The translations under genes and the position numbers were made by a program. A stretch of DNA of 64,000 bases from Planctomycetaceae bacterium (lineage in GTDB: Bacteria > Planctomycetota > Planctomycetia > Planctomycetales > Planctomycetaceae), in assembly GCA_016795145.1 (NCBI GenBank), contig JAEUII010000035.1, positions 1-64,000 on the forward strand, read 5' to 3'. The notes beneath the pieces were generated by a model that had not been told where the DNA came from, did not search any database, and saw only the letters and a list, made by a program, of their open reading frames with translations. This document shows, piece by piece, positions 1-64,000 of the stretch (its first letter is position 1; each line of letters begins with the position of its first letter).

Positions 1-816
1 GTGGCTTTTACAAAACTCGGAGATCGCCGCGAGCTCGACATTGCTTATCTTTTTACTTCCATGGGACAGTTTGGGATTGGAGACCTGGCTGAAGCGTTCA
101 GGGATTCAAGATGGCTGTTCGATTCGTGTGTCCGACGTGGAGATCAGCTCTACGCGGCATGGGCAGTATGTTCACTAGCCCGATGTGCGCGAGGTCGCAT
201 TGCTTTTGACGAGCTTCTGAATTGCGTCAGCATTCTTCCGGGGAATCATCTTGCTGCCACCGCTGCATTTATGGCGGAAGCTCATTGGCATACCTTTCAT
301 AAGCGTTCTGCTTTGGCGCTGGAGGCCATGGAGCAAGCGTGGGCGATCTGCGTCAAAAACTATTACATAGTAACCACCAACACGAACGTGTTGTGCCAGC
401 TCGTCACTTGTCTGCGTTTGCATGCGGAGGCTCTTGAGAAAAATGGCGATGCCGGCGCGGTTGCTGTCCGACGGCGATTTGACAAGATGGCGCGGTGGGC
501 AAAGCGACTGTCCTGGCTGTTGCCACCAGAGCGACCGCATGCACTGCGGGAACTGAGTCTGCGGTATGCTCATCGTGGCAAACTGGCGACCGCACATCGC
601 CTTGCCGCTTCCAGCTGCACAGCCGCTGAAGCCATGGACGCCCGTTACGAATACGCTCAGTCCCTGCTTGTCATGGGCCAGATCGGTAAGCAGCTGAACC
701 TGCCTGAGGCTGAGAGCCAGATCAGCAAGGCACAGTCCACGATTCAGGAGATCGAAGCGGCGGTTGATGCGGAACTGAATGCACCATTGAACCAAAGCCT
801 GTCAGTACAAGACTGA
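1..816 (+). CDS. C-terminal part of a TPR-type regulatory protein (5' end outside window)
   Basis: The frame is open from base 1 and runs 271 codons to a TGA at 814-816, so the N-terminus is probably outside the window; the GTG at base 1 is simply the first codon. The sequence is almost wholly alpha-helical, with Ala/Leu/Arg-rich pairs of helices about 34-40 residues apart, as in TPR/MalT-like arrays. Such tails end large planctomycete proteins that carry a Ser/Thr kinase or a STAND-type ATPase domain upstream. That identification is inference, because no catalytic domain is inside the window. A small membrane protein follows 13 bases downstream. Confidence 0.6.
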   Translation: MAFTKLGDRRELDIAYLFTSMGQFGIGDLAEAFRDSRWLFDSCVRRGDQLYAAWAVCSLARCARGRIAFDELLNCVSILPGNHLAATAAFMAEAHWHTFHKRSALALEAMEQAWAICVKNYYIVTTNTNVLCQLVTCLRLHAEALEKNGDAGAVAVRRRFDKMARWAKRLSWLLPPERPHALRELSLRYAHRGKLATAHRLAASSCTAAEAMDARYEYAQSLLVMGQIGKQLNLPEAESQISKAQSTIQEIEAAVDAELNAPLNQSLSVQD

Positions 817-829
817 GAGCTTTTCGTCT

Positions 830-1135
830 ATGGGCAAGCTGCTCATCATTCTGATTCTGATTGTGGCAGTTCCTGCTCTTCTCATTGGACTCCTCGTGGG
901 CAGTCGAACCGGGCGAGTCTGGCCTGTTGTTTTTTCTGCACTGTTTTGGGCTTCCATCGGAACAATTGGAGGCATCGTCCTTGGCTGGCAGTTGCTCCCA
1001 TTCAGCCTGGCAGGTGGGCCACATGGAGGCGCTGCGGCTGCACACCTTGGGAAATCAATCCTTTGCGGGCTTGCTGGATCGGTGATCTGCGCTCTCGTGG
1101 GGGTGGCGACTGCCGCGAAGTCCAGAGGGCAGTAG
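830..1135 (+). CDS. small hypothetical membrane protein
   Basis: This 101-residue protein begins with a hydrophobic segment (about residues 4-24), followed by two further Gly/Ala/Leu-rich hydrophobic stretches (about 31-61 and 73-95), so two to three membrane helices are likely. It starts 13 bases after the preceding stop codon and could be co-transcribed with it. No family is recognised. The hydrophobic pattern supports a real gene over competing frames, which are polar and irregular. Confidence 0.55.
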   Translation: MGKLLIILILIVAVPALLIGLLVGSRTGRVWPVVFSALFWASIGTIGGIVLGWQLLPFSLAGGPHGGAAAAHLGKSILCGLAGSVICALVGVATAAKSRGQ

Positions 1136-1205
1136 CGAGAGGTTTCGATTTCAGACGATCAGGTTGACCTACGCGTTTGAGGATGCGGGGAACAACACTT
1201 TGGAG

Positions 1206-1490
1206 TCAGCAATCATCACATCGCGGTATCACATCCCAGTCGAAGCGGGTATCGACGGCGGTTGGTTTGATGTCGCCGCGACGCATTCCGATCTGCATGC
1301 ACTTCTCTTCATAGGTTTCCCACAGAATTCCCGTCCCTCGATCATCGATGGTGGCTTCAAGGCGCTGGAGCTGGCCGACGCGAATGGCGTGGTCGTACCA
1401 GGGATTCTCCGACAGGAATCTCTCCATGGTCTTAGCGACAATTTCATTCGACGGGTTCGGATTTTCATGGTCCGCGATGCAGTATGTGCA
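1206..1490 (-). pseudogene. orphan protein-coding-like fragment, 5' truncated
   Basis: On the minus strand an open frame begins directly after an in-frame stop at 1491-1493 and runs to a TGA at 1206-1208. It encodes about 94 residues with balanced, native-looking composition (for example LEATIDDRGTG and WETYEEKCMQIGMRRGD). The first ATG is at 1427 and would leave only 73 residues, and coding-like sequence continues upstream of it to the stop. Its upstream edge coincides with the place where recognisable desaturase sequence begins on the opposite strand. I read it as the 3' remnant of a gene cut by a rearrangement; the family is not recognised. The alternative is an intact 73-residue gene starting at 1427. 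Confidence 0.4.
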
Positions 1491-1758
1491 TCACTTTGGA
1501 ACCGAACGGCACGTGTTACGCGGGACTCGCAACGTGTGGCTGTTTGGCCCAATTGATCTTCTCTGGCTCAATCACAACTGGCATCTTGCCCATCACGAGG
1601 AACCAACAGTCCCGTGGATCTACCTTCCGCAGCTGAGCGCAGAGAGGAATGAAACCGAAAGAACATTCCTGGTCGGCCAGTACCTGAAGATGTGGCGAGG
1701 ACCGCGGAAGACCGATGAACATGTCGAGAACAAGTTTGCCGGAAAGATCATTCAGTGA
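1477..1758 (+). pseudogene. 5'-truncated fatty-acid desaturase / carotene-hydroxylase-type protein
   Basis: From the ATG at 1477 the frame encodes 93 residues with a clear C-terminal desaturase part: HHFGTERHV, then GTRNVW, then the histidine box LNHNWHLAHH followed by a PWIYLP segment. This is the order seen at the C-terminus of di-iron membrane desaturases and carotenoid hydroxylases. The earlier histidine boxes and the membrane helices are absent. The frame stays open upstream to about 1348, but that stretch does not resemble the family. Full enzymes are about 250-350 residues, so this should be non-functional alone. Its stop overlaps the GTG start of the PAP2 gene, which implies the two were once one operon. 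Confidence 0.7.
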
Positions 1759-2417
1759 CGGATCTGTCGCCAGCGTCATCAGAAGATACACGTCTGTTTG
1801 CTTTTCCGTCAGCGAGACTCGCGCTGGGCTCATTCGTTTCAGCGCTGTTTCTGTCTTCTCTGTTTGGTGTTGTCTACGGAGGTGCCGACTATCTGACGGC
1901 GATGCGCACGAAGCATGTCCGCATCGACTTTTCCTTTGAACAGAACATTCCGTTTATTCCGGAACTAAGTCCAGTTTACTCCTCACTGTATGTGCTGTTT
2001 CTGTTTGTCCCGTTCGTGCTGCGGAGTACCCAACAGCTAAGGTCGTACGTTTTTGCGATGACAGCGATGACTCTAGTTGCAGGAGTTTGTTTTCTCCTGA
2101 TCTCGGCGCGGCTTGGATTTGTCTCGCCACCAGTCGATCAAGTGCTGCCGTTTTCATTCCGGATCGCTGATCAGCTGAACCTGACCTACAACCCATGTCC
2201 GTCACTTCATGCAGCGTACGCCGTTTTTCATGCACAGATTTTTGGCTGTCGCGCCAGGCAGCCCTGGCTGTTTCACCTTTGGGCGTTCGCGATTGCTGCA
2301 GCAGCATGGTTCACACATCAACATCATCTGGTTGATCTGCTGGCTGGAGCACTGCTTGGGATCAGTGGAGGAGCCGTTTACAACTCACTCTGCCGCCGCA
2401 CCGCGCCGCATCGGTAA
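1755..2417 (+). CDS. PAP2-superfamily phosphatase, membrane bound
   Basis: This is a 220-residue integral membrane protein with about five to six hydrophobic helices (first at about residues 24-42). It carries the lipid-phosphatase signature of the PAP2 / inositol-phosphoryl-transferase-like branch: CPSLHAAYA at about 148-156 and THQHHLVD at about 187-194, which supply the catalytic histidines and aspartate. Family members remove or transfer phosphate on isoprenoid or glycerolipid phosphates at the membrane. It starts at GTG 1755, overlapping the stop of the desaturase remnant by 4 bases, so coupling to that gene is ancestral. The substrate cannot be told from sequence. Confidence 0.82.
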   Translation: MTDLSPASSEDTRLFAFPSARLALGSFVSALFLSSLFGVVYGGADYLTAMRTKHVRIDFSFEQNIPFIPELSPVYSSLYVLFLFVPFVLRSTQQLRSYVFAMTAMTLVAGVCFLLISARLGFVSPPVDQVLPFSFRIADQLNLTYNPCPSLHAAYAVFHAQIFGCRARQPWLFHLWAFAIAAAAWFTHQHHLVDLLAGALLGISGGAVYNSLCRRTAPHR

Positions 2418-2509
2418 CGCTGCTTTGTTGTCCAGGGTCTCTGGCGGCCGTCGATAACGCTGATTATTCTACCAGACTTCTACCACACTGACACGCACTG
2501 AGGTTCACA

Positions 2510-3121
2510 ATGGGATATCGTTTCTTTGCCCTGCTGTTGATTCTCAACGCCGTCACCGCTTCTGAACTTCTCGCACAGACGCCAACGCGAGGGGCCATTG
2601 CGAGGCAGCAATTCAACCAGGTCTTCGTGAAGGTGATTGTGCCCGTCACTGAGCGTACGCCAAAACAGGATGGACCAGTCGTTGAGTCGTGGGTTTCGAA
2701 GCAACTCAAGGAGGCGGGGCAGTCAGAGTATTTCGCTGTCACGAACTGGGTACCTGTCTGTGACGGGCTGCTTGCGGATGATGATGTCAACAACGACATC
2801 TGGAATGGTAAACTTTTCGGCAGGAGAACGGGAAACTTCTGCCCTGTTGGTGGCGACCTGCCCGAGCGCAAAGATGGTCGCGTGGTGGTTCTCGCTAATG
2901 GCTGGGATCCAGGCGGTGGACACGAAGCGAGAGTGGAACTGTTGGACGAACCGGGGACTCGAACCGTCGAACCGGTGCTGCCATCTAATGCCAGAAAAGA
3001 CAGAACGCGGACTGAAGGCGTGAAGCCGATTGCCTATGTGGCCATCCTGATAGGTCCACCACCTTCGGCATCTATCGCATCACAAATCAACGTCAAATCG
3101 ACCGAACAAAAAGGGCACTGA
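2510..3121 (+). CDS. hypothetical secreted protein
   Basis: The 203-residue product begins with a clear Sec-type signal peptide (hydrophobic residues about 5-17, probable cleavage near residue 23 after the ELLA segment). The mature part is hydrophilic with no motif I recognise. The start ATG at 2510 follows an untranslated gap of about 90 bases after the PAP2 gene. The frame is the only long one in the region with a signal peptide, which is the main support for coding. The Thr/Lys/Arg-rich tail after about residue 150 looks poorly ordered. Confidence 0.6.
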   Translation: MGYRFFALLLILNAVTASELLAQTPTRGAIARQQFNQVFVKVIVPVTERTPKQDGPVVESWVSKQLKEAGQSEYFAVTNWVPVCDGLLADDDVNNDIWNGKLFGRRTGNFCPVGGDLPERKDGRVVVLANGWDPGGGHEARVELLDEPGTRTVEPVLPSNARKDRTRTEGVKPIAYVAILIGPPPSASIASQINVKSTEQKGH

Positions 3122-3417
3122 ATTTGACGGCGGCGAACAAGGTCGATGGCTTTCGCATCTCTTGTTTCCAAGCAAATGTAGGATGGCTGCCCTCAGCCGT
3201 CCCGCCCTGGGTAACACAGGCAAAGCCTGAGACGCGCAGCGGCCGGAAGCCAAAGGGACAGCGAACAAATCACAGTTGACCCACATCCCGTAATACCACG
3301 CCCACACTTCGGCTTCCGGCGCCTGCGGCACACGCACTGCGTACGTGCTACCCCGGGTGCGACGCTAATGCTCAAGCGGGCCCGGAAACGCGCGAGATCA
3401 TTTGCCCCGATTTGCTC

Positions 3418-3463
3418 TGCCTTATTCGCGTGTATTCGCGTCCATTCGCGGTTTCAAAATCAC
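3418..3463 (+). repeat. intergenic repeat, CATTCGCGG type, copy 1
   Basis: This 46-base block has the iterated core ATTCGCGT(G/C)(T/C)ATTCGCG followed by GTTTCAAAATCAC. It matches positions 3881-3925 at nearly every base. Confidence 0.8.
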
Positions 3464-3707
3464 CTTGCCAGGTTCTGGCGGTTCCAACCCGCGCTGGAAT
3501 GGCGGACCAAAGGGCGATAATCGGGAACGAGGGAGTTGGCCGAAAGAAACGAAAGAAGAAAGGGCAAAAGGAGGACGGGATTTTTTCGTTCCTTTCGGCC
3601 GCGTTAGTACTCAATGAGAATCAAGGAGCGACGGAAAATCGCAATCAGGGGACTGACGTCACCCCGCTCGCCTTTTTTCTTGACACTCATTTTTTGTCTG
3701 ACGCATC

Positions 3708-3750
3708 TTCCATCCGCGTCAATCTGCGTTCATCCGCGGTTACGAAATCA
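3708..3750 (+). repeat. intergenic repeat, CATTCGCGG type, diverged copy
   Basis: CATCCGCGTCAATCTGCG followed by TTCATCCGCGGTTACGAAAT follows the same internal rhythm as the copies at 3418 and 3881, with several substitutions. Confidence 0.55.
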
Positions 3751-3880
3751 TGGCAGGCTGATACCAGTGTGGAACGACACTCCTTGGCGGCATCTCGCGT
3801 CGGAGACACGAGCCACATTGCGTTGCGAATTGGTGCTTCCGCCGGTGCGGGACCGACGGAAGCGTGAACGAGTTTGTTTT

Positions 3881-3925
3881 GCCCTATTCGCGTGCATTCG
3901 CGTCCATTCGCGGTTTCAAAATCAC
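3881..3925 (+). repeat. intergenic repeat, CATTCGCGG type, copy 2
   Basis: This is a near-identical copy of 3418-3463, offset by about 462 bases. The similarity continues downstream (GTTCC...GCGCGGGAATGG, then GGGCGAAGATGGCGAACGAG), showing that the duplicated unit is longer than this core. Confidence 0.8.
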
Positions 3926-4203
3926 GTTGCTGGGTTCCCGCAGTTCCCGCATGCGCGGGAATGGTGGGCCAAGGGGCGAAGATGGCGAACGAGGTGGGTG
4001 GCCGGAAGAGATGGCGAGTAACGGATGCAGAAGGAATCGCATGGGTACCGGTGGGTTGACACCGCACCGCTCGCCATATTTTTGCCCAACATTTTTTTGT
4101 CCGAACAACAAATCGCACTAAGGGGACTGACGTCGCCCTGCTGGCTTTGGCTTTTGTTGCTCCACTTTTCTTGAGGAGGCGCGGAACTTGGGATGTGGCG
4201 CGG

Positions 4204-4263
4204 CCCTCCCCCGAACTTGCTGGCGCTCGTTCGACCCCTCCCAAACTTCGTTTGGGAGGGGAG
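4204..4263 (-). repeat. 60-bp palindromic repeat family B, copy 1
   Basis: It contains the perfect hairpin CCCTCCCAAAC-TTC-GTTTGGGAGGG next to the conserved arm CTTGCTGGCGCTCGTTCGA. It lies 50 bases beyond the selO stop codon. Other copies are at 22447, 34558, 36441 and 42583. Confidence 0.88.
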
Positions 4264-4313
4264 TTATGAGAGGATTAGGATTAAGGTTAAGATTAGGATT
4301 AAGATCGTGAGAA

Positions 4314-5924
4314 TTAGGAGCTGCAGGAGAGCATGGAGCAGCCGGCGCGGTGGCGGGCCCAGTCGGGGCGTTTTTGTGCGAGATGGTCTTTTTCGGGCTG
4401 GTCGTCATAAGGACGCTGCAGAACCTGAAGCAACTCTTCGATCAGTCCGTTGTCGCCCTGTTCGGCTCGATCAATGGCCAGCTGTGCCAGATAGTTTCGA
4501 AGCACGAACTTCGGATTGACTCGCGCCATTGACGCTCGGCGATGGTCGTCAGTGATTGCCAACGATTGAAGTGCGGTGCGGTACTCCAGGAGCCACGCTT
4601 TCAGTGTTTGTCGATAAGTGTCCGTTGCCTGGTCCGGGCGATACCACGACGACCCAAGTTCGTCGATCACAGCTTCCCATTCGTTCGATGAAGACTCGGC
4701 AGTGAGAGTATCCAGCCGAACATTCCCCAACGTTCGATAGAAGATGGTCATATCAGTTTCGATGGTGCTCAGGATCTCCAGCAGTTTCCCGGACAACTCA
4801 GAAACTTCTTCCGGGACATTGTTTGGAAGTCCCAGCTTGGCGTTCATCATCGCAGAAACTTCGGCATTGAAGTGCGACGTGTAAAGATCGATCCCGGCCT
4901 GCAGAGGCTCAACGCCGGGAAACACGGTTGCGAGCGAGTTGGCCAGTTGAATCAAATTCCACAGGGCGATCTGCGGCTGCTGGGCGAAGGCATAACGACG
5001 ACCGGAAGCGTCAGTTGTGTTGGGAGTCCAGTCAGGATCGTAATTCTCCAGCCAACCATACGGGCCGTAATCAATCGTGAGCCCCAGAATCGACATGTTG
5101 TCCGTGTTCATAACGCCGTGAACAAATCCAACTCGCATCCAGTGAACGATCATGTCGGCCGTACGGCGGCACACTTCATGAAACCAGCGCGTCCGAGTTT
5201 CCGCAGACGCGGGATCAGTCCACTGAAAGTCATGCACAATCGTGTGATCAATCAGCTTGTTCAGGATTTCCCGTTCACTGCGAGCCGCAAGAATCTGAAA
5301 GTTGCCAAACCGAGTGAACGACGGAGCGACTCGACAGACTACAGCACCGGGTTCCCGCTGAGGATTCCCGTCGTAGAACATATCACGAACAACCTGTTCG
5401 CCGGTCGTCACCAGACTGAGTGCTCGTGTCGTTGGGACACCAAGCCAGTGCATCGCTTCGCTGCAAAGAAACTCGCGTACGGAAGATCGAAGAACGGCGA
5501 GCCCGTCGGCGGTTCGAGAATACGGAGTGGGGCCGGCTCCCTTAAGCTGCAGCGTCCAATATTCACCTGCAGCGTTCTTAACCTCCCCGAGATTGATGGC
5601 TCGCCCGTCACCTAACTGACCGGCCCAGTTTCCAAACTGATGGCCCCCGTAGCACATCGCGAATGGATCCATTCCATCAACGACCACGTTGCCTCCCAGC
5701 ACGCGTGCGAGTTCGTCGGCGTGACTTCCGGGAATCGCCGGCAGTCCCAGCCGGATCGCCATATCCGACGACCATCCGATCAACTTCGGCGATGCCACAG
5801 GAGTCGGCTTCACTCGCGAATAGCACGCACCACGAACGGGCCGACGACGATTGGACGAATCCGGATCGGCAGGCAGCTCGCGAGTAAATCGGTTGTCAAA
5901 CACGAGTCCCGAGAAAACGGACAT
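4314..5924 (-). CDS. selO: protein adenylyltransferase SelO (YdiU family)
   Basis: This 536-residue pseudokinase-fold enzyme is expected to transfer AMP from ATP to protein Ser/Thr/Tyr side chains, in a redox-linked role. Family marks are visible: YGGHQFGNWAGQLGDGRA (about 92-109), QLKGAGPTPYSR with the ATP-contacting lysine (about 126-137), HGVMNTDNMS (about 269-278) and DYGPYGW with the metal-binding aspartate (about 285-291). The C-terminus ends SCSS, with cysteine where vertebrate SelO has selenocysteine. Length fits the family. ATG 5924 is preferred over the GTG at 5933 because AAAGGAG lies 8 bases upstream of it. It stands alone, with hisC starting beyond a repeat-bearing gap. Confidence 0.95.
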   Translation of the reverse strand: MSVFSGLVFDNRFTRELPADPDSSNRRRPVRGACYSRVKPTPVASPKLIGWSSDMAIRLGLPAIPGSHADELARVLGGNVVVDGMDPFAMCYGGHQFGNWAGQLGDGRAINLGEVKNAAGEYWTLQLKGAGPTPYSRTADGLAVLRSSVREFLCSEAMHWLGVPTTRALSLVTTGEQVVRDMFYDGNPQREPGAVVCRVAPSFTRFGNFQILAARSEREILNKLIDHTIVHDFQWTDPASAETRTRWFHEVCRRTADMIVHWMRVGFVHGVMNTDNMSILGLTIDYGPYGWLENYDPDWTPNTTDASGRRYAFAQQPQIALWNLIQLANSLATVFPGVEPLQAGIDLYTSHFNAEVSAMMNAKLGLPNNVPEEVSELSGKLLEILSTIETDMTIFYRTLGNVRLDTLTAESSSNEWEAVIDELGSSWYRPDQATDTYRQTLKAWLLEYRTALQSLAITDDHRRASMARVNPKFVLRNYLAQLAIDRAEQGDNGLIEELLQVLQRPYDDQPEKDHLAQKRPDWARHRAGCSMLSCSS

Positions 5925-6006
5925 CACAGACACTCCTTTTGCAACCCGACATGTCAGCGAGGGGGGGGACTCGCGACGTTATGGCAGTCATCCCTTGCTG
6001 AAAATC

Positions 6007-6034
6007 ATCCCTCGCTGACGCAGCGGGTTGAGAT
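6007..6034 (+). repeat. 28-bp repeat family C, copy 1
   Basis: ATCCCTCGCTGACGCAGCGG followed by GTTGAGAT. An imperfect palindrome with GCTGACGCAGC at its centre. It belongs to a family also at 6070, 9223, 53705 and 61156, with a shorter relative at 53561; a partial inverted piece lies at about 5945-5963. Confidence 0.85.
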
Positions 6035-6069
6035 GGCGCGACACGCATTGAACACGTGTGCTGACAGTC

Positions 6070-6097
6070 ATCCCTCGCTGACGCAACGGGTTGGGAT
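6070..6097 (+). repeat. 28-bp repeat family C, copy 2
   Basis: It is identical to the reverse complement of 61156-61183 over all 28 bases. It lies 36 bases from copy 1 and just past the hisC stop codon at 6112. Confidence 0.88.
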
Positions 6098-6111
6098 GGC
6101 GCAGCACGAAG

Positions 6112-7212
6112 CTACGTTGCATCGGCGGTCGCTTGAGCAATCACATCCGGCAGCACCGCGAGCACTCGATCGATTTCAGCGTCCGTCCCGATCGTAATTC
6201 GCAGCCCGTCGAGCATCGAGCCGTCCGGATTGCCATCCGGGAATCGCATGTAGCGAACCAGGATCCGGCGCTCTTTTAGTTGCTCATAGATTTCACGATG
6301 GTGGCCGGTGGGATGAGTCACCCAGATAAAATTGGCTTCGCTCGGATGGACACAAAATCCCATTCCGGCCAAGGCTGTCGCCAGCCGGCCGCGTGTCGCA
6401 ATGATCTTCTGGCGATTTGCTTCCATCCATGCCTGGTCTTCCAGTGCCGCGGTGGCAGCGGCGATGGAGATGGCGTCACAGTTGTAGCTGTCCTTCACTT
6501 TTCGCATTCCGTCGATCAGTGACGGATGCGCGATGGCGAATCCAAAGCGAATGCCAGCGAGGCTGTAGGACTTGCTGAAGGTTCGCGTCACCACCAGACG
6601 ATTTTCGAAGCGAGCATCCTTCAGCAGCTCACCCCGATGAGGCTTTGAACAGAAGTCGCCATACGCTTCATCAAGAACCAGAACGCCTTTTTCCGGAAGC
6701 AGCTCGGTCAACTGGTCGGCGGACCAGAGCGTACCCGTTGGCGAATTCGGATTAGGAACGTAGAAGACTCGAAGTGAGCGTCGGAGTTCTGCGGCCTTGG
6801 CCTTGTCCCATTGCCATTGAGAGTTCAACCGCAGTCGAACAACTCCGCAGTCCTGAATCTGAGCGAGCGATTCATACAGCACATAGCTCGGGTACGGATA
6901 CCCGATCGACTGCCCCGCATCGCAGAATGATCGAGTGATGATCGTGAGGTTTTCATCACTGCCGTTCGCGGGAAGAATCCACTCCGGATCCACGTTGAAC
7001 AGAGCGGCTGCCGTGCGTCGAAACGCTGTCGCGTGTGGATCGGGATAGATGTTCAGTCGCCCTTCTGCGGTACGGCGAATCGCATCAATCACGCGAGGCG
7101 ACGGCGGATATGGATTCTCATTGGTGTTCAGCTTGACCCAGCCGGTGTCCTGAGGCTGTTCACCGGGCGCATAGCCGGCCATCCGATCAATGGCAGGTCG
7201 AAACACAGACAT
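6112..7212 (-). CDS. hisC: histidinol-phosphate aminotransferase
   Basis: This is a 366-residue PLP-dependent class I/II aminotransferase. It converts imidazole-acetol phosphate plus glutamate to histidinol phosphate in histidine synthesis, in the cytoplasm. Visible motifs: LNTNENPYPPSP (about 28-39), the PLP-contacting ANGSDE (82-87), NPNSPTG (154-160), DEAY (181-184) and the Schiff-base lysine K214 in TFSKSYSLAG. Length is typical. It is not beside other his genes, so the paralogue problem of HisC-like aminotransferases leaves some doubt about substrate, but the motif set is the canonical HisC one. Confidence 0.92.
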   Translation of the reverse strand: MSVFRPAIDRMAGYAPGEQPQDTGWVKLNTNENPYPPSPRVIDAIRRTAEGRLNIYPDPHATAFRRTAAALFNVDPEWILPANGSDENLTIITRSFCDAGQSIGYPYPSYVLYESLAQIQDCGVVRLRLNSQWQWDKAKAAELRRSLRVFYVPNPNSPTGTLWSADQLTELLPEKGVLVLDEAYGDFCSKPHRGELLKDARFENRLVVTRTFSKSYSLAGIRFGFAIAHPSLIDGMRKVKDSYNCDAISIAAATAALEDQAWMEANRQKIIATRGRLATALAGMGFCVHPSEANFIWVTHPTGHHREIYEQLKERRILVRYMRFPDGNPDGSMLDGLRITIGTDAEIDRVLAVLPDVIAQATADAT

Positions 7213-7411
7213 ACGTGGCTCAGATTTCAGTGGAACGATGGAAGCACGAGATGTGTCAAAGACACCGGGTGCGGAGTTTGAGTTCTGCCCGATGCCGCGA
7301 CAAATGCAACTTCACCGAATCCCTGAATCCGCCGGATTTTCCTGAGTCCACCAAAGAATCGAAGCAGGCGTACGGTGGTTTGAACGATTTGCCTCGTTGG
7401 GACCACCAATG

Positions 7412-7439
7412 AAAAACGCCCGACAGAGCGTCGGGCGTT
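7412..7439 (-). terminator. Rho-independent terminator for the YTV protein gene
   Basis: A perfect 10-bp stem, AACGCCCGAC/GTCGGGCGTT with loop AGAGC (7415-7439), is followed on the minus strand by a run of five T's. It lies 40 bases past the stop codon of the gene at 7479-8786. Confidence 0.88.
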
Positions 7440-7478
7440 ATAGGGTCTCACATTCGGCTTCGGCCAGAGGCTCGCAGA

Positions 7479-8786
7479 TTACTTCAGATTAGCCCCGGCA
7501 TCTGGCTGAGGAACAACGGGCTTCGCAGCGTCAACAGTCGTTCCAGCACAGTCGCCGGACGCACAGCTTGAGCCACCGATGCCTGGGGCACAAAGAGACG
7601 AACAGCAAGTCGTTTCCGGAACCAGAATGCAGCGGGTGTAAGGGACCTGCTTCATGACCTGGCGAGCCACCATGCGAGTACAGGTCTGCTGAACTTCACG
7701 AGGAACCAGCTTGCAGACTCGGCGAGTCGACGTATACGGAACCTGTCGCGTCGTACAGAATGGAACCTTGCGAGTACAGGTTTCGCTGACCATCTTGCAG
7801 ACAGAGTATGGAATGTCTCGAGTCTTCTGCTCGGTCACCATGCGGCAAACCTGATAAGGAATCTGCTGCGTGCGAGTTTCACACTCCATGCGGCAAACCT
7901 TGTAAGGAACCTGCTGTACGACTTCCTTGCAAACCATGCGAGTGACGTTGACCGGGATGTTCTTCACGACCACTTCGGGAACGTAGCGAGTGACCTGTAC
8001 CGGACAGCTCTGCTTCACAACCTGTGGAACCATCACGGTGTAAGGAATCTGCTCCTGAACAACCTGAGGGCACCATACTCGTCGGCATACCTGGCGAGGA
8101 GGACACTGAACGTTGCAAACCTGAGGACCGCATGGCCCCGGAACGACTCGTCGCATCACTGGACCAGGAATGCACTGCGTTTGAGTGACCCATCGACCCA
8201 CATTGCGCTGAACGCAGCGGGTGCGAGTCTCCGGACGCATAACAGTGTAGCAGCGTTCCTGATTAACGGTTTCCGTCACGCACTTCATCACTGTCTGGCG
8301 GCATTCACGCTGGATGGTTTCGCAAACAGGCTGCTGAACGGTGTAGCGGCATTCGCGAACTCGGTCTTCCCAAACAGGTCGCTGGACCGTGTAGTTGCAG
8401 CTTTGATAGCGAGTTTCAACAACCGGCTTCTGAACGCAATACACTTCCTGACGAACGGCCGTCTCGGTGACAGGCTTTGACACAGTGTACTGCTCTTCGC
8501 GATACGCTGTTTCTGTTACGGTGCGGTAACAGGTCTCTTCGACATTCTCGTAGACGTTTTCGTACACCGTCCGAGACGACGTGTATTCCTGCGGTTCGTA
8601 AACGGTTTCACAAACCGTGCGGTAACAGGTTTCGGTTGCGACCTTGCAAGTCGTGTAGCACGTCTGCTGAGGACATGCGACAGCCGGATAGCAAGGATAG
8701 GACGCGATACCACACAAACCCGCCTGGACGGTGCCTCCCGTCACAGTGAGCACTGCCACTGCTGCCAGCCAAGTTCGCCAACGCAT
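7479..8786 (-). CDS. cysteine-rich YTV-repeat cell-wall protein
   Basis: This 435-residue exported protein has a signal peptide (residues about 1-22, ending VQAG). The body, about 45-410, is an irregular tandem of 12-18-residue units rich in Cys, Val, Tyr, Thr and Arg, such as CNYTVQRPVWEDRV, CRYTVQQPVCET and VPYKVCRMECETRT. This matches the YTV domain described for planctomycete cell-wall proteins, thought to form a disulfide-linked proteinaceous wall. Two sub-arrays are visible: a YTV-type one (about 45-205) and a (V/I)PYxVCRM type (about 240-400), split by a Gly/Pro/Cys linker. GGAG lies 7 bases upstream of the ATG. It has its own terminator, fitting a highly expressed single gene. Confidence 0.9.
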   Translation of the reverse strand: MRWRTWLAAVAVLTVTGGTVQAGLCGIASYPCYPAVACPQQTCYTTCKVATETCYRTVCETVYEPQEYTSSRTVYENVYENVEETCYRTVTETAYREEQYTVSKPVTETAVRQEVYCVQKPVVETRYQSCNYTVQRPVWEDRVRECRYTVQQPVCETIQRECRQTVMKCVTETVNQERCYTVMRPETRTRCVQRNVGRWVTQTQCIPGPVMRRVVPGPCGPQVCNVQCPPRQVCRRVWCPQVVQEQIPYTVMVPQVVKQSCPVQVTRYVPEVVVKNIPVNVTRMVCKEVVQQVPYKVCRMECETRTQQIPYQVCRMVTEQKTRDIPYSVCKMVSETCTRKVPFCTTRQVPYTSTRRVCKLVPREVQQTCTRMVARQVMKQVPYTRCILVPETTCCSSLCAPGIGGSSCASGDCAGTTVDAAKPVVPQPDAGANLK

Positions 8787-9170
8787 TTCTTTGCTCCAAA
8801 TGCAGACTGTTCAACGCCTCGTCAGTGTCCAAACCGAATGAGGCTGCCACGAAATCGTGTTCGATTCACCTTACCCACACCGAACAACCGGACTCAAAGG
8901 GAAAGGTTCTCCATTCCTGTTTTCTGTCCTGAAACCAGACAGAGATCCGGCTGGATAAGAAACATATCCCGCGGCAAACACGAGTCCCGGGAAGAATGCG
9001 TCGACTGCGGAGTTTGCTCGATGACGAACCGCAACACTTCGCGCAGGTCGCTATCTTTTGCTTGTTACCCAGTTTCGCGTTGCGGCAGGTCAACAGACGC
9101 TGCCAATCGGCAACGCGACCAGACGACAAGTGAGCTGCATGTCCAGCGTTCTTACTGAGCATCAAACAGA

Positions 9171-9206
9171 AAAGGCCGACAGAAACCTGAGTTCCTGTCG
9201 GCCTTT
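9171..9206 (-). terminator. hairpin terminator after the beta-propeller gene
   Basis: A 12-bp stem, AAAGGCCGACAG/CTGTCGGCCTTT, has a 12-base loop. Read on the minus strand it ends CCTTTTCTGTTT, a weak T-tract. It lies about 60 bases past the stop at 9266. Confidence 0.78.
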
Positions 9207-9222
9207 GCAGTGATCCAAAATG

Positions 9223-9250
9223 ATCCCTCGCTCACGCAGCGGGTTGGGAT
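9223..9250 (+). repeat. 28-bp repeat family C, copy 3
   Basis: ATCCCTCGCTCACGCAGCGG followed by GTTGGGAT. It differs from copy 2 at two positions and lies between the stop codon at 9266 and the terminator at 9171-9206. Confidence 0.85.
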
Positions 9251-9265
9251 AGGACGTCAGCAGTG

Positions 9266-11269
9266 TTAGTTCTGAGTTGCTTCCGTCGCTGGTGGGGCTG
9301 CATCCTTCTTGGGCACATCGATCACGATGGGTTGTTCGCCCGGATTTCGGTGGAACTGAGCAAACTCCGGCTCCAGTTCAACCTTTGGATAAGTGGCCCA
9401 GTAGATTCCGTTTGCGAGTGGCAGCGGCAGAACTCCAAGCTCGATACGGCGTTCAGCAAACAGGGAAACTGATCCACCCACAGAGCTCACAACCACTCGG
9501 TCCGTTCGATCGTTGAACTGGTGGACGTTGTATTCGTTGCCTGAAATTGAAACTGGCTGATCGGCTGAGTGACGTGTCACAGCGACGATCTGATGATTCT
9601 TGTCGAGGTAGTAAACTGAAGAATCAGAGACGGCCAACAGCTTCTTCACACCACCGACCTTCCACTCAACATTCTGTCGCTGCAGGCTTCCCTTCAACGT
9701 TCGTGGTGGAAATGCCTGAGACTCACCATCAAGGGATGCAGCAGACGCCACAACAGCTCGTTCAGGAGCGACCATGACCTTGATGTCAGCGCCTTCCAGC
9801 ATTTCTGCGGTCAGCTTGATGTCGGAAAGTTCCGCGTGACCAACATCCGGTCGGAAATAGAACAGGTCATTCGGCTGAAAACTGTTGAACTCAAGGGTCA
9901 GCACTTTTCCGTCGGCACTCAACGCAGACGCTCTCAGTCCGGTTACGGCTCCGCAATCACCGTCGACGGTCAGCGAAGGAACTGCCGGATCATCCGCGGT
10001 TCCTCGAAACATCAACGGCGTCTTCGTCAGATCAATGGTCATCGAACGAACGACCTGGCCCGTTGAGCGGTTCGCCACACGAATCGGTGAAAACTCCAGA
10101 AGGCCGTCGGCCTGAAATTCGACGGATGCACCGTACGGACGCAGGCTGCCCTTGAGAGATTCGGCTTCACTGACAACCGCACTAACACCTTTGCTGATCA
10201 GTGCTGCGTCACCATTGACCAGAGCATGCTTCTGAAGCACCCCATCGTCGGTCACAAAGAACAAGTCAGAACCAACAACCATCATCGGCTGCGAAATGTT
10301 ACGGCTGAGTGGAATCGTCCACAGAACTGTGCCGCTTGGGGTCGTGACAAAGCCGTCCTTCACAGCTTCCTGGAACTGCTTCAGCACTGCGCAGAACAGT
10401 CGGCCATCAGTCGATGCCGCAAGAAAGTACTCGTGATTATTCAGGCGAGTCGAAAGGGGAGGAGCACTGGTGCCATCACGAAGAATAAACTGGAACCGGC
10501 TCTTGCCCGCATCAGCTCCCATCATGTCAACACAGTGTACGTCGCCGAACTGAGTCGCAAAGATGAATCGATCTTCACCCGCAACAATCGGAAACGGGAT
10601 GACTTCGCTGGTCGCGAATCGCCACGCCATTGCTCGTGGAACCTTTGGCGGCAGTGCACCCAGCTTTCCGGTTCTTTCGAGAATGTCGACGTCGTAGGTC
10701 ACAACGGACCCATCAGACACAGGAATCGTCAGCCATCGGGCGATGCGGACATTGTCGCCTTCAGTCACTTCACGGCGAGCAATCGTTGGAGCTGCCGTGG
10801 CAACATGTGGCAACGAATACGAAAACAGGCGAAGGCCGGAGAACTTGTCGAAACCGTGAATCGACATGCCAGTGGAGATAATCACCATCTGGCTGTCAGT
10901 CGCGGCTGGAACGCTGACTTCATCATTGCGGCCGACCTGAGACGACCAGTACTTGCGACCATTTTCTGCGTTGAAGACAGTGACCAGCCCCGTGTTTGAC
11001 TGGACGATGATCACATCCTCATCAATCACCAGGTGGGCGATCTTGTCGCGGCTGGAATTGATGACGGCCTGTGATTCCCACTTCTTTTCCAGACTGGGAA
11101 TAGAAAACACCATTTTCCCGTCCAGCGACACATTCGATGTATCAACCGCTGGCGGCTTTTGGGGAGCGGCATCCACTGGGGCAGTGTCGGTGTCTTCCTG
11201 AGCCAACGCGAAGTGCGATCCGCTGCCCAGTGCTGTCAGCATCATTCCCGTTCGGAGCAAACGTTTCAT
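9266..11269 (-). CDS. secreted PQQ-like beta-propeller protein
   Basis: The 667-residue product starts at ATG 11269 with a signal peptide ending near SHFALAQ (about residue 24). A GGCGGAA sequence 10 bases upstream decides this start over two in-frame ATGs further 5'. After an acidic Pro-rich linker, the region about 60-330 shows repeated beta-strand blocks of the WD/PQQ propeller type (VFNAENGRKYWSS and related). The last 250 residues are beta-rich but less regular. Such proteins are periplasmic scaffolds in planctomycetes. No quinone-dehydrogenase active-site residues are seen, so an enzymatic role is not claimed. A terminator follows the gene. Confidence 0.72.
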   Translation of the reverse strand: MKRLLRTGMMLTALGSGSHFALAQEDTDTAPVDAAPQKPPAVDTSNVSLDGKMVFSIPSLEKKWESQAVINSSRDKIAHLVIDEDVIIVQSNTGLVTVFNAENGRKYWSSQVGRNDEVSVPAATDSQMVIISTGMSIHGFDKFSGLRLFSYSLPHVATAAPTIARREVTEGDNVRIARWLTIPVSDGSVVTYDVDILERTGKLGALPPKVPRAMAWRFATSEVIPFPIVAGEDRFIFATQFGDVHCVDMMGADAGKSRFQFILRDGTSAPPLSTRLNNHEYFLAASTDGRLFCAVLKQFQEAVKDGFVTTPSGTVLWTIPLSRNISQPMMVVGSDLFFVTDDGVLQKHALVNGDAALISKGVSAVVSEAESLKGSLRPYGASVEFQADGLLEFSPIRVANRSTGQVVRSMTIDLTKTPLMFRGTADDPAVPSLTVDGDCGAVTGLRASALSADGKVLTLEFNSFQPNDLFYFRPDVGHAELSDIKLTAEMLEGADIKVMVAPERAVVASAASLDGESQAFPPRTLKGSLQRQNVEWKVGGVKKLLAVSDSSVYYLDKNHQIVAVTRHSADQPVSISGNEYNVHQFNDRTDRVVVSSVGGSVSLFAERRIELGVLPLPLANGIYWATYPKVELEPEFAQFHRNPGEQPIVIDVPKKDAAPPATEATQN

Positions 11270-11555
11270 GTTCTGCATTTCCGCCGAAGTTTCCAAATGG
11301 CTCTTGATCAGCACTCTGCATCCAAATGCCCTCGCTCGAAACGCGCTTTTTTCAAGCGCAATATCAGCGCAGGTGCCGACACAGAATCACTGACGTTCAC
11401 ATCGACATGGTAACCGAGGCGGAAAAGCGAACTCCAGAAGCGAAATCCACGAATATCGCGGGTTCCGCAAAACTCCCGGTTTCACAGGCAGGTTCGCTAC
11501 ATCCAAACCACCCGGAGGGGTTCTCCCGACCTGTTTCTTGAGCCCTCAAGGCTTT

Positions 11556-12917
11556 CTACTGGAATCCTAACCCAGGTCCGCCAAGTCGGCTTGTGTCGAT
11601 TTTTCCGTCGGTAACGGTGAAAACCGACGGCAGTTTTCGAGCCCATTTTGCGTTTGCCGACGGGCAGTATTGCCGTGCATTGCCTTCGATCGCGGCGACC
11701 CCGGGAATTCGAGCCGCCAGGCTGACTGAATGCAGGAACGAGGCTCCTGGACACGTCAGGTCCTGAACACACAGAAACATCCCGAATTTCTGAGCTGCAG
11801 CGGCCATCAGAACAGATTCCGTCTGGCCTTTGCACGCTTTCAACGCAACGCCCGAATAACCCTGATCCCGAGCCATCAGCAAAGACTCATACGACGTCAG
11901 GGCTTCGTCAATGACGACCGGCTTGATGGCCGCGGCCTCATGCATTTTGGGGGCATTTGCCGCTTCCAGGTTTCGGCTGGTTGGCTGTTCGATGTACTGG
12001 ATGCGATCGAACGCAGCCGGATTCGAAGCCTGGATCCTTCGCAGGAAGTCGACGACATACGCAGCCGAATCGCACTTCTCGTTGAAATCGCAGGAATAAC
12101 ACCACTTCTGGCATCCTCGCTCCGCCTGCGCCACAGTGGCAATTCGATCGATCGCGAGGACACGTTCGACATCCCAGTCGAGATTGTCACCGGCGAGTTT
12201 GATCTTCAGATGCGTCAAAGTATCGGCGTGAATCCACTCACCAAGCGTGACAGGCAATTTGTCATCTGGACGCTCTTTCACATCCTCAGGTGTCAGCGGA
12301 TCCAAAGCCCCGACCAGGTGGTACAAAGGCAGCGAGGGAACGGGCTCGCGCAGGGTGTATCGATCCGCGAACTCACCTCGGAAGTTGTCGTCCAGATACC
12401 GCGACAGATCGTGAGTACAAAATTCCTTTGAGAGAGTGTTGAAACTGTTCAGTTTCAGCATGCGCCCAAACGCATCATGAATCGCCGCATCGACGGGACT
12501 TGCCGCGACCATTTGAGCGAGCGCGGGCAATGGTTCAGACATTCCCAGAGAATCCGCGACTCGGCGGCCCAGATGGTCATACTCCGCACTGACTTCGAAC
12601 TCAATTTCCATCGGATGAGCGTAGCCAGGGAAGCTGGCAAACAGCTCACCGACCGCTTTGGCATATTTCATCATCGCCTGCTCAGTCTGAGCAGGCTCCA
12701 GAGTATTCGATGGCCAGGCCCAGACGTTTCCGACGGGCATACTGCCATGGCCCGTCGCGTGTTTTCCACTGTGGGTTTCCACGGTAACTTGAGCATTCAT
12801 CAGCCAGCCAGAGCTGACGATTCGACCGCCAAACTTGAGCGGTGCTCGATACGGTACCGGTTCAAACGACACACTTACGTCTTTGACTGTGACGTCTGTC
12901 AGCTTGGCCTGACCCAT
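11556..12917 (-). CDS. enolase-superfamily enzyme (muconate-lactonizing / mandelate-racemase type)
   Basis: Using ATG 12917 (GGGGAG 9 bases upstream), the protein has 453 residues. The enolase-superfamily barrel residues are present: the KxK pair in THLKIKLAG (about K238/K240), metal ligands in the order D277 (YSCDFNE), E310 (IQYIEQPTSR) and D337/E338 (VVIDEAL), and the opposite-face lysine K360 in GVALKACKG. This layout is that of the MLE/dipeptide-epimerase branch, which abstracts a proton alpha to a carboxylate. The N-terminal capping domain covers about residues 1-130. The substrate is unknown. An ORF extension to 13082 exists but lacks family resemblance. It appears to be monocistronic. 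Confidence 0.82.
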   Translation of the reverse strand: MGQAKLTDVTVKDVSVSFEPVPYRAPLKFGGRIVSSGWLMNAQVTVETHSGKHATGHGSMPVGNVWAWPSNTLEPAQTEQAMMKYAKAVGELFASFPGYAHPMEIEFEVSAEYDHLGRRVADSLGMSEPLPALAQMVAASPVDAAIHDAFGRMLKLNSFNTLSKEFCTHDLSRYLDDNFRGEFADRYTLREPVPSLPLYHLVGALDPLTPEDVKERPDDKLPVTLGEWIHADTLTHLKIKLAGDNLDWDVERVLAIDRIATVAQAERGCQKWCYSCDFNEKCDSAAYVVDFLRRIQASNPAAFDRIQYIEQPTSRNLEAANAPKMHEAAAIKPVVIDEALTSYESLLMARDQGYSGVALKACKGQTESVLMAAAAQKFGMFLCVQDLTCPGASFLHSVSLAARIPGVAAIEGNARQYCPSANAKWARKLPSVFTVTDGKIDTSRLGGPGLGFQ

Positions 12918-13365
12918 TCCGTGCATTCTCCCCACTAATTCGTTGTTCTGGCGCCGTCCTGATCCAACGGCTTTGGTCCGAAGTATGACGATGCAAAACG
13001 CGTCTGAAAAGACACCCGCACGGGGAACTGGATGACTGAATGAAACGCCTCCCATTCGCGACATCCGACCCAAAACTCCCAAAGCGACTGCAGCCCCTCA
13101 GCAGGTCCATTCTCCGCGCTCAAAAACTGGAATGGAACTGAATGCAGCCCCTCAGAATTGGCAAAAATCGCTGAGGTTGTGACGATTGGGAAGGACAGGG
13201 GTATTCAGGAGGGTTTTAGGACTGAAAATCTGCCGTCAAAGTCCGCGCAGACTGCGTGGATTTCACCTCGTCACTGACCTCGCAAAGGCAGGAAACGGTC
13301 GAGGAAAAAGCGGACGTTGACACCCCTGGTGAGGCCATGTAGAGTCGATCACGCACATCCGCTGG

Positions 13366-14097
13366 ATGCCGACGGATCAAAGATCAATGTCAGGAGGCGT
13401 AGGCCTTCACCTGGGACCAACTGTGAATCTCTTGCAGGACGAACAGCGACGGTCTCTCTTTCTTCTTTCGGCGATTGTCCTGTGCGGGCTTCAGTTCAAT
13501 GTGGCATCGGCCTTCGGACAGGATCCTGGTCGTGGATCCTGGATGATTTCGGCTCGAACGGCACAAGGACTTTCCGGAGCCCGCGAACCTGGTTCTCAAC
13601 CAGAGTCTGGTTCAGATCGATGGCTGGCGGATGTTCCGGAAATTGGATGGCAATACCTGGTCATTCACCATTCCGGAACAGCAACGGGAAGTGTTGCATC
13701 AATTCACGCGGAACACCGTCGTCGAGTTGATGCAGCGGGTAATCCGTGGCTGGGTATTGGGTATCACTTTGTCATCGGCAATGGTCAGGGAATGCCGGAT
13801 GGCCATGTGGAGGCGACCTTTCGCTGGAAGGATCAAATCCACGGTGCTCATTCGGGAAATGCCGCAGTGAATGCTCGCGGCGTTGGAATCTGTCTTATCG
13901 GGAACTTTGAAAACTCAAGCCCGACCGAGAAGCAGCTTCAGTCTCTGAAACAACTGGTGGCGGAGTTGTCTCGACGGCACCAGGTTCCTGAAGAACGGCT
14001 CCTTGGGCATTCGGACGTGAAATCAACGTCCTGCCCTGGGAAGAACTTCGACTTTCAGGAGATTCGTCGAGTCATGATGAAACGTAGTTCCCGGTAA
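13366..14097 (+). CDS. secreted N-acetylmuramoyl-L-alanine amidase (PGRP/amidase_2 fold)
   Basis: In this 243-residue protein a hydrophobic export segment (about 30-50) precedes the catalytic domain. Zinc-amidase features are visible: VIHHSGT (about 99-105, first zinc histidine), GIGYHFVIGNG (131-140), GVGICLIGNFE (172-182) and the C-terminal GHSDVKSTSCPG (214-225) with the second histidine and the zinc cysteine. Such enzymes cut the bond between muramic acid and L-alanine in peptidoglycan, consistent with the finding that planctomycetes do have peptidoglycan. The start could also be ATG 13387; the upstream leader is unusually long for a signal peptide. Confidence 0.85.
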   Translation: MPTDQRSMSGGVGLHLGPTVNLLQDEQRRSLFLLSAIVLCGLQFNVASAFGQDPGRGSWMISARTAQGLSGAREPGSQPESGSDRWLADVPEIGWQYLVIHHSGTATGSVASIHAEHRRRVDAAGNPWLGIGYHFVIGNGQGMPDGHVEATFRWKDQIHGAHSGNAAVNARGVGICLIGNFENSSPTEKQLQSLKQLVAELSRRHQVPEERLLGHSDVKSTSCPGKNFDFQEIRRVMMKRSSR

Positions 14098-14237
14098 TTC
14101 CCGACAGACAGTCTCCCCCTGACTGTTTGCCAGCTTCCTGCAAAACAGGATCTGGACCGAAGTTCCCTTACCGATCGACGTCCGCCCGGTCCCGCGCCAG
14201 GCATCGATCACTTGTCAAACTCTGGTCATGGAAGCAA

Positions 14238-15050
14238 ATGGAAATGTTTAATCGAGTTCGAAGCATGTCGTTTTCGTCCGGCGAGATGGATTCGCTGGTT
14301 CCGAAGATTGCCGTCGAGATGCTTCCAGTGGAACTTCGCGAGCTGTACGAGAACTGGCGTACGTCCGACGCGTCTCCCGATCAGTATTCCGGAAGCGTGG
14401 CAGAATCGGACTGGCCCGTTTCGATTTACGTGCCAGAACGCTACGAGGAAAGCTACGCCTATCCATTGATCCTTTGGTTCCACAGCGATTCGAATGATGA
14501 GGATCAGCTGGAACAGGTCATGAATGCAGTCAGTTCCCAGAACTACATGGGGCTCGCGCTGCGAGGAAATCATGAAGACATGGTCAGCGGAGGATTTCGC
14601 TGGAATCCGTCCTCGGTTCAGTTTGGCTCAGTGCCGTTGACCGACCTGCTTCACCTGACCACATGCCGCCTTCGTCGAGCATTCCATATTCACAGCGAAC
14701 GAATCTTCCTTGCAGGTTCCGGCCATGGGGCCGACATCGCTATGCAGGTTCTTGTGCAGAAGCCCGACTGGTTCGCCGGTGCAGTTCTGCTGGATCCATT
14801 CTGTGATTCCGGATGCCTGAAGTCTGATCGAGTCACAGGGCTCCGAAACAAGCCCGTTCTGATGTCGGTGGCTCGCAGCTGCCAGCGAGAAACTCTGGCC
14901 CGCTGCGTTGAATCGGTTCGAACGCTGCGTTCCGCAGGTGCTTCCGTCGACGTGGAACTGACCGCCCTGCCCGTTGATCCCGTGAGCAACGAAGCCCGCA
15001 TGATTGACCACTGGGTCATGGGCTGCATCAACCGTGAAGCATTGGTCTAA
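14238..15050 (+). CDS. alpha/beta-hydrolase-fold protein, probably lacking the nucleophile serine
   Basis: This protein of about 270 residues from ATG 14238 (a GGAAG element precedes it; ATG 14244 is possible) has the phospholipase/carboxylesterase or PHB-depolymerase-like fold: YPLILWFHSDSND (strand and oxyanion region), FLAGSGHGADIAM (nucleophile elbow) and a strand ending in VLLDPF. In the elbow the expected G-x-S-x-G reads G-S-G-H-G, placing glycine at the nucleophile position. Unless the adjacent serine acts, the protein is likely non-catalytic. A strong terminator follows. The 5' extension to 14127 is basic and unlike the family. Confidence 0.62.
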   Translation: MEMFNRVRSMSFSSGEMDSLVPKIAVEMLPVELRELYENWRTSDASPDQYSGSVAESDWPVSIYVPERYEESYAYPLILWFHSDSNDEDQLEQVMNAVSSQNYMGLALRGNHEDMVSGGFRWNPSSVQFGSVPLTDLLHLTTCRLRRAFHIHSERIFLAGSGHGADIAMQVLVQKPDWFAGAVLLDPFCDSGCLKSDRVTGLRNKPVLMSVARSCQRETLARCVESVRTLRSAGASVDVELTALPVDPVSNEARMIDHWVMGCINREALV

Positions 15051-15087
15051 CAGAACAACGCAGACTTTGACTGTGCAACTCGCAAAG

Positions 15088-15112
15088 CGGCCCGATTTGA
15101 TCGGGCCGTTTT
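15088..15112 (+). terminator. Rho-independent terminator
   Basis: A perfect 9-bp stem, CGGCCCGAT-TTG-ATCGGGCCG, is followed by TTTT. It lies 37 bases past the stop codon of the hydrolase-fold gene. Confidence 0.9.
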
Positions 15113-15339
15113 CGTTTGCAGGCTGATAGTCTGTGGCCAGTGCGCGGCTATCGACCGCCCTGCCCTGAAATCGGATTCTCAGCAATCTGAGGCCTGCACG
15201 ATGCAATTGTGCACTGCGGAGTCACGACGGTAGACTCCTTGGACATTCTGCAGCTGACTGGGTGTCACCAAAACCGACCACACTGACGCTGCAGAAACAG
15301 ACATCGTCCTTCTTGCGTGTTCAACGAAGTTCACTTCGC

Positions 15340-16251
15340 ATGATTTCGCTGCAGGTGCCTTCCGACTTATTGGGGGGCTGCATCTCCATTGGAAACTTTG
15401 ATGGCGTTCATACCGGACACGCCACCATGCTTCGCGCGCTGAAGGAACTGGCGACATCACTGAGCAAACCTGCTGTCGCGGTCACCTTTGATCCTCATCC
15501 CATCGTACTGCTTCGCCCGGAGTTTGCTCCCCCGGTTCTGACCACTCCCGAAGAGCGAATTCGTCTGCTGAAGCAGTGCGGGATGGATGGCGTTGTGGTC
15601 CTGCCGGTGACCTGGGAACTGCTGGAAATGTCTCCACTGCTGTTCTTCAACGATGTGATTCAACATTGCTTTCAGGCCACTGGAATCGTCGAAGGTCCGA
15701 ACTTCCAGTTTGGTAAGGACCGCGCAGGAACCGTCGCAACATTGAAAGATCTTTGCACTTCTGCAGACATTACTTTTCGAGTTGCTGAAGCGGTTGAAGA
15801 TGCCAGCCAGATGGTCTCATCCAGCCGCATTCGGACTCTGCTGACAGAGCGTTCCCTCAGCCAGGCGGTGAAGCTGCTCGGGCATCCTTATCGACTGACA
15901 GGCTATGTCGAACAGGGCGCGCAGCGGGGGCGCACGATTGGCTTCCCAACAGCAAATCTGACGGGCATCGGTTCGCTCATCCCAGCAAACGGTGTTTACG
16001 CTGGTCGAACGGAGATCGACTCAAAGTACTATGCCGTGGCGGTCAGCATTGGTCCAAATCCAACGTTTGCCGATCAGCGTCAAAAGATCGAATGTCACAT
16101 CGTGGGTTACTCCGGGGATCTTTATTCGAAGCGCCTGGCTGTCGATCTGCTTCATGACATCCGCCCGCTCTGCTCTTTCCCGTCTGTCGATGCGCTCGTT
16201 CAGCAAATTCAAACTGACGTCTCTGAGTGTGTTCGGTTGGTGCACGTTTAG
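15340..16251 (+). CDS. ribF: bifunctional riboflavin kinase / FAD synthetase
   Basis: In this 303-residue enzyme the N-terminal FMN adenylyltransferase domain shows SIGNFDGVHTGH (about 16-27), TFDPHP and the SSSRIR motif. The C-terminal riboflavin-kinase domain (about 180-303) shows GRTIGFPTANL, NGVYAGRT and NPTF. It makes FMN and then FAD from riboflavin and ATP in the cytoplasm. The ATG at 15340 gives the normal family N-terminus; the frame upstream to 15262 is not conserved-looking. The next gene begins 17 bases after its stop, so the two may be co-transcribed. Confidence 0.94.
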   Translation: MISLQVPSDLLGGCISIGNFDGVHTGHATMLRALKELATSLSKPAVAVTFDPHPIVLLRPEFAPPVLTTPEERIRLLKQCGMDGVVVLPVTWELLEMSPLLFFNDVIQHCFQATGIVEGPNFQFGKDRAGTVATLKDLCTSADITFRVAEAVEDASQMVSSSRIRTLLTERSLSQAVKLLGHPYRLTGYVEQGAQRGRTIGFPTANLTGIGSLIPANGVYAGRTEIDSKYYAVAVSIGPNPTFADQRQKIECHIVGYSGDLYSKRLAVDLLHDIRPLCSFPSVDALVQQIQTDVSECVRLVHV

Positions 16252-16268
16252 CAGGACTGGGCCAGAGC

Positions 16269-17708
16269 ATGACAAAAGCCGTCTCGCCAAAATCCCGTGC
16301 GGCACTTCGTGAATCACTTCGGCTGAAGATTGATTCGGTGGTTGAAAGCAGTGAACACGTTCTTTCGCACGTCCGCGACGGTCTCTCGAAGCATACCGAA
16401 CTGGAAGCCATCGCCGAGTCTGTCGTGAATGCCGCGAAAGGTGCCAAGCAGGTCGCGAAGAAGAACAATCGACTGCTGGGCTGGCACCGAATTCCGGCAG
16501 TCTTCCTGATGCTGTCTCTCGCACTGTTTGGGATCTGGCTGTATCGGCAGTTCTTTTCGTCGGCTCGGATCGTTGTCGCTGTCTCAGCTCGGGATGCGGT
16601 GAAACTGAAGACGTCCCTGTCGCGGCGTTCACAGATCACTCTGAGGGAAACCGAGGGGTCGACTGAGAGCATCGGGCTCCTCAACAGCGGAAAGGCGCAA
16701 CTGGCGTTCGTCCAGGGAGGAATCGAGATCCCCGAGGAGATGCTGCGGACAGAACTGGAGTCGAGCGAGGTTGTTCTTTTGTTCCTGAAAGATGGCATTA
16801 CTGAGCCTTCGAAGTGTCAACACATTTTGACGTCGAGCAAAGGGCAAGGCAGCCACACCGTTGCAAAGATCTTTGCGAAGGCCTGGGGAATTGAAGACTC
16901 TGTCAAGTACACCTTCGAATGGCGAAAATTCACCGGTGGTGATCGTGCGGCGACGGAACAGGATTTGTGGACGATGGACCCCGGGATTGATGCGGTGTTC
17001 GTCGTGGTGGATCCGATGAGCACCAGTCTGGATGGCGTCGCGTTGCGACTGAAAGACCTGGGCTTCCGACTGGTGGAACCTTCGATTGGCGCGATGAGTC
17101 TTCGGCTTCCGTTTCTGAAGCCCGCTCATGTTCCTCAGGGATTTCTCGATCCTGTTTCACACCTGCCGCAAAACGACGTCGCGACATATTCCGTCGCAAC
17201 GTATCTGGTCGGACGTCCGGATCTCACCCCCGCGCAACTTGGACTGGCGGATGAGATTCAGGAAGCGTCCAATCGATCACTGAACGGAACGTCGCCGTCG
17301 CTGAGCACGGCTACGGAAGTGGTTCAGGGAGTCGAAGCGACCTTTGGAATCGTAGTCTACATCGGCCTCGCATTCCTCGCACTTCTGGGACTGGATGTCG
17401 TTGCCTATCGACGACACTTCAACGAACTGAACACGATGGTGAGCTTGATCAGTATGCACCAGAGTTCTCGGGATGTAATCCATGGGACTCCGGAAGAACG
17501 ATCACAAAACGTGGCCTACCTTGGTGTGTGCAGCGACCTGCTGGGACTCATCGCTGTGATCACGGGCTACTATGCTCAGGAGAATTCTTCGCTGCTCTAC
17601 AATCGCATGGTGGAGATCATTCAGGATCGATGTAACGGCCTGAAGATTAACATTCAGCTTAAGGTCCTTCAGGCCGCCATCAGCCTTCCGCAGCCGCGCA
17701 AGGTGTGA
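16269..17708 (+). CDS. membrane-anchored TAXI-type solute-binding-like protein
   Basis: The product has 479 residues from ATG 16269. A soluble, probably coiled N-terminal part (about 1-70) is followed by a membrane helix (about 77-95). The middle (about 98-310) resembles TAXI/TRAP periplasmic binding proteins, with the diagnostic ETEGSTESIGLLNSGKAQLA element. A second membrane helix (FGIVVYIGLAFLALLGLDVV) precedes a cytoplasmic tail of about 95 residues. Free TAXI proteins are secreted and feed a TRAP transporter; here the domain is tethered between two helices and no transporter gene is nearby. A sensory or signalling role is inference. Its end overlaps the frame of the dus gene. Confidence 0.68.
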   Translation: MTKAVSPKSRAALRESLRLKIDSVVESSEHVLSHVRDGLSKHTELEAIAESVVNAAKGAKQVAKKNNRLLGWHRIPAVFLMLSLALFGIWLYRQFFSSARIVVAVSARDAVKLKTSLSRRSQITLRETEGSTESIGLLNSGKAQLAFVQGGIEIPEEMLRTELESSEVVLLFLKDGITEPSKCQHILTSSKGQGSHTVAKIFAKAWGIEDSVKYTFEWRKFTGGDRAATEQDLWTMDPGIDAVFVVVDPMSTSLDGVALRLKDLGFRLVEPSIGAMSLRLPFLKPAHVPQGFLDPVSHLPQNDVATYSVATYLVGRPDLTPAQLGLADEIQEASNRSLNGTSPSLSTATEVVQGVEATFGIVVYIGLAFLALLGLDVVAYRRHFNELNTMVSLISMHQSSRDVIHGTPEERSQNVAYLGVCSDLLGLIAVITGYYAQENSSLLYNRMVEIIQDRCNGLKINIQLKVLQAAISLPQPRKV

Positions 17709-17761
17709 GGTGTTTTCTGTTCGTGGTCTGCCCGATCACGTGCACTGGTTTAGCGACGATC

Positions 17762-18865
17762 ATGACAACCGTTCAAAACAATGAGGCTGCTTCTCCTTCG
17801 TGTGATGAACACGAAGAGCGTTGGCGCACGCCCATTTGTCTTGGCGGTCGCCAATTGCAGTCTCGTTTCTTTCTCGCTCCTTTGGCGGGTTACACGCATC
17901 TTGCTTTTCGAGTGGCTCTTCGGAGACTTCAGGGGCTGGGACTTGCGACCACCGATCTGGTTCAGGCAACGATGCTGTGGTCAGAGCGGCCAAAGTCTCT
18001 GGAGCTTGTTGCAACAACTCCGGAAGACCGGCCGCTAACGGTCCAGCTTTTCAGTGGGAACACGAACGACATTATTCGAGCCGCCAAATGGCTCGAAGAC
18101 CGCGGCTACGAAGCCATTGATCTCAACATGGGCTGTCCGATGGCTAAGGTCAACGGCGCTGGCGGTGGTGCTCGGCTGATGTGTGACACCGACGGAGCCG
18201 TCCAGATGGCGGAACACGTCGTGAAGTCCGTGCGTCTTCCCGTCAGCGTCAAGATGCGGCTCGGCTGGGATTCCGCCCGACTGACTGCTCCCGCAATCGC
18301 CGCGGCGATGGAAGACGTCGGCGTGGTCGCCGTGACCATTCATGGACGAACTCGCGCTCAGGGTTTTCATGGCGGCGTCAACCGCGAAGGGATCCGAGCC
18401 GTCGTTGATGCCGTTCGACAGATGCCGATCATTGCAAACGGAGATGTCCGAACGGTTGATGATGCGATCAGCATGTTCCATGACACTGGATGCTCTGCCG
18501 TGGCGATTGGTCGAGGAGCGATGCTGGATCCCTGGATCTTTCGTCGTCTGCAGTATTTCGCTGCCAACAATCAGGCAATGCCCGAACCGAGCCCCGACGA
18601 ACAGATCGATTTTCTGTCACAGCACTTCTATCTGATGACAGAACAGCACGACGACCACGCATGCTTTCAGTTTCGTAAGTTCGCCGCCTGGTACGGAGCC
18701 AGACTCGGCATCCCGGAAGACCTCGAAGACCGGCTCCGTCGCTTCGAAAACTATCAGGAATTCGACCAGATCGTCACCGAGATCCGCCAGCGTCACGGCG
18801 AGCGTCAATGCGCTATTCCCACCGCCCTCATCAAAGTCCCCAACGGCCCCGTTGAGCACTGGTAA
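17762..18865 (+). CDS. tRNA-dihydrouridine synthase (Dus family)
   Basis: This 367-residue FMN enzyme reduces uridines in tRNA. The TIM-barrel marks are present: FLAPLAGYTHLAFR (FMN phosphate loop), DLNMGCPMAKV with the catalytic cysteine, KMRLGWD, VTIHGRTRAQG, IIANGDV and AIGRGAMLDPW. The C-terminal helical tRNA-binding domain covers about the last 90 residues. The pattern resembles the DusB branch, but GAGGGARLM and LAGYTH are slightly unusual, so the subfamily is left open. ATG 17762 is preferred over 17705, which would overlap the preceding gene and encode a cysteine-rich leader foreign to the family. Confidence 0.92.
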   Translation: MTTVQNNEAASPSCDEHEERWRTPICLGGRQLQSRFFLAPLAGYTHLAFRVALRRLQGLGLATTDLVQATMLWSERPKSLELVATTPEDRPLTVQLFSGNTNDIIRAAKWLEDRGYEAIDLNMGCPMAKVNGAGGGARLMCDTDGAVQMAEHVVKSVRLPVSVKMRLGWDSARLTAPAIAAAMEDVGVVAVTIHGRTRAQGFHGGVNREGIRAVVDAVRQMPIIANGDVRTVDDAISMFHDTGCSAVAIGRGAMLDPWIFRRLQYFAANNQAMPEPSPDEQIDFLSQHFYLMTEQHDDHACFQFRKFAAWYGARLGIPEDLEDRLRRFENYQEFDQIVTEIRQRHGERQCAIPTALIKVPNGPVEHW

Positions 18866-19243
18866 ACCGTCCTGAGCCCGAGGCGCCAGCCGAATCCCAG
18901 GCGTTGTAGCGGAACGGCGCAAGCCGTCCGGTGTCGATGAAGTAGTCTCCCACATTTCGCTGGAGGGCTTGCAACAACACTCGGGCCATTGGGCGTCAGC
19001 CGGACCAATGGATTGGAATGCGAATCGGTATTCAGCATTAACGATATGCAACCAATATTGGTTGAACGATTCCGGTCAAGCAGCCTTTGGCCGCCGTTCG
19101 CTCTCCGCCGTTGTTCCGGATTGTTGCTGGCGGTAATTCTCCCACCAACTTCCGAATCGCTTCATTGCAGCGAAGTCCGGTGGGGGTGAAGATCTGACAC
19201 TAGGTTTCTTTTGCATACCTAATTCTCATCCTTGAGCACGAAT
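18866..19243. other. intergenic region between convergent genes, with one repeat
   Basis: This 378-base gap lies between the convergent dus gene and the three-gene minus operon. It contains one half-unit of repeat family A at 18907-18932. The remainder, including the AT-richer patch near 19040-19070, holds nothing I recognise. Confidence 0.6.
18907..18932 (+). repeat. 26-bp palindromic repeat family A, single arm
   Basis: TAGCGGAACGGCGCAAGCCG followed by TCCGGT. It is identical to the reverse complement of the right arm at 58885-58910. It lies 42 bases past the dus stop codon. Confidence 0.85.
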
Positions 19244-20224
19244 TCATGGGGACCATATCCCCGATTGCTGATTAACGTCAATGTCTTTCCGGGGGCCTCT
19301 GAGTTCAATCAACAGGGCGAGTTCCAGTAGTGATTTCACGGCTCGGATATCGGCCTGAACTTTGGGGCTGCTGAGATCCAACTGGCTGCTTCGATTTCCA
19401 GACAACAAGACAGCCTGATGTCCATGTTTGGGCTGAACGACATCGAATTGGATTTCCTTGATTCCAATTCTCTTGAGAAGCTGACGAAGGATTGGTTCCA
19501 AAGTTTCACTATCCGCTGCGACCGGGCCTATTCCGAGACAACACTGAGACAATTCGAGAGCTTCAGCTGTCGCGCCAGGCCCAATCTCGGCCAGCATCGG
19601 CTTTCCGACACTGACGAGCGAAGACAACACGTCGGTGTCGCTGAGGTATGCCAGTTCAAAGCTGAACTCTTCGCCTCCACGCGAATGCGCTGCGACAACC
19701 CGAAGAATGCCTTCAAGCATCACTTCAAGTTGCAGTCCTTCCTGTATCCCGTGCTTGAGGACCGTCACACCAACTGATGACACCGACGTATCTGGAGAAT
19801 GAGCGACGATCAGGGTGCGAACTGTGGATCTCCAGACTTCTGAGATCCATGTTTCACCGCCATAGGGAACGACACGAGAATATGTCCAGCCGTTTGATCC
19901 CAACAGTTCCTCAATTTTGTGCCCGGCTTCTGAGTTTGTTGTGTGTACAAGGACCGGTACGACCGCAGGCCTGGTGACCAGCCATTCTGCTACCTCGATC
20001 CCGTCACCCGCATCAGCCATGCGACCGTCATGCGAAGCTACCATATCGAGATCATTGTCGAGCGAAATCAGCGCGATGTCAAAAAGCCCGGTCGAATCAA
20101 GGTGTTCAATCATCGTCCGTGCGACCGCGAAGTACTCGACAGCAGCCCCTGGAAAAAGATCTTCGAGCACATCAGTCATGGCTGCTCGACGATCCATGTT
20201 GTCTTCCAAAATCACGATTCTCAT
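19244..20224 (-). CDS. receiver-like protein resembling cyclic-phosphate processing receiver (cREC) domains
   Basis: In this 326-residue protein residues 1-140 have a receiver-like alternation of strands and helices. Acidic ED appears at 7-8, LISLDNDLD at about 52-60, DGRMADAGDGIEVAEWL at 66-82 and PVLVHTTNSEAGHKI at 90-104. The ordering (SLDxDL, then a conserved glycine-helix, then VHxxN) matches the cREC domain found in nucleotide-signal conflict systems rather than a classical two-component receiver, which would carry a T/S and a K in later strands. Residues 150-326 form a second domain I do not recognise. It is the last gene of a tight three-gene operon, 16 bases after the previous stop. 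Function is unknown. Confidence 0.62.
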   Translation of the reverse strand: MRIVILEDNMDRRAAMTDVLEDLFPGAAVEYFAVARTMIEHLDSTGLFDIALISLDNDLDMVASHDGRMADAGDGIEVAEWLVTRPAVVPVLVHTTNSEAGHKIEELLGSNGWTYSRVVPYGGETWISEVWRSTVRTLIVAHSPDTSVSSVGVTVLKHGIQEGLQLEVMLEGILRVVAAHSRGGEEFSFELAYLSDTDVLSSLVSVGKPMLAEIGPGATAEALELSQCCLGIGPVAADSETLEPILRQLLKRIGIKEIQFDVVQPKHGHQAVLLSGNRSSQLDLSSPKVQADIRAVKSLLELALLIELRGPRKDIDVNQQSGIWSP

Positions 20225-20240
20225 TCAGTACCTCCCGAAA

Positions 20241-20612
20241 CTATCGTAACACCACGGGTCTGCTGGAGTCGACATGAGAAAAGAGCCTGACGGCTCCCGA
20301 CATGATACAAAAGCCCTTCAACTCCAATGCTCGTGCAACCGCCAGCAGCCCTTCAGAATCGGAAAACCGAAACGTCCCGGATAGATTTGTGAGATCCCGG
20401 ATCCTGCCACGATCGATTGTCAAATCACCGGCGTACATCGCGGGTTGTGCATTGCCCAGGACTTTGGGATGCATGTGCGGGCCATCTGGCACGACAAAGA
20501 TAGCTCCATATTCGACCTGAACAAAAACAAACGCACCGTCCGCCAGCCCCAGTTCGATTTCACGAGACCGAGAATCACGCTCATAGGGATGACTGTCCAG
20601 AGGACTCTTCAT
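20241..20612 (-). CDS. small hypothetical protein, beta-rich single-domain type
   Basis: This 123-residue protein is the middle gene of the operon. Its ATG overlaps the stop of the upstream gene in an ATGA, a strong sign of translational coupling. The central part, VVPDGPHMHPKVLG followed by YAGDLTIDRGRI and LTNLSGTFR, follows the plan (short strand, DG, histidine, small-residue turn, AG-E/D-L, NxSGxxR) of a domain I associate with C-terminal parts of secreted or effector-like proteins. That resemblance is from memory and unverified. There is no signal peptide or membrane segment, so it should be cytoplasmic. Confidence 0.6.
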   Translation of the reverse strand: MKSPLDSHPYERDSRSREIELGLADGAFVFVQVEYGAIFVVPDGPHMHPKVLGNAQPAMYAGDLTIDRGRIRDLTNLSGTFRFSDSEGLLAVARALELKGFCIMSGAVRLFSHVDSSRPVVLR

Positions 20613-20962
20613 TCAGCATTATTCTGAGAAGTGTGATGTTTCGAGCGTCCGAATCGTATCGTGATTGCATCCGCGGATTCAATAATTGTTGCGACACCTT
20701 TTGAAACACTGGCACGGAGTGAGATCTCAGCATACGAGCGCAAGATGTGCGAGAGTTTGGGAAGAGCATTCCGTGAAACGGACACATACTGCTCGCGAAA
20801 GGAAAGCACCTCCGGGAACCCGATGATGGGGCGAAAGAAACGAACATGAAGACAGAAAAATCTCACTGACTCTTTTCGTTCATTTCGGCCTGACAAACAT
20901 ATCGAATCTGATTGGCGTGCGACTTGGTGGGGAGTCGTAGTCGAATCACAGGATTGACTCAC
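20609..20962 (-). CDS. small hypothetical protein, first gene of the cREC-like operon
   Basis: The product has 117 residues from GTG 20962; a GTG at 20866 giving 85 residues is an alternative, because the first 32 residues look disordered. The C-terminal part (GFPEVLSFREQY to ITIRFGRS) has an alpha/beta pattern of native type, including two Ser/Ala-rich helices. No family is recognised. The 4-base overlap with the next gene supports coding even though the protein is short. Upstream lies a gap of about 200 bases before a divergent gene, which should hold the operon promoter. Confidence 0.5.
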   Translation of the reverse strand: MSQSCDSTTTPHQVARQSDSICLSGRNERKESVRFFCLHVRFFRPIIGFPEVLSFREQYVSVSRNALPKLSHILRSYAEISLRASVSKGVATIIESADAITIRFGRSKHHTSQNNAE

Positions 20963-21178
20963 TTCGCTTCAGGTGTTTTAGGACAGGTCGGCTAGCGCCT
21001 CAGGCTCATGGGGATGTGGCGGCGCACGAGTGTTGTCAGCCACCACCGAGACACGGTGTCAGCGAGTCTGTCGTCGGAGGACAACGCCGGGCCGATCTGC
21101 TATCTTTCCGGCGGCGAGCAGCGGGAGTACACAGTGTCCTCCCGAACGAATTCTCGATTTGCTGGTTCAGGGTGTGAA

Positions 21179-22438
21179 ATGGCGCTACGGAAATTTGCTC
21201 TAGCAGTGTTGGTGTTGTGTGCTTCATTGGTTTCTGCGACTGCAGGTGACTGGCCGACGTGGCGAGGTGCAAATCGCGATGATATCTCGACCGAAACAGG
21301 CCTGCTGAAAGCGTGGCCTGAAGGTGGTCCAAAGAAGCTGTGGGATTCAAAGGACGCAGGCCTTGGATATTCCGGCTTTGCGATCGTTGGAAACATCCTC
21401 TACACCATGGGTGCCGACGGTTCGACTCCGGAATCCAATGAGTTCATGATTGCCATCAACGTCGAAGACGGAAAGAAAGTCTGGCAGACAAACGTTGGCA
21501 AGTTCCTGGAAAACGGCTGGGGCGGCGGTCCTCGCTGTACTCCATCGATCTCCGCTGATGGTTCGCTGGCTGTTGGGATCAGTGGCAAAGGCGACGTCAT
21601 TTGCATCAACACGAAGGACGGCTCGGAAGCCTGGCGCACCAGCATGGGTGATCTCGGCGGTCAGACCCCTGCCTGGGGATACTGTGAATCTGCTTTGATC
21701 GACGGGGACAAGGTCCTGGTGACGCCTGGCGGTTCACTCGGAACCGTAGCCTGCTTCAATCTGAAAACGGGCGAGAAGGTCTGGCAGTCCACCGAGATGA
21801 CCGAGATGGCTCACTACTCTTCCATTATCGTGGTGAATCACTTCGGCAAGAAGCAGTACATCCAGCTGACGGCAAACAAGGTGTTTGGACTCGACGAAAA
21901 CGGCAAGCTGCTGTGGCAGCATGACTTCCCAGGTCGTGTCGCCGTAATTCCAACTCCGATCTACAACGAAGGAGTTGTGTACGTCACTGCTGGATACGGA
22001 GCAGGTTGCATGGCCGTGAACATCACAGCCGACAACGTCGTTGAGAAACTGTATGAGAACAAGGTGATGAAGAATCACCACGGCGGTGCTCTGCTGTATC
22101 AGGGACACGTTTACGGACACAGCGACAAAACAGGCATCGTCTGCCAGAAGCTGGAGACCGGCGAACAGGTATGGAGCGATGACAAGAAGGACAACAGCAA
22201 GGGGGCCGTCGCCTTCGCCGATGGAATGCTCTACTGCCTCGAAGAAGGGTCCGGCGACTGTTTCCTCGTGGAAGCCTCTCCTGCAGGTTACAAAGAAGTC
22301 AGCCGCTTCCGTCTCGATCCGCAGACGACTCAGCGAAATCCTCAGGGACGCATCTGGACGCATCCGGTGATCTGCAACGGAAAGCTCTATCTGCGAGACC
22401 AGGAAATCATCTGCTGCTACGACATCAAGCAGCCGTAG
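21179..22438 (+). CDS. secreted PQQ-like beta-propeller protein
   Basis: The protein has 419 residues from ATG 21179 with a typical signal peptide ending VSATAGD (about residue 22). The mature protein opens with the WPTWRGANRD motif common to planctomycete propellers, then repeats of the form CINTKDGSEAWRT, CFNLKTGEKVWQS and LDENGKLLWQ, about seven to eight blades. These are PQQ-like WD repeats, generally beta-propeller binding or scaffold proteins in the periplasm. The ORF extends to 21008, but that part lacks any signal-peptide logic. A family B repeat begins 9 bases after the stop codon. Confidence 0.88.
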   Translation: MALRKFALAVLVLCASLVSATAGDWPTWRGANRDDISTETGLLKAWPEGGPKKLWDSKDAGLGYSGFAIVGNILYTMGADGSTPESNEFMIAINVEDGKKVWQTNVGKFLENGWGGGPRCTPSISADGSLAVGISGKGDVICINTKDGSEAWRTSMGDLGGQTPAWGYCESALIDGDKVLVTPGGSLGTVACFNLKTGEKVWQSTEMTEMAHYSSIIVVNHFGKKQYIQLTANKVFGLDENGKLLWQHDFPGRVAVIPTPIYNEGVVYVTAGYGAGCMAVNITADNVVEKLYENKVMKNHHGGALLYQGHVYGHSDKTGIVCQKLETGEQVWSDDKKDNSKGAVAFADGMLYCLEEGSGDCFLVEASPAGYKEVSRFRLDPQTTQRNPQGRIWTHPVICNGKLYLRDQEIICCYDIKQP

Positions 22439-22446
22439 GAACGGGG

Positions 22447-22508
22447 CGCTCCCCCGAACATCGCTGGCGCTCGTTCGACCCCTCCCGCGACTTTGTGCGC
22501 GGGAGGGA
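22447..22508 (-). repeat. 60-bp palindromic repeat family B, copy 2
   Basis: It has the conserved arm TCGCTGGCGCTCGTTCGACC followed by a hairpin, CCCTCCCGCG...CGCGGGAGGG. The stem changed relative to copy 1 but pairing is kept, so the variation is compensatory. Confidence 0.85.
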
Positions 22509-22686
22509 ATTTGATAAACGCAAGATGCTACGAACGACGGTTTAGAGAATTGAGTCTCACGACTCGCCACCCTTCACGTTGCCATTCGTCTCTGGAATGC
22601 ACGCTGCAGGGACCGGCAGAGTAAGGAATTGCCATGAAGCCGCCGATCCTTCGATGGGCGGCATTGCACAGCTGCTAATGAACGTC

Positions 22687-23256
22687 TTACGCGCGATTTG
22701 GATCCCAGAGCACATCATTCCGGCCGTCATTGTTGCTGACACGAGCAAGCACAAACAGCAGGTCCGAAAGTCTGTTCAGGGCGACGAGCACGTTCTGATT
22801 CAGCGGCTCCGATTCTGCCAGTCGCAGCACATCCAGTTCCGCTCGCCTGCAGACAGCTCGGGCCAGGTGTAAGGCTGCAGCTGCGGGATTTCCGCCGGGC
22901 AGGATAAAGCTGCGAAGCGGCTGAAGTCGTTCCGTCATCGAATCAATCGTTCGCTCAAGATGCAGAACATGCTCCGCAGTTACGCGCTTCTTCAGCAGAT
23001 CGTCTTCACCTTCCGCAGGCAGTGGCACGCACAAGTCAGCGCCGAGATCGAAGAGAAACTGCTGAAGCGAATACAGCAGATTGCGAATCTCATCAGCCCC
23101 CGTCGCAGCAGCGGCAACACCAATCGTACAATTGGTTTCATCGACCGACCCACCTGCAACAATCCTCGCGCTCAGCTTGGAGACTCTCTGTCCATTCCCC
23201 AGGCTTGTCTGTCCTTCATCCCCTGACCGCGTGTAGATTCGATCAATCCGAACCAT
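22687..23256 (-). CDS. cob(I)yrinic acid a,c-diamide adenosyltransferase, PduO type
   Basis: This 189-residue ATP:cob(I)alamin adenosyltransferase transfers the 5'-deoxyadenosyl group to cobalamin. It shows the N-terminal ATP loop RSGDEGQTSLGNG (about 10-22), VAGGSVDETN (33-42) and the helical region LRSFILPGGN...LHLARAVCRRAE with the arginine needed for activity. Length fits. It starts 9 bases after the stop of the PSD1 protein and may be read with it. No other cobalamin genes or riboswitch were seen. Confidence 0.9.
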   Translation of the reverse strand: MVRIDRIYTRSGDEGQTSLGNGQRVSKLSARIVAGGSVDETNCTIGVAAAATGADEIRNLLYSLQQFLFDLGADLCVPLPAEGEDDLLKKRVTAEHVLHLERTIDSMTERLQPLRSFILPGGNPAAAALHLARAVCRRAELDVLRLAESEPLNQNVLVALNRLSDLLFVLARVSNNDGRNDVLWDPNRA

Positions 23257-23265
23257 GTTCGACAG

Positions 23266-25683
23266 CTACTCCAGATAGTGAAACTCGTTCAAACTCAAAA
23301 GTGCCTGGACATAGTCAGCCCAGCGTTTGCTCACCGACTCGGGACTGGAACTGTCCCCGCCCGGGATGTCCCCAGCGGCTAGAAACTCCAATCCGACAGC
23401 GATCTCCTGTTCGTCGGGATGGCGAGCATACAACAGACTATAGGCGCGATCGATTCCCTGTCTTCGATCCAGAGAACTCAACTGCTCCGCCAGTCTTGCC
23501 GAATGAGATTCCATCCACTGTGAATTCAGCATAAACAACTGCTGCAGTGGTGTTGTCGTGGGTTCACGGCGAGGACTGTGCGAGCTGGCTTCGGGAAAGT
23601 CATGCATCCTCAAAATCGGATGCAGCTCTTCTCGCGCGACGATCACATACAACGTTCGGCGCAGGTTCTGATCATCATCCACAGGCTTCGCAGGCCCGCC
23701 CATCGTCACATCCAGCGAACCATCAGCGGCCAGCACCGCATCGCGCCACATCTCGAAGTCCAGACGCTTCCGATTCATGCGCCAGAGAAAGCGATTTTCC
23801 GGATCAACGGCGAACATGTCGTCTCGCTGTTCGGAAGATTGTGCATACGTTGCCGATGTGACAATCAAACGATGCAGCCATTTCAAGTCCCAGTTGTGCC
23901 GAATCAGCTCGGCACTCAGGTATTCGAGCAGTTCCGGATGCGAAGGCGTGTCGCCCTGTGAACCAAAGTCGCTCGGAGTTCGCACGAGACCGTAACCAAA
24001 GTGCTGGTCCCAAATCCGGTTCACGATGACTCGAGCCATCAAAGGAGAGGCATCGGAAAACAGTGCTTCCGCAAGTTGCCGACGACCACTTCCCTCGTTC
24101 AACGCCGTTGGCGCATCCGGACGGAAGATGCGAAGAAACCTTCGGGGAACAACGCTGCCCTGGTTGGCCGGATTGCCGCGGCGAAAGATCGGAAGATCGC
24201 GAGCCACGCCGTCCCGATAATCCAGCTTCGTGAGCTCATCACCTTCTGGCAAAACGTAGATCGCTGATTCCTTCAGCACATGAGCAAACGGAACATCAAC
24301 GTTCGGTGTCTCGACCCTGAGCTTTGCGATCTCCTGCCTGGTTGTTTCGGCGTCTGCCGAGGTCGCGTCTTTGATGTCCTTCAATTTGGCTTCAAGAGCC
24401 TTCAGCTTCGTACGAGCCTCCCGGACCTTGTCGGATTCCGCCTTGGCCAGCAGCGGGCGTTCATCCAGCTGACAGCTCGCAAAGACGCCGGCCAGACCGT
24501 AATAGTCTTCCATCGAGATGGGATCAAACTTGTGATCATGGCACCGTGCACAGCTCACCGTCATCGCGAGGAAAGTTCGGGAAACGGCATCAATGCGTTC
24601 ATCCCATTCATCGGCCACAATCTGTTCGATGACATTTGGGGCCAGTCGAAGTTCCTTCCAATAGGTCGGACTGAGTCCAATGAAGCCCAATGCGGCGAGC
24701 TCCTTTGGATCCGCGTCAGGCATCAGATCAGCAGCCAGCTGCAGTTTGACAAAGCGATCATAAGGCATGTTCGAATTGAGCGCATGCACGACCCAGTCAC
24801 GATACATCCAGCCTCGATCCGTAGGACTCTGCCATTCCGGAGTGAACTCGGAGTATCGTGCCAGATCCAGCCAGTTGCGCGCCCATCGCTCGCCAAAATG
24901 AGGAGAACTCAGAAGTCGGTCGACGGCGGACTCAATCCCATCGGCAGCCAGCTGATTTATTTCCTCAGGACGAGGCGGCAAACCGACGAGGTCAAAGGAG
25001 AGCCTTCGCAGCAGCACATTTGGTTCGGCTGGAGCGGACGGCGTCAGATGATTCTCCTTCAGCTTGTGAAGAACGAACGCATCAATGGGATTGCGTGACC
25101 AGTGAGAAGGAGAATCCTGGGGAACATCCGGCACAGGAATCTCGGCCACAGGCCGAAAAGCCCAATGCCCCTGTGCGGCCCTGTAGTCAATCGATTCCGT
25201 CGCTTTGCGAGGCGGCGCGGTGTATGTCGGAGTCTGGGCTCCCGAGTGAATCCACTGCCGAAGAACCTGCAACTCGGATTCAGGCAACTTGCCATCAGGC
25301 GGCATTTGAAGCTGCGTGTTACGGTATTCCACGGCCTGAAGAAGCAGACTTTTGTCAGGCATTTCTCCATCAAACAGGGCCCCGCGACTGCCGCCAACTC
25401 CAATTCCGTCAGAAGACTCCAGGTTCAATTCCCCATGCGTCGCCGCGCCGTCCGTCGAGTGGCATTTCACACAACGCTGCACCAGAATTGGTCGAACAGA
25501 CTTCTCGAAGTACTCCAGGTGCTCCTGGGTGTCACTCGACTGCAGTGCCATCGCCACCCCGTGGAGCACAAGCATGGCAACAACGGCCGCCCCCCAGTGA
25601 AGTGTGGTTGATGCAGTCAATGCAAAGCGTGTTTTCGTTCGCTTCAATTCACTGCCCAAACATCTGCAGAATTCCAGCTTCAT
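23266..25683 (-). CDS. planctomycete PSCyt1/DUF1549/DUF1553 protein
   Basis: This protein of about 805 residues has a hydrophobic anchor or signal region (about 30-48). A cytochrome-c-like PSCyt1 domain carries one haem-binding CVKCH (about 71-75). A DUF1549 (PSCyt2) domain begins at NPIDAFVLHKL and shows RRLSFDLVGLPP (about 210-225). A coiled segment rich in Lys/Glu follows near 420-450, then a DUF1553 (PSD1) domain in the last 270 residues (NRIWDQHFGYGLV, SDFGSQGDTPSHPELL). ATG 25683 is preferred over GTG 25692 because GGAG lies 8 bases upstream. Such proteins are exported and are often paired with DUF1501; here the DUF1501 gene is 9 kb away. Confidence 0.9.
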   Translation of the reverse strand: MKLEFCRCLGSELKRTKTRFALTASTTLHWGAAVVAMLVLHGVAMALQSSDTQEHLEYFEKSVRPILVQRCVKCHSTDGAATHGELNLESSDGIGVGGSRGALFDGEMPDKSLLLQAVEYRNTQLQMPPDGKLPESELQVLRQWIHSGAQTPTYTAPPRKATESIDYRAAQGHWAFRPVAEIPVPDVPQDSPSHWSRNPIDAFVLHKLKENHLTPSAPAEPNVLLRRLSFDLVGLPPRPEEINQLAADGIESAVDRLLSSPHFGERWARNWLDLARYSEFTPEWQSPTDRGWMYRDWVVHALNSNMPYDRFVKLQLAADLMPDADPKELAALGFIGLSPTYWKELRLAPNVIEQIVADEWDERIDAVSRTFLAMTVSCARCHDHKFDPISMEDYYGLAGVFASCQLDERPLLAKAESDKVREARTKLKALEAKLKDIKDATSADAETTRQEIAKLRVETPNVDVPFAHVLKESAIYVLPEGDELTKLDYRDGVARDLPIFRRGNPANQGSVVPRRFLRIFRPDAPTALNEGSGRRQLAEALFSDASPLMARVIVNRIWDQHFGYGLVRTPSDFGSQGDTPSHPELLEYLSAELIRHNWDLKWLHRLIVTSATYAQSSEQRDDMFAVDPENRFLWRMNRKRLDFEMWRDAVLAADGSLDVTMGGPAKPVDDDQNLRRTLYVIVAREELHPILRMHDFPEASSHSPRREPTTTPLQQLFMLNSQWMESHSARLAEQLSSLDRRQGIDRAYSLLYARHPDEQEIAVGLEFLAAGDIPGGDSSSPESVSKRWADYVQALLSLNEFHYLE

Positions 25684-26198
25684 CAGAAACACTCCATTCG
25701 GTGCCGACGAACTGCCCGCAGTTAGCCAACTCGCCCCGCCCCGATCTCGCGAATATCGCAGTTTCGCTGCTGGATGTCACCGTTGCCAGCAGAATTTCGC
25801 CAGACATCTACTCTGCTGGAATGGGCGAACTTCATTACACAACTGTGGCTTCTGAAACGTTTCTGATGCGAAATCCGCTGAATCATCCGCCTGGACTGAC
25901 ATTGTTCTGCGAAGAAAATCCATGTCAGAAAATTCGTAGACAGTTTAGTGGGTACGACAACTCCTTTGGTTAGACGTTGGCAATCGAAAAATAGCGGAAG
26001 GGCGCGAGCCCTCCGGTCACGCAGCACCAAACAAATTGAACACTGGACACACTGTTTCCCGGCGAACCCAACCCCAATCGAAAGCATCGTATCGACTCGT
26101 TGTCCATTCCTAATTCGCTGTCTTCGTTTCCACAACGTACGTTCGACGTTTGCGTATGACGAAGAGTAGATCTCCAGCTCTGTCTGAGGAGTCGGCCC
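25684..26198. other. intergenic region between divergent genes
   Basis: This 515-base gap should hold the two divergent promoters. It carries a single arm of repeat family A at 25992-26017. A 169-codon minus frame (25722-26231) crosses it, but its translation runs through the repeat and lacks family character, so it is not called. Confidence 0.6.
25992..26017 (+). repeat. 26-bp palindromic repeat family A, single arm
   Basis: TAGCGGAAGGGCGCGAGCCC followed by TCCGGT. It is identical to the left arm at 58824-58849, and a TTGAACACTGG motif nearby (about 26036-26046) also recurs at the 39810 copy. Confidence 0.85.
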
Positions 26199-28196
26199 AT
26201 GAATCCCGATGAACAGGATGTCGATGGTCAAAGTGCGAATGAACTTCCGGGTTCTTCTATCCTTTCAGAAAACCCTGAGCCGCCCGGCGATCGGCAAGGC
26301 GAAAATCAACCGTCGATTACAGGCAGTGCGGCAGACAGTGCGTCAGACAACCCGATTGCAGACTTTTCCAGGTTTGCGGCTCGATTCCTGTTTACTCATA
26401 ACCCTTTCTACGTCATCAGTGCCGCGCTGTTCGTGTGGGGATTGAAGTTACTGTTTCGAGTCGGTGACAATTCGATCCTCTTTGCTCAGGGATCTGTCGG
26501 CTACATGGAACCGTGGGGGCTGATGGCTTCTCTTTGCGGCGTCACGTTTCTGATGGCCGCGACCGCCATCGTGATTGTTCAGCTGGAAGCACGTGCTGCA
26601 AGACACCTCAAAGGCGGCAGCGGCGCGAGCTCAGGCCTCAGTTCCGAAAACGTCGAAGAAGAAATGACAAGCAGGCCATCTTTTGGCAGCGTCTGGGAAG
26701 ACATACGTTCTCTGATTCTGATCGTGCTGCTGATGTTCCCGGCCATTTCTGTGAGCTTTGATGAATTGCTGACACAGGCCAGTCAGTCGGGTCGAAGCGG
26801 CATGGTGATCCTGATGTTTGCTGCGGGACTTGGCTTTTTGCTGATGCTGATGGAGCTGTTGATTGCAGGGCTTCGAGTTCGATTGGCCGCAGCATGGCGG
26901 CTGCCGATTTACAGCGTGCTGACTCTGTTCTTCATATGGCCGCTACTCCTGCTTCCGGAATGGAATGGTCAATCGCGCGAACAAATCCGCTGGTTGATTT
27001 TCGCGTTTCCGACTGTGGCATCAGTCGCGTTCCTTGGACTCCTTCCGGCGATCCGTCGGGGAAAATCGTCTGTCGCGAAGAACGGGACGCCGTGGGGATG
27101 GCCCTGGTTTCCGTGGACCGGCATCGTCTTTCTTGTGGGCACGGTTGTCTTTCGAGCCTACTCATTGACCATGGCCTTCGATCCAACGAATCTCATTGCG
27201 TCTTACTGGGACACATCGTTCGGAATTTACTTTCTTGTCCCGCTGGGTTTCTGCCTGCTGACACTTTTGCTTGAGATCGCGCTGACGGAGCGAAACGACG
27301 ACCTTCGGCGGCTGTCTTATGGTCTTGCACCATTCCTGTTGATTGCGGCCTGCCCCTGGACGGTGCCATGGAATCACCTTCCCACCTACAGACTCTTCGT
27401 CTCAGAGTTTGTCAGCGTCGCGGGGTCACCTGTCTTCGTTGCCCTTTGCGTGTTGTTCGTGTTCTACGGAGTGGGGTTTCTGCGAAGAGTGCAGGGCAGT
27501 GAAACCGGAGTGCTGCTGTGCCTGATGCTGGCTACGGTGATTACTCCGAAGACGTACGCCGATCCGTTCTGGAGCTTTCGCGACACGGACTTCCAGGCCT
27601 GGCCGCTGCTGCCTCTCGCGTTGATTCAGGGAGTTCGGGGATGGACATTGCGATCTTCATTGCGGCTGATGATGTCGTTTGGGTGCAGTACCCTGTTGAT
27701 TCTGAAGGTGATGAACGGAGATCTGCCATCCGGAGTGAAGTGGTTTCTTGTGATCCATCTGATGCTGGTCGCACTGCTGATCGCCGCCTATCGACTTTCC
27801 GATGACTTTGCGCAGTTCCTGAGATCACTCGCGCCCCTCTGTTTTACGGCAACGATTCTGCTGGGGTCTTTGACCCTGGCCAAAGGGACTCAGGTTACAG
27901 CAGCGTGGCTGGTCTACGCATTGATGCTGACGCTCGGCGAGTTTTCAATTGGCAAGCTGCTCCACGATAATCGCTTCCAGAAACACTCTTTCGTGTTGCT
28001 GTGTGCAGGACTGGCAATCGGTTCGCTCGTTCTGCCGGTTTCGCTTTCACGAGCACAATTGGCGGGAGGCATTAGGCCCGTCGTGTTCGCCGGAGTCAGT
28101 TTTGTCGTCGCGGTCTGCATTAGTATCCTGAAGACCGGCTATCGCAGTGTTCTGATCCTCCGATGGAGGCGGCTGCGCGACTGGGCTCTTTCTTAG
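26199..28196 (+). CDS. large polytopic membrane protein, family unknown
   Basis: This 665-residue protein has a polar, acidic N-terminal tail of about 60 residues, a hydrophilic loop at about 140-165, and at least twelve hydrophobic helices spread to the C-terminus. There is no recognisable transporter, kinase or glycosyltransferase motif. A GAGGAG sequence about 8 bases before the ATG supports the start. It stands about 100 bases upstream of the MarC-family gene in the same orientation. A role in the inner membrane is clear from the helices; the activity is not. Confidence 0.7.
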   Translation: MNPDEQDVDGQSANELPGSSILSENPEPPGDRQGENQPSITGSAADSASDNPIADFSRFAARFLFTHNPFYVISAALFVWGLKLLFRVGDNSILFAQGSVGYMEPWGLMASLCGVTFLMAATAIVIVQLEARAARHLKGGSGASSGLSSENVEEEMTSRPSFGSVWEDIRSLILIVLLMFPAISVSFDELLTQASQSGRSGMVILMFAAGLGFLLMLMELLIAGLRVRLAAAWRLPIYSVLTLFFIWPLLLLPEWNGQSREQIRWLIFAFPTVASVAFLGLLPAIRRGKSSVAKNGTPWGWPWFPWTGIVFLVGTVVFRAYSLTMAFDPTNLIASYWDTSFGIYFLVPLGFCLLTLLLEIALTERNDDLRRLSYGLAPFLLIAACPWTVPWNHLPTYRLFVSEFVSVAGSPVFVALCVLFVFYGVGFLRRVQGSETGVLLCLMLATVITPKTYADPFWSFRDTDFQAWPLLPLALIQGVRGWTLRSSLRLMMSFGCSTLLILKVMNGDLPSGVKWFLVIHLMLVALLIAAYRLSDDFAQFLRSLAPLCFTATILLGSLTLAKGTQVTAAWLVYALMLTLGEFSIGKLLHDNRFQKHSFVLLCAGLAIGSLVLPVSLSRAQLAGGIRPVVFAGVSFVVAVCISILKTGYRSVLILRWRRLRDWALS

Positions 28197-28298
28197 GCTC
28201 TGTAACGCAAAACGAGATCGACTCTGAGCGGAACTTGGGGGAAACGAAGTCTGCGGGTATCATGCCTGGACTTTCGTCGGACTGTCCCTGAGGTTTCC

Positions 28299-28871
28299 AT
28301 GCTGCAGACTGTATTGCTTCTGTTTATTGTGCTCGATCCGTTCGGCAACCTGGTCATGATCAACTCCCTGTTGAAGGACTATACGCCTTCGCAGCGTCGA
28401 AGAATCATGATCCGTGAAAGCGTCGTTGCCCTGTTGATCCTGCAGCTCGCTGTCTTTGCCGGCGGGCCGGTCATGCAGGCTCTGGGGCTGAAGACATTTT
28501 CGCTGGGGATCGCCGGCGGCATTGTGCTCTTCATGATTTCGATGGGAATGATCTTTCCCGGAAGAAAGCTGATGGATGAAGAGGACACTGCAGATCCGGT
28601 CATCGTGCCGATCGCCATTCCCCTGATTGCCGGCCCCAGCACAATTTCCCTGATTCTGTTGCTGGCACAGAAATACGACCGAAGCATGGTCGCGACTTCC
28701 GTCATGATCGCCTGTGGACTTTCGACGATCATCCTGGCCATGTCACCCGCCATCTATGCGTTCCTTGGTGTTCGAGGATCAAGAGCGATGGAACGACTGA
28801 TGGGGATGCTGCTCGTCATGATGTCCGTTCAAATGGTGCTTGACGGGATCAAGGCGTACCTGCAGCCGTGA
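28299..28871 (+). CDS. MarC-family integral membrane protein
   Basis: This 190-residue protein has about six membrane helices. Family motifs are visible: the N-terminal LDPFGNLVMINSL (about 12-24), the mid-protein IVPIAIPLIAGPSTIS (about 107-122), and the C-terminal RLMGMLLVMMSVQ. MarC proteins are membrane proteins of the NAAT fold whose substrate is unsettled. A GAGG element lies 6 bases before the ATG. Confidence 0.9.
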   Translation: MLQTVLLLFIVLDPFGNLVMINSLLKDYTPSQRRRIMIRESVVALLILQLAVFAGGPVMQALGLKTFSLGIAGGIVLFMISMGMIFPGRKLMDEEDTADPVIVPIAIPLIAGPSTISLILLLAQKYDRSMVATSVMIACGLSTIILAMSPAIYAFLGVRGSRAMERLMGMLLVMMSVQMVLDGIKAYLQP

Positions 28872-28969
28872 TGGCCTGTTGACAAGCCCGACTCACTCCG
28901 CGGAGGCACACCGTCGCTTGAGATAGTCGTCACCCGCAGATCGGTCATATTTCGGAAAGTGCTGCGCCC

Positions 28970-30838
28970 ATGCAAAGAAACTCACCACTGATCTTCATTG
29001 CTTTTTTCCTCGTGCAGACGGCACCGGAAACATGGGCGTCAGCTTGCTGTCAGATTCAGAATGTCTGGACTTCCCGAGACGAACTACAGAATGGGGAGAA
29101 AGATCTCGGATCGCAAATGATTCGGGAGAACATCTACATCCTTCGGCATGCTCGCACTAATCGAGTCGAACAGTGGGCAGGTGCCATGAGAAACCTGATT
29201 CGCATCGGGAAGCCGGCGGTACCTGAGATTTCGAAGGAACTCGATCGTCCAAACCGACCAGAAGCATTGAGGCTCTACGCGTTCACGTTGAGGGCGATTG
29301 ATGATCCATCCTGCGTCCCATCGCTGATTCGCGCGATTCCGGAAAGCTACCAGCACTTTGGAGCCGGTTCTTCAGTGCGATTAGCGGATGAGTCACTGGC
29401 TCAGTTCCTGAGCGTTCACGATCTCGATCCACAAAATGACAGTGGCAAGACAATCACTGTTCGCTCAGCCGATAACGAACTCTTTGCTACGCTGGAATCT
29501 CTCACGAGACACTCGTCTGCAGAACTGATGAAGCAGGAAGAGCGACGGAGAGTGTTGCGAAGCGAGCGACCTGATCACGATCAGGAGGCGTCCCGCCTGT
29601 TTGGTGAATTGCAAAGCCAATGGCAAGCGTGGTGGGACGAGCATCAGAATGAAGTACTTGCCGACGCATCGATCATTGAGTCATCGTCGGGCTCTACATT
29701 TGACTCAAACGAAGACCCCATCGAACGAGCCGGCAGAAACAAGTTCGGCCCGCTATTTCCCAGTGGACCGGCAATCCGACTCGGCCCCATCCTGGAAGCT
29801 AAGTTGGACGTCCGGTCGCAATATACGTGTCAATGCTGTATCGATCTTGACCATGGCAAACTGTTCGAACTCCGAGAAGGCATCAAGTACTTTCCATCCG
29901 GAGACGCCGGAGTTGTCACTCACCAATGGTACTCCGTGAATGGAATTGATGGGATTGCGTCGGCAGAACGGATTCGCGGAAATGGACTGCATATCTGGCA
30001 AATCGACAATGATCGCTGGAACACAATCGACGACGAAATCTCTCAGGGGAAATCCATTCCCCTTGGAGTTGAGCGACTGAATTTCCAGTCGTTGAGTTTG
30101 AGTCAGAGCTGGTGGGAAGAGTCAAGAAAGCCGACTGAGACGACGTACTTATTCAACACCCTGGCAGGATCGCGGGGAATTCTGCAATTTCCGGCGAGGT
30201 CCAACAAAGATTTCTGCGTGATTCGCTACCGACTCTGGGTCACGCACGATGATTCACAACCCGAGGTCGTAGCTTCCGAGACTCAACGATCGACTCAACG
30301 CGGTGAAACACATTGGCTCGATGAGCAGAAAATCACCCTGGACAATGTCGAGACAGGACGGCGCGCTGGTTTTCGCTTTCGGGACAATTCCGTTGTCGAA
30401 ATTCCCGAGAAACTCCTTTCGGGCACGAGCATTAACGCCACATCTGCCTGGGTGACGAACAGTGAAATCGACCTATTGACAAGGCAATGCACGATCCAAC
30501 CGATTAGGGCGAGCGACGATTCTCGTGAGCCTGTTCCATTTGATGTCCTGTGCCTGATCGGAGTCCATTTCAACGCTGTTCCAATTGATCTTGCAGACTA
30601 TGAAGACTTGACCGTTGCCGAAGTTCATGAGTTGATCGATCGGTGGCCCGAGTACGCTCGTGACGAGTTCTTTCTGGACGGAAGTCCTGGGCACAACTTA
30701 TCCGGGTTCCTGGAAAATCGGGCTTGCGTCCATGCATTTCGCAACCAACACGGCCAATGTGGCATGCTTGAATACTCGTGCCCTCCCAACGAAACGAAGT
30801 CCATCACCATTAGACTGAAGCTCGAAGCAGATAAGTAA
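28970..30838 (+). CDS. hypothetical secreted protein with a HEAT-like N-terminal part
   Basis: This 622-residue protein has a signal peptide (hydrophobic 6-16, likely cleavage near 23). Residues about 60-130 form two to three helical pairs resembling HEAT repeats (IGKPAVPEISKEL and DDPSCVPSLIRAI). The rest is beta-rich and hydrophilic, with six cysteines in the mature chain and no motif I know. The following gene starts 48 bases downstream in the same direction. I do not recognise the family. Confidence 0.65.
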   Translation: MQRNSPLIFIAFFLVQTAPETWASACCQIQNVWTSRDELQNGEKDLGSQMIRENIYILRHARTNRVEQWAGAMRNLIRIGKPAVPEISKELDRPNRPEALRLYAFTLRAIDDPSCVPSLIRAIPESYQHFGAGSSVRLADESLAQFLSVHDLDPQNDSGKTITVRSADNELFATLESLTRHSSAELMKQEERRRVLRSERPDHDQEASRLFGELQSQWQAWWDEHQNEVLADASIIESSSGSTFDSNEDPIERAGRNKFGPLFPSGPAIRLGPILEAKLDVRSQYTCQCCIDLDHGKLFELREGIKYFPSGDAGVVTHQWYSVNGIDGIASAERIRGNGLHIWQIDNDRWNTIDDEISQGKSIPLGVERLNFQSLSLSQSWWEESRKPTETTYLFNTLAGSRGILQFPARSNKDFCVIRYRLWVTHDDSQPEVVASETQRSTQRGETHWLDEQKITLDNVETGRRAGFRFRDNSVVEIPEKLLSGTSINATSAWVTNSEIDLLTRQCTIQPIRASDDSREPVPFDVLCLIGVHFNAVPIDLADYEDLTVAEVHELIDRWPEYARDEFFLDGSPGHNLSGFLENRACVHAFRNQHGQCGMLEYSCPPNETKSITIRLKLEADK

Positions 30839-30886
30839 CTTCGCCGATCAGAAAGCAATTGCCACAGTTACTGTCAGATTCCCGCA

Positions 30887-31480
30887 ATGACTGATCCGCA
30901 AAAGATCTTTCCGTCTTCTCTCCATCTCGCTGCTTATCTTGGCGACGAGGCGTCTCGGGCGGCACTTGGGGCCGCGGCGCTGGCTAAGTTTTCTCTCCAG
31001 TCCATGTTACGTGGTGGCGACAGGCATTGGCGAGCTGCCATGAAGCTGCTGGATCGTGCGGCTTCGGAGGATGCGGCGTGTTCTGTCGCGGAACTGGCGT
31101 TCGCGGCCTATGGTTCCAACTTGGACTCGAACGACGCTGTGAACCGCCTGGCGAAGGACGCGATGGAGGCATTGAGAACATGGCAGAAGTGTCGGCATTC
31201 CCTGGACTTATCAACGAGACTGAAGTCCACCGCGGAGAAGTTCGTTTTGGCCGTTCAGGTGGGTGGTGACTACTTCGATCTCAGCGGCTTCCAGACCAGG
31301 GCCTTTGGCATGGTCATGGGAGGATGTTACAGCGTCATCTTTGCCGGTGAGAATCCTCGTTTTGTTCGATGGCTTGGTGAAGCTGCGGACTACGCTCATC
31401 GCCTTTTGAAGGTTGATGAAGCGATTTTGGTGAAGGAGATCTCTGCAGCTTTGATGCCGTCTGTCCGGTCAAAAGAGTGA
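30887..31480 (+). CDS. hypothetical alpha-helical cytoplasmic protein
   Basis: This 197-residue protein is rich in Ala and Leu with no signal peptide or membrane helix. It opens with LHLAAYLGDEASRAALG (about 12-28), a pattern seen in several planctomycete small proteins of unknown role. It is close behind the preceding secreted protein and shares its strand, so the two may be co-transcribed. Function is unknown. Confidence 0.6.
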   Translation: MTDPQKIFPSSLHLAAYLGDEASRAALGAAALAKFSLQSMLRGGDRHWRAAMKLLDRAASEDAACSVAELAFAAYGSNLDSNDAVNRLAKDAMEALRTWQKCRHSLDLSTRLKSTAEKFVLAVQVGGDYFDLSGFQTRAFGMVMGGCYSVIFAGENPRFVRWLGEAADYAHRLLKVDEAILVKEISAALMPSVRSKE

Positions 31481-31714
31481 TGAATTTCGGCCGTGGGACA
31501 TCCGATTGGGCCGTTCGCTACTCGTTTTTCGGGTATTCACTAAACTACCGCCCCGAATTGCTGTGGAGAGATTCAGCGACGTCGGGCTCGTTAAAACGCG
31601 GATCGATTTTCGCGATGAAGCGATGCCAGAATCGATGTCCGAAATGATGTCTCGAAGTGGGACTCTCTGCGGTTAGTTTTTCATAGTGTTTTCCATCACG
31701 GAAAGGTCCTGACA

Positions 31715-32344
31715 ATGGTAGTTCGATCTGTTTGGCACCGAGTTGCAGCCTTCACGCTGGCTGTGCTGACGTCAGCCGGGGCGGCATTTGCTGCTGACGG
31801 CGAGTGGGTTTCTCTGTTCGACGGCAAGTCCCTGGACGGCTGGGAGCAGGTCGGCAATCCGGAAAAGAGCAAGTGGGAAGTGAAGGACGGCGCGATTCAC
31901 GGCACCGGTGATCCCTCGATGCTGGTTTGCACCAAAGGTCCTTACAAGAACTTTCGTTACCGCGCGGAAATTCGAATCAACGACAAGGGCAACTCCGGTT
32001 GCTACTTCCGCACGACTCGAAAGCCAGGCTTCACCGACGGCTATGAAGCACAGATCGACAGCACTCATACCGACCCAATTCGTACGGGGTCTCTGTACGG
32101 AATGAACCATGTCTACAAGCGACTGGTGGAACCTGATACCTGGTTCACTTACGACATCGAAGTTCGCGACGACGTTTGGCGTGGCCGCAAGGTGACTCGT
32201 ATCAAGATCACTGTTGACGGCAACGAACTGTACGAATTCCTCGACTTCGAACAGACCTTCAAGGAAGGCCACTTCGCGTTTCAGCAGCACGACCCGGGTA
32301 GCCGAGTTGACATTCGCAAAGTTGAAGTGATGGAACTGAAGTAG
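31715..32344 (+). CDS. secreted DUF1080 (3-keto-disaccharide hydrolase family) protein
   Basis: This 209-residue protein has a signal peptide ending AAFAADG (about residue 27). The DUF1080 jelly-roll domain fills the rest, with the hallmark opening SLFDGKSLDGWEQ, then SMLVCTKGPYKNF, GNSGCYFRT and a C-terminal HFAFQQHDPGSRVDIRKVE. Members bind or hydrolyse oxidised sugars, and many are planctomycete-specific and exported. A GGAAAGG element lies about 8 bases before the ATG. Length is typical for a single-domain version. Confidence 0.92.
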   Translation: MVVRSVWHRVAAFTLAVLTSAGAAFAADGEWVSLFDGKSLDGWEQVGNPEKSKWEVKDGAIHGTGDPSMLVCTKGPYKNFRYRAEIRINDKGNSGCYFRTTRKPGFTDGYEAQIDSTHTDPIRTGSLYGMNHVYKRLVEPDTWFTYDIEVRDDVWRGRKVTRIKITVDGNELYEFLDFEQTFKEGHFAFQQHDPGSRVDIRKVEVMELK

Positions 32345-32458
32345 TTTTCACGACCGACCGTTCGTTCGCTTCTAAACCAGCCGGCGATTCCTCGCCCCTC
32401 TCGAACAACGATTTGGCCGGGGCTTGCGAACGGTGCGGCGAACGGGGGGCGAACCGGG

Positions 32459-32481
32459 GGATCTTTAGCAAGATCCACTAC
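32459..32481 (-). repeat. 23-bp repeat family F, copy 1
   Basis: GGATCTTTAGCAAGATCCAC followed by TAC. It is the exact reverse complement of 58951-58973 and holds an internal near-palindrome (GGATC...GATCC). Confidence 0.75.
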
Positions 32482-32592
32482 TTCCAACCCGAGCTTCTGC
32501 GGAACAGCTGAAACTCTCAGCTGTTCCGTTTGTGTTTCGATCCCCCACCGGGATCCGGATATTTGTTTGTAACGATTTCACGAAATTCATTC

Positions 32593-34542
32593 ATGCCTCT
32601 GCTCGCTCTGAAGAATCTGACGTTCACGTATTCGAAGCCGAATCTCCTGGAGAACATCAACCTCATCGTCGACCGTGGTGAGAAAATTGGTCTGGTGGGA
32701 AGAAACGGAGCCGGCAAATCCACGTTGATGAAACTGATCGCTGGGCTCCTGAAGCCGGATGACGGACTCGTCGACCTGCAGGCAGAAGCCGTCGTCGCTC
32801 GGCTCGATCAGGAAGTCCCGCAGGGCGGCGATCGGTCCGCGTTTGAAGTGGCCGCCGAGGGCTTCGGACAGCTGGGGCCATCCGTCGCCGCGTATCGCGC
32901 GATTGGGCACAAACTTCATCATGGCGAAACGCTGACCGACGCAGAACATAAGGCCTACGAGAACGCCAGCCACGCACTGGCCGATGCGGAAGCCTGGGAT
33001 GCTGCCGATCGTCTGGAAGATCTGCTGGTCGAAATGCAGCTTCCTCCGGATGTCCTGTTTGCCTCGCTGTCAGCGGGAATGAAGCGTCGAGTCCTCCTGG
33101 CGGCGGCGATGATTCGCAAGCCTGACATCCTGCTGCTGGACGAACCAACAAACCACCTGGACATCGAATCAATTCTATGGCTTCAGGACTTTCTGTCGCG
33201 GTTTGACGGCACGCTGATCTTCGTGACGCACGACCGAGTCTTCCTGCAGGAAATGGCGAATCGCATCGTCGAAGTGGATCGTGGCCGAATCTTCGACTGG
33301 ACGTGCGACTATCAGACTTTCCTGAAACGACGGGATGCTTTGCTGGCCGCGGAAGCGGTTGAGCAGGCTCAGTTCGACAAGAAGCTGGCGGAAGAAGAAG
33401 TCTGGATTCGCCAGGGCATCAAGGCTCGCCGGACTCGCAACGAAGGTCGAGTGCGCGCGCTGAAGGCGATGCGGGAAGAGCGACAGCAGCGACGAAAGAA
33501 GCTGGGCACCGCCAAACTGCAGCTTCAGGAAGCGGAACGATCCGGCGCCCTGGTGGCTCAGCTGGAGAATGTGTCGCATGACTTTGGCAGCAAGACGGTG
33601 ATTCGTCAGTTCAGCACGACGGTCTTTCGAGGAGACAAGATCGGGATCATTGGTCCCAACGGCGCTGGTAAGTCGACGCTGCTCCGAATTTTGCTGGGAC
33701 AGCTTCAGCCAACGTCTGGCAAAGTCCGGCTCGGAACAAATCTTCAGATCGCTTATTTCGACCAGCTTCGAAACCAGCTGGATGACACAAAAACGGCGCG
33801 AGAGAACATCAGCGACGGAACCGACTTCCTGATGATCAATGGCCAGAAGCGTCACATCATGGGATTCCTGCAGGACTTTTTGTTTTCGCCGGATCGAGCC
33901 CACACGCTGGTCGGTTTCTTAAGCGGTGGCGAACGCAATCGACTGCTGCTGGCAAAGATGATGTCGAAGCCCGCCAACCTGCTGGTACTCGACGAACCCA
34001 CTAACGACCTGGACGCAGAGACGTTGGAACTTCTGGAAGATGTGCTTCCGATGTTTCCCGGAACAGTCCTGCTGGTCAGCCACGACCGAGCGTTTCTAAA
34101 CAACGTGGTCACGAGCACAATGGTGTTCGAAGGTGAAGGAATGCTGGGCGAGTACGATGGCGGATATGACGACTGGTTTCGCGTCCGGAATGCTCGCCTT
34201 CTGGCGGCAAGGTCGTCCCCTACTGGAAGTGTCTCGGCAAGCGCGAACTCCAACACCGCTCCGAGTTCCGTCGCCACAGCGTCACCTTCATCAACAGCCT
34301 CATCCGCTGCCACGGCAAAGCCAAGAAAGCTGAGCTTCAAAGATCAGCGGGAACTGGAACAACTGCCCGAGCAGATTGCCGAGCTGGAAAAGCGACAGAA
34401 GCAGATTGAAGCGGAAATGGCAGCTCCCGGCTTCTATCAGTCCGGCCAGGCGAACATCGCCAAAGTCAGCACAGAACTTGCGAAGGTTGGGGAACAGCTG
34501 AACCACTGCTTCGAGCGTTGGGAACTGCTCGAGAATATGTGA
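32593..34542 (+). CDS. uup: ABC-F family ATPase Uup
   Basis: This 649-residue soluble protein has two ABC cassettes and no membrane segment. First cassette: GRNGAGKST, LSAGMKRRV, LLLDEPTNHLD. Second: GPNGAGKST, LSGGERNRL, LVLDEPTNDLD. The linker carries the Uup signature EEVWIRQGIKARRTRN, and a C-terminal coiled coil (about 580-649) follows a Ser/Ala-rich stretch. ABC-F proteins act on the ribosome; Uup has been tied to DNA stability and ribosome biogenesis. The coding start is ATG 32593; the frame reaches 32530 but gives a non-conserved leader. Confidence 0.93.
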   Translation: MPLLALKNLTFTYSKPNLLENINLIVDRGEKIGLVGRNGAGKSTLMKLIAGLLKPDDGLVDLQAEAVVARLDQEVPQGGDRSAFEVAAEGFGQLGPSVAAYRAIGHKLHHGETLTDAEHKAYENASHALADAEAWDAADRLEDLLVEMQLPPDVLFASLSAGMKRRVLLAAAMIRKPDILLLDEPTNHLDIESILWLQDFLSRFDGTLIFVTHDRVFLQEMANRIVEVDRGRIFDWTCDYQTFLKRRDALLAAEAVEQAQFDKKLAEEEVWIRQGIKARRTRNEGRVRALKAMREERQQRRKKLGTAKLQLQEAERSGALVAQLENVSHDFGSKTVIRQFSTTVFRGDKIGIIGPNGAGKSTLLRILLGQLQPTSGKVRLGTNLQIAYFDQLRNQLDDTKTARENISDGTDFLMINGQKRHIMGFLQDFLFSPDRAHTLVGFLSGGERNRLLLAKMMSKPANLLVLDEPTNDLDAETLELLEDVLPMFPGTVLLVSHDRAFLNNVVTSTMVFEGEGMLGEYDGGYDDWFRVRNARLLAARSSPTGSVSASANSNTAPSSVATASPSSTASSAATAKPRKLSFKDQRELEQLPEQIAELEKRQKQIEAEMAAPGFYQSGQANIAKVSTELAKVGEQLNHCFERWELLENM

Positions 34543-34557
34543 AGACCGCAAGCGTCG

Positions 34558-34610
34558 CGCCCCCCACCCAAACTCCGTTTGGGAGGGGTCGAGCGAGCGT
34601 CAGCAAGCGG
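34558..34610 (+). repeat. 60-bp palindromic repeat family B, copy 3
   Basis: CCCAAACTCCGTTTGGG hairpin, then GGTCGAGCGAGCGTCAGCAA. It is shortened at its 3' end compared with other copies. It begins 16 bases past the uup stop codon. Confidence 0.8.
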
Positions 34611-34618
34611 CATCTACT

Positions 34619-34662
34619 GTAGGTCCTTTCTGCCGGAAAGGACTTTCGCCGTCAGGCGAACC
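34619..34662 (+). repeat. 44-bp double-hairpin repeat family D, copy 1
   Basis: Two adjoining hairpins: GGTCCTTTCTGCCGGAAAGG and TTCGCCGTCAGGCGAA. It matches 40705-40748 at all but one position. It is followed by further small palindromes (GCCGCTCGGCAAGCGGC at about 34771-34787). Confidence 0.85.
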
Positions 34663-34822
34663 TTGATTCTGGCACGTTCATCAGTCAAGCCCTCTCGGCG
34701 TAAAGCAATACGTTGGGCTTTGGAGGATTTGGCAAGTTGCAGGGTCGCTGGTCGCGGCGAGGCCGCGAAGTGCCGCTCGGCAAGCGGCACCTACTTGGAC
34801 AAGCATCCGCAAGTACACCCCC

Positions 34823-36295
34823 TCACGTCAAAATCTCGTGCATCACCTTGCCATGATCGATATCCAGACGACGGCGTCCTGGGATTTCCAGTTTGCGATT
34901 GTCGACGCCCAGCAGGTGCAGAACGGTCGCGTGCAGGTCGGTCACGTAATGGCCATCACCAAGAGCGTTGTAGCCAAGCTCATCGGTTTCGCCGTGCACA
35001 AGACCTCGACGGATTCCTGCCCCAGTGAGCCAGATGGAAAACCCGTTCGGATGATGGTCGCGTCCATCCTTGCCGCCACCTCGTTGTTCAAGGCCTGGAG
35101 TCCGTCCAAATTCGGTACAGAACACAACGATGGTTTCTTCCAGAAGGCCACGTTGTTTCAGGTCCTGAATCAGGCCTGCGACAGGAAGGTCGACGGTGCC
35201 ACAGAGCCGTTCATGATTCTCCTTCAGCTTCTGATGAGAATCCCAGACACCGTAGCCTGATGGGTACACCTGGACAAACCGGACTCCTCGTTCAACCAGC
35301 CTGCGAGCTGTCAGCAGACGCTGTCCGGCAACTTTAGTCGCGTCCTGATTCAACCCGTACATCTGCTGAATCGACTCCGTTTCCGTGCTGAGATCAACGG
35401 CTTCGGGCACTGCAGATTGCATGCGAAATGCCAGCTCGTACGCTTTGATCCGTGCCTGAAGTTCTCTATCGCCAGGATACGCTGCAAGAGATTTCTCATT
35501 GAGGTCTCGAATCAGCTCGTACTCAAGTCGCTGCTGTTCCGCGGTCTGCCCGTTGACTCTCTGCCCGAACGGAAGCGGGTTCTTCGGATCAAGCTCCAGT
35601 GGCACTCCCGAATGCGAAGGGCCGAGATAGTACGAGTCGATCGAAGGGCGAGTCGTTGTGTTTGTTGGACCGCCAAGAACAACGAATCTTGGCAGGTTCT
35701 CATTCAGGGAACCGAGCCCATAATGAGCCCAGGATCCGATGGATGGCTGAGTCTCATCCAGGCGATGTCGACCGGTGTGAATCTGATTCTCTGCCGCATG
35801 ATCATTGTCCGTCGTCCACATGTTTCGAACGATGCAGAGGTCATCGACGCACCGAGCCATGTGAGGCAGCCAGTCTGTGACCTCGATGCCGGCCTGCCCA
35901 TGCTTCTTCCACCCGACCTGCATCGGATAGATGATGGGATAGACGTCCCGCACATTGATTTCCTCCGCGGGAACCGAACGAAAACGTTTCCGATGCAGAG
36001 GCGAATTCGCTGGATTGTCGAACGGCGTTTTGTCGTACGTCATGCCCGCATACTGATTCAACGCGGGCTTGGGATCGAAGGTCTCAACGTGACTGTATCC
36101 GCCCGAAAGAAAAATCCAGATCACAGACTTCGCACGCGGAGTGAAGTGAGCCTGCGGCGACTCATCCTCCGCGTTCGACGAATCCTGCAGCATGGCCCCA
36201 AGGGCCAGAGCGCCGAAACCAAGCCCCACGTCGGTCAGAAATGGACGACGACCATCACGATGCTGGGAGTTTGATTCGGGCGTCAGATCAGTCAT
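34823..36295 (-). CDS. DUF1501 exported protein
   Basis: This 490-residue protein has a Tat-like leader (GRRPFL at about 15-20, then a hydrophobic Gly/Ala segment). The DUF1501 domain follows, with SVIWIFLSGGYSHVETFDPKP (split across about 57-77), the WTTDNDHAAEN region, CTEFGRTPG (about 393-401) and DHHPNGFSIWLTGAGI. These form an alkaline-phosphatase-like fold. DUF1501 genes are among the most expanded in planctomycetes and usually adjoin a PSD1 gene; here they are separated. Function is not established. Confidence 0.92.
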   Translation of the reverse strand: MTDLTPESNSQHRDGRRPFLTDVGLGFGALALGAMLQDSSNAEDESPQAHFTPRAKSVIWIFLSGGYSHVETFDPKPALNQYAGMTYDKTPFDNPANSPLHRKRFRSVPAEEINVRDVYPIIYPMQVGWKKHGQAGIEVTDWLPHMARCVDDLCIVRNMWTTDNDHAAENQIHTGRHRLDETQPSIGSWAHYGLGSLNENLPRFVVLGGPTNTTTRPSIDSYYLGPSHSGVPLELDPKNPLPFGQRVNGQTAEQQRLEYELIRDLNEKSLAAYPGDRELQARIKAYELAFRMQSAVPEAVDLSTETESIQQMYGLNQDATKVAGQRLLTARRLVERGVRFVQVYPSGYGVWDSHQKLKENHERLCGTVDLPVAGLIQDLKQRGLLEETIVVFCTEFGRTPGLEQRGGGKDGRDHHPNGFSIWLTGAGIRRGLVHGETDELGYNALGDGHYVTDLHATVLHLLGVDNRKLEIPGRRRLDIDHGKVMHEILT

Positions 36296-36661
36296 GACGG
36301 AGCCTCGCAGGAAGATTCAACAGGCATCGTAGTCATCACTCTCTGAATGATGCGCTGCGTTCGGGCTTTACGGTGGGAACCGCATCATACGCTGAGTACC
36401 GTCGTGGGCCAAACAAGATGTCCAGGAACCCATATCCATCGCTCCCCTCTCAGACGAAGTCAGGGAGGGGTCGAGCGAGCGCCAGCAAGCTCGGGGGAGG
36501 GAGTCGCCTTTTGTGTCGCGCATTCTTCGTCAGATGACCTGGATCTTCGTCTCGCCTCGTTCGAGCGACTCCCTCCGACTTCGCTACGCTCCGCGTGACA
36601 CGAGATACGTACAAAGAGCTCTGTTCTGTCCTGCTCTGTTCCGGCGCCGTATCCGCCATCA
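36296..36661. other. intergenic region with one family B repeat
   Basis: This 366-base gap lies between two minus-strand genes. It contains the family B repeat at 36441-36502. The region upstream of 36295 should carry the DUF1501 promoter. Nothing else was recognised. Confidence 0.55.
36441..36502 (+). repeat. 60-bp palindromic repeat family B, copy 4
   Basis: GCTCCCCTCTCAGACGAAGT followed by CAGGGAGGGG, then GCGAGCGCCAGCAAGCTCGG. The stem has one mismatched position compared with the 42583 copy. It lies about 160 bases beyond the stop of the GH38-like gene. Confidence 0.85.
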
Positions 36662-39628
36662 TCAAAACACCAGCAGCACTTCTTTCAACTGAAACGGCAA
36701 CATTGGCACGACAACTCCGTCTCCTGTGAGACTTAAGGCGATCTTACTGCTTCGAGACGCGTTCACAGCGAAAGCCGCTGTCGGTTTTCGGGCGACTCGG
36801 ACAGTGCAGTTGGTTTCAAGGCCTTCTGTCTCACTCAAGATCAGAGACAACTCATCGGACGTTTGCGGGGCTCGCGAAAAATACTCGCTGCGTACAAGTT
36901 GTACGTTCTTCGATGAAAGCCCAAGGATCCAGCTGAACGGCAACGTCGTCGGCACACTGCCGGTTGCATCCTGCTGAATGACGGGCGTCAGCATTTCTTC
37001 CGCGCTGCGAAGCGGGAACGGCTGGTCAAAGTCGACCACAAATCGAAACGTTCGTTCTGTCTCGCCTTCCACCAGCAGCAAACTGTCGAGCATACGCGGA
37101 CCTGATCGACGATGCCATGGTCGACCGTCACCCACGATGACCATGCGCTGCTCGGCATCACTGATCTCAACGTAATCCGGTGATTCAATTCGTTCGAGCC
37201 GGAACCCGGCGGCCTGTCCAAGGACACTGCGAGTGACAGCGGCGATCTCGTTGTCCCATGCGAACCGACAGCACCAGCCGGTCAGCCAGGGGTTGCCTCG
37301 AGGAGGCACAGCAATCTGGTCCAGAGTCACTTCGATCTCCACTCGGGAACGGACACGATCGACTCTTGTGACCTGGACGACACGACCGAGCACGGAAGAA
37401 TCAGAAGGACTCAGGACCTCTGTGGTCGTCTCCATCGCCGTGAAGACCAGCCCCTGCTCCAGCACACGGTGGCCGATGACACGAGTCATCGCATAATTCG
37501 TCTTGAGTTCTTCGTCCGGAGCTTCTTCACCTTCAGCAACTTCGCGACGAACAATCTGTTCTCGCTCATACCGAAACGTAACGAGCTGGCTGAGCCGATT
37601 ACCCCGGCGGTTGTGCACATGGATGGACTCGATGCCGCCCGTTCGATCGCTGAATGCCACTTCGAAGTGTCGATTCCGAAGGCGAAGTGGTTCGGCAAGC
37701 GGCGGCTCGCGTCGATCCGGCTGAATCGTCTCGACGACCTTCGCGCTGGCATCGGCTTCTTTCAGCCACACAAATCCTCCTGGAGGCATCTTCACCAGCA
37801 GTCGAAACTGCCCATGATCATTCTGAGCAATCTCGGTGAATGCGTTTTCAGCAGGTGGCTTCCAGCCTTTTGGCCAGACGACTTCATGAAGCCTTCCGAA
37901 CGGCAGCGTATTAATCAGAAATAGAGAATGACTGCCGGATTTCTGCTGAGGAATGCGGCTGCGAAAGATGGCCGTCAGTTCTGATTCCAGCTGATTGAGC
38001 CCGTCGATAATCTCGGATCTTGCGGCCTCCAGTGCTGGCAACTTGTCAGGCACCGCGGTGGTGGTGTCCACCTGTTGCATCTCGAGAGCCGCGATCGCTG
38101 CATCCAGTTCGCGAAGTCGTTTGACCGGACTCACCTCGCGCACTTCACCGCGAACAATCTGAGTTATCGCAGCCATAGTTCGAACGGCTTCGAATCTCTG
38201 CTGAAGTCGACGCAGACTCGCCGGCCCGGAAACCGGTGGTTCGGTTTTCAACACGGATGACTGGATCAATGCGGGCGACAGGTAGTCCGCGTGGCTCGGC
38301 CGTTCCGTCATCCGACCTCCGTCAGCGACAGAACACAAGGTCTCCATCGTTGCGAATTCGCCAAATACCGGCGCGTACGAAGTGGCAACCTGCAGGTCAT
38401 GAAGCCACGGTGTTCGCACCTCCGGAAGTCGCGCGAGAAACAACGCGGCGACAGAATCGTCCTGCATGCTTTCGTTGTAACGGTCTGCCAGCTTCTGAAA
38501 TCCCGAACTGCTGTCAATTGCCAGAGGAATCCGTGACGCCGCTGCAACCATCGAGCCGTCCGGAGCCTGCCACTCGAACTGACTTCGTTCACGATCCGGA
38601 TAAAGTCCATCATCCAGCGCGACGTGCAGAGCGGATTCGAAGCCAAGATAGCTGAGAACCGTCGGGAGTGACGCGGTCATGCCGAATCGCCGCCGCGCCC
38701 AGTGTTTTGGTGTCTGCTGCAAAACGACCGCCATGGAAACTCGACATCGTTCAACGTCGGAAATCAAGGCGGACATGGAGCCCAGATTGGTGCGAGTCTC
38801 CGAGTGGTGTCCGCCAAGAATGTTGAGTGTGCCTTCTTCACACCGCTTGCGAAGAAGCTCGGCGGCGTCGGGTGCCTTCTTCTTCAGCGATTCCAGTTCC
38901 AGTCCGGACATCAGCAGATTCAGGCAGGAAGATTCCTGCACGGCCTTAGCGATGCTCTCCGCAGTGTCGATCTCGCCCGGCACCAGCAGATCAATCAGAT
39001 AGCAATTCTGCGGATAGACCTTTTCACGGATGTCACGCAAATGTTCAAAGCACGTCTTGAGATGTTCACGTACGAGCGATTCATCGCCGGCCAGCGACGC
39101 TTTGGCCGCCGCGGTGGCTTCACGCTGAAGTAGAAACTGGTCAGGATCCACAAAGTGATGTCGGCGTCGACTAAGAAGCTGAAGCTGCACAATCACAGTG
39201 CCAAGAGCCAGAAAGTGATCGGCCAGAGCCGGCTCAGCAGCGGTCGGTGCCGGATCTTCCGTGGAGGCATCACCGGGCGGAAGCGAGACCTGAGCATCGA
39301 TCGCAGCCAGCCATTGCTCACGCGAATTGCAGCGGTCCAGAACGACATGGTCCTGTTCGCGCAGGACCGATCGCCATTCGTGAGGCATCCACGATTCCGC
39401 ACATTGAGGAACCAGGACGACTCGGCGACCAGGAAACCCATACAGCGATTCTGCCTGTCGAAGCATGGGAAGAGATGACGACTGCGCCAACAGCCGGGGA
39501 TGCCACGCGCAGGCGATGGCGTTCAACAGACTGGCGGCATCGTCTTCGGCCAGATCCGTCGGCAAGTCTTCGATCGAATACCCCGGGATCAGGATGCTGA
39601 TTTCGGAAAACTCTGTTCGATCTGTCAT
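36662..39628 (-). CDS. large protein resembling glycoside hydrolase family 38, active site degenerate
   Basis: The product has 988 residues. Residues about 170-450 read like the barrel of GH38-type alpha-mannosidases (YLIDLLVPGEIDTAES, GGHHSETRTNLG and RFGMTASLPTVLSYLGF). A helical bundle follows near 470-560. The C-terminal half shows the beta-sandwich start LRNRHFEVAFSDRTGGIESI, also typical of GH38. The catalytic HxDxxW and the nucleophile aspartate of true mannosidases are not seen at the expected places. There is no signal peptide. It could be a non-catalytic or repurposed relative, or a related cobalamin-independent fold; the assignment rests mainly on the C-terminal sandwich. Confidence 0.6.
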   Translation of the reverse strand: MTDRTEFSEISILIPGYSIEDLPTDLAEDDAASLLNAIACAWHPRLLAQSSSLPMLRQAESLYGFPGRRVVLVPQCAESWMPHEWRSVLREQDHVVLDRCNSREQWLAAIDAQVSLPPGDASTEDPAPTAAEPALADHFLALGTVIVQLQLLSRRRHHFVDPDQFLLQREATAAAKASLAGDESLVREHLKTCFEHLRDIREKVYPQNCYLIDLLVPGEIDTAESIAKAVQESSCLNLLMSGLELESLKKKAPDAAELLRKRCEEGTLNILGGHHSETRTNLGSMSALISDVERCRVSMAVVLQQTPKHWARRRFGMTASLPTVLSYLGFESALHVALDDGLYPDRERSQFEWQAPDGSMVAAASRIPLAIDSSSGFQKLADRYNESMQDDSVAALFLARLPEVRTPWLHDLQVATSYAPVFGEFATMETLCSVADGGRMTERPSHADYLSPALIQSSVLKTEPPVSGPASLRRLQQRFEAVRTMAAITQIVRGEVREVSPVKRLRELDAAIAALEMQQVDTTTAVPDKLPALEAARSEIIDGLNQLESELTAIFRSRIPQQKSGSHSLFLINTLPFGRLHEVVWPKGWKPPAENAFTEIAQNDHGQFRLLVKMPPGGFVWLKEADASAKVVETIQPDRREPPLAEPLRLRNRHFEVAFSDRTGGIESIHVHNRRGNRLSQLVTFRYEREQIVRREVAEGEEAPDEELKTNYAMTRVIGHRVLEQGLVFTAMETTTEVLSPSDSSVLGRVVQVTRVDRVRSRVEIEVTLDQIAVPPRGNPWLTGWCCRFAWDNEIAAVTRSVLGQAAGFRLERIESPDYVEISDAEQRMVIVGDGRPWHRRSGPRMLDSLLLVEGETERTFRFVVDFDQPFPLRSAEEMLTPVIQQDATGSVPTTLPFSWILGLSSKNVQLVRSEYFSRAPQTSDELSLILSETEGLETNCTVRVARKPTAAFAVNASRSSKIALSLTGDGVVVPMLPFQLKEVLLVF

Positions 39629-39809
39629 ACTCTGATTTCAATTTCGGCTTCGATGGTTCCGACGAGAGTTCCCGCGTTGAACCATTGTCGTGTTTCAACA
39701 TCGGACTCCATTGACGCATGGATGTCGCGGATCATAGTGTCTTCGGGTTCGGGGCTGAATTCACCTGGCTTTCATCCTCAATTCCGCAATCGGAAACGCG
39801 CCCTGGTCC

Positions 39810-39886
39810 TAGCGGAAGGGCGCAAGCCCTCCGGTGACACCCGGAAGCTTGTCTATTCAACACTGGAGGGCTCGCACCCTTCCGCG
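39810..39886 (+). repeat. inverted-repeat element of family A, complete
   Basis: Left arm TAGCGGAAGGGCGCAAGCCC (TCCGGT) and right arm GAGGGCTCGCACCCTTCCGC are inverted complements around a spacer of about 27 bases. It lies about 20 bases before the CpdA-like start codon and 180 bases beyond the divergent GH38-like start. Confidence 0.88.
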
Positions 39887-39908
39887 AAAACTGCAACGGA
39901 AAAAACTC

Positions 39909-40691
39909 ATGACGCGTGTTCGCATCCTGCAACTCACGGATCTGCATTTACTGGCCGCCCCGGAGGCTCGATTGAAGAACGTGGCGACTCGGTACTTTCT
40001 TGAGCGAGTCCTGGGCCATATCAAACAGTCGGGTGAGCACTTTGATCATGTCGTTGTCACGGGCGACCATACTCATGACGAGCTGCCTGCGAGCTACGAC
40101 GCAGTCGATTCGCTGCTGAAACCGTGGTCCGATCGGCTTTGGCAAGTCCCTGGAAATCATGACGATCGGCGAGTCATGCGGCAGGTTTACAGCGGACGTT
40201 TTTCCGGCAGAAACCAGGACCTGATTCAGTTTCATTTTCAGGCCGGTGCGTGGTGTTGCATTGGTCTGGATACGCATGTGCCGGGTTCTGTTGCGGGGCA
40301 TATCAGTCGTGACCAGATTCGGTGGGCCAGAGAACTCGCCAATCGGCCCGGTGTCGAATCTGTCGCCCTGTTCTTCCACCATCCGCCAGTGCTGATGGGA
40401 AGTGTGTGGATGGACAAGATCGGGCTCGACGGCAAGGAGCAGCTTCAGGCCTGGTGCTGCCAGGATCCTCGAGTCCGACTGATCTGCTGCGGCCATGTGC
40501 ATCATGCGTCCGAGACGATGGTTGGAGCAGCCAGCGTTGTGACGACACCTTCGACGGGAATCCAGTTCAGTCGTGCCGGAGCAACACCGACGTTCGTTGC
40601 CGCAGCTCCAGGGTACCGCATTATTGAGCTCGATGATCGTGGCTTCAGAACCGAGGTCCGCCGGATCAGAGAAATCTCGATCCCCGAGTGA
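39909..40691 (+). CDS. CpdA-like metallophosphoesterase
   Basis: This 260-residue protein has all five calcineurin-type blocks: LTDLHLL (D11, H13), VVVTGDHTHD, VPGNHDD, FFHHPPVL and CGHVHH. This pattern matches class III cyclic-nucleotide phosphodiesterases such as CpdA, which cleave cAMP. The third block has GDHTHD where CpdA usually has a GDLxxD-type sequence. The substrate is not certain. ATG 39909 is taken as the start because the upstream codons (from 39834) fall within the family A repeat and lack conservation. Cytoplasmic; no neighbours in operon. Confidence 0.85.
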   Translation: MTRVRILQLTDLHLLAAPEARLKNVATRYFLERVLGHIKQSGEHFDHVVVTGDHTHDELPASYDAVDSLLKPWSDRLWQVPGNHDDRRVMRQVYSGRFSGRNQDLIQFHFQAGAWCCIGLDTHVPGSVAGHISRDQIRWARELANRPGVESVALFFHHPPVLMGSVWMDKIGLDGKEQLQAWCCQDPRVRLICCGHVHHASETMVGAASVVTTPSTGIQFSRAGATPTFVAAAPGYRIIELDDRGFRTEVRRIREISIPE

Positions 40692-40704
40692 TCTGTCAGG
40701 CAAA

Positions 40705-40748
40705 GTAGGTCCTTTCTGCCGGAAAGGACTTTCGCCGCCAGGCGAACC
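40705..40748 (+). repeat. 44-bp double-hairpin repeat family D, copy 2
   Basis: Differs from 34619-34662 by one base (CCGCCAGG versus CCGTCAGG). It begins 13 bases after the stop codon of the phosphoesterase gene. Confidence 0.85.
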
Positions 40749-40851
40749 GTAGTACCGCCCCACGTCACAAGTCGGCAGGGCGACCCTGCAAACACGCCCA
40801 ACTCAAGGTCGTATTGAACGTCAAGAATGCAAAGTGGTAACGTCCCTTTCA

Positions 40852-40880
40852 TTTTGCATTTTTCAATCTCCAATAATCAC
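40852..40880 (+). repeat. repeat family E, copy 1
   Basis: TTTTGCATTTTTCAATCTCC followed by AATAATCAC. The reverse complement recurs at 50605-50630. Confidence 0.7.
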
Positions 40881-41069
40881 TAATCACTCCTCCCATCATC
40901 GTGATGTGCCGCCCCCAGAGGCTGGCAGGCAGGACCGACCGGAATTCGTAACGGCACCCCTCAGTCAATGCGCCCCTGCAATGAGTCGCAATTTGATTCG
41001 GGTCGCGGCATAATCTCCTGCACCTCTGTTTGTTTCTTTGACGGCAGTCCACCACGCAGGAGCGAAGCC

Positions 41070-42548
41070 ATGTCATCCACACTTGAACCCAACACCGTGA
41101 CGCCACCTCGAATTCGTCAGACCGGTATTCTGATTGGCGATGAGTTTCGACCATCCGTGAGCGGCAAGACGTTTGCGACCGTGAATCCAGCAACCGAAGA
41201 AGTAATCTGCCAGGTTGCAGAAGGCGATGCGGCGGATGTGGATTTGGCGGTCCATGCGGCTCGTGCCGCATTCGAAACGGGACCATGGTCTCGCATGGAT
41301 GCTCGTGATCGCGGTCGCCTGCTGAATCGTCTGGCGGACCTCGCAGAATCTCATATCGACGAACTGGCTGCTCTGGAAACTCTGGATAATGGAAAGCCGA
41401 TCAGCGACGCGCGAGCGGCCGACCTTCCACTGGCAATTGACTGTCTTCGATACTATGCCGGCTGGGCAGACAAGGTTCATGGTCAGACGATTCCAGTCCG
41501 TGGCGATTACTTCTGTTACACGCGTCGTGAACCGATCGGCGTCTGCGGTCAGATTATTCCGTGGAACTTTCCGCTTCTGATGGTTGCCTGGAAATGGGGC
41601 CCGGCTCTCGCAACCGGCAACACGATCGTGATGAAGCCTGCCGAGCAGACTCCGCTGAGCTGCCTTCGCCTCGCGGAACTGGCTCTGGAAGCCGGTTTTC
41701 CTCCAGGCGTGATCAACGTCGTGCCTGGCTATGGCCCAACCGCTGGTGCCGCACTTGTTCGACATCCACAAGTCGACAAAATCGCCTTTACGGGTGAAGG
41801 CACGACGGCCAAGATCATCATGAAAGAGGCGTCAGAGACTCTGAAGCGTCTGACGTTTGAGTTGGGTGGCAAGAGTCCTAACATCGTCTTTGCAGACGCC
41901 GATCTGGACGCGGCCATTGCCGGTGCGGAGTTCGGTCTGTTCTTCAATCAGGGACAATGTTGCTGTGCAGGCAGCCGGCTGTTCGTTGAAGAATCTGTCC
42001 ACGACGAGTTTGTGGAACGCATCGCAAAGCGAGCCTCTCAGCGAGTCCTCGGAAACCCGTTTGATCCGGAAACACAGCAGGGTCCGCAGGTGGACCAGGC
42101 TCAGTTCGACAAGATCATGCGCTACATCGATCGAGGCCAGGCCCAGGGGGCTCAGTGTCAGGCTGGCGGACGTCGTCGAGGAAACCGCGGTTACTTTGTC
42201 GAACCGACCGTGTTCTCGAACGTGACGGACCAGATGGATATTGCTCGCGAAGAAATCTTCGGGCCGGTGATGAGCATCCTGAAGTTCAGGGATATCGACG
42301 AGGTGACTCGCCGAGCCAACAACACCGCGTTCGGTCTGGCCGCCGCCGTGTGGACTCGGGACGTCAAGAAGGCCCACCAGATGTCACACGCACTCCGAGC
42401 CGGAACTGTCTGGGTGAACTGCTACGACGTGTTCGATGCCGGTGCCCCGTTCGGTGGTTTCAAAATGAGCGGCATCGGTCGCGAATGCGGTGAAGCGGGA
42501 CTCGCCAACTACACCGAACTCAAGACCGTCACGATGGCCATGAAGTAG
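41070..42548 (+). CDS. NAD(P)-dependent aldehyde dehydrogenase
   Basis: This 492-residue enzyme oxidises aldehydes to acids. ALDH marks: [14 protein letters not shown] (about 163-176), the cofactor-binding [16 protein letters not shown], the general-base glutamate in [12 protein letters not shown] and the catalytic cysteine in [11 protein letters not shown] (near residue 300), then [13 protein letters not shown]. The branch looks like the betaine/retinal-type class rather than a CoA-acylating type. ATG 41070 follows a gap that includes repeats. The substrate cannot be deduced. A family B repeat follows the gene. Confidence 0.94.
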
Positions 42549-42582
42549 TTCGGTCAGTGCCCTGATCATGACCGCGAATGAT

Positions 42583-42644
42583 GCTCCCCTCCCGGACGAA
42601 GTCTGGGAGGGGTCGAACGAGCGCCAGCAAGTTCGGGGGAGGGC
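42583..42644 (+). repeat. 60-bp palindromic repeat family B, copy 5
   Basis: GCTCCCCTCCCGGACGAAGT followed by CTGGGAGGGG, then CGAACGAGCGCCAGCAAGTT and GGGGGAGGG. It starts 34 bases past the aldehyde dehydrogenase stop. Confidence 0.88.
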
Positions 42645-42769
42645 TCCGCCGCAGCCCACGTTGCGTCGTGAACCACGCAACGCAACGATTGGATTCTGAC
42701 AAAAGATGAGGGACAAAATATAAGGCGATCCGTCGGTCTGGCACCAGCGGAACGCCATTTTTCAGTCGC

Positions 42770-44308
42770 TTAGAATTCTCCCAGAAACGCTCGCTTCATA
42801 CGGCGATGACTGCGGGAAATGGCACTGACAAGATCACGCACCTCATCTCTTTCGTTGTCTTCGACTTCGTGCTCGAGCACTTCGAGTTTCTCCCTGACAA
42901 GGCGAGTCTTCCAGCGATGGTAATCACTCAGCTCCCAGTGTCGCAGCCACGCTCCGACTTCCAGCTTTCGAGTCCAGTCGTCATAACGCTCGGCCCAGTA
43001 CTTGGTTTCGGAGTGGTTCATGGCCAGTGCCGAACTGAGGGCTCCAATGCGAGCATCCTCCATGGCAGTCAGACAGTCTTCCGGCGCGGGATAGTAAGTG
43101 AAGCAGCCGACAGTGCTGAGAACAACTAGCCCAAGCAGTGCGAGTGCTCCAAGGACCGGTCCGGGAATCACGATGTCTCGATTCCCAGCAGCGCTTATCT
43201 CCGGCCCGGATTCGCACCATTGCTCCACGCGTCTGGTTCGATCGGCCAGTTGAAGCACGACACTGCCACCAGCAAGGATCATCAGGAACCAAAGCGGACG
43301 CCACTGCCACGGTTCAATATCGCGTTCAACTCGCGATGTGAAAGCGGCGATCATGCCCGGCTCACCGCCAGAAAATGGCCGACAGTAAATGTCGAAAGCA
43401 TGAGTATGATTTGCGGGTTCGATGTCTCGTGGAAAGAGCGGCTTATCCACGGAATAGGCGAGTCCGAGTACCACGCCAAGTAACAATCCCAGAAAGACCG
43501 TACTTCTTCGCAGGCCGTATTCTTTGATCATCCACGCGAGGTTGCCGATGTTCATCCCGGCACCCAGAATCAGGAGGACGAACGCAGCTCCGATGGAGTT
43601 TGCGTGCTGAAACATCATGCCCAGTTGTGACATAGCCAGCATGGGAGTGGCATAGACAGGGATCGACAGGCCCGTCATCCACAGCGGTGCCAGGGGGTTG
43701 TCAAAATTGAAGGTGTGCTGAAGACTGTTCGGAGGCAGTACGACGCCAAGCATCGCGACTCCGCAGAGTCCCAGAAGGATGTAAGCGGCTGACGGTCCGG
43801 CAAGTTCGCGCCCCATGGCAGCCGCGACCGCAACAACTCGTCGAAGGCCATGGGCAACAGCCTTGTCCTCTGGCGCTGGAATTGATGTTCCGGGAAAGAT
43901 CCGATCCCAGATGATGCCAACGATTGTGACAATCACCAGCGAACAGAAACCAAAGGAGATGATGGCCACTGGTTCGGACAGCGTCAGTCCGTACAACAGC
44001 GACAGCGGGTTGAACAATGGCCCGGAAAGCGCAAACGCCAGTATGGTTCCTCCTGAAATGCCTGCCCGGCGAAGTTCTCTTGCGACAGGAATCACGCCCA
44101 GGGAACAGACCGGAAGAAGCATCCCGATCAGCCACGCTCGAACGAGTGACGAACGAGTACCTTCGCCGAACAGCCGCCTAGTCCCCTCCGGCCCGAAGAA
44201 CCGACGCAGCACTGCGGCCGTTGCAAAGCCTGCGAAAATGAACGGCGACGCCTCAACAAGACTCTGCAGGAAACGCAGAAGAAATCCAAAGAACAAAGCG
44301 GACAACAT
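42770..44308 (-). CDS. DUF318/SO_0444-type permease, possible metal efflux
   Basis: This 512-residue protein has about nine to ten membrane helices. The family signature VCSLGVIPVARELRRAG (about 67-83) and the later FALSGPLFNPLSLL are present. Relatives include ArsP-like and SO_0444 Cu/Zn efflux permeases. The last 100 residues form a charged, helical cytoplasmic tail. ATG 44308 is preferred to GTG 44311, with GGAG 7 bases upstream. It follows a His-rich lipoprotein by 68 bases and ends a five-gene minus operon, suggesting metal export, though the operon context is unusual. The metal is not shown by sequence. Confidence 0.78.
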   Translation of the reverse strand: MLSALFFGFLLRFLQSLVEASPFIFAGFATAAVLRRFFGPEGTRRLFGEGTRSSLVRAWLIGMLLPVCSLGVIPVARELRRAGISGGTILAFALSGPLFNPLSLLYGLTLSEPVAIISFGFCSLVIVTIVGIIWDRIFPGTSIPAPEDKAVAHGLRRVVAVAAAMGRELAGPSAAYILLGLCGVAMLGVVLPPNSLQHTFNFDNPLAPLWMTGLSIPVYATPMLAMSQLGMMFQHANSIGAAFVLLILGAGMNIGNLAWMIKEYGLRRSTVFLGLLLGVVLGLAYSVDKPLFPRDIEPANHTHAFDIYCRPFSGGEPGMIAAFTSRVERDIEPWQWRPLWFLMILAGGSVVLQLADRTRRVEQWCESGPEISAAGNRDIVIPGPVLGALALLGLVVLSTVGCFTYYPAPEDCLTAMEDARIGALSSALAMNHSETKYWAERYDDWTRKLEVGAWLRHWELSDYHRWKTRLVREKLEVLEHEVEDNERDEVRDLVSAISRSHRRMKRAFLGEF

Positions 44309-44376
44309 CACTCAGCTCCAGGGGCAGACGGTTCGCATTCTTCAGGTTGAATCCACCAGTTCATTCTGAATCGGGG

Positions 44377-44919
44377 TTATGGGTTCGATGAGGGCACGGA
44401 AGCCTCGGGAGTCTGTCCGGCCGGAACAGGCTCAATGGAATTTGGCACAAGCGCTTTCAGTGCATCGAGATTCTTCTGAACCGCTTCCATGCTGAGAGTT
44501 CGTCCGGCATCTGACGATTCAAACGCCTGCAGAAGTTGTTTGCCTTCCTGGACTGCCGTTTCAAATTCCTGTCGTTTCAGATTGCTGTCGGCTGAGAGTT
44601 CCGGGATCCATTGAATGATGTCCCTCAGTTCGACGGAGCGTTTCTGAAACTCCTTTTCGTCTGCCGCGCTCAGTTTTGGCAAGGTTTCGCAACGAAAGGC
44701 CAGCTGACTGACAAGCTCTTCAAACGACGCTGGTTTGTGCGGCGGAACGAAGTGCTCCAGGTGCTCGTGATCTTCATCGTGATGACCTTCCCCTTCAGGG
44801 TCCGATGTCAGACTCTGAGAGCGATTCGTCTCACTCAATGGCGACTTCTGACATCCCGGCAAAGCCACCAGGACCAGGAAGAACGTCGTGACCACAATGT
44901 CTCGCGGTAAACTCATCAT
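44377..44919 (-). CDS. His/acidic-rich lipoprotein
   Basis: This 180-residue protein has a lipoprotein signal (ALPGC lipobox at about 19-23). Next to it lies a metal-binding-like GHHDEDHEHLEHF segment (about 45-57), then two helical segments with conserved-looking hydrophobic spacing (about 65-145) and a Pro/Ser-rich tail. The ATG overlaps the MoxR stop by 4 bases, so translation should be coupled. Located in the periplasm on the membrane, it could bind a divalent metal for the following permease. No family is recognised. Confidence 0.72.
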   Translation of the reverse strand: MMSLPRDIVVTTFFLVLVALPGCQKSPLSETNRSQSLTSDPEGEGHHDEDHEHLEHFVPPHKPASFEELVSQLAFRCETLPKLSAADEKEFQKRSVELRDIIQWIPELSADSNLKRQEFETAVQEGKQLLQAFESSDAGRTLSMEAVQKNLDALKALVPNSIEPVPAGQTPEASVPSSNP

Positions 44920-45872
44920 GCTCCAACCTCCGGAACAGGAACTCGATCGATGATCTCCTGAATGACAGCCGCGCTTTCCTGTGGGTCGAGGCCAATACGA
45001 ACGCTCAACACGGGACCGGCGACGTCCTGAACATCATCGGGCGTCACAAACGTTCGCCCAGCCAGCCAGGCTCGAGCCTGAGCGACACGCTGCCAGATCA
45101 ACAATCCTCGCGGGCTGAGACCCAGACTGATCGAAGGATGACGCCGTGTTTCCTGAGCCAGCTGAACAAGATACCTCAGAACACTCTCCGCGACCGATGT
45201 GCACGCAACCGACTGTTGAATGCGTCGCAGCTGTTCCGGGCTCAACGCGCTGGCAGTGGCAGTACGCTGCGAGTCAACGACTCCAATCGCATCCTGCAAC
45301 ATACGAACTTCATCGTCTGGCTCCGGATAACCAACGCTCAGCTTCATGCAGAATCGGTCCAGCTGAGCCTCCGGCAACGGATATGTTCCGTGCTGATCGA
45401 CAGGATTCTGCGTCGCAATGACCAGAAACTGATGGCTCAGTTTGTAGCGACGAGTATCCACCGTGACTTGCCGCTCGGCCATCGCTTCCAGCAACGCACT
45501 TTGCGTTCGGGGCGTTGCGCGATTGATTTCGTCAGCGAGTAGAATGTCAGAAAAGACCGGGCCTTCTCTGAACTCAAACTCCTGTGTCTTTTGATTGAAG
45601 ATGCTGAATCCGGTGATATCTCCTGGCAGGAGATCCGGGGTGCACTGACAACGGGCGAATCGACCGCCCAGACCATCGGCAAGTGCTTTCGCGAGCGTTG
45701 TTTTGCCAAGGCCCGGTTTGTCTTCCAGCAGAAGATGGCCATTCGCCAGCAGGCAGAGAAGAACCATTTCGATCACCTCTGGCTTTCCCCTCAGGCTGGC
45801 ATTCAGGCGGCCGCGAAGCCGATCGATCGCTTCAAAGTCCTGCGTTGTTTCAGGTGTGGCAAGTCGGATCAT
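44916..45872 (-). CDS. MoxR-type AAA+ ATPase
   Basis: This 318-residue ATPase has Walker A DKPGLGKTT, LPGDITG, Walker B ILLADEINR, sensor ATQNP (AAA+ with the helix 2 insert) and the C-terminal LSPRG lid motif. MoxR ATPases act as chaperones that often work with a DUF58 protein, as here. ATG 45872 lies 62 bases beyond the preceding stop codon and is the usual start for the family (upstream frame to 46034 would overlap the previous gene by 100 bases). Its 3' end overlaps the lipoprotein start. Confidence 0.9.
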   Translation of the reverse strand: MIRLATPETTQDFEAIDRLRGRLNASLRGKPEVIEMVLLCLLANGHLLLEDKPGLGKTTLAKALADGLGGRFARCQCTPDLLPGDITGFSIFNQKTQEFEFREGPVFSDILLADEINRATPRTQSALLEAMAERQVTVDTRRYKLSHQFLVIATQNPVDQHGTYPLPEAQLDRFCMKLSVGYPEPDDEVRMLQDAIGVVDSQRTATASALSPEQLRRIQQSVACTSVAESVLRYLVQLAQETRRHPSISLGLSPRGLLIWQRVAQARAWLAGRTFVTPDDVQDVAGPVLSVRIGLDPQESAAVIQEIIDRVPVPEVGA

Positions 45873-45934
45873 GGAGTTGTTGGCTTTGACGAAAGAAGTC
45901 TCTTGAGGTCGTAGGAATTCGAATGGACTTGAGA

Positions 45935-48427
45935 TCACGGGCGGAGTTGTGTGCCTGATGCTGCCAGGCGTTGCCTTGCCCGCATTTCCTGAAGGAGCGA
46001 TCGTTGTGAGACAAGCGATATCACTTCCCGGCAAACGACCTGAATGTGATCGGCCTGACTTTGCAGAGTTTGGGGATGTCCAAACATCGCGATCTCAGTA
46101 AGGTTGAGATACTGCGGAAGGACGGTTCCCTGTGTGGTCAAGTGCCGGTGGATCCATCGGTTCAGTGTCATTCCTGCAGGCCGTTCGAACCGGGCTCGCC
46201 GAAGCCGATGCTCGATCAGCCTCGCAACGCGCCGAAGCCTCATCGCAGGATCTGCACCTGGCCACCAGCGACAGACAGCCGTTTCAATTGCGTCGACAAC
46301 CGCAACACGATAAAGAAATCCCAGGATGGCGACGACAAGTGATCCTGCCGTCAGGATCCAGTGGCGTCCCAGAAATCGAATGCCATTCAGCAGCGAACTG
46401 GTGATACGCTCCAGTAACTTTGGCGGTGGAGCGGGGGCCTGATATCCAGGCGTCGCTTCGACCGTGACCCATGTGCCAAGTCCGACAAAGACTTCGCACC
46501 AGAAGTGAGCGTCGGAGGCATGCACTGGTGTGTGTCGTTTCTTCGCATCGTATTTCTCAGGACGTGCGTAGAATCCCGAAACAAGGCGCGAGGAATATCC
46601 AAGGCTGCGAATCATCACAGCGGCAGCCGTTGCAAACAGATATTGTTCCCCGCGCCGCGTTCGAAACAGGAAGCGACTCAACGGTGATTCCTCGTCACTG
46701 GGGGAGGCTGCCTTATCGGTTTGAGATTCCTGATCAGGGGCAGACTGATGAGGGTCCGAAGATTCTCCCAGCGTGTATTCGTGTCGAAGATGATCGCAGA
46801 TCGCCTGAATCTTCTGGTAGCCGTCAGGAACGTCCTGAGTCCATTCGGCTGCCAGGGCGGCAATGCGTTCCATTTCAACGCCGGTTGGCAAAGTGTTCTC
46901 AGGGCTTCCGGATCGCATTGAGAAGCGGAGGTTCTGATGGCCCAGAAGCAGTTCCGGATCAATCACATCTGATTGCAGGTGAATCGGCGTCAGTTCGGGA
47001 AGGATTGCCCTGTTCATACGAACGATGGAATCGCAATGCCATGCAAACAAAGAAGAATCTTCCACCTTGTCGATATGAATGGCGCGAGTATCCAACGGTG
47101 CGGGGATCACGTTGCTCTTCAGGTTGACTGGGCGAATGATGTGATGATCCGCGTGAGCATGAACTCCCAGACTGCGGCTGCCACAGGGAATTCGGAGCCA
47201 TGGCGTGCCGTAGGTCGGGACAATGGCCATTCGCGGCCCGTCGTTGAGTTCCGCATACGGATACCAGTCGATGCCATCAAAAACATCGTAGAGTTCCATA
47301 CGCAGATGCGCGGGGACTCGACCGTTCAGGTAGAACAAAGCCACGGATTCAAGATCCTGAAGTCTCTGGTTCTTTGACTTCGACGGCTTTCGGTCTGTGG
47401 AGAATTCACGGCTGGCCTGCTGAGACTTCGCCATGCGAGCCCTGGTCTCCGCCATAAGTCCCGGAGGCAGCGCCACGGCTCGCTGCTGATCTTTGATCTT
47501 TCGAACCGGTTCATCGAACTGATCATTAATGACGTCGTACAGGCTTGGTTTGTCGTCATCTGCAAACGGTGCATCGTCGATCGATCCGAAACTCCGAATG
47601 TCATTCTTCCCGGCAACGAGTGCATCGCCGTCATTCACGCCACCACGAGAGAATTCATCGTAACTGCCTTCGCCACCAGATCCCGGCAGGTAGCCTCGAA
47701 CCGAACGAATGACATCGTGCCCGCTGGCCGAGGCAACCGCGAGCGCTGACAAGGGAATCGCCGGGCCAATGATCAGCCAGCGCCAGGGGAGAGCTGTTCG
47801 CTCAGTCTTCAGAAGTCGCTGCTGCAATCCGTTCCAATACGCTGCAGTCAGCCAGCTGATGACCGAAAACGCAAAAGCAGCAATGAGCCACGCAATCTGC
47901 ACGTTTCTGCCAACCGACGCACAGAAGACCGACAACGCCACGCCGATGAACACACAGAGTCGCTGGCATGATGGGCGAAACCCAAAGACGGCCAGGGCGA
48001 GCATCAGGTTCTTTTGCGAATGCATGACCATCATTTCGAACGGTCGTCCATACAACAGAGCCCAGCGTTGAAAGGGTTCCCATATCAGGCTCAGGAGGAC
48101 GACAAGGAGAAGCACTGGTACGATTGCGGGAGTCAGATCCTGGTGACGCTGCCGATAACGGATCAGGGTTGCGCCAAGGACCGTCGCAGAGGATTCGAAA
48201 ATGAACTGCCCCCAAAGCCAGATCGAGCTGCGTCCTCCATCTGCGTCGGTGATCAAAAATGTCGCCATTGCAAGGATCGCCATGACGACCGTCATTGCAT
48301 GGAGAGCAACATTGGACGTTGGCTGCATTAAAGCTGGACGATGTTCCGATGCCACAGATCTCCTTTTGTGCGATGTAACTCGATGTTGAACCGCGAGTCC
48401 GTCGGTGGCAGGAAGTTCAGCGTGCAT
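45935..48427 (-). CDS. membrane transglutaminase-like protein (TgpA type) with the catalytic Cys replaced
   Basis: This 830-residue protein has about six N-terminal membrane helices (to about residue 235), a large periplasmic region with a transglutaminase core, and a final helix near 690-715. In the core the usual GxCxxFA reads RRGEQYLFATA, so glutamine (about Q595) stands at the catalytic cysteine. The histidine (about H641 in DAHFWCEV) and the acidic residue (TVEATPG) are kept. It is therefore likely not a hydrolase or transferase of the usual type. The start ATG 48427 overlaps the DUF58 stop by 11 bases, with GGGAG 7 bases upstream. It is encoded between DUF58 and MoxR, a common envelope-linked set. 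Confidence 0.82.
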   Translation of the reverse strand: MHAELPATDGLAVQHRVTSHKRRSVASEHRPALMQPTSNVALHAMTVVMAILAMATFLITDADGGRSSIWLWGQFIFESSATVLGATLIRYRQRHQDLTPAIVPVLLLVVLLSLIWEPFQRWALLYGRPFEMMVMHSQKNLMLALAVFGFRPSCQRLCVFIGVALSVFCASVGRNVQIAWLIAAFAFSVISWLTAAYWNGLQQRLLKTERTALPWRWLIIGPAIPLSALAVASASGHDVIRSVRGYLPGSGGEGSYDEFSRGGVNDGDALVAGKNDIRSFGSIDDAPFADDDKPSLYDVINDQFDEPVRKIKDQQRAVALPPGLMAETRARMAKSQQASREFSTDRKPSKSKNQRLQDLESVALFYLNGRVPAHLRMELYDVFDGIDWYPYAELNDGPRMAIVPTYGTPWLRIPCGSRSLGVHAHADHHIIRPVNLKSNVIPAPLDTRAIHIDKVEDSSLFAWHCDSIVRMNRAILPELTPIHLQSDVIDPELLLGHQNLRFSMRSGSPENTLPTGVEMERIAALAAEWTQDVPDGYQKIQAICDHLRHEYTLGESSDPHQSAPDQESQTDKAASPSDEESPLSRFLFRTRRGEQYLFATAAAVMIRSLGYSSRLVSGFYARPEKYDAKKRHTPVHASDAHFWCEVFVGLGTWVTVEATPGYQAPAPPPKLLERITSSLLNGIRFLGRHWILTAGSLVVAILGFLYRVAVVDAIETAVCRWWPGADPAMRLRRVARLIEHRLRRARFERPAGMTLNRWIHRHLTTQGTVLPQYLNLTEIAMFGHPQTLQSQADHIQVVCREVISLVSQRSLLQEMRARQRLAASGTQLRP

Positions 48428-49727
48428 GGCAGGCTCCCTTCCATCGCGCTGAAAGTTGAGCGACCCAGTTCGAGCCAGCTTCCAGAGAAATCCATGCCGG
48501 CGGCAGTCGGTCGTCACGTGAAGAAGTCGTCCCTGTGGTCAGCGAGACGACATGAAGCCCCTGAAGTTGTGATGCGCGCCATCGCTGCCCGGCAACCGTG
48601 GTAATTCCAATACCGAATCCCGAGGAACGAAGTCGCGAGGCTCTTAAACGCGGCTGCGGCTGAAGCTCTGCAGTTGCCAGTCGATCCATGAGAGCCTGAA
48701 AGCCGATGGCCGATGATCCGGCGACAAAATGGTCGTCGCCCACCACCAGTTCAACTCGGCAGTGCTGTTCGTGGAGTGATTCACAAATGCTGGCAGTCGT
48801 GCGAATCAACAATTCCAGAGAATCTTCCGCGTGTCGGTTGTCGACATCCCATTCAATGTGGCTGGCTGGATCGAGGTCGAGGTAAACAAGGACGGCTGTC
48901 GTTTCCATCGCCTGTCGTTCGCACACAATCAGCTGTCGCTGTCGTGCTGTCTGTGCCCAGTGAATTCGTCGAAGCGAATCTCCTTCACGAAACGGTCGAG
49001 TCCCCAGCATGTCGCCAAAATCACCGGCTCGACGTTCCGCCAGAGTATCATCGCCGCGAGTTTCTTCTGTGTCCGGGAGGCCCGCAAGGTCCACAGTCGC
49101 TGGCCAGACAATCAGACGACCGTCGACTTCAGCCTTGCGTCCAAATCGAAGCAACCCGAAAGGAAAAGCCGTCTCCAGCTCCGGCGTGCACAACGGATAA
49201 TGGCCTCGGCTTGTCGGAACGAACGGCCATGTGTATTCCACGGTGGACCAGGCGGGGATGTGAGCCAGTGAGACGCCTTCCGATGTCTCCTGCGAAGTCT
49301 TCAGCGCGAAACCGCGAATCAGCGAAAGTCCCCAGGCAGGCCAGGGCCAGCGGTTGCGAACCTGTAACCGGACAATCGACGCCTTCCCGACACGACCGCG
49401 GCGGTGATCGAATCGAATATGACACTCCAGCCCGCGCACTGTCAGCCACGGAAGGAAAGTGCCGACACCTGCCAGAACACTCAGGATCGCAGTGACAATG
49501 AACGCAGACGGGTTCACAAACATGCCGCAGACGAGCGACAGCAGAACCGCCAGCATCAGGCACCAGAACGGACTCTTCAGCCAATACACCCAGCGATTTG
49601 CCCACGGACAGAAGTCATGGTTCAGCGCACGATGCAAAGTCTTCACGCTGCCGCTCAACGGCTCGCGCGTCGGCATGGAGACCGAACTTGAGAGATCAGA
49701 TTCGAAGGACACGACGAGTTCCACCAC
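48417..49727 (-). CDS. DUF58 protein of the MoxR operon
   Basis: This 436-residue protein has two membrane helices (about 52-70 and 76-95) and a beta-sandwich before the DUF58 vWA-like core. The DUF58 signature RPFREGDSLRRIHW (about 246-259) is present. DUF58 proteins pair with MoxR ATPases; the role is thought to be assembly or folding of an envelope complex. The start is GTG 49727 (an ATG at 49676 is also possible). It is the first gene of the five-gene operon, and the next gene overlaps its end. Confidence 0.85.
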   Translation of the reverse strand: MVELVVSFESDLSSSVSMPTREPLSGSVKTLHRALNHDFCPWANRWVYWLKSPFWCLMLAVLLSLVCGMFVNPSAFIVTAILSVLAGVGTFLPWLTVRGLECHIRFDHRRGRVGKASIVRLQVRNRWPWPAWGLSLIRGFALKTSQETSEGVSLAHIPAWSTVEYTWPFVPTSRGHYPLCTPELETAFPFGLLRFGRKAEVDGRLIVWPATVDLAGLPDTEETRGDDTLAERRAGDFGDMLGTRPFREGDSLRRIHWAQTARQRQLIVCERQAMETTAVLVYLDLDPASHIEWDVDNRHAEDSLELLIRTTASICESLHEQHCRVELVVGDDHFVAGSSAIGFQALMDRLATAELQPQPRLRASRLRSSGFGIGITTVAGQRWRASQLQGLHVVSLTTGTTSSRDDRLPPAWISLEAGSNWVAQLSARWKGACHAR

Positions 49728-49970
49728 AGATGCAGAGCGAACGGTCCGCGCCGAACTTCATTCGCGCAGGACTGAATGCTCTGTTCCAGCAATCAGCAAG
49801 CACGGGAGTTCAGGCGACAAGGGCAATCAGCGCGGTCAACCGTGGCGTGTCATTCCTCTTCAGCTAGACGATGCGCGAGGCAAACTGAAGTGAAGAGATT
49901 TTCGGCGTTGGAAAGATGCCGGTCCGCTCGGAGATGAGCCGGAGTATTGACACAGTGTATCGGAACCGCG

Positions 49971-50411
49971 CTAAGCAGTGGCCGGCGGTCCGCGTGTCAG
50001 TGGCAGAGGCAGTACATCACCGAATTCCCGGGCCGCGGAACGGTCCGAAAACACAGCGATTTGCTCAGTCGAAACAATCTGAGCAACCCAGTGAAATGAA
50101 CTACCGATCTTCAGGAACCAGTCGCAAAGACGGCAGTTATCTGAGTCATGTGACGGGGATTCAGACTTGTCATCCGGGGCTGTTGAGTCGTCGTGAGAAT
50201 GGCTGTGATGAAGGCCATGGGCGTGGCCATGAGCATGAGCGTGCCCATGATGGTCGACGTCTTGCCCATGATGGCTGGAACAGTGCTGGCCGGAAGCATG
50301 GTCAGCGGAGCAACAGGCTCCCGAAAGTTCCGCTAGTCGGTGAATACCCGAATGCCCCAGCATTGCTACGGCACACCAGACAATCAGTAGTAGCGAGCGA
50401 AGAAGTCGCAT
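49971..50411 (-). CDS. small His-rich exported protein
   Basis: This 146-residue protein has a signal-anchor (about 5-20). A remarkable histidine run-like region (about 45-78) holds twenty His residues, with units such as HGHAHAHGHAHG, flanked by CC and C residues near 33-34 and 44. It is followed by NCRLCDWF (about 92-99), which may be a metal-binding or redox CxxC-like site. A metal-storage or metallochaperone role is inference. The DUF58 operon starts 243 bases downstream on the same strand; a hairpin lies upstream. Confidence 0.7.
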   Translation of the reverse strand: MRLLRSLLLIVWCAVAMLGHSGIHRLAELSGACCSADHASGQHCSSHHGQDVDHHGHAHAHGHAHGLHHSHSHDDSTAPDDKSESPSHDSDNCRLCDWFLKIGSSFHWVAQIVSTEQIAVFSDRSAAREFGDVLPLPLTRGPPATA

Positions 50412-50506
50412 GAACGTTTTCGGGGTCGAGTAGATTCACGCCTGAAACGGCTGTCACGTTGTACGATCGCTTACGCCCCTCTGCGAGGTGGATTTTTCAG
50501 AATTTG

Positions 50507-50537
50507 CTCCCGACCCGCAAAAAAACAGGGCCGGGAG
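50507..50537. other. hairpin between leuS and the His-rich gene
   Basis: CTCCCGACCC pairs with GGGCCGGGAG with one mismatch around an A-rich loop. It lies about 130 bases beyond the leuS stop. It could act as a terminator but has no trailing T-run. Confidence 0.35.
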
Positions 50538-50604
50538 GGCAGCAAACACCTGAGAGCAGGCGTTTGGCGTCAAAGTCCTCGCGTTGGATGAAGGAATGAT
50601 GAAT

Positions 50605-50630
50605 GACTATTGGAGATTGAAAAATGCAAA
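50605..50630 (-). repeat. repeat family E, copy 2
   Basis: GACTATTGGAGATTGAAAAA followed by TGCAAA. Inverted relative of 40852-40880, differing at one position over the shared core. It sits just past the leuS stop codon. Confidence 0.7.
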
Positions 50631-50665
50631 TCTGCCTTCTGCATTTGCCTTCTCCAGGGCTCCGG

Positions 50666-53374
50666 TTACTTCACCACGAAGTTCAACAGGCGTCCGGGGA
50701 CGGCGATAACTTTCACAACCGTCTTTCCCTCAAGATGCTTGCGCACGGATTCGTCGGTTTCGGCGAGTCGCTGGAGTTCAGCGGCGTCGATGCCGTTTGG
50801 AACGACGATCTTACTGCGTAGTTTTCCGTTGACCTGGACCGGAACTTCGACCGTGTCTTCCACCAGCATGGCCGGGTCATACTGAGGCCACGGTTCGTAC
50901 GCCATGGTCTTCGTCTGGCCAAGTGCCGCCCAAAGTTCTTCGGCGATGTGTGGAGCAAACGGGCTCAGCAGCTGCACGAATGACGAAAGCACGGACTTCG
51001 GACGAACCTCCTGGTTCGACATGAAGTTGGTGAACTCCATCATGCGGCTGATTGCGGTATTGAACGCCAGTCGATCAATGTCGTCTGTAACCGCCTTGAT
51101 CGTCTTGTGAAGGACTCGCAGCTGTTCCTCGGTGGGCTCTGCATCGGTCACATTCGAAGCAAGCTGAACGGCTTCCGCTCGGTCATCGATCACCATACGC
51201 CAGACTCGGCCAAGGAACCGATAGACACCTTCAACGCCGCTCATTTGCCAGGGCTTCACCTGCTCAAGCGGCCCCATGAACATTTCGTAGAGACGAAGAG
51301 CATCCGCACCGTAGTCCCTAACGATGTCGTCAGGATTAATGACGTTGCCTCGCGACTTCGACATCTTCTCGGCCTTACCGTTCTCATCCGGTTCACCCAG
51401 GATCATTCCCTGATTCACCAGTTTCTGGAACGGCTCCGGCGTCGTCACATAACCACGGTCGAACAGCACCTTATGCCAGAAGCGTGAATACAGCAGATGC
51501 AGAACGGCATGTTCCGCACCGCCGATGTAGAGGTCGACGGGCAGCCAGTATTTTTCTTTGGCTGGATCAATGAAGTTGTTTGAGTTCTTGTTGTCGCAGA
51601 AGCGCAGGTAGTACCAGCAGCTTCCTGCCCATTGAGGCATGCTGTTGGTTTCTCGCTTCAGTTTCACACCGTCGGTGTCGGTCTTGTAGAGCCAGGTAGG
51701 TTCCGCCTTCGCCAGCATCGGCTCGGGTGTTCCCGTGGGCTTGAAGTCTTCCATGTGAGGATGAAGCACCGGAAGAGATTCGACCGCGTCCGTTCGCATC
51801 AGCCCGGTCGGATTGCCCTCGGCATCCAGTTCATGCCAGATCGGGAATGGTTCGCCCCAATAGCGCTGACGGCTAAACAGCCAGTCGCGAAGACGGTAAT
51901 TGACGGCTTCTCGCCCAACACCCGCCTCGGAAAGATCCTTTGTGATCTGACTCTTGAATTCGGCGGTTGCCGTTCCGTCGTACTTGCCGGAATTCACCGC
52001 AACGCCGGTTTCGACAAACGCAACATTGTCGATGTCAGCGACGTGGCCACTTCCTGGAGCAGGAGCAACCACCTGACGAATTGGAATGCCGAACGTCTTC
52101 GCAAACTCATAGTCTCGTTCATCATGCGCGGGCACGGCCATGATGGCTCCCGTGCCGTAGCTGATCAGAACGTAGTCGGCGATCCAGACTGGAACTTTTT
52201 CGCCATTGACCGGATTGATCGCATAGCCGCCGGTGAAGACACCGGTCTTGTCCTTGGCCAGATCAGTTCGATCGAGGTCGCTCTTCAAGGACGCCTTAGT
52301 ACGATACTCATTCACCGCCGCTCGCTGTTCCGGAGTCGTAATCCTGTCGACCAGAGGATGCTCCGGCGCGAGCACCATGTAGGTCACACCGAACAGCGTG
52401 TCAGGGCGAGTTGTATAGATGCGAATCGTGTCCGCGGCTGGTTCCCTGGGAAATGGCTTTTCTGAAAGCGGAGAAGTGGCGGCGCCGTTTTCCGCTTTCC
52501 GCTCTCCGCTTTCAATCCGAAAGTCAACTTCCGCGCCAACGCTGCGACCGATCCAGTTGCGCTGCATGAGCTTGATCGCTTCTGACCATGTCAGAGATTC
52601 CAGCTCGTTCGCGAGGCGATCGGCATAGGCAGTGATTCGAAGCATCCACTGCTTCAGAGGCATGCGAACGACCGGATGGCCGCCTCGCTCGCTCTTGCCA
52701 TCAATGATCTCCTCATTGGCAAGCACTGTCCCGAGAGCCGGACACCAATTGACCGGTGCTTCGGAGACATAGGCAAGGCGATGCTTGTCCTGATAGCGGC
52801 GCACGGCTTCCGATGCTGGCTTTCCGTTTTCAGAGGCGAGTTCTGCAGGAATCGGCAGCTCGCTGATAGGACGCCCCTTGCCCTTGCGTTTCACACCATC
52901 CGGGCCGGTCCATTCGAAGTCGGCATCGTACCAGGTATCGAACAGCTGAAGAAAGATCCACTGCGTCCAGCGATAGTAGTCGGGATCTGTCGTGGCAAGT
53001 TCGCGATTCCAGTCATAGCTGAATCCCAGCATCTTCAGCTGACGCTTGAATGTTGCGATATTCTGTTCGGTCGTGATACGAGGATGCGTGCCAGTCTTTA
53101 CGGCATGCTCTTCCGCAGGAAGCCCGAACGCATCCCACCCCATCGGATGCAGAACATTCATCCCCTTCATGCGCGAGTAGCGACAGACGATGTCTGTGGC
53201 CGTATATCCTTCCGGATGGCCAACGTGCAGACCGCTTCCTGACGGATACGGAAACATGTCCAGGACGTAGAGCTTCTTCTTGTCCGAAACGCAGTCTTCT
53301 GTCCGAAACGTGTCGTTCTGTTCCCAGTACTGCTGCCAGCGGGATTCAATGGATTTGTAGTCGTAACGAGGCAT
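50666..53374 (-). CDS. leuS: leucyl-tRNA synthetase
   Basis: This 902-residue class I aminoacyl-tRNA synthetase charges tRNA-Leu. The HIGH motif is present as [11 protein letters not shown], the class signature KMSKSRGNV follows in the C-terminal half, and the CP1 editing domain occupies about 225-420 (TRPDTLFG, with DERDYEFAK near its end). There is a bacterial-type anticodon and C-terminal domain. The ATG at 53374 starts the conserved [10 protein letters not shown]; upstream codons to 53476 are non-conserved. It stands alone. Confidence 0.97.
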
Positions 53375-53560
53375 CGTGCGTGTTCTTTGGAAATGTCGTC
53401 GAGTGTGTTGCAGCCTGAGATTCCGGGCCGGACAGGAACGCAAGGAGAGTGTATTCCATCCCGGCACGGTCGCCAAACTGACGTCAGCAGGACACTGGAA
53501 CTGAGAGTCCGGATCAGGATTTAACGGATTTCATCGGCTGTCAATTCTCTGCGATTCACA

Positions 53561-53583
53561 ACCCGACACGTCAGTGAGGGATA
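53561..53583 (-). repeat. 28-bp repeat family C, partial inverted copy
   Basis: AACCCGACACGTCAGTGAGG followed by GAT, matching the reverse complement of family C with several changes. Confidence 0.6.
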
Positions 53584-53704
53584 AGACGCCCCGGGGTTTC
53601 GGTCGCGCAAACCGTTGGGTAGCACGTACACAGTGCGAGTGCGGCAGGCGCCGGAAGCCGAAGAGTACACGCGGTGTGGCGGGATGAGACTCAACCGTGA
53701 ATTG

Positions 53705-53732
53705 GTCCCTCGCTGACGCAGCGGGTTGGGAT
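53705..53732 (+). repeat. 28-bp repeat family C, copy 4
   Basis: GTCCCTCGCTGACGCAGCGG followed by GTTGGGAT; it differs from 6070-6097 at two positions. Confidence 0.85.
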
Positions 53733-53802
53733 GAATTGACCGTCTGAGAAGTATCGGACTTCCCCTGCACGCACCAGGAAGCTCGGGGCAGCCCCGTCGC
53801 TT

Positions 53803-54675
53803 TCAAATCGGCATGACATCGACGCTGACGGAAAGGCGATGCTGACCGCCTCCAACAAAGACGCCCGTCAGCGGTGGCACATCGGAATAATCTCGTCCCC
53901 AGGCGAGCACGATGTGGTCCAAACCGCATTCCGTATCGTTGGTCGGATCGACGCTGAGCCAACTGCCTGCTCCGCAATAGGCCGAAAGCCACGCGTGCGA
54001 TGCATCAGCGCCGACCAGTCGCGGCTGGCCAGGAGGAGGAATCGTGCGAAGATATCCACTGACATACCGTGCCGGGATTCCGAGACATCGCAGCATCGCG
54101 ATCTGCAAGTGGGCAAAGTCCTGGCAAACACCTCGACGAAGACGAAAGACTTCATTCACTGGAGTATTCACCGTCGTCGCGCGATTGTCGTACACGAAAT
54201 CGGTGTGAATTCGCTGAGTCAGGTCGGTGATCGCCTCGACGATCGGTCGGCCTTCCGAAAAAGACTCAAGGGCATAATTCCGAATGGCATCATTCCACAG
54301 GATTCGAGGCGACGAATAGGAGAACTCCAACGCGTCCCGGTCTGCAGAATCCCAGTGCTGGCGAACCGCCTGGCGAACTTCTTCCCACGTCATCGTTCTT
54401 GCGGCGTTTGATTTCATCATTTCGCGAACGGTGACCACCGTTGTCGCGACGACGTCCAGCTTCTGATATCCCTCGTTGAAGGAGAACACATGGACTGGAT
54501 TTCGGAAGGCATCGGTCCGTCGAGTCTTCACGGAGGGCTCGGGATCAATGTGCAGATGAAATGACTCCACCTGCTGCCAGTCGACCGGTCGAAACTCCAG
54601 CCACGCCTGGTTGTGGCCGATCGAAACTGGGTCGTGCCCGGAATAGGTCGTGCGATGAGTAATCCGATACTTCAT
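53803..54675 (-). CDS. transglutaminase-like cysteine protease-fold enzyme
   Basis: This 290-residue protein has a beta-rich N-terminal domain (about 1-100) followed by the transglutaminase core. The triad is complete: C184 in RRGVCQDFAH, H227 in ASHAWL and D243 in SVDPTND. The N-terminal domain and core match the bacterial transglutaminase family usually encoded beside circularly permuted ATP-grasp/alpha-E proteins, where they are proposed to act in peptide ligation or trimming. It starts 2 bases after the ATP-grasp stop codon, so the two are one operon. Confidence 0.92.
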   Translation of the reverse strand: MKYRITHRTTYSGHDPVSIGHNQAWLEFRPVDWQQVESFHLHIDPEPSVKTRRTDAFRNPVHVFSFNEGYQKLDVVATTVVTVREMMKSNAARTMTWEEVRQAVRQHWDSADRDALEFSYSSPRILWNDAIRNYALESFSEGRPIVEAITDLTQRIHTDFVYDNRATTVNTPVNEVFRLRRGVCQDFAHLQIAMLRCLGIPARYVSGYLRTIPPPGQPRLVGADASHAWLSAYCGAGSWLSVDPTNDTECGLDHIVLAWGRDYSDVPPLTGVFVGGGQHRLSVSVDVMPI

Positions 54676-54677
54676 GG

Positions 54678-57203
54678 CTACCCCGGCAACTCGCTGAACT
54701 GTCTGGGGGCTCCAGAATGCACGAGGTACTTGTTCGTCAGTGCATCCGAGAGCTTGATCATCGATTCGTCGACGACTCTTAATGTCGCGATCACGGCCTT
54801 CGGATTGGCAGCGGCCAGATCTTCCGCCGTCAGCATGCGAACAGCGTGCGCGGCTTCCATCACAAGCCGCATTTCGCCGGAACGAAGTGGCTGAGTCGTG
54901 AAGCCCGGCAGTCGGTCGACATGCGAGACCAGGCGATCAATCTGATACGCGAGCGACCGCGGATTCGTTTCATCTGTGATGGCCAGGTCCAGCACCGCGT
55001 TCCTCTGCAGGTTCTCACGGTATCGAAAGCGATACGTCATGCGAACGTCGAGCACTTCGACGAGCGTCTTCAGCAACGTCGGCGCCATGGGGCCTCGGCG
55101 GAAGTCCGCGGAGATCAACAGCCTGGCCGTCGCACCTGCACGTTCGATGCAGCGACCGATCTCCATGAACCGCCATGATGGACCACGATTCATGCCGTCT
55201 GCAATCAACCCGCTGACCGACGCAAGATCGCCGACGAGTGAGTTTGAGGACGCAACGACGTCCGCAAGGTCTCGCCAGTCTTTGTTCGGTGTCGCCCAGA
55301 ATGATTCGGCAGTGACGTTGATTCGGTGCCACGTATCGGGACTAATCCAGTCGCGGACGAGTGAGGCGAGTCGAGTCAGATCGCGAACGGTACGAGCCAG
55401 TCCGCCATATTCCTGAGGATCAAAGACGGCGATTGGCAGAGCTTCCGCAAGTGAAGGAAGCTGTGACTCCATTCCATCCACGACGAAACCCGGTTCGATC
55501 TGTCCCTGTTCGCTCAGAGCCCGCGCGAGGAATCGGACTTCTGTCAGATCTACGCTGCCTTCACCAACAAGCCGTTCCGCGAGTGCTCGCACAAGGCGGC
55601 AAAGAAAGTCACAACGGTCGATCGATCGTCCAAGCCAAAACAGATTGTCCGCGACACGACTTGGGAACAACGCGCTCGTTCGTCGCAGTTCAGCGGGTTG
55701 ATCCTGAGGCGTCAACAGCGACACTGGATCGACCTTGCGATCGGCGATCACCCAAAGATCTTTGCTGCCATCGCCGGCAGAAACAGACAGTTGCATCGGC
55801 CCCGTATCCGGAGCAATTCGAATCAGTCCGCCGGGCATCAGATGCCAGTGATTGTCTTCTTCAACCAGAAATGCTCGCACCGCCGCATGCCCACAGCGAA
55901 CGCCCTGCTCTGTCCAGACTGGCAGACCGGATCGAGCAATCTTCTCCTGAGCCACCCAGGCCCACGGTTCCGTCTGAATGCGTTTGAGAACCTCGTCGCG
56001 CTTCGCGGTGCTGAGGTCGCTGACGATGATTTCTTCACCACCGCTTTTCTGAAAGGCGGGTTTGAGCACCAGATCTGTGAAGTGCGCTTCAACAAACTTC
56101 ATGCTCTCCGAATCACCGCACCACCAGGTCGGAATAGATCCCAGTCGAAGCTGTTCCCCAAGAAGCTTCTCGCAAAGCTTCGGCAGGAACGCCATGAAGA
56201 CGGGTGCTCCCACGATTCCGCAGCCTGGCGTGTTCACAACTGACACGTTGCCGCAGCGAATCGCGTTCAGCAACCCCGGAACACCATGCGCGGAATGCGA
56301 GCCGAGCTCCAGTGGATCGAGGCCGGACTCCGCACAGCGCCCCAGAATGATGTCGACGGGAATCAGGCCCGAGAGCGTTTTCAGGAAGACCGTGTCGTTG
56401 CGAATCGCCAGGTCGCCGCCTTCAGCCATGGTGTAGCCAAGGTAACGCGCGAGGTACACGTCTTCGAAGAAATACGGATGAGTCGGCCCGCTTGATAGCA
56501 GGACGATGCGTGGGTTCTCAATCGGTTTTGCCGTGCGTCGTCGAAGCGAGTTTTGAAGACGCCCGAAGAAGCCCGCAAGTCGCTCCACCGGAATCTGCTT
56601 GAAGGCCGATGGCATCGATCGAGCACTGACGATGCGGTTCTCTAAAGCGAAGCCCGGGCCGGCCGGCGCTTCGGATCGGTCCGCCATGACGCACCAGGAA
56701 CCGTTCGCCGACCGAGCCAGTTCGGCGGCATACAGAAACATGGAGCTGACGTCCGGTCGTCGCAAATCGCAGAACGGACGAAGAAACTCCGGGTTGGCAT
56801 AAAGCACTTCCGGAGGTAACAGCCCTTCTTCGACCAGGCGGCGTGGACCGTAAATGTCCGAGATCAGCAGATTCAAAAGTCTGGCTCGCTGTCCCAGAGC
56901 AATCTCCAGCGACGACCATTCGGCCGCTGTGGTCAGCATCGGGAGCAGGTCAAGACGCCAGGGGCGAGCACCTTCGCCGCCGTCGGTGACGGAGTGATAG
57001 TTCACGCCGTTCTCGCGCAGCATGCGGTCGGCCTGAGCGTTTCGGCGAGCAAACTCCGTGGGAGCGACGGTTCGATAGGCGTTCAGAAACTTCTGCCAGT
57101 GGGCACGCGGCGCGCCGTCTGGACCGTACACTTCGTTAAAGACTGTGGCGGGGCACGAGAACACAGGTTCCGTTCGTAGTCCCGACACTGCTCCGCTGCT
57201 CAT
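54678..57203 (-). CDS. circularly permuted ATP-grasp and alpha-E domain fusion protein
   Basis: The product has 841 residues. The N-terminal half (about 1-490) is a circularly permuted ATP-grasp type 2 domain (DUF404/DUF407), with RRLVEEGLLPPEVLY, VLLSSGPTHPYFFED and VLKPAFQKSGGEE near the ATP site. The C-terminal half (about 510-830) is the helical alpha-E (DUF403) domain, beginning FPSRVADNLFWLGRSIDR. The two are separate genes in many bacteria and are fused here. Family knowledge predicts a peptide-bond-forming modification system acting with a transglutaminase, encoded immediately downstream. The peptide substrate is unknown. Confidence 0.92.
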   Translation of the reverse strand: MSSGAVSGLRTEPVFSCPATVFNEVYGPDGAPRAHWQKFLNAYRTVAPTEFARRNAQADRMLRENGVNYHSVTDGGEGARPWRLDLLPMLTTAAEWSSLEIALGQRARLLNLLISDIYGPRRLVEEGLLPPEVLYANPEFLRPFCDLRRPDVSSMFLYAAELARSANGSWCVMADRSEAPAGPGFALENRIVSARSMPSAFKQIPVERLAGFFGRLQNSLRRRTAKPIENPRIVLLSSGPTHPYFFEDVYLARYLGYTMAEGGDLAIRNDTVFLKTLSGLIPVDIILGRCAESGLDPLELGSHSAHGVPGLLNAIRCGNVSVVNTPGCGIVGAPVFMAFLPKLCEKLLGEQLRLGSIPTWWCGDSESMKFVEAHFTDLVLKPAFQKSGGEEIIVSDLSTAKRDEVLKRIQTEPWAWVAQEKIARSGLPVWTEQGVRCGHAAVRAFLVEEDNHWHLMPGGLIRIAPDTGPMQLSVSAGDGSKDLWVIADRKVDPVSLLTPQDQPAELRRTSALFPSRVADNLFWLGRSIDRCDFLCRLVRALAERLVGEGSVDLTEVRFLARALSEQGQIEPGFVVDGMESQLPSLAEALPIAVFDPQEYGGLARTVRDLTRLASLVRDWISPDTWHRINVTAESFWATPNKDWRDLADVVASSNSLVGDLASVSGLIADGMNRGPSWRFMEIGRCIERAGATARLLISADFRRGPMAPTLLKTLVEVLDVRMTYRFRYRENLQRNAVLDLAITDETNPRSLAYQIDRLVSHVDRLPGFTTQPLRSGEMRLVMEAAHAVRMLTAEDLAAANPKAVIATLRVVDESMIKLSDALTNKYLVHSGAPRQFSELPG

Positions 57204-57547
57204 CCCACCCAGTCCGTCTTCGGTTCAAAGGATCTGCGTGGCACAGCCTTTGATTTGTTTGTCGTCCGGCGAAACTGCTCGTCACAACGACTCGGATCGC
57301 CCACGTCCATGACTCATGTTTCACAGTTTTGGAGTGTAACGGACCGACAGTCGAAACGCACACGTTCTGCAAAAGAGTCTGGGTGTTTCCGACAGAGCCG
57401 GTACAAATCTGCGGGCGTTGAAGTTGTCAGCAGGTACGCAATTATCCCTCAACAAGATTCGCTGCGCAGAACACAGACCGGGAAGTTGCATCTCTTCCGT
57501 ATTTGTCACCATGTTGACTAATGGCAACGGCAGCGAGTCGGCAAAAG
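57204..57547. other. intergenic region, nothing recognised
   Basis: This 344-base gap between two minus-strand genes shows no repeat, hairpin or gene. It presumably contains the promoter of the ATP-grasp/alpha-E operon. Confidence 0.5.
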
Positions 57548-58696
57548 TTACTGTGGGTCTGGCGGTGGAATGGCGATGAGTTGATCGCCGTGGTACGAGT
57601 AGCCGGCAAGAACGAGCGTGTGGCTTTCTCGATGTCGATACGTGATGTTTCGTTCGTCAGCCGTGCGCTGAGGATTGTCCTTCAGACGAGCGATGCCCTC
57701 GGCATTCCATGACCATTCCATGATTTCTGCGGGCGGCCTGCGAGATGCCTTTGAATTGAAGAATTCCTTCTTCGACAAGCGAGCATTCCCGGAAATGCTG
57801 GTGGCTTTGACTTCCAGGGTTTCGAAAGGAAGTGCTTCAAGGCCGGACGCCTGAATGGTCTCAGGCACCACGAGGGGCACATATCTTGAATCCCCCTTGA
57901 TGACACATTCGAATAAGTCCGCTTTCTTTTCAGCCAATGGATCTGCCGCTTCAGGTTGCTCACCTGGTTGACGCTGTGGCTGCGGCTCCGTGGCCCCTGC
58001 ATCGTCGTCTGGGTTCTCCTTCGTTTGGAATTCCACACTGGAACGAATGACGCCAAACGGTCCGATGGAATCGACCCAGGCATGAGACCAGGTGATCGGA
58101 TCATCTTTACCGGCTTTTGCGGGAGTCTCTGATAAGTCACCCCTGGCTTCGGCAACAGCAAGAGTTCTGTGCTGAGGCACGCTGAAGATTCTTCCGAACC
58201 AGCCAGCAACGACTTCGGATGGCAGTGAAGAACTGAGTAACGATGCGTACTTTGCATCATTGCCGGAAAGCAACGCGATGAGCTGGTCACGATCCTGCGG
58301 AGCAAAGTTGGTGATGTTTCCCTGCGGATCAATCTGGAACTCCAGAGCGATGCCATCCAGTTTCCTTTGGGATGGTGCAGCAGGTTTCCATTGCTGATCC
58401 GCGGACGTTCGAGTTTCGCGCGTTGGCGAACTGACTCTGACATCGATCAGGGCATCACCGTCCGGGCTGATTCGCTGAAGCCGGTACTCCAGAAAACAAC
58501 GATCCCGAGTTTCCATCGTGACCGGTGCCGCAGCTCCCTGTTGAAGTTCTGTGGAACGCACAACAACGGAGCTGACCGAAAACGAATCGCCCGGCAACAT
58601 TCCCCAGATCGCCTTCGACTGCTGAGCCATAGCTGCCGACGACAGGCTGTGAATCGCGGCCACACAGAACAGTATTCGAAGGCAATTTGGTTTCAT
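57548..58696 (-). CDS. hypothetical secreted protein
   Basis: This 382-residue protein has a signal peptide (about 1-25, ending AMAQQ). The mature protein is beta-rich with the pattern GMLPGDSFSV, LQRISPDGDALIDV and EFQIDPQGNI. This resembles a group of secreted proteins with repeated beta-strands (DUF6263-like), which is only a suggestion. A Glu/Pro-rich insert lies at about 230-255. No catalytic motif was seen. Confidence 0.65.
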   Translation of the reverse strand: MKPNCLRILFCVAAIHSLSSAAMAQQSKAIWGMLPGDSFSVSSVVVRSTELQQGAAAPVTMETRDRCFLEYRLQRISPDGDALIDVRVSSPTRETRTSADQQWKPAAPSQRKLDGIALEFQIDPQGNITNFAPQDRDQLIALLSGNDAKYASLLSSSLPSEVVAGWFGRIFSVPQHRTLAVAEARGDLSETPAKAGKDDPITWSHAWVDSIGPFGVIRSSVEFQTKENPDDDAGATEPQPQRQPGEQPEAADPLAEKKADLFECVIKGDSRYVPLVVPETIQASGLEALPFETLEVKATSISGNARLSKKEFFNSKASRRPPAEIMEWSWNAEGIARLKDNPQRTADERNITYRHRESHTLVLAGYSYHGDQLIAIPPPDPQ

Positions 58697-58823
58697 GGAG
58701 GCTCTGCATCTGCTGGCTTAGGAAATCATCACGCACAGGATGCTACCGGATTTTGACGGCCGTGACAAATTTCGCATGCAACCGCCACCCCGGCCGAAAT
58801 CCCTAGAGTGGTCGCAGTTCATT

Positions 58824-58910
58824 TAGCGGAAGGGCGCGAGCCCTCCGGTGAAATGTTGGCGTTTATCGGTCAACATCGTTCGGAACCGGACGGCTTGCGC
58901 CGTTCCGCTA
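58824..58910 (+). repeat. inverted-repeat element of family A, complete
   Basis: The left arm TAGCGGAAGGGCGCGAGCCC (TCCGGT) and the right arm ACCGGACGGCTTGCGCCGTT (CCGCTA) are inverted with three mismatches over 26 bases, around a spacer of about 35 bases. The right arm is the exact reverse complement of the 18907 single arm, linking those copies. Confidence 0.9.
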
Positions 58911-58950
58911 CACGGCCAGTGCCGTCAGGAAAAAGAACCTCGTGCTGGCA

Positions 58951-58973
58951 GTAGTGGATCTTGCTAAAGATCC
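58951..58973 (+). repeat. 23-bp repeat family F, copy 2
   Basis: GTAGTGGATCTTGCTAAAGA followed by TCC; exact inverted copy of 32459-32481. It lies 53 bases beyond the stop of the thioredoxin-domain gene. Confidence 0.75.
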
Positions 58974-59025
58974 GCACGCCCCAGAACCTTCCACCAACTC
59001 CGCGCCCCGAAAGCGTGTCAATGCA

Positions 59026-59958
59026 CTAATTGATGGCCTTCAGAAATGGAAAGTCATCCGCATTGGTGATGTGATCGGGTGACAGTCCTTCCGCATACCA
59101 GGACGGATTGTTCTGGAAACGCTGTCGATTCTCTTCATTCAGGAAGAAGAACAGACGTCCCTTGTAGAAGGCACCCAGTTCAATCACACCAGCTTCCGCA
59201 CGGCGTTCACGCTGCATCTCCACTGGGTCGCAGCCATGAAGTCGTGGGATAAATTGCTCCGGACTTGCGAAGAACTGTTCGCGTTCTTCAGCTGTCTGGA
59301 AGAAGTAGTCAACTCCGTTCCATGTCCCAACAAAGGACTCCGAGCCCTTCAGCCATTTCTTCTCACTGTGCATTGCAACAGGAGAATAACCGCCAAGTCC
59401 GACGAGCTTCCCATCGTGACGCACCAAAAGGCACGGACGAAGTGATTCGTCTGGGTTGTCTGATGCAACGCTCTCAGAGGCACTCGGAGATTTCGTGTCG
59501 CGAGCCTTGTCCAGCCTCGCCTGATAATCGGTCAGTGATGTTCCGCCGACATATCGAGCACTCTCTGTCCCGTCGGGTCGAAGGACAACTTCTGTTGGAA
59601 GCGACGCGACGTTGTACTGAGAAATCAAGCCTGGGTCTCGATCTGCGTCGATGCGAACACCGATCACGTCAGTGCCAAGACGGCCAGTCACGGACGCCTG
59701 ATTCAATACAGCCGAATCCATCGAACGGCAGGCGGAACACCAGTCCGCTTCGAAATGCAGAACAAGCGGCAACTGTTTTTCCTGAGCAACCTTGCGTGCC
59801 TCTTCAAAAGAGGACATCCATTTGCCAACTTCGGCAGCCGGCTTCGCCTCGACGGCATCGCCACCTTTGCCCATGTCGGAAGTTTTCGGAACTCCCATGT
59901 CCGGGGAACCAATGGCCAGAAACAACGCCATTCCCATCAGCGCACTAACGGAGGTCAT
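59026..59958 (-). CDS. secreted thioredoxin-fold protein with YHS-like C-terminal repeats
   Basis: This protein of about 310 residues from ATG 59958 (AAAGGA 8 bases upstream, favouring it over ATG 59967) has a signal segment in the first 20 residues. A thioredoxin domain (about 45-150) carries WCSACRS, a CxxC redox centre, and the cis-proline PTEV. The C-terminal half contains two modules of YHS type: LGGYSPVAM with YFFQTAEEREQFFASPEQF, and HGCDPVEM with LFFFLNEENRQRFQNNPSWY. The combination suggests a periplasmic redox protein that also handles metal or a partner domain, which is inference. Confidence 0.8.
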   Translation of the reverse strand: MTSVSALMGMALFLAIGSPDMGVPKTSDMGKGGDAVEAKPAAEVGKWMSSFEEARKVAQEKQLPLVLHFEADWCSACRSMDSAVLNQASVTGRLGTDVIGVRIDADRDPGLISQYNVASLPTEVVLRPDGTESARYVGGTSLTDYQARLDKARDTKSPSASESVASDNPDESLRPCLLVRHDGKLVGLGGYSPVAMHSEKKWLKGSESFVGTWNGVDYFFQTAEEREQFFASPEQFIPRLHGCDPVEMQRERRAEAGVIELGAFYKGRLFFFLNEENRQRFQNNPSWYAEGLSPDHITNADDFPFLKAIN

Positions 59959-60343
59959 CCGCAGCATCCTTTCAACTGGCAGGTCTCGTTGCTTTCATCC
60001 TGAAATCAGCGAGATCTTGCGAGGCTCCAATAGAAGAGCCTCAAAGGGGAATCCGTACATCCTGCGACGGATTGTTCATCAAATCAAATAGAAGTAGTCC
60101 CCATCGTGTTGGCTGAAACAAAGCGCTGTCAGGTCCCCACCCGGCAATCGCTTCCGTGATAAATGAAAAGAGTTTTGATGCCTTCGTTACTCACCTGTTT
60201 CAGACGGGAGCAACAAAATGGCTTTGTAACGTTCACCGCTCGCCTTTGGTCCGGCGAGCGGTGACAGTCGCCTGAATATCGAGTTCGTCTGGATCTGAAC
60301 CAAACGCAACTCACACTGTTAAGCTGCAAGCCCGTTCAATTTT
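59959..60343. other. intergenic region with a hairpin
   Basis: This 385-base gap between two minus-strand genes contains a perfect 10-bp hairpin at 60234-60263 and nothing else recognised. The promoter for the thioredoxin-domain gene should be near 59970-60050. Confidence 0.5.
60234..60263. other. hairpin downstream of cysC
   Basis: CACCGCTCGC pairs with GCGAGCGGTG over 10 bp with a 10-base loop (CTTTGGTCCG). It lies about 80 bases past the cysC stop. No T-run follows, so a terminator role is only possible. Confidence 0.5.
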
Positions 60344-60955
60344 CTAGGCTGGCAGGATGCCCTTTGTCGTGAGGTAAGCAATCACTTCACGAGCAAGTTC
60401 TTCGATGCCTTTGTTGTCGGAGTCCAGGACAATTTCTGGATTCTCCGGAGCTTCATACGGAGCACTGATTCCCGTGAAGTCCTTGATTTCTCCGGCTCGT
60501 GCCTTCTTGTACAGGCCCTTTGGATCGCGAGACTCGCAAGTGTCCAGGCTCGCCTGAACCAGAATCTCGATGAATTCTCCCTGAGGCAGCAACGCTCGGA
60601 CCATGTCGCGGTCGGCCTTGTAAGGAGAGATGAATGCGGTGGAAACAATCGTTGCAGCGTCCGCAAACAACTTTGACACTTCACCGATGCGGCGAATGTT
60701 CTCGGTACGATCTGCTGGGGTAAATCCGAGATTCTTGTTCAGTCCCATGCGAATGTTGTCGCCGTCCAGAACAAACGTGTGCACACCTCGTTCATGCAAC
60801 AACTGGTCGACCGCATTTGCGATCGTGCTCTTGCCGCAACCGCTCAGACCAGTAAACCAAAGAACAGCTCCGCGATGGCCATTCAGCTTCTGGCGATCTT
60901 CACGAGTCACCTTGTGAGCATGCCACGTAACGTTGGTTGCTTTCTGTTCGGCCAT
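60344..60955 (-). CDS. cysC: adenylylsulfate kinase
   Basis: This 203-residue APS kinase forms PAPS from APS and ATP in sulfate assimilation or for sulfotransferases. The P-loop GLSGCGKST spans 36-44. The family motifs [15 protein letters not shown] (about 69-83), [20 protein letters not shown] and [17 protein letters not shown] are intact. No cysD/cysN or sulfate-reduction genes are nearby; planctomycetes have many sulfatases and use PAPS also for sulfation, which could explain a lone cysC (inference). Start ATG at 60955. Confidence 0.95.
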
Positions 60956-61465
60956 CCTTCAATGCACTCCAAAAATCCATGATCAAAACAAATGCAGTGC
61001 CAGGAGTCCGCTTCCCGGCTCGATTCAAAGCGGCGGAATGATAGGGAAATGCCCCAGCCATGCAAAACCGTGTTGCTGTCCCCACCCCAGCCGCGTTTTG
61101 GAATTGAGAAAACGATGCATTTGTTCAGTTGCCGGGGCTTCTCCTGCTGTGCCAAATCCCAACCCGTTGCGTCAGCGAGGGATCTGCGCGGATAACACCC
61201 CGGCTTTGCCTCCCCGTTTGAAGCCCCTAATAAGTGACCAGCGGAATAAAGCGGCTCGTGAATTCACCTTATTCTCCCCGGTTTCTCCATGCTGACTGTT
61301 CTTGCGGCGGGAAACTCCCCCCGCCTCAATTCTCGAAAATCGCTGTTTCGACCAGTGAACTGAAAATCGCAGGGAACGACTCTAACATCTCAGCTGTAGA
61401 GAAATTCACGACTCGCACCACCAGCGACCTGACTTCCAGCCTTCGCTGACTTCACGGAATTCGAC
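60956..61465. other. intergenic region between divergent genes, with one repeat
   Basis: This gap of about 510 bases between divergent cysC and the HEAT-repeat gene contains the family C repeat at 61156-61183. Both promoters should be here. No gene or RNA was recognised. Confidence 0.6.
61156..61183 (-). repeat. 28-bp repeat family C, inverted copy
   Basis: ATCCCAACCCGTTGCGTCAG followed by CGAGGGAT; exact reverse complement of 6070-6097. Confidence 0.9.
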
Positions 61466-62572
61466 ATGACCGGTCAATCATCGAGCCCCCAATCTGGTCC
61501 AGTCCGTCCGGAAGAGTTGCCTCCCGTCACGCCGCCGTCAGCTGGCTTCATCGTCCAGTTGTTTCTGATTCCGGCGTTGATCGTCATGGGTGTTGTTTCC
61601 GTGTGGGCACTTTTTGGAAAGCTGGCGGATTCCGAGAGCGACTGGACCGCGCTCGTTTCGGAGCTCGGAAGCAACAACGAACATCGGCGGTGGCGAGCGG
61701 CTCAGGGGTTGGCCCAGTTGATTCGCAACGATCAGGCCTCCCCACCGGTGGATCGAGAACCTTTGGCTCGGAATCCCGACGTGGCGATTGCTCTGACCGC
61801 TCTTTTGAAGGACTCACTGGCGTCCACAACTCCGTCTGACGAAGACCTGACTCACCAGCAGTTTATCGCTCGAGCGCTTGGGGCGCTGGAAGCTGATGAT
61901 GTCACGTTGCCGGTCCTGGCAATTGCGATGGAAGACGGCCGAGATCTCGAGGTTCGCAAAAGTGCGCTGATGGCAGTGGCGGCGATCGCGGGGCGTCATT
62001 TCGATGCCGAAACGGGATTTACAGCAGAAGGTGGGGAAGACAAGCCGGCGTCAGAGCGAAAACGGCTGACTTCTCCCACAATTACCAACGCTGCAGTTCT
62101 GGAGCAGTTGAAGCGGGCAGCTCAGTCGCCGGAAGCCGTGATTCGGCACTTGTCCGGATTTGCTCTGGGAAATGTGGGCGGAGAAGCTTCGATCGAACAG
62201 CTCAAAGTCATGCTGTTTGATGGCGACAGGGCCGCTCGGGCGAACGCAGTGACCGGCATGGCACGAAATGGAAGCGTCGAGGCTGTCCCGGCGTTGATCG
62301 CTCTGCTAAAGGAAGTACAGATTCCGCTGGACACAGCTGCCTTGAAGGGGAAGCCGGAGAAGGAAATTTTCGAGGCGGAGCAGCGTTATCAGGTCGAACA
62401 GCCGCAGCTCGCCCGCAACTGCCTCAGGGCCGTTCTTGACCTTTGGGCTCTGATGACACCAGAACAGCGGCAGGAGATTCGTCCGGAGGTGACGAACATC
62501 TCCGAGAAGTTCTTTGCTCCGGACGTTCGACTTCAGGCCTCCGCGCTGGCGAAGCGGATCGCCGCCGAATGA
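61466..62572 (+). CDS. membrane-anchored HEAT-repeat protein
   Basis: This 368-residue protein has a single membrane helix (FIVQLFLIPALIVMGVVSVW, about 28-47) after a Pro-rich cytoplasmic tail. The remainder is alpha-helical with about five HEAT-type repeats: RRWRAAQGLAQL, EDGRDLEVRKSALMAVAAIA, AVIRHLSGFALGNVG and RAARANAVTGMAR. HEAT arrays are protein-interaction scaffolds. No enzymatic motif was seen. The gene is read away from cysC. Confidence 0.75.
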   Translation: MTGQSSSPQSGPVRPEELPPVTPPSAGFIVQLFLIPALIVMGVVSVWALFGKLADSESDWTALVSELGSNNEHRRWRAAQGLAQLIRNDQASPPVDREPLARNPDVAIALTALLKDSLASTTPSDEDLTHQQFIARALGALEADDVTLPVLAIAMEDGRDLEVRKSALMAVAAIAGRHFDAETGFTAEGGEDKPASERKRLTSPTITNAAVLEQLKRAAQSPEAVIRHLSGFALGNVGGEASIEQLKVMLFDGDRAARANAVTGMARNGSVEAVPALIALLKEVQIPLDTAALKGKPEKEIFEAEQRYQVEQPQLARNCLRAVLDLWALMTPEQRQEIRPEVTNISEKFFAPDVRLQASALAKRIAAE

Positions 62573-62792
62573 TCATGGAAAAATGCTAATCCAGATCGTC
62601 CGTTGCCTTGCGGGTTTGCCTGTCTGGCATTGCAATTCGGGCTTTCCGGGAAACGTTCACCGGAATGATGCAGAAGAAAGCCATGATATTCACCATGGCA
62701 TTGAGAGATCAGAGACGGTCCGTTCCGCATGGTATGGATGCTCTGACAGAAACACTGAGACGGCAGATCAGTCTGCCGGGAGTATTTGATCG

Positions 62793-63281
62793 ATGGCGTC
62801 TGATCCCATCTGTGACCTGAGTTCAATCGATTTTTCGAAGCCTTTGTTCACGATCGAAGACATTCGAAACGTGAATCCTCAGCGTTTCGAAATGGAACAG
62901 CTCACGGCCATCGTTCATGTCGACCAGTCTCAGCACCTGATCGTGGGTTACAAACAGCTGACCGATCAGGAGTTTTGGATCCGAGGACACATGCCAGGGT
63001 TTCCATTGATGCCTGGCGTGGTTCAATGCGAAGCCGCGGCTCAGTTGGGTGGCTTTTACGCTCGTAAGTACGACCTGATCGGCGGCGACTATCTTGGGTT
63101 CGGCGGAATGAACGAAGTCCGCTTCCGAAAGCCGATCTACCCAGGTGTACGGCTGGATCTGATTGCCAAGGTTACCCGAGTCATGGCGCGCAAGCTGGCG
63201 CAGTTTGACTTTCAGGGCTGGGTGGGCAGTGATTTGATGTTTGAAGGTCAAATGTTGGGTGTGACAGTGAATAAGGGCTAA
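62793..63281 (+). CDS. FabZ-like (3R)-hydroxyacyl-ACP dehydratase
   Basis: This 162-residue hot-dog-fold enzyme carries the FabZ active-site segment RGHMPGFPLMPGVVQCEAAAQ (split across about 64-84). The catalytic histidine is H66 and the glutamate E80, with the same 14-residue separation as in classical FabZ. It is expected to dehydrate beta-hydroxyacyl-ACP in fatty-acid synthesis. A second FabZ copy elsewhere cannot be excluded, and this one lacks neighbouring fab or lpx genes, so a specialised role is possible. Confidence 0.85.
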   Translation: MASDPICDLSSIDFSKPLFTIEDIRNVNPQRFEMEQLTAIVHVDQSQHLIVGYKQLTDQEFWIRGHMPGFPLMPGVVQCEAAAQLGGFYARKYDLIGGDYLGFGGMNEVRFRKPIYPGVRLDLIAKVTRVMARKLAQFDFQGWVGSDLMFEGQMLGVTVNKG

Positions 63282-63436
63282 GCTGCCGGTAATATCTCGG
63301 AACTCGTCCACTAGCGCTTTTCGTTTGACCCCGCCAAGGGTTGTGTCACCCGAAGAGCGACCGCAGACGAACGACTCGACGTACTTCAGCCGGGAAAGTG
63401 AATTTCTTTCCACTTGGGTTATGGCAGGAGTTTTAC

Positions 63437-64000
63437 GTGAAGAACCTTGTTGCCGGGGTTGCTGTTCTTGCATCGGTGTGTTCACTTCTGAGTCAGCCGC
63501 TTCAGGCTCAAACCGACGAAACGAAGACGATCGTCGAAGAAGCGTATGTTTATCTTTATCCAATGGTTCTGATGGATGTGACTCGTCTTCAGTTGACGAA
63601 TCTTGATCCAAAGCAAAGCGCGATCGCGGGAGCCCCGAACACATTCACGCATGTGCGTGAGTTTCCGCCGGCGGACCTTCGCGTCATCGTTCGGCCAAAC
63701 TTTGACACACTGTATTCATCAGCATGGCTGGATCTGACTGAAGGGCCCGTCGTTGTATCTCACGGCGACACCGGTGGTCGATACTTCATGTTGCCAATGC
63801 TCGACATGTGGACCGACGTATTCGCAGTTCCAGGCAAGCGTACCAGTGGCACGAAGGCTGCCGACTTTGTGGTTGTTCCACCTAACTGGAAGGGCGAAAT
63901 CCCTGCTGGCCTGCAGCGTATTGATGCTCCAACGAATATGGTTTGGGTCATCGGACGCACTCAGGCAAATGGAGTTGCCGACTATCCTGCGGTCCACAAG
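63437..64000 (+). CDS. exported DUF1254-family protein, 3' end outside window
   Basis: From GTG 63437 (GGAG 6 bases upstream) the frame stays open for 188 codons to the window edge. It begins with a signal peptide (hydrophobic about 3-18, likely cleavage after LQAQ near 24). DUF1254 signatures follow: EAYVYLYPMVLMDVTR (about 35-50), NTFTHVREFPPADLRVIVRP (about 66-85), NFDTLYSSAWLDL and RYFMLPMLDMWTDVF. The C-terminal DUF1214 domain, usually present, would lie beyond the window. Such proteins are secreted and of unknown function. Confidence 0.88.
   Translation, partial: MKNLVAGVAVLASVCSLLSQPLQAQTDETKTIVEEAYVYLYPMVLMDVTRLQLTNLDPKQSAIAGAPNTFTHVREFPPADLRVIVRPNFDTLYSSAWLDLTEGPVVVSHGDTGGRYFMLPMLDMWTDVFAVPGKRTSGTKAADFVVVPPNWKGEIPAGLQRIDAPTNMVWVIGRTQANGVADYPAVHK

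Follow-up and report, generated by a model that had tools for sequence, protein, structure and literature searches.

Two studies describe DUF2946 proteins as nascent-chain metal sensors, in both cases for copper and in a proteobacterium (CruR, PMC9426467; CutF, PMC9973294). CruR (Bp2923) of Bordetella pertussis is a copper-responsive upstream ORF; once its RAPP motif was changed, the gene behind it was no longer expressed (PMC9426467). With CutF of Rhodobacter capsulatus, copper raises the multicopper oxidase; CutF functions only when its operon is intact, and its His-only cousins precede HupE/UreJ genes (PMC9973294). A third DUF2946 gene, CC2720 of Caulobacter, is listed just ahead of the RND genes czrC/czrB; a zur study recorded a change in it (0.46), and its RND context sets it apart from the leaders described here (PMC4176598).

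The C-terminal motif of these proteins has a literature of its own. RGPP and RAPP give robust ribosome arrest and occur preferentially towards the C-terminal end of small exported proteins; bacterial proteomes avoid both, and RGPP is one of the tetrapeptides that they avoid most (PMC12992588). Seven Streptomyces lividans RAPP/RGPP peptides, like ApdA, ApdP and ApcA, are small, are exported or sit in the membrane, and carry the motif close to their C-terminal end; some are encoded upstream of metal genes (PMC12992588, PMC10987492); an export signal combined with a RAPP-like motif is the design of a secretion monitor (PMC10987492). As for Planctomycetes, Roy et al. noted 'a few' DUF2946 proteins (PMC9426467), and Fujiwara et al. 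gave RGPP/RAPP frequencies across many phyla, Planctomycetota included (PMC12992588). The main text of the latter study mentions neither zinc and ZnuA nor DUF1559, DUF58, MoxR, permease, pilin or pilus, zinc and ZnuA are absent from the main text on CruR (PMC9426467), and the CutF paper makes no mention of Planctomycetes (PMC9973294). A search of the main texts of open-access papers turned up nothing closer to the leaders and partners reported below.

The locus considered here lies in a 64,000-nucleotide stretch of planctomycete DNA (the window), and its first gene shares with CruR an export signal, a CxxC, a RAPP-like motif three residues from the end, the first position in an operon and a long gap to the next gene (243 nt; 162 bp in CruR) (PMC9426467). 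It differs from CruR in the spacing between the two motifs (43 versus 45), in having RGPP rather than RAPP and in its rich His stretch; moreover, CruR heads a TonB transporter, whereas the planctomycete leaders head DUF58/MoxR/ArsP, DUF1559, Flp, CobW or ZnuA genes (PMC9426467). With CutF it has in common a Sec signal, a Cys metal motif and a Pro-rich C-terminus, but CutF has a CxxxC and a stem-loop hiding the next SD, where the window leader has a CxxC and no fold signal of this sort was found for its DUF58 class (PMC9973294). The leader either belongs to the DUF2946/CruR kind or is closely related to it; its partners were not found in print, and its metal is probably new.

The leader and its operon in the window

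Table 1. Features of the leader and of the operon behind it (window coordinates)
Feature	Position	Strand	Evidence
Leader ORF, 146 aa, DUF2946/CruR-like	49971..50411	minus	ORF list; PF11162 match below cut-off
Putative export signal, hydrophobic, ~residues 1-24, last residue H24	50340..50411	minus	hydrophobicity
His-rich stretch (residues 38-73), variable in length and His count among relatives	50193..50300	minus	
CxxC (CRLC, residues 93-96), putative metal site, H88 ahead	50124..50135	minus	
RGPP (residues 140-143), putative ribosome-arrest motif, 3 residues before stop	49983..49994	minus	
Gap from leader stop to DUF58, 243 nt	49728..49970	minus	
DUF58 protein, first structural gene	48417..49727	minus	PF01882, 25.9 bits (cut-off 23.4)
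Transglutaminase-like protein, 860 aa	45935..48517	minus	PF01841, 55.3 bits
MoxR-type AAA+ ATPase	44916..46034	minus	PF07726, 206.2 bits
Lipoprotein, His-bearing N-terminal linker, predicted helical	44377..44919	minus	without curated family
ArsP_1-type permease with C-terminal extension	42770..44311	minus	PF03773, 77.6 bits

DUF2946 is the one near-full-length Pfam match of the window leader (E=5e-4): residues 7-143 align to positions 8-117 of the 117 in the profile, and the score of 21.2 bits is under the cut-off (23.7). Exactly 43 residues lie between the CxxC and the RGPP, and this spacing, the CxxC itself and the RGPP three residues from the end fit the CruR/DUF2946 anatomy; the Cys motif is not of the CutF CxxxC type, CRLC being a CxxC. 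The export signal is present as judged by hydrophobicity, and the leader heads the operon by position, with the long gap behind it. In a pattern search of the leader protein against genome contigs, no relatives were found among the 275 matches.

The original prediction of a very His-rich small exported protein had the coordinates and strand of the ORF right, and the HGHAHAHG units, the CC (residues 33-34), C44, the NCRLC that contains the CxxC and the hydrophobic start are all there in the translation. The His richness is real too, but the proposed count of about 20 His in 34 residues was too high: the densest such stretch (residues 43-76) holds 14, which was reached by none of 2000 shuffles of the leader's own composition, and the runner-up among the 356 window ORFs of at least 60 aa holds 6. 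The whole protein has 19 His and 6 Cys in its 146 residues. Neither the RGPP nor its fixed spacing from the CxxC had been remarked on. The leader was also said to adjoin an operon with a second His-rich protein and a permease; it does lie on the same strand, 243 nt upstream of the DUF58 gene, but the lipoprotein and the permease are the last two genes of the operon, 5-7 kb off.

The permease passes the broader ArsP_1 family, and its best NCBIfam match is NF033936 (SO_0444 Cu/Zn efflux permease), with 77.4 bits and thus under the cut-off of 300. No Pfam or NCBIfam family was found for the window's lipoprotein, whose predicted fold consists of helices (mean pLDDT 83.9) and gave no match in the PDB at E<=0.001; its family has conserved HLEHxVPxHKP and WxPELAADS motifs. 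Matches of the leader and the lipoprotein to ZIP, ZrgA and nickel-exporter families were weak and probably reflect His composition, and were rejected. Elsewhere in the window, a second transglutaminase-like ORF (53803-54675; ~1e-10 to the profile of the operon transglutaminase) adjoins an 841-aa ORF (54678-57203), which we take to resemble ATP-grasp/alpha-E proteins.

Signals for expression were sought in and around the leader. Folding of the window's 243-nt gap was not unusual (z -1.01), and after the stop codon of the DUF58-class leaders none of 19 loci had z below -2 (mean z -0.54), these values being measures of folding excess. The DUF1559 class had a weak excess (z below -2 in 14 of 60 loci versus 7 of 57 controls). 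In terms of folding excess, a CutF-type stem-loop left no signal in the window or the DUF58 class, and only the DUF1559 loci gave a slight one. Rho control via a C>G bubble gave a mixed result. C exceeded G in the 78-nt windows starting from 78 nt before to 132 nt after the leader's stop codon, and was raised across 79 leaders relative to downstream controls, a comparison confounded by His and Pro codons; in the DUF58 class alone the mean C-G was -0.002 (controls, -0.021), and C exceeded G in 5 of 18 gaps. No sigma-70-like promoter was found in 49600-50800, and the one terminator-like site there, which is inside the leader, compares with 1.2 expected by chance. The suggestion of a metal-regulator site in 50412-50480 did not hold up for Zur: Zur-like palindromes occur 81 times in the window against 81.5 expected, and the single one in that interval (50458, 3 mismatches) is unremarkable.

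Relatives of the leader

Counting the window's own genome each time, leader matches were found in 10 of 59 genomes with the single protein, in 62 of 297 genomes of its class with a 14-row profile, and in 107 of 244 sampled planctomycete genomes with a 101-row profile. Six matches to the 14-row profile were left out, five with E of 0.001-0.0065 and one of 5.8e-4 with in-frame stops. PF11162 itself matched over its cut-off in 9 of 59 genomes (six places, weak or with in-frame stops, were left out); the own genome is among the nine by virtue of another leader, on contig 19. This genome has three clear leaders (contigs 57, 268 and 19) and two weaker matches.

In the first alignment (14 rows, one of them the window leader), RGPP stands 2-6 residues from the end of every row, and H24, H88, both Cys and the RGPP are invariant. 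Of 107 non-redundant leaders, 101 entered the larger alignment, in which the invariance of Cys, R and PP is a product of the selection criteria; H24 is likewise invariant, though never selected for. DUF2946 was the sole Pfam family at E<=0.01 for these 101 leaders, 34 of which match it.

The distance between the two motifs hardly varies. Among 138 distinct leaders from 199 loci (identical 60-residue ends taken once, leftmost CxxC used), the spacing was 43 in 95, 46 in 24, 44 in 11, 45 in four, 42 in two, and 49 and 50 in one each. The 60 residues before the CxxC contain 2-19 His (median 8; background median 1.6), with a His at most six residues ahead of the CxxC in 127 of the 138, and a hydrophobic N-terminus was assignable in 135, start codons having been picked to favour one. 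Conservation of the His tract and of NCRLC had been proposed as the check on the original prediction: homologues exist, their neighbours are conserved and the CxxC is kept, but the His tract is hypervariable.

The pairing of the two motifs was also compared with other C-terminal motifs. Of the 15215 distinct stop-to-stop segments with 60 or more codons in the 199 loci, 153 end in R(G/A)PP plus no more than 10 residues, and 137 of the 153 have a CxxC 40-50 residues upstream, as against 1 of 125 segments (a SAPP) for 16 other motifs, which is a motif-versus-motif comparison inside the pool because the pool is enriched by homology searches. The dN/dS ratio was 0.17-0.55 in all 16 leader pairs, so that the leader is a translated, constrained protein.

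Genes behind the leaders

Partners were recognised with home-made profiles, seeded with members mostly identified by Pfam. For 95 leaders of the window's class (three of which, L060, L073 and L096, fail the strict motif and are still counted), the first recognised partner within 1.2 kb was a DUF1559 pilin-like gene in 60, DUF58 in 19, an Flp pilin in five and a CobW GTPase in four, with NicO, ArsP and MoxR once each, other genes in three and a contig end in one; seven partner classes thus cover 91 of the 95. Thirteen of the 19 DUF58-class leaders are followed by all five genes as in the window, and in five loci DUF1559 and DUF58 genes both lie within 7.5 kb downstream. The leader-linked CobW of L072, the one tested, passes the cut-off for the zinc chaperone ZigA (614.7 versus 600). 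The RND context of czrC/czrB is one of efflux.

Several arrangements recur in these loci. Flp-like pilin genes lie behind the leader in L046, L047, L063, L071 and L112, and more Tad-type genes were seen by eye beyond them in L046, L063, L071 and L112. A protein of 540-590 aa that has the N-terminal domain only of a prepilin peptidase turns up repeatedly next to CobW, NicO or the DUF58 operon (L072, L074 and L098, with PF06750 identified in these three; also L039 and L062). In one genome (G106, 6.03-6.05 Mb; L056 and L072), three leaders within ~17 kb precede DUF58-transglutaminase, DUF1559, and CobW-MoxR-lipoprotein-ArsP genes, and a fourth leader match lies ~8 kb further on.

Outside the class, leaders were taken from 40 of 78 matching genomes. 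A ZnuA-profile gene lies within 2.8 kb of 27 of these 40 leaders, which is not a random sample because 20 genomes were chosen largely for their score and 20 so as to represent diverse families; nine leaders have a pilin-like gene, one has ArsP and three have no recognised partner. Three of the 40 lack the motif; the 37 with CxxC-x42-47-RxPP comprise 27 with ZnuA, eight with pilin-like genes and two cut by a contig end. All six ZnuA proteins scanned have PF01297, and NCBIfam ranked a zinc system first for all six, in each case under the equivalog cut-off and with manganese relatives close behind. A protein of ~430-610 aa usually occupies the interval between leader and ZnuA (neither of two scanned matches Pfam). 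In L200, Pfam identifies an ATPase and an ABC-3 permease as the next genes after ZnuA, and the same order was judged by eye elsewhere. Leaders before ZnuA-type genes in other classes (L199, L200, L201, L203, L205 and others in L199-L238) end in RPPP, RSPP, RAPP or RGPP, the RPPP and RSPP endings making up 12 of the 37 outside-class leaders with a scored motif.

Within the class, none of the 95 leaders has a ZnuA gene downstream on the same strand. The sole ZnuA in 173 class and DUF58 loci is that of L191 (Rhodopirellula solitaria; 4821-5912, minus; PF01297, 243.9 bits), which is directly upstream of, and divergent from, the leader (6139-6633, plus) of a DUF58 operon. ZnuA-family genes are kept in 36 of 40 genomes searched, the window's own included, and a replacement of ZnuABC by the ArsP operon in this class was therefore rejected. 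The metal-handling neighbourhood that had been proposed for the window is supported by relatives preceding ZnuA, CobW/ZigA, NicO and ArsP genes.

A further test started from DUF58 rather than from leader homology. A scan of named genomes with a DUF58 alignment gave 259 relatives, the best 80 of which were kept (79 with planctomycete titles, one titled only 'bacterium'). Seventy-five of these best 80 had at least 600 nt upstream, and 43 of the 75 had a same-strand leader within 2.5 kb with a spacing of 42-49, a rate that is biased in that leader-bearing loci supplied the query and at least 11 of the 80 contigs, judged by their lengths, were already part of the leader-derived set. The spacing was exactly 43 in 27 of the 43 leaders, and the records with a leader include Rhodopirellula, Neorhodopirellula pilleata and Singulisphaera. 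Loci in which an ArsP gene was seen had a leader in 31 of 52 cases. ArsP was also seen in 21 of the 32 leaderless loci, none of which contains a degenerate leader with R(G/A)PP and a CxxC at 40-50. Thus, the operon can live without the leader, which is common but not obligatory. In two leaderless loci (L149 and L153) a CobW gene lies directly before DUF58.

Mechanism, metal and alternative roles

We consider it likely that the leader is a cis-acting nascent-chain metal sensor, probably for zinc, that controls the operon, and that it is not mainly a structural metal binder. The analysis establishes its anatomy, fixed spacing, coding selection, operon-head position and partner repertoire. The leader would be translated first from the operon and exported, and its His stretch and CxxC would cross the membrane, or at least exit the ribosome, as the RGPP is reached ~43 codons later. 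The RGPP would tend to arrest the ribosome, a metal (most likely zinc) on the emerging CxxC/His part may alter this arrest, and the position of the ribosome would then decide expression of the DUF58-transglutaminase-MoxR-lipoprotein-permease operon. Given the length of the ribosome tunnel, the fixed distance would fit a CxxC that is just leaving the ribosome when the RGPP is at the peptidyl transferase centre. The likelier polarity is that metal-poor cells would have arrest and the operon on, and metal-rich cells release and the operon off; this follows the analogy with CruR, where an importer is shut down when metal is bound, and the relatives that precede zinc-uptake genes. Arrest, metal identity, polarity and the choice between Rho and mRNA structure as the means of control are what we infer. 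Against the proposed sensor stand the PF11162 score of the window protein, which is under the cut-off, the lack of a fold signal, the confounded C>G excess with its 5 of 18 DUF58-class gaps, the copper precedent of both tested systems and the ability of the operon to lack the leader.

Zinc is the most probable metal because the partners with a readable substrate are of zinc type; nickel, cobalt and manganese are possible. For the window leader itself, zinc is proposed by analogy, since the ZnuA genes of its class lie elsewhere in the genome (36 of 40), with none downstream of the 95 leaders and L191 the sole case beside one. That the same leader mechanism responds to copper, as in CruR and CutF, or to nickel or cobalt seems rather unlikely, a judgement that bears on the metal alone. 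Both tested DUF2946 systems sense copper (PMC9426467, PMC9973294), the permease's best NCBIfam match is a Cu/Zn exporter, albeit far under its cut-off, and NicO genes lie near some leaders; on the other hand, the readable partners are of zinc type, with ZnuA behind 27 of 40 outside-class leaders and ZigA over its cut-off, these being profiles without copper and with manganese close behind.

It is improbable that the protein is instead a His/Cys-rich metal buffer or chaperone, stable in the periplasm and acting in trans, and is the operon's first gene by chance. Its many His and Cys, the metal-related partners and the purifying selection would suit such a role, but the 60 residues before the CxxC hold anything from 2 to 19 His, whereas the CxxC, the spacing and the near-stop R(G/A)PP are almost constant, and RGPP is a tetrapeptide that bacterial proteomes avoid (PMC12992588). 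The parts that stay fixed are, as in CruR, the CxxC and the R(G/A)PP with an unchanging distance between them, and it is unlikely that the protein is no more than a His-rich metal binder. A secretion monitor like SecM or ApdA/ApdP, in which export pulling frees the arrest and the CxxC and His serve only folding or export, is improbable as well: it would have the same design of export signal and RAPP-like motif (PMC10987492), and many partners are exported pilin-like proteins, but the CxxC stands at a fixed spacing with a His shortly before it in 127 of 138 leaders, and the partner families covered by the profiles include metal transporters.

Returning to the cis-acting metal sensor, we suggest, tentatively, that it belongs to a phylum-wide zinc-sensing arrest-leader regulon, in which CxxC-43/46-R(G/A)PP leaders would stand before ZnuA-type uptake genes in some classes, whereas those of the window's class would head DUF1559 pseudopilins, Flp/Tad pili, ZigA-like GTPases and the DUF58-ArsP operon. 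If this is true, the DUF58-transglutaminase-MoxR-lipoprotein-ArsP operon would be a zinc-controlled system for handling metal in the envelope that has yet to be described. With the leader family, DUF2946-type sensing would reach a phylum whose envelopes are unusual and, probably, a second metal, and the readable geometry of the leaders would predict exact stall sites. The family would also offer a first way into the function of the DUF1559 pilin-like proteins and of the DUF58/transglutaminase/MoxR operon.
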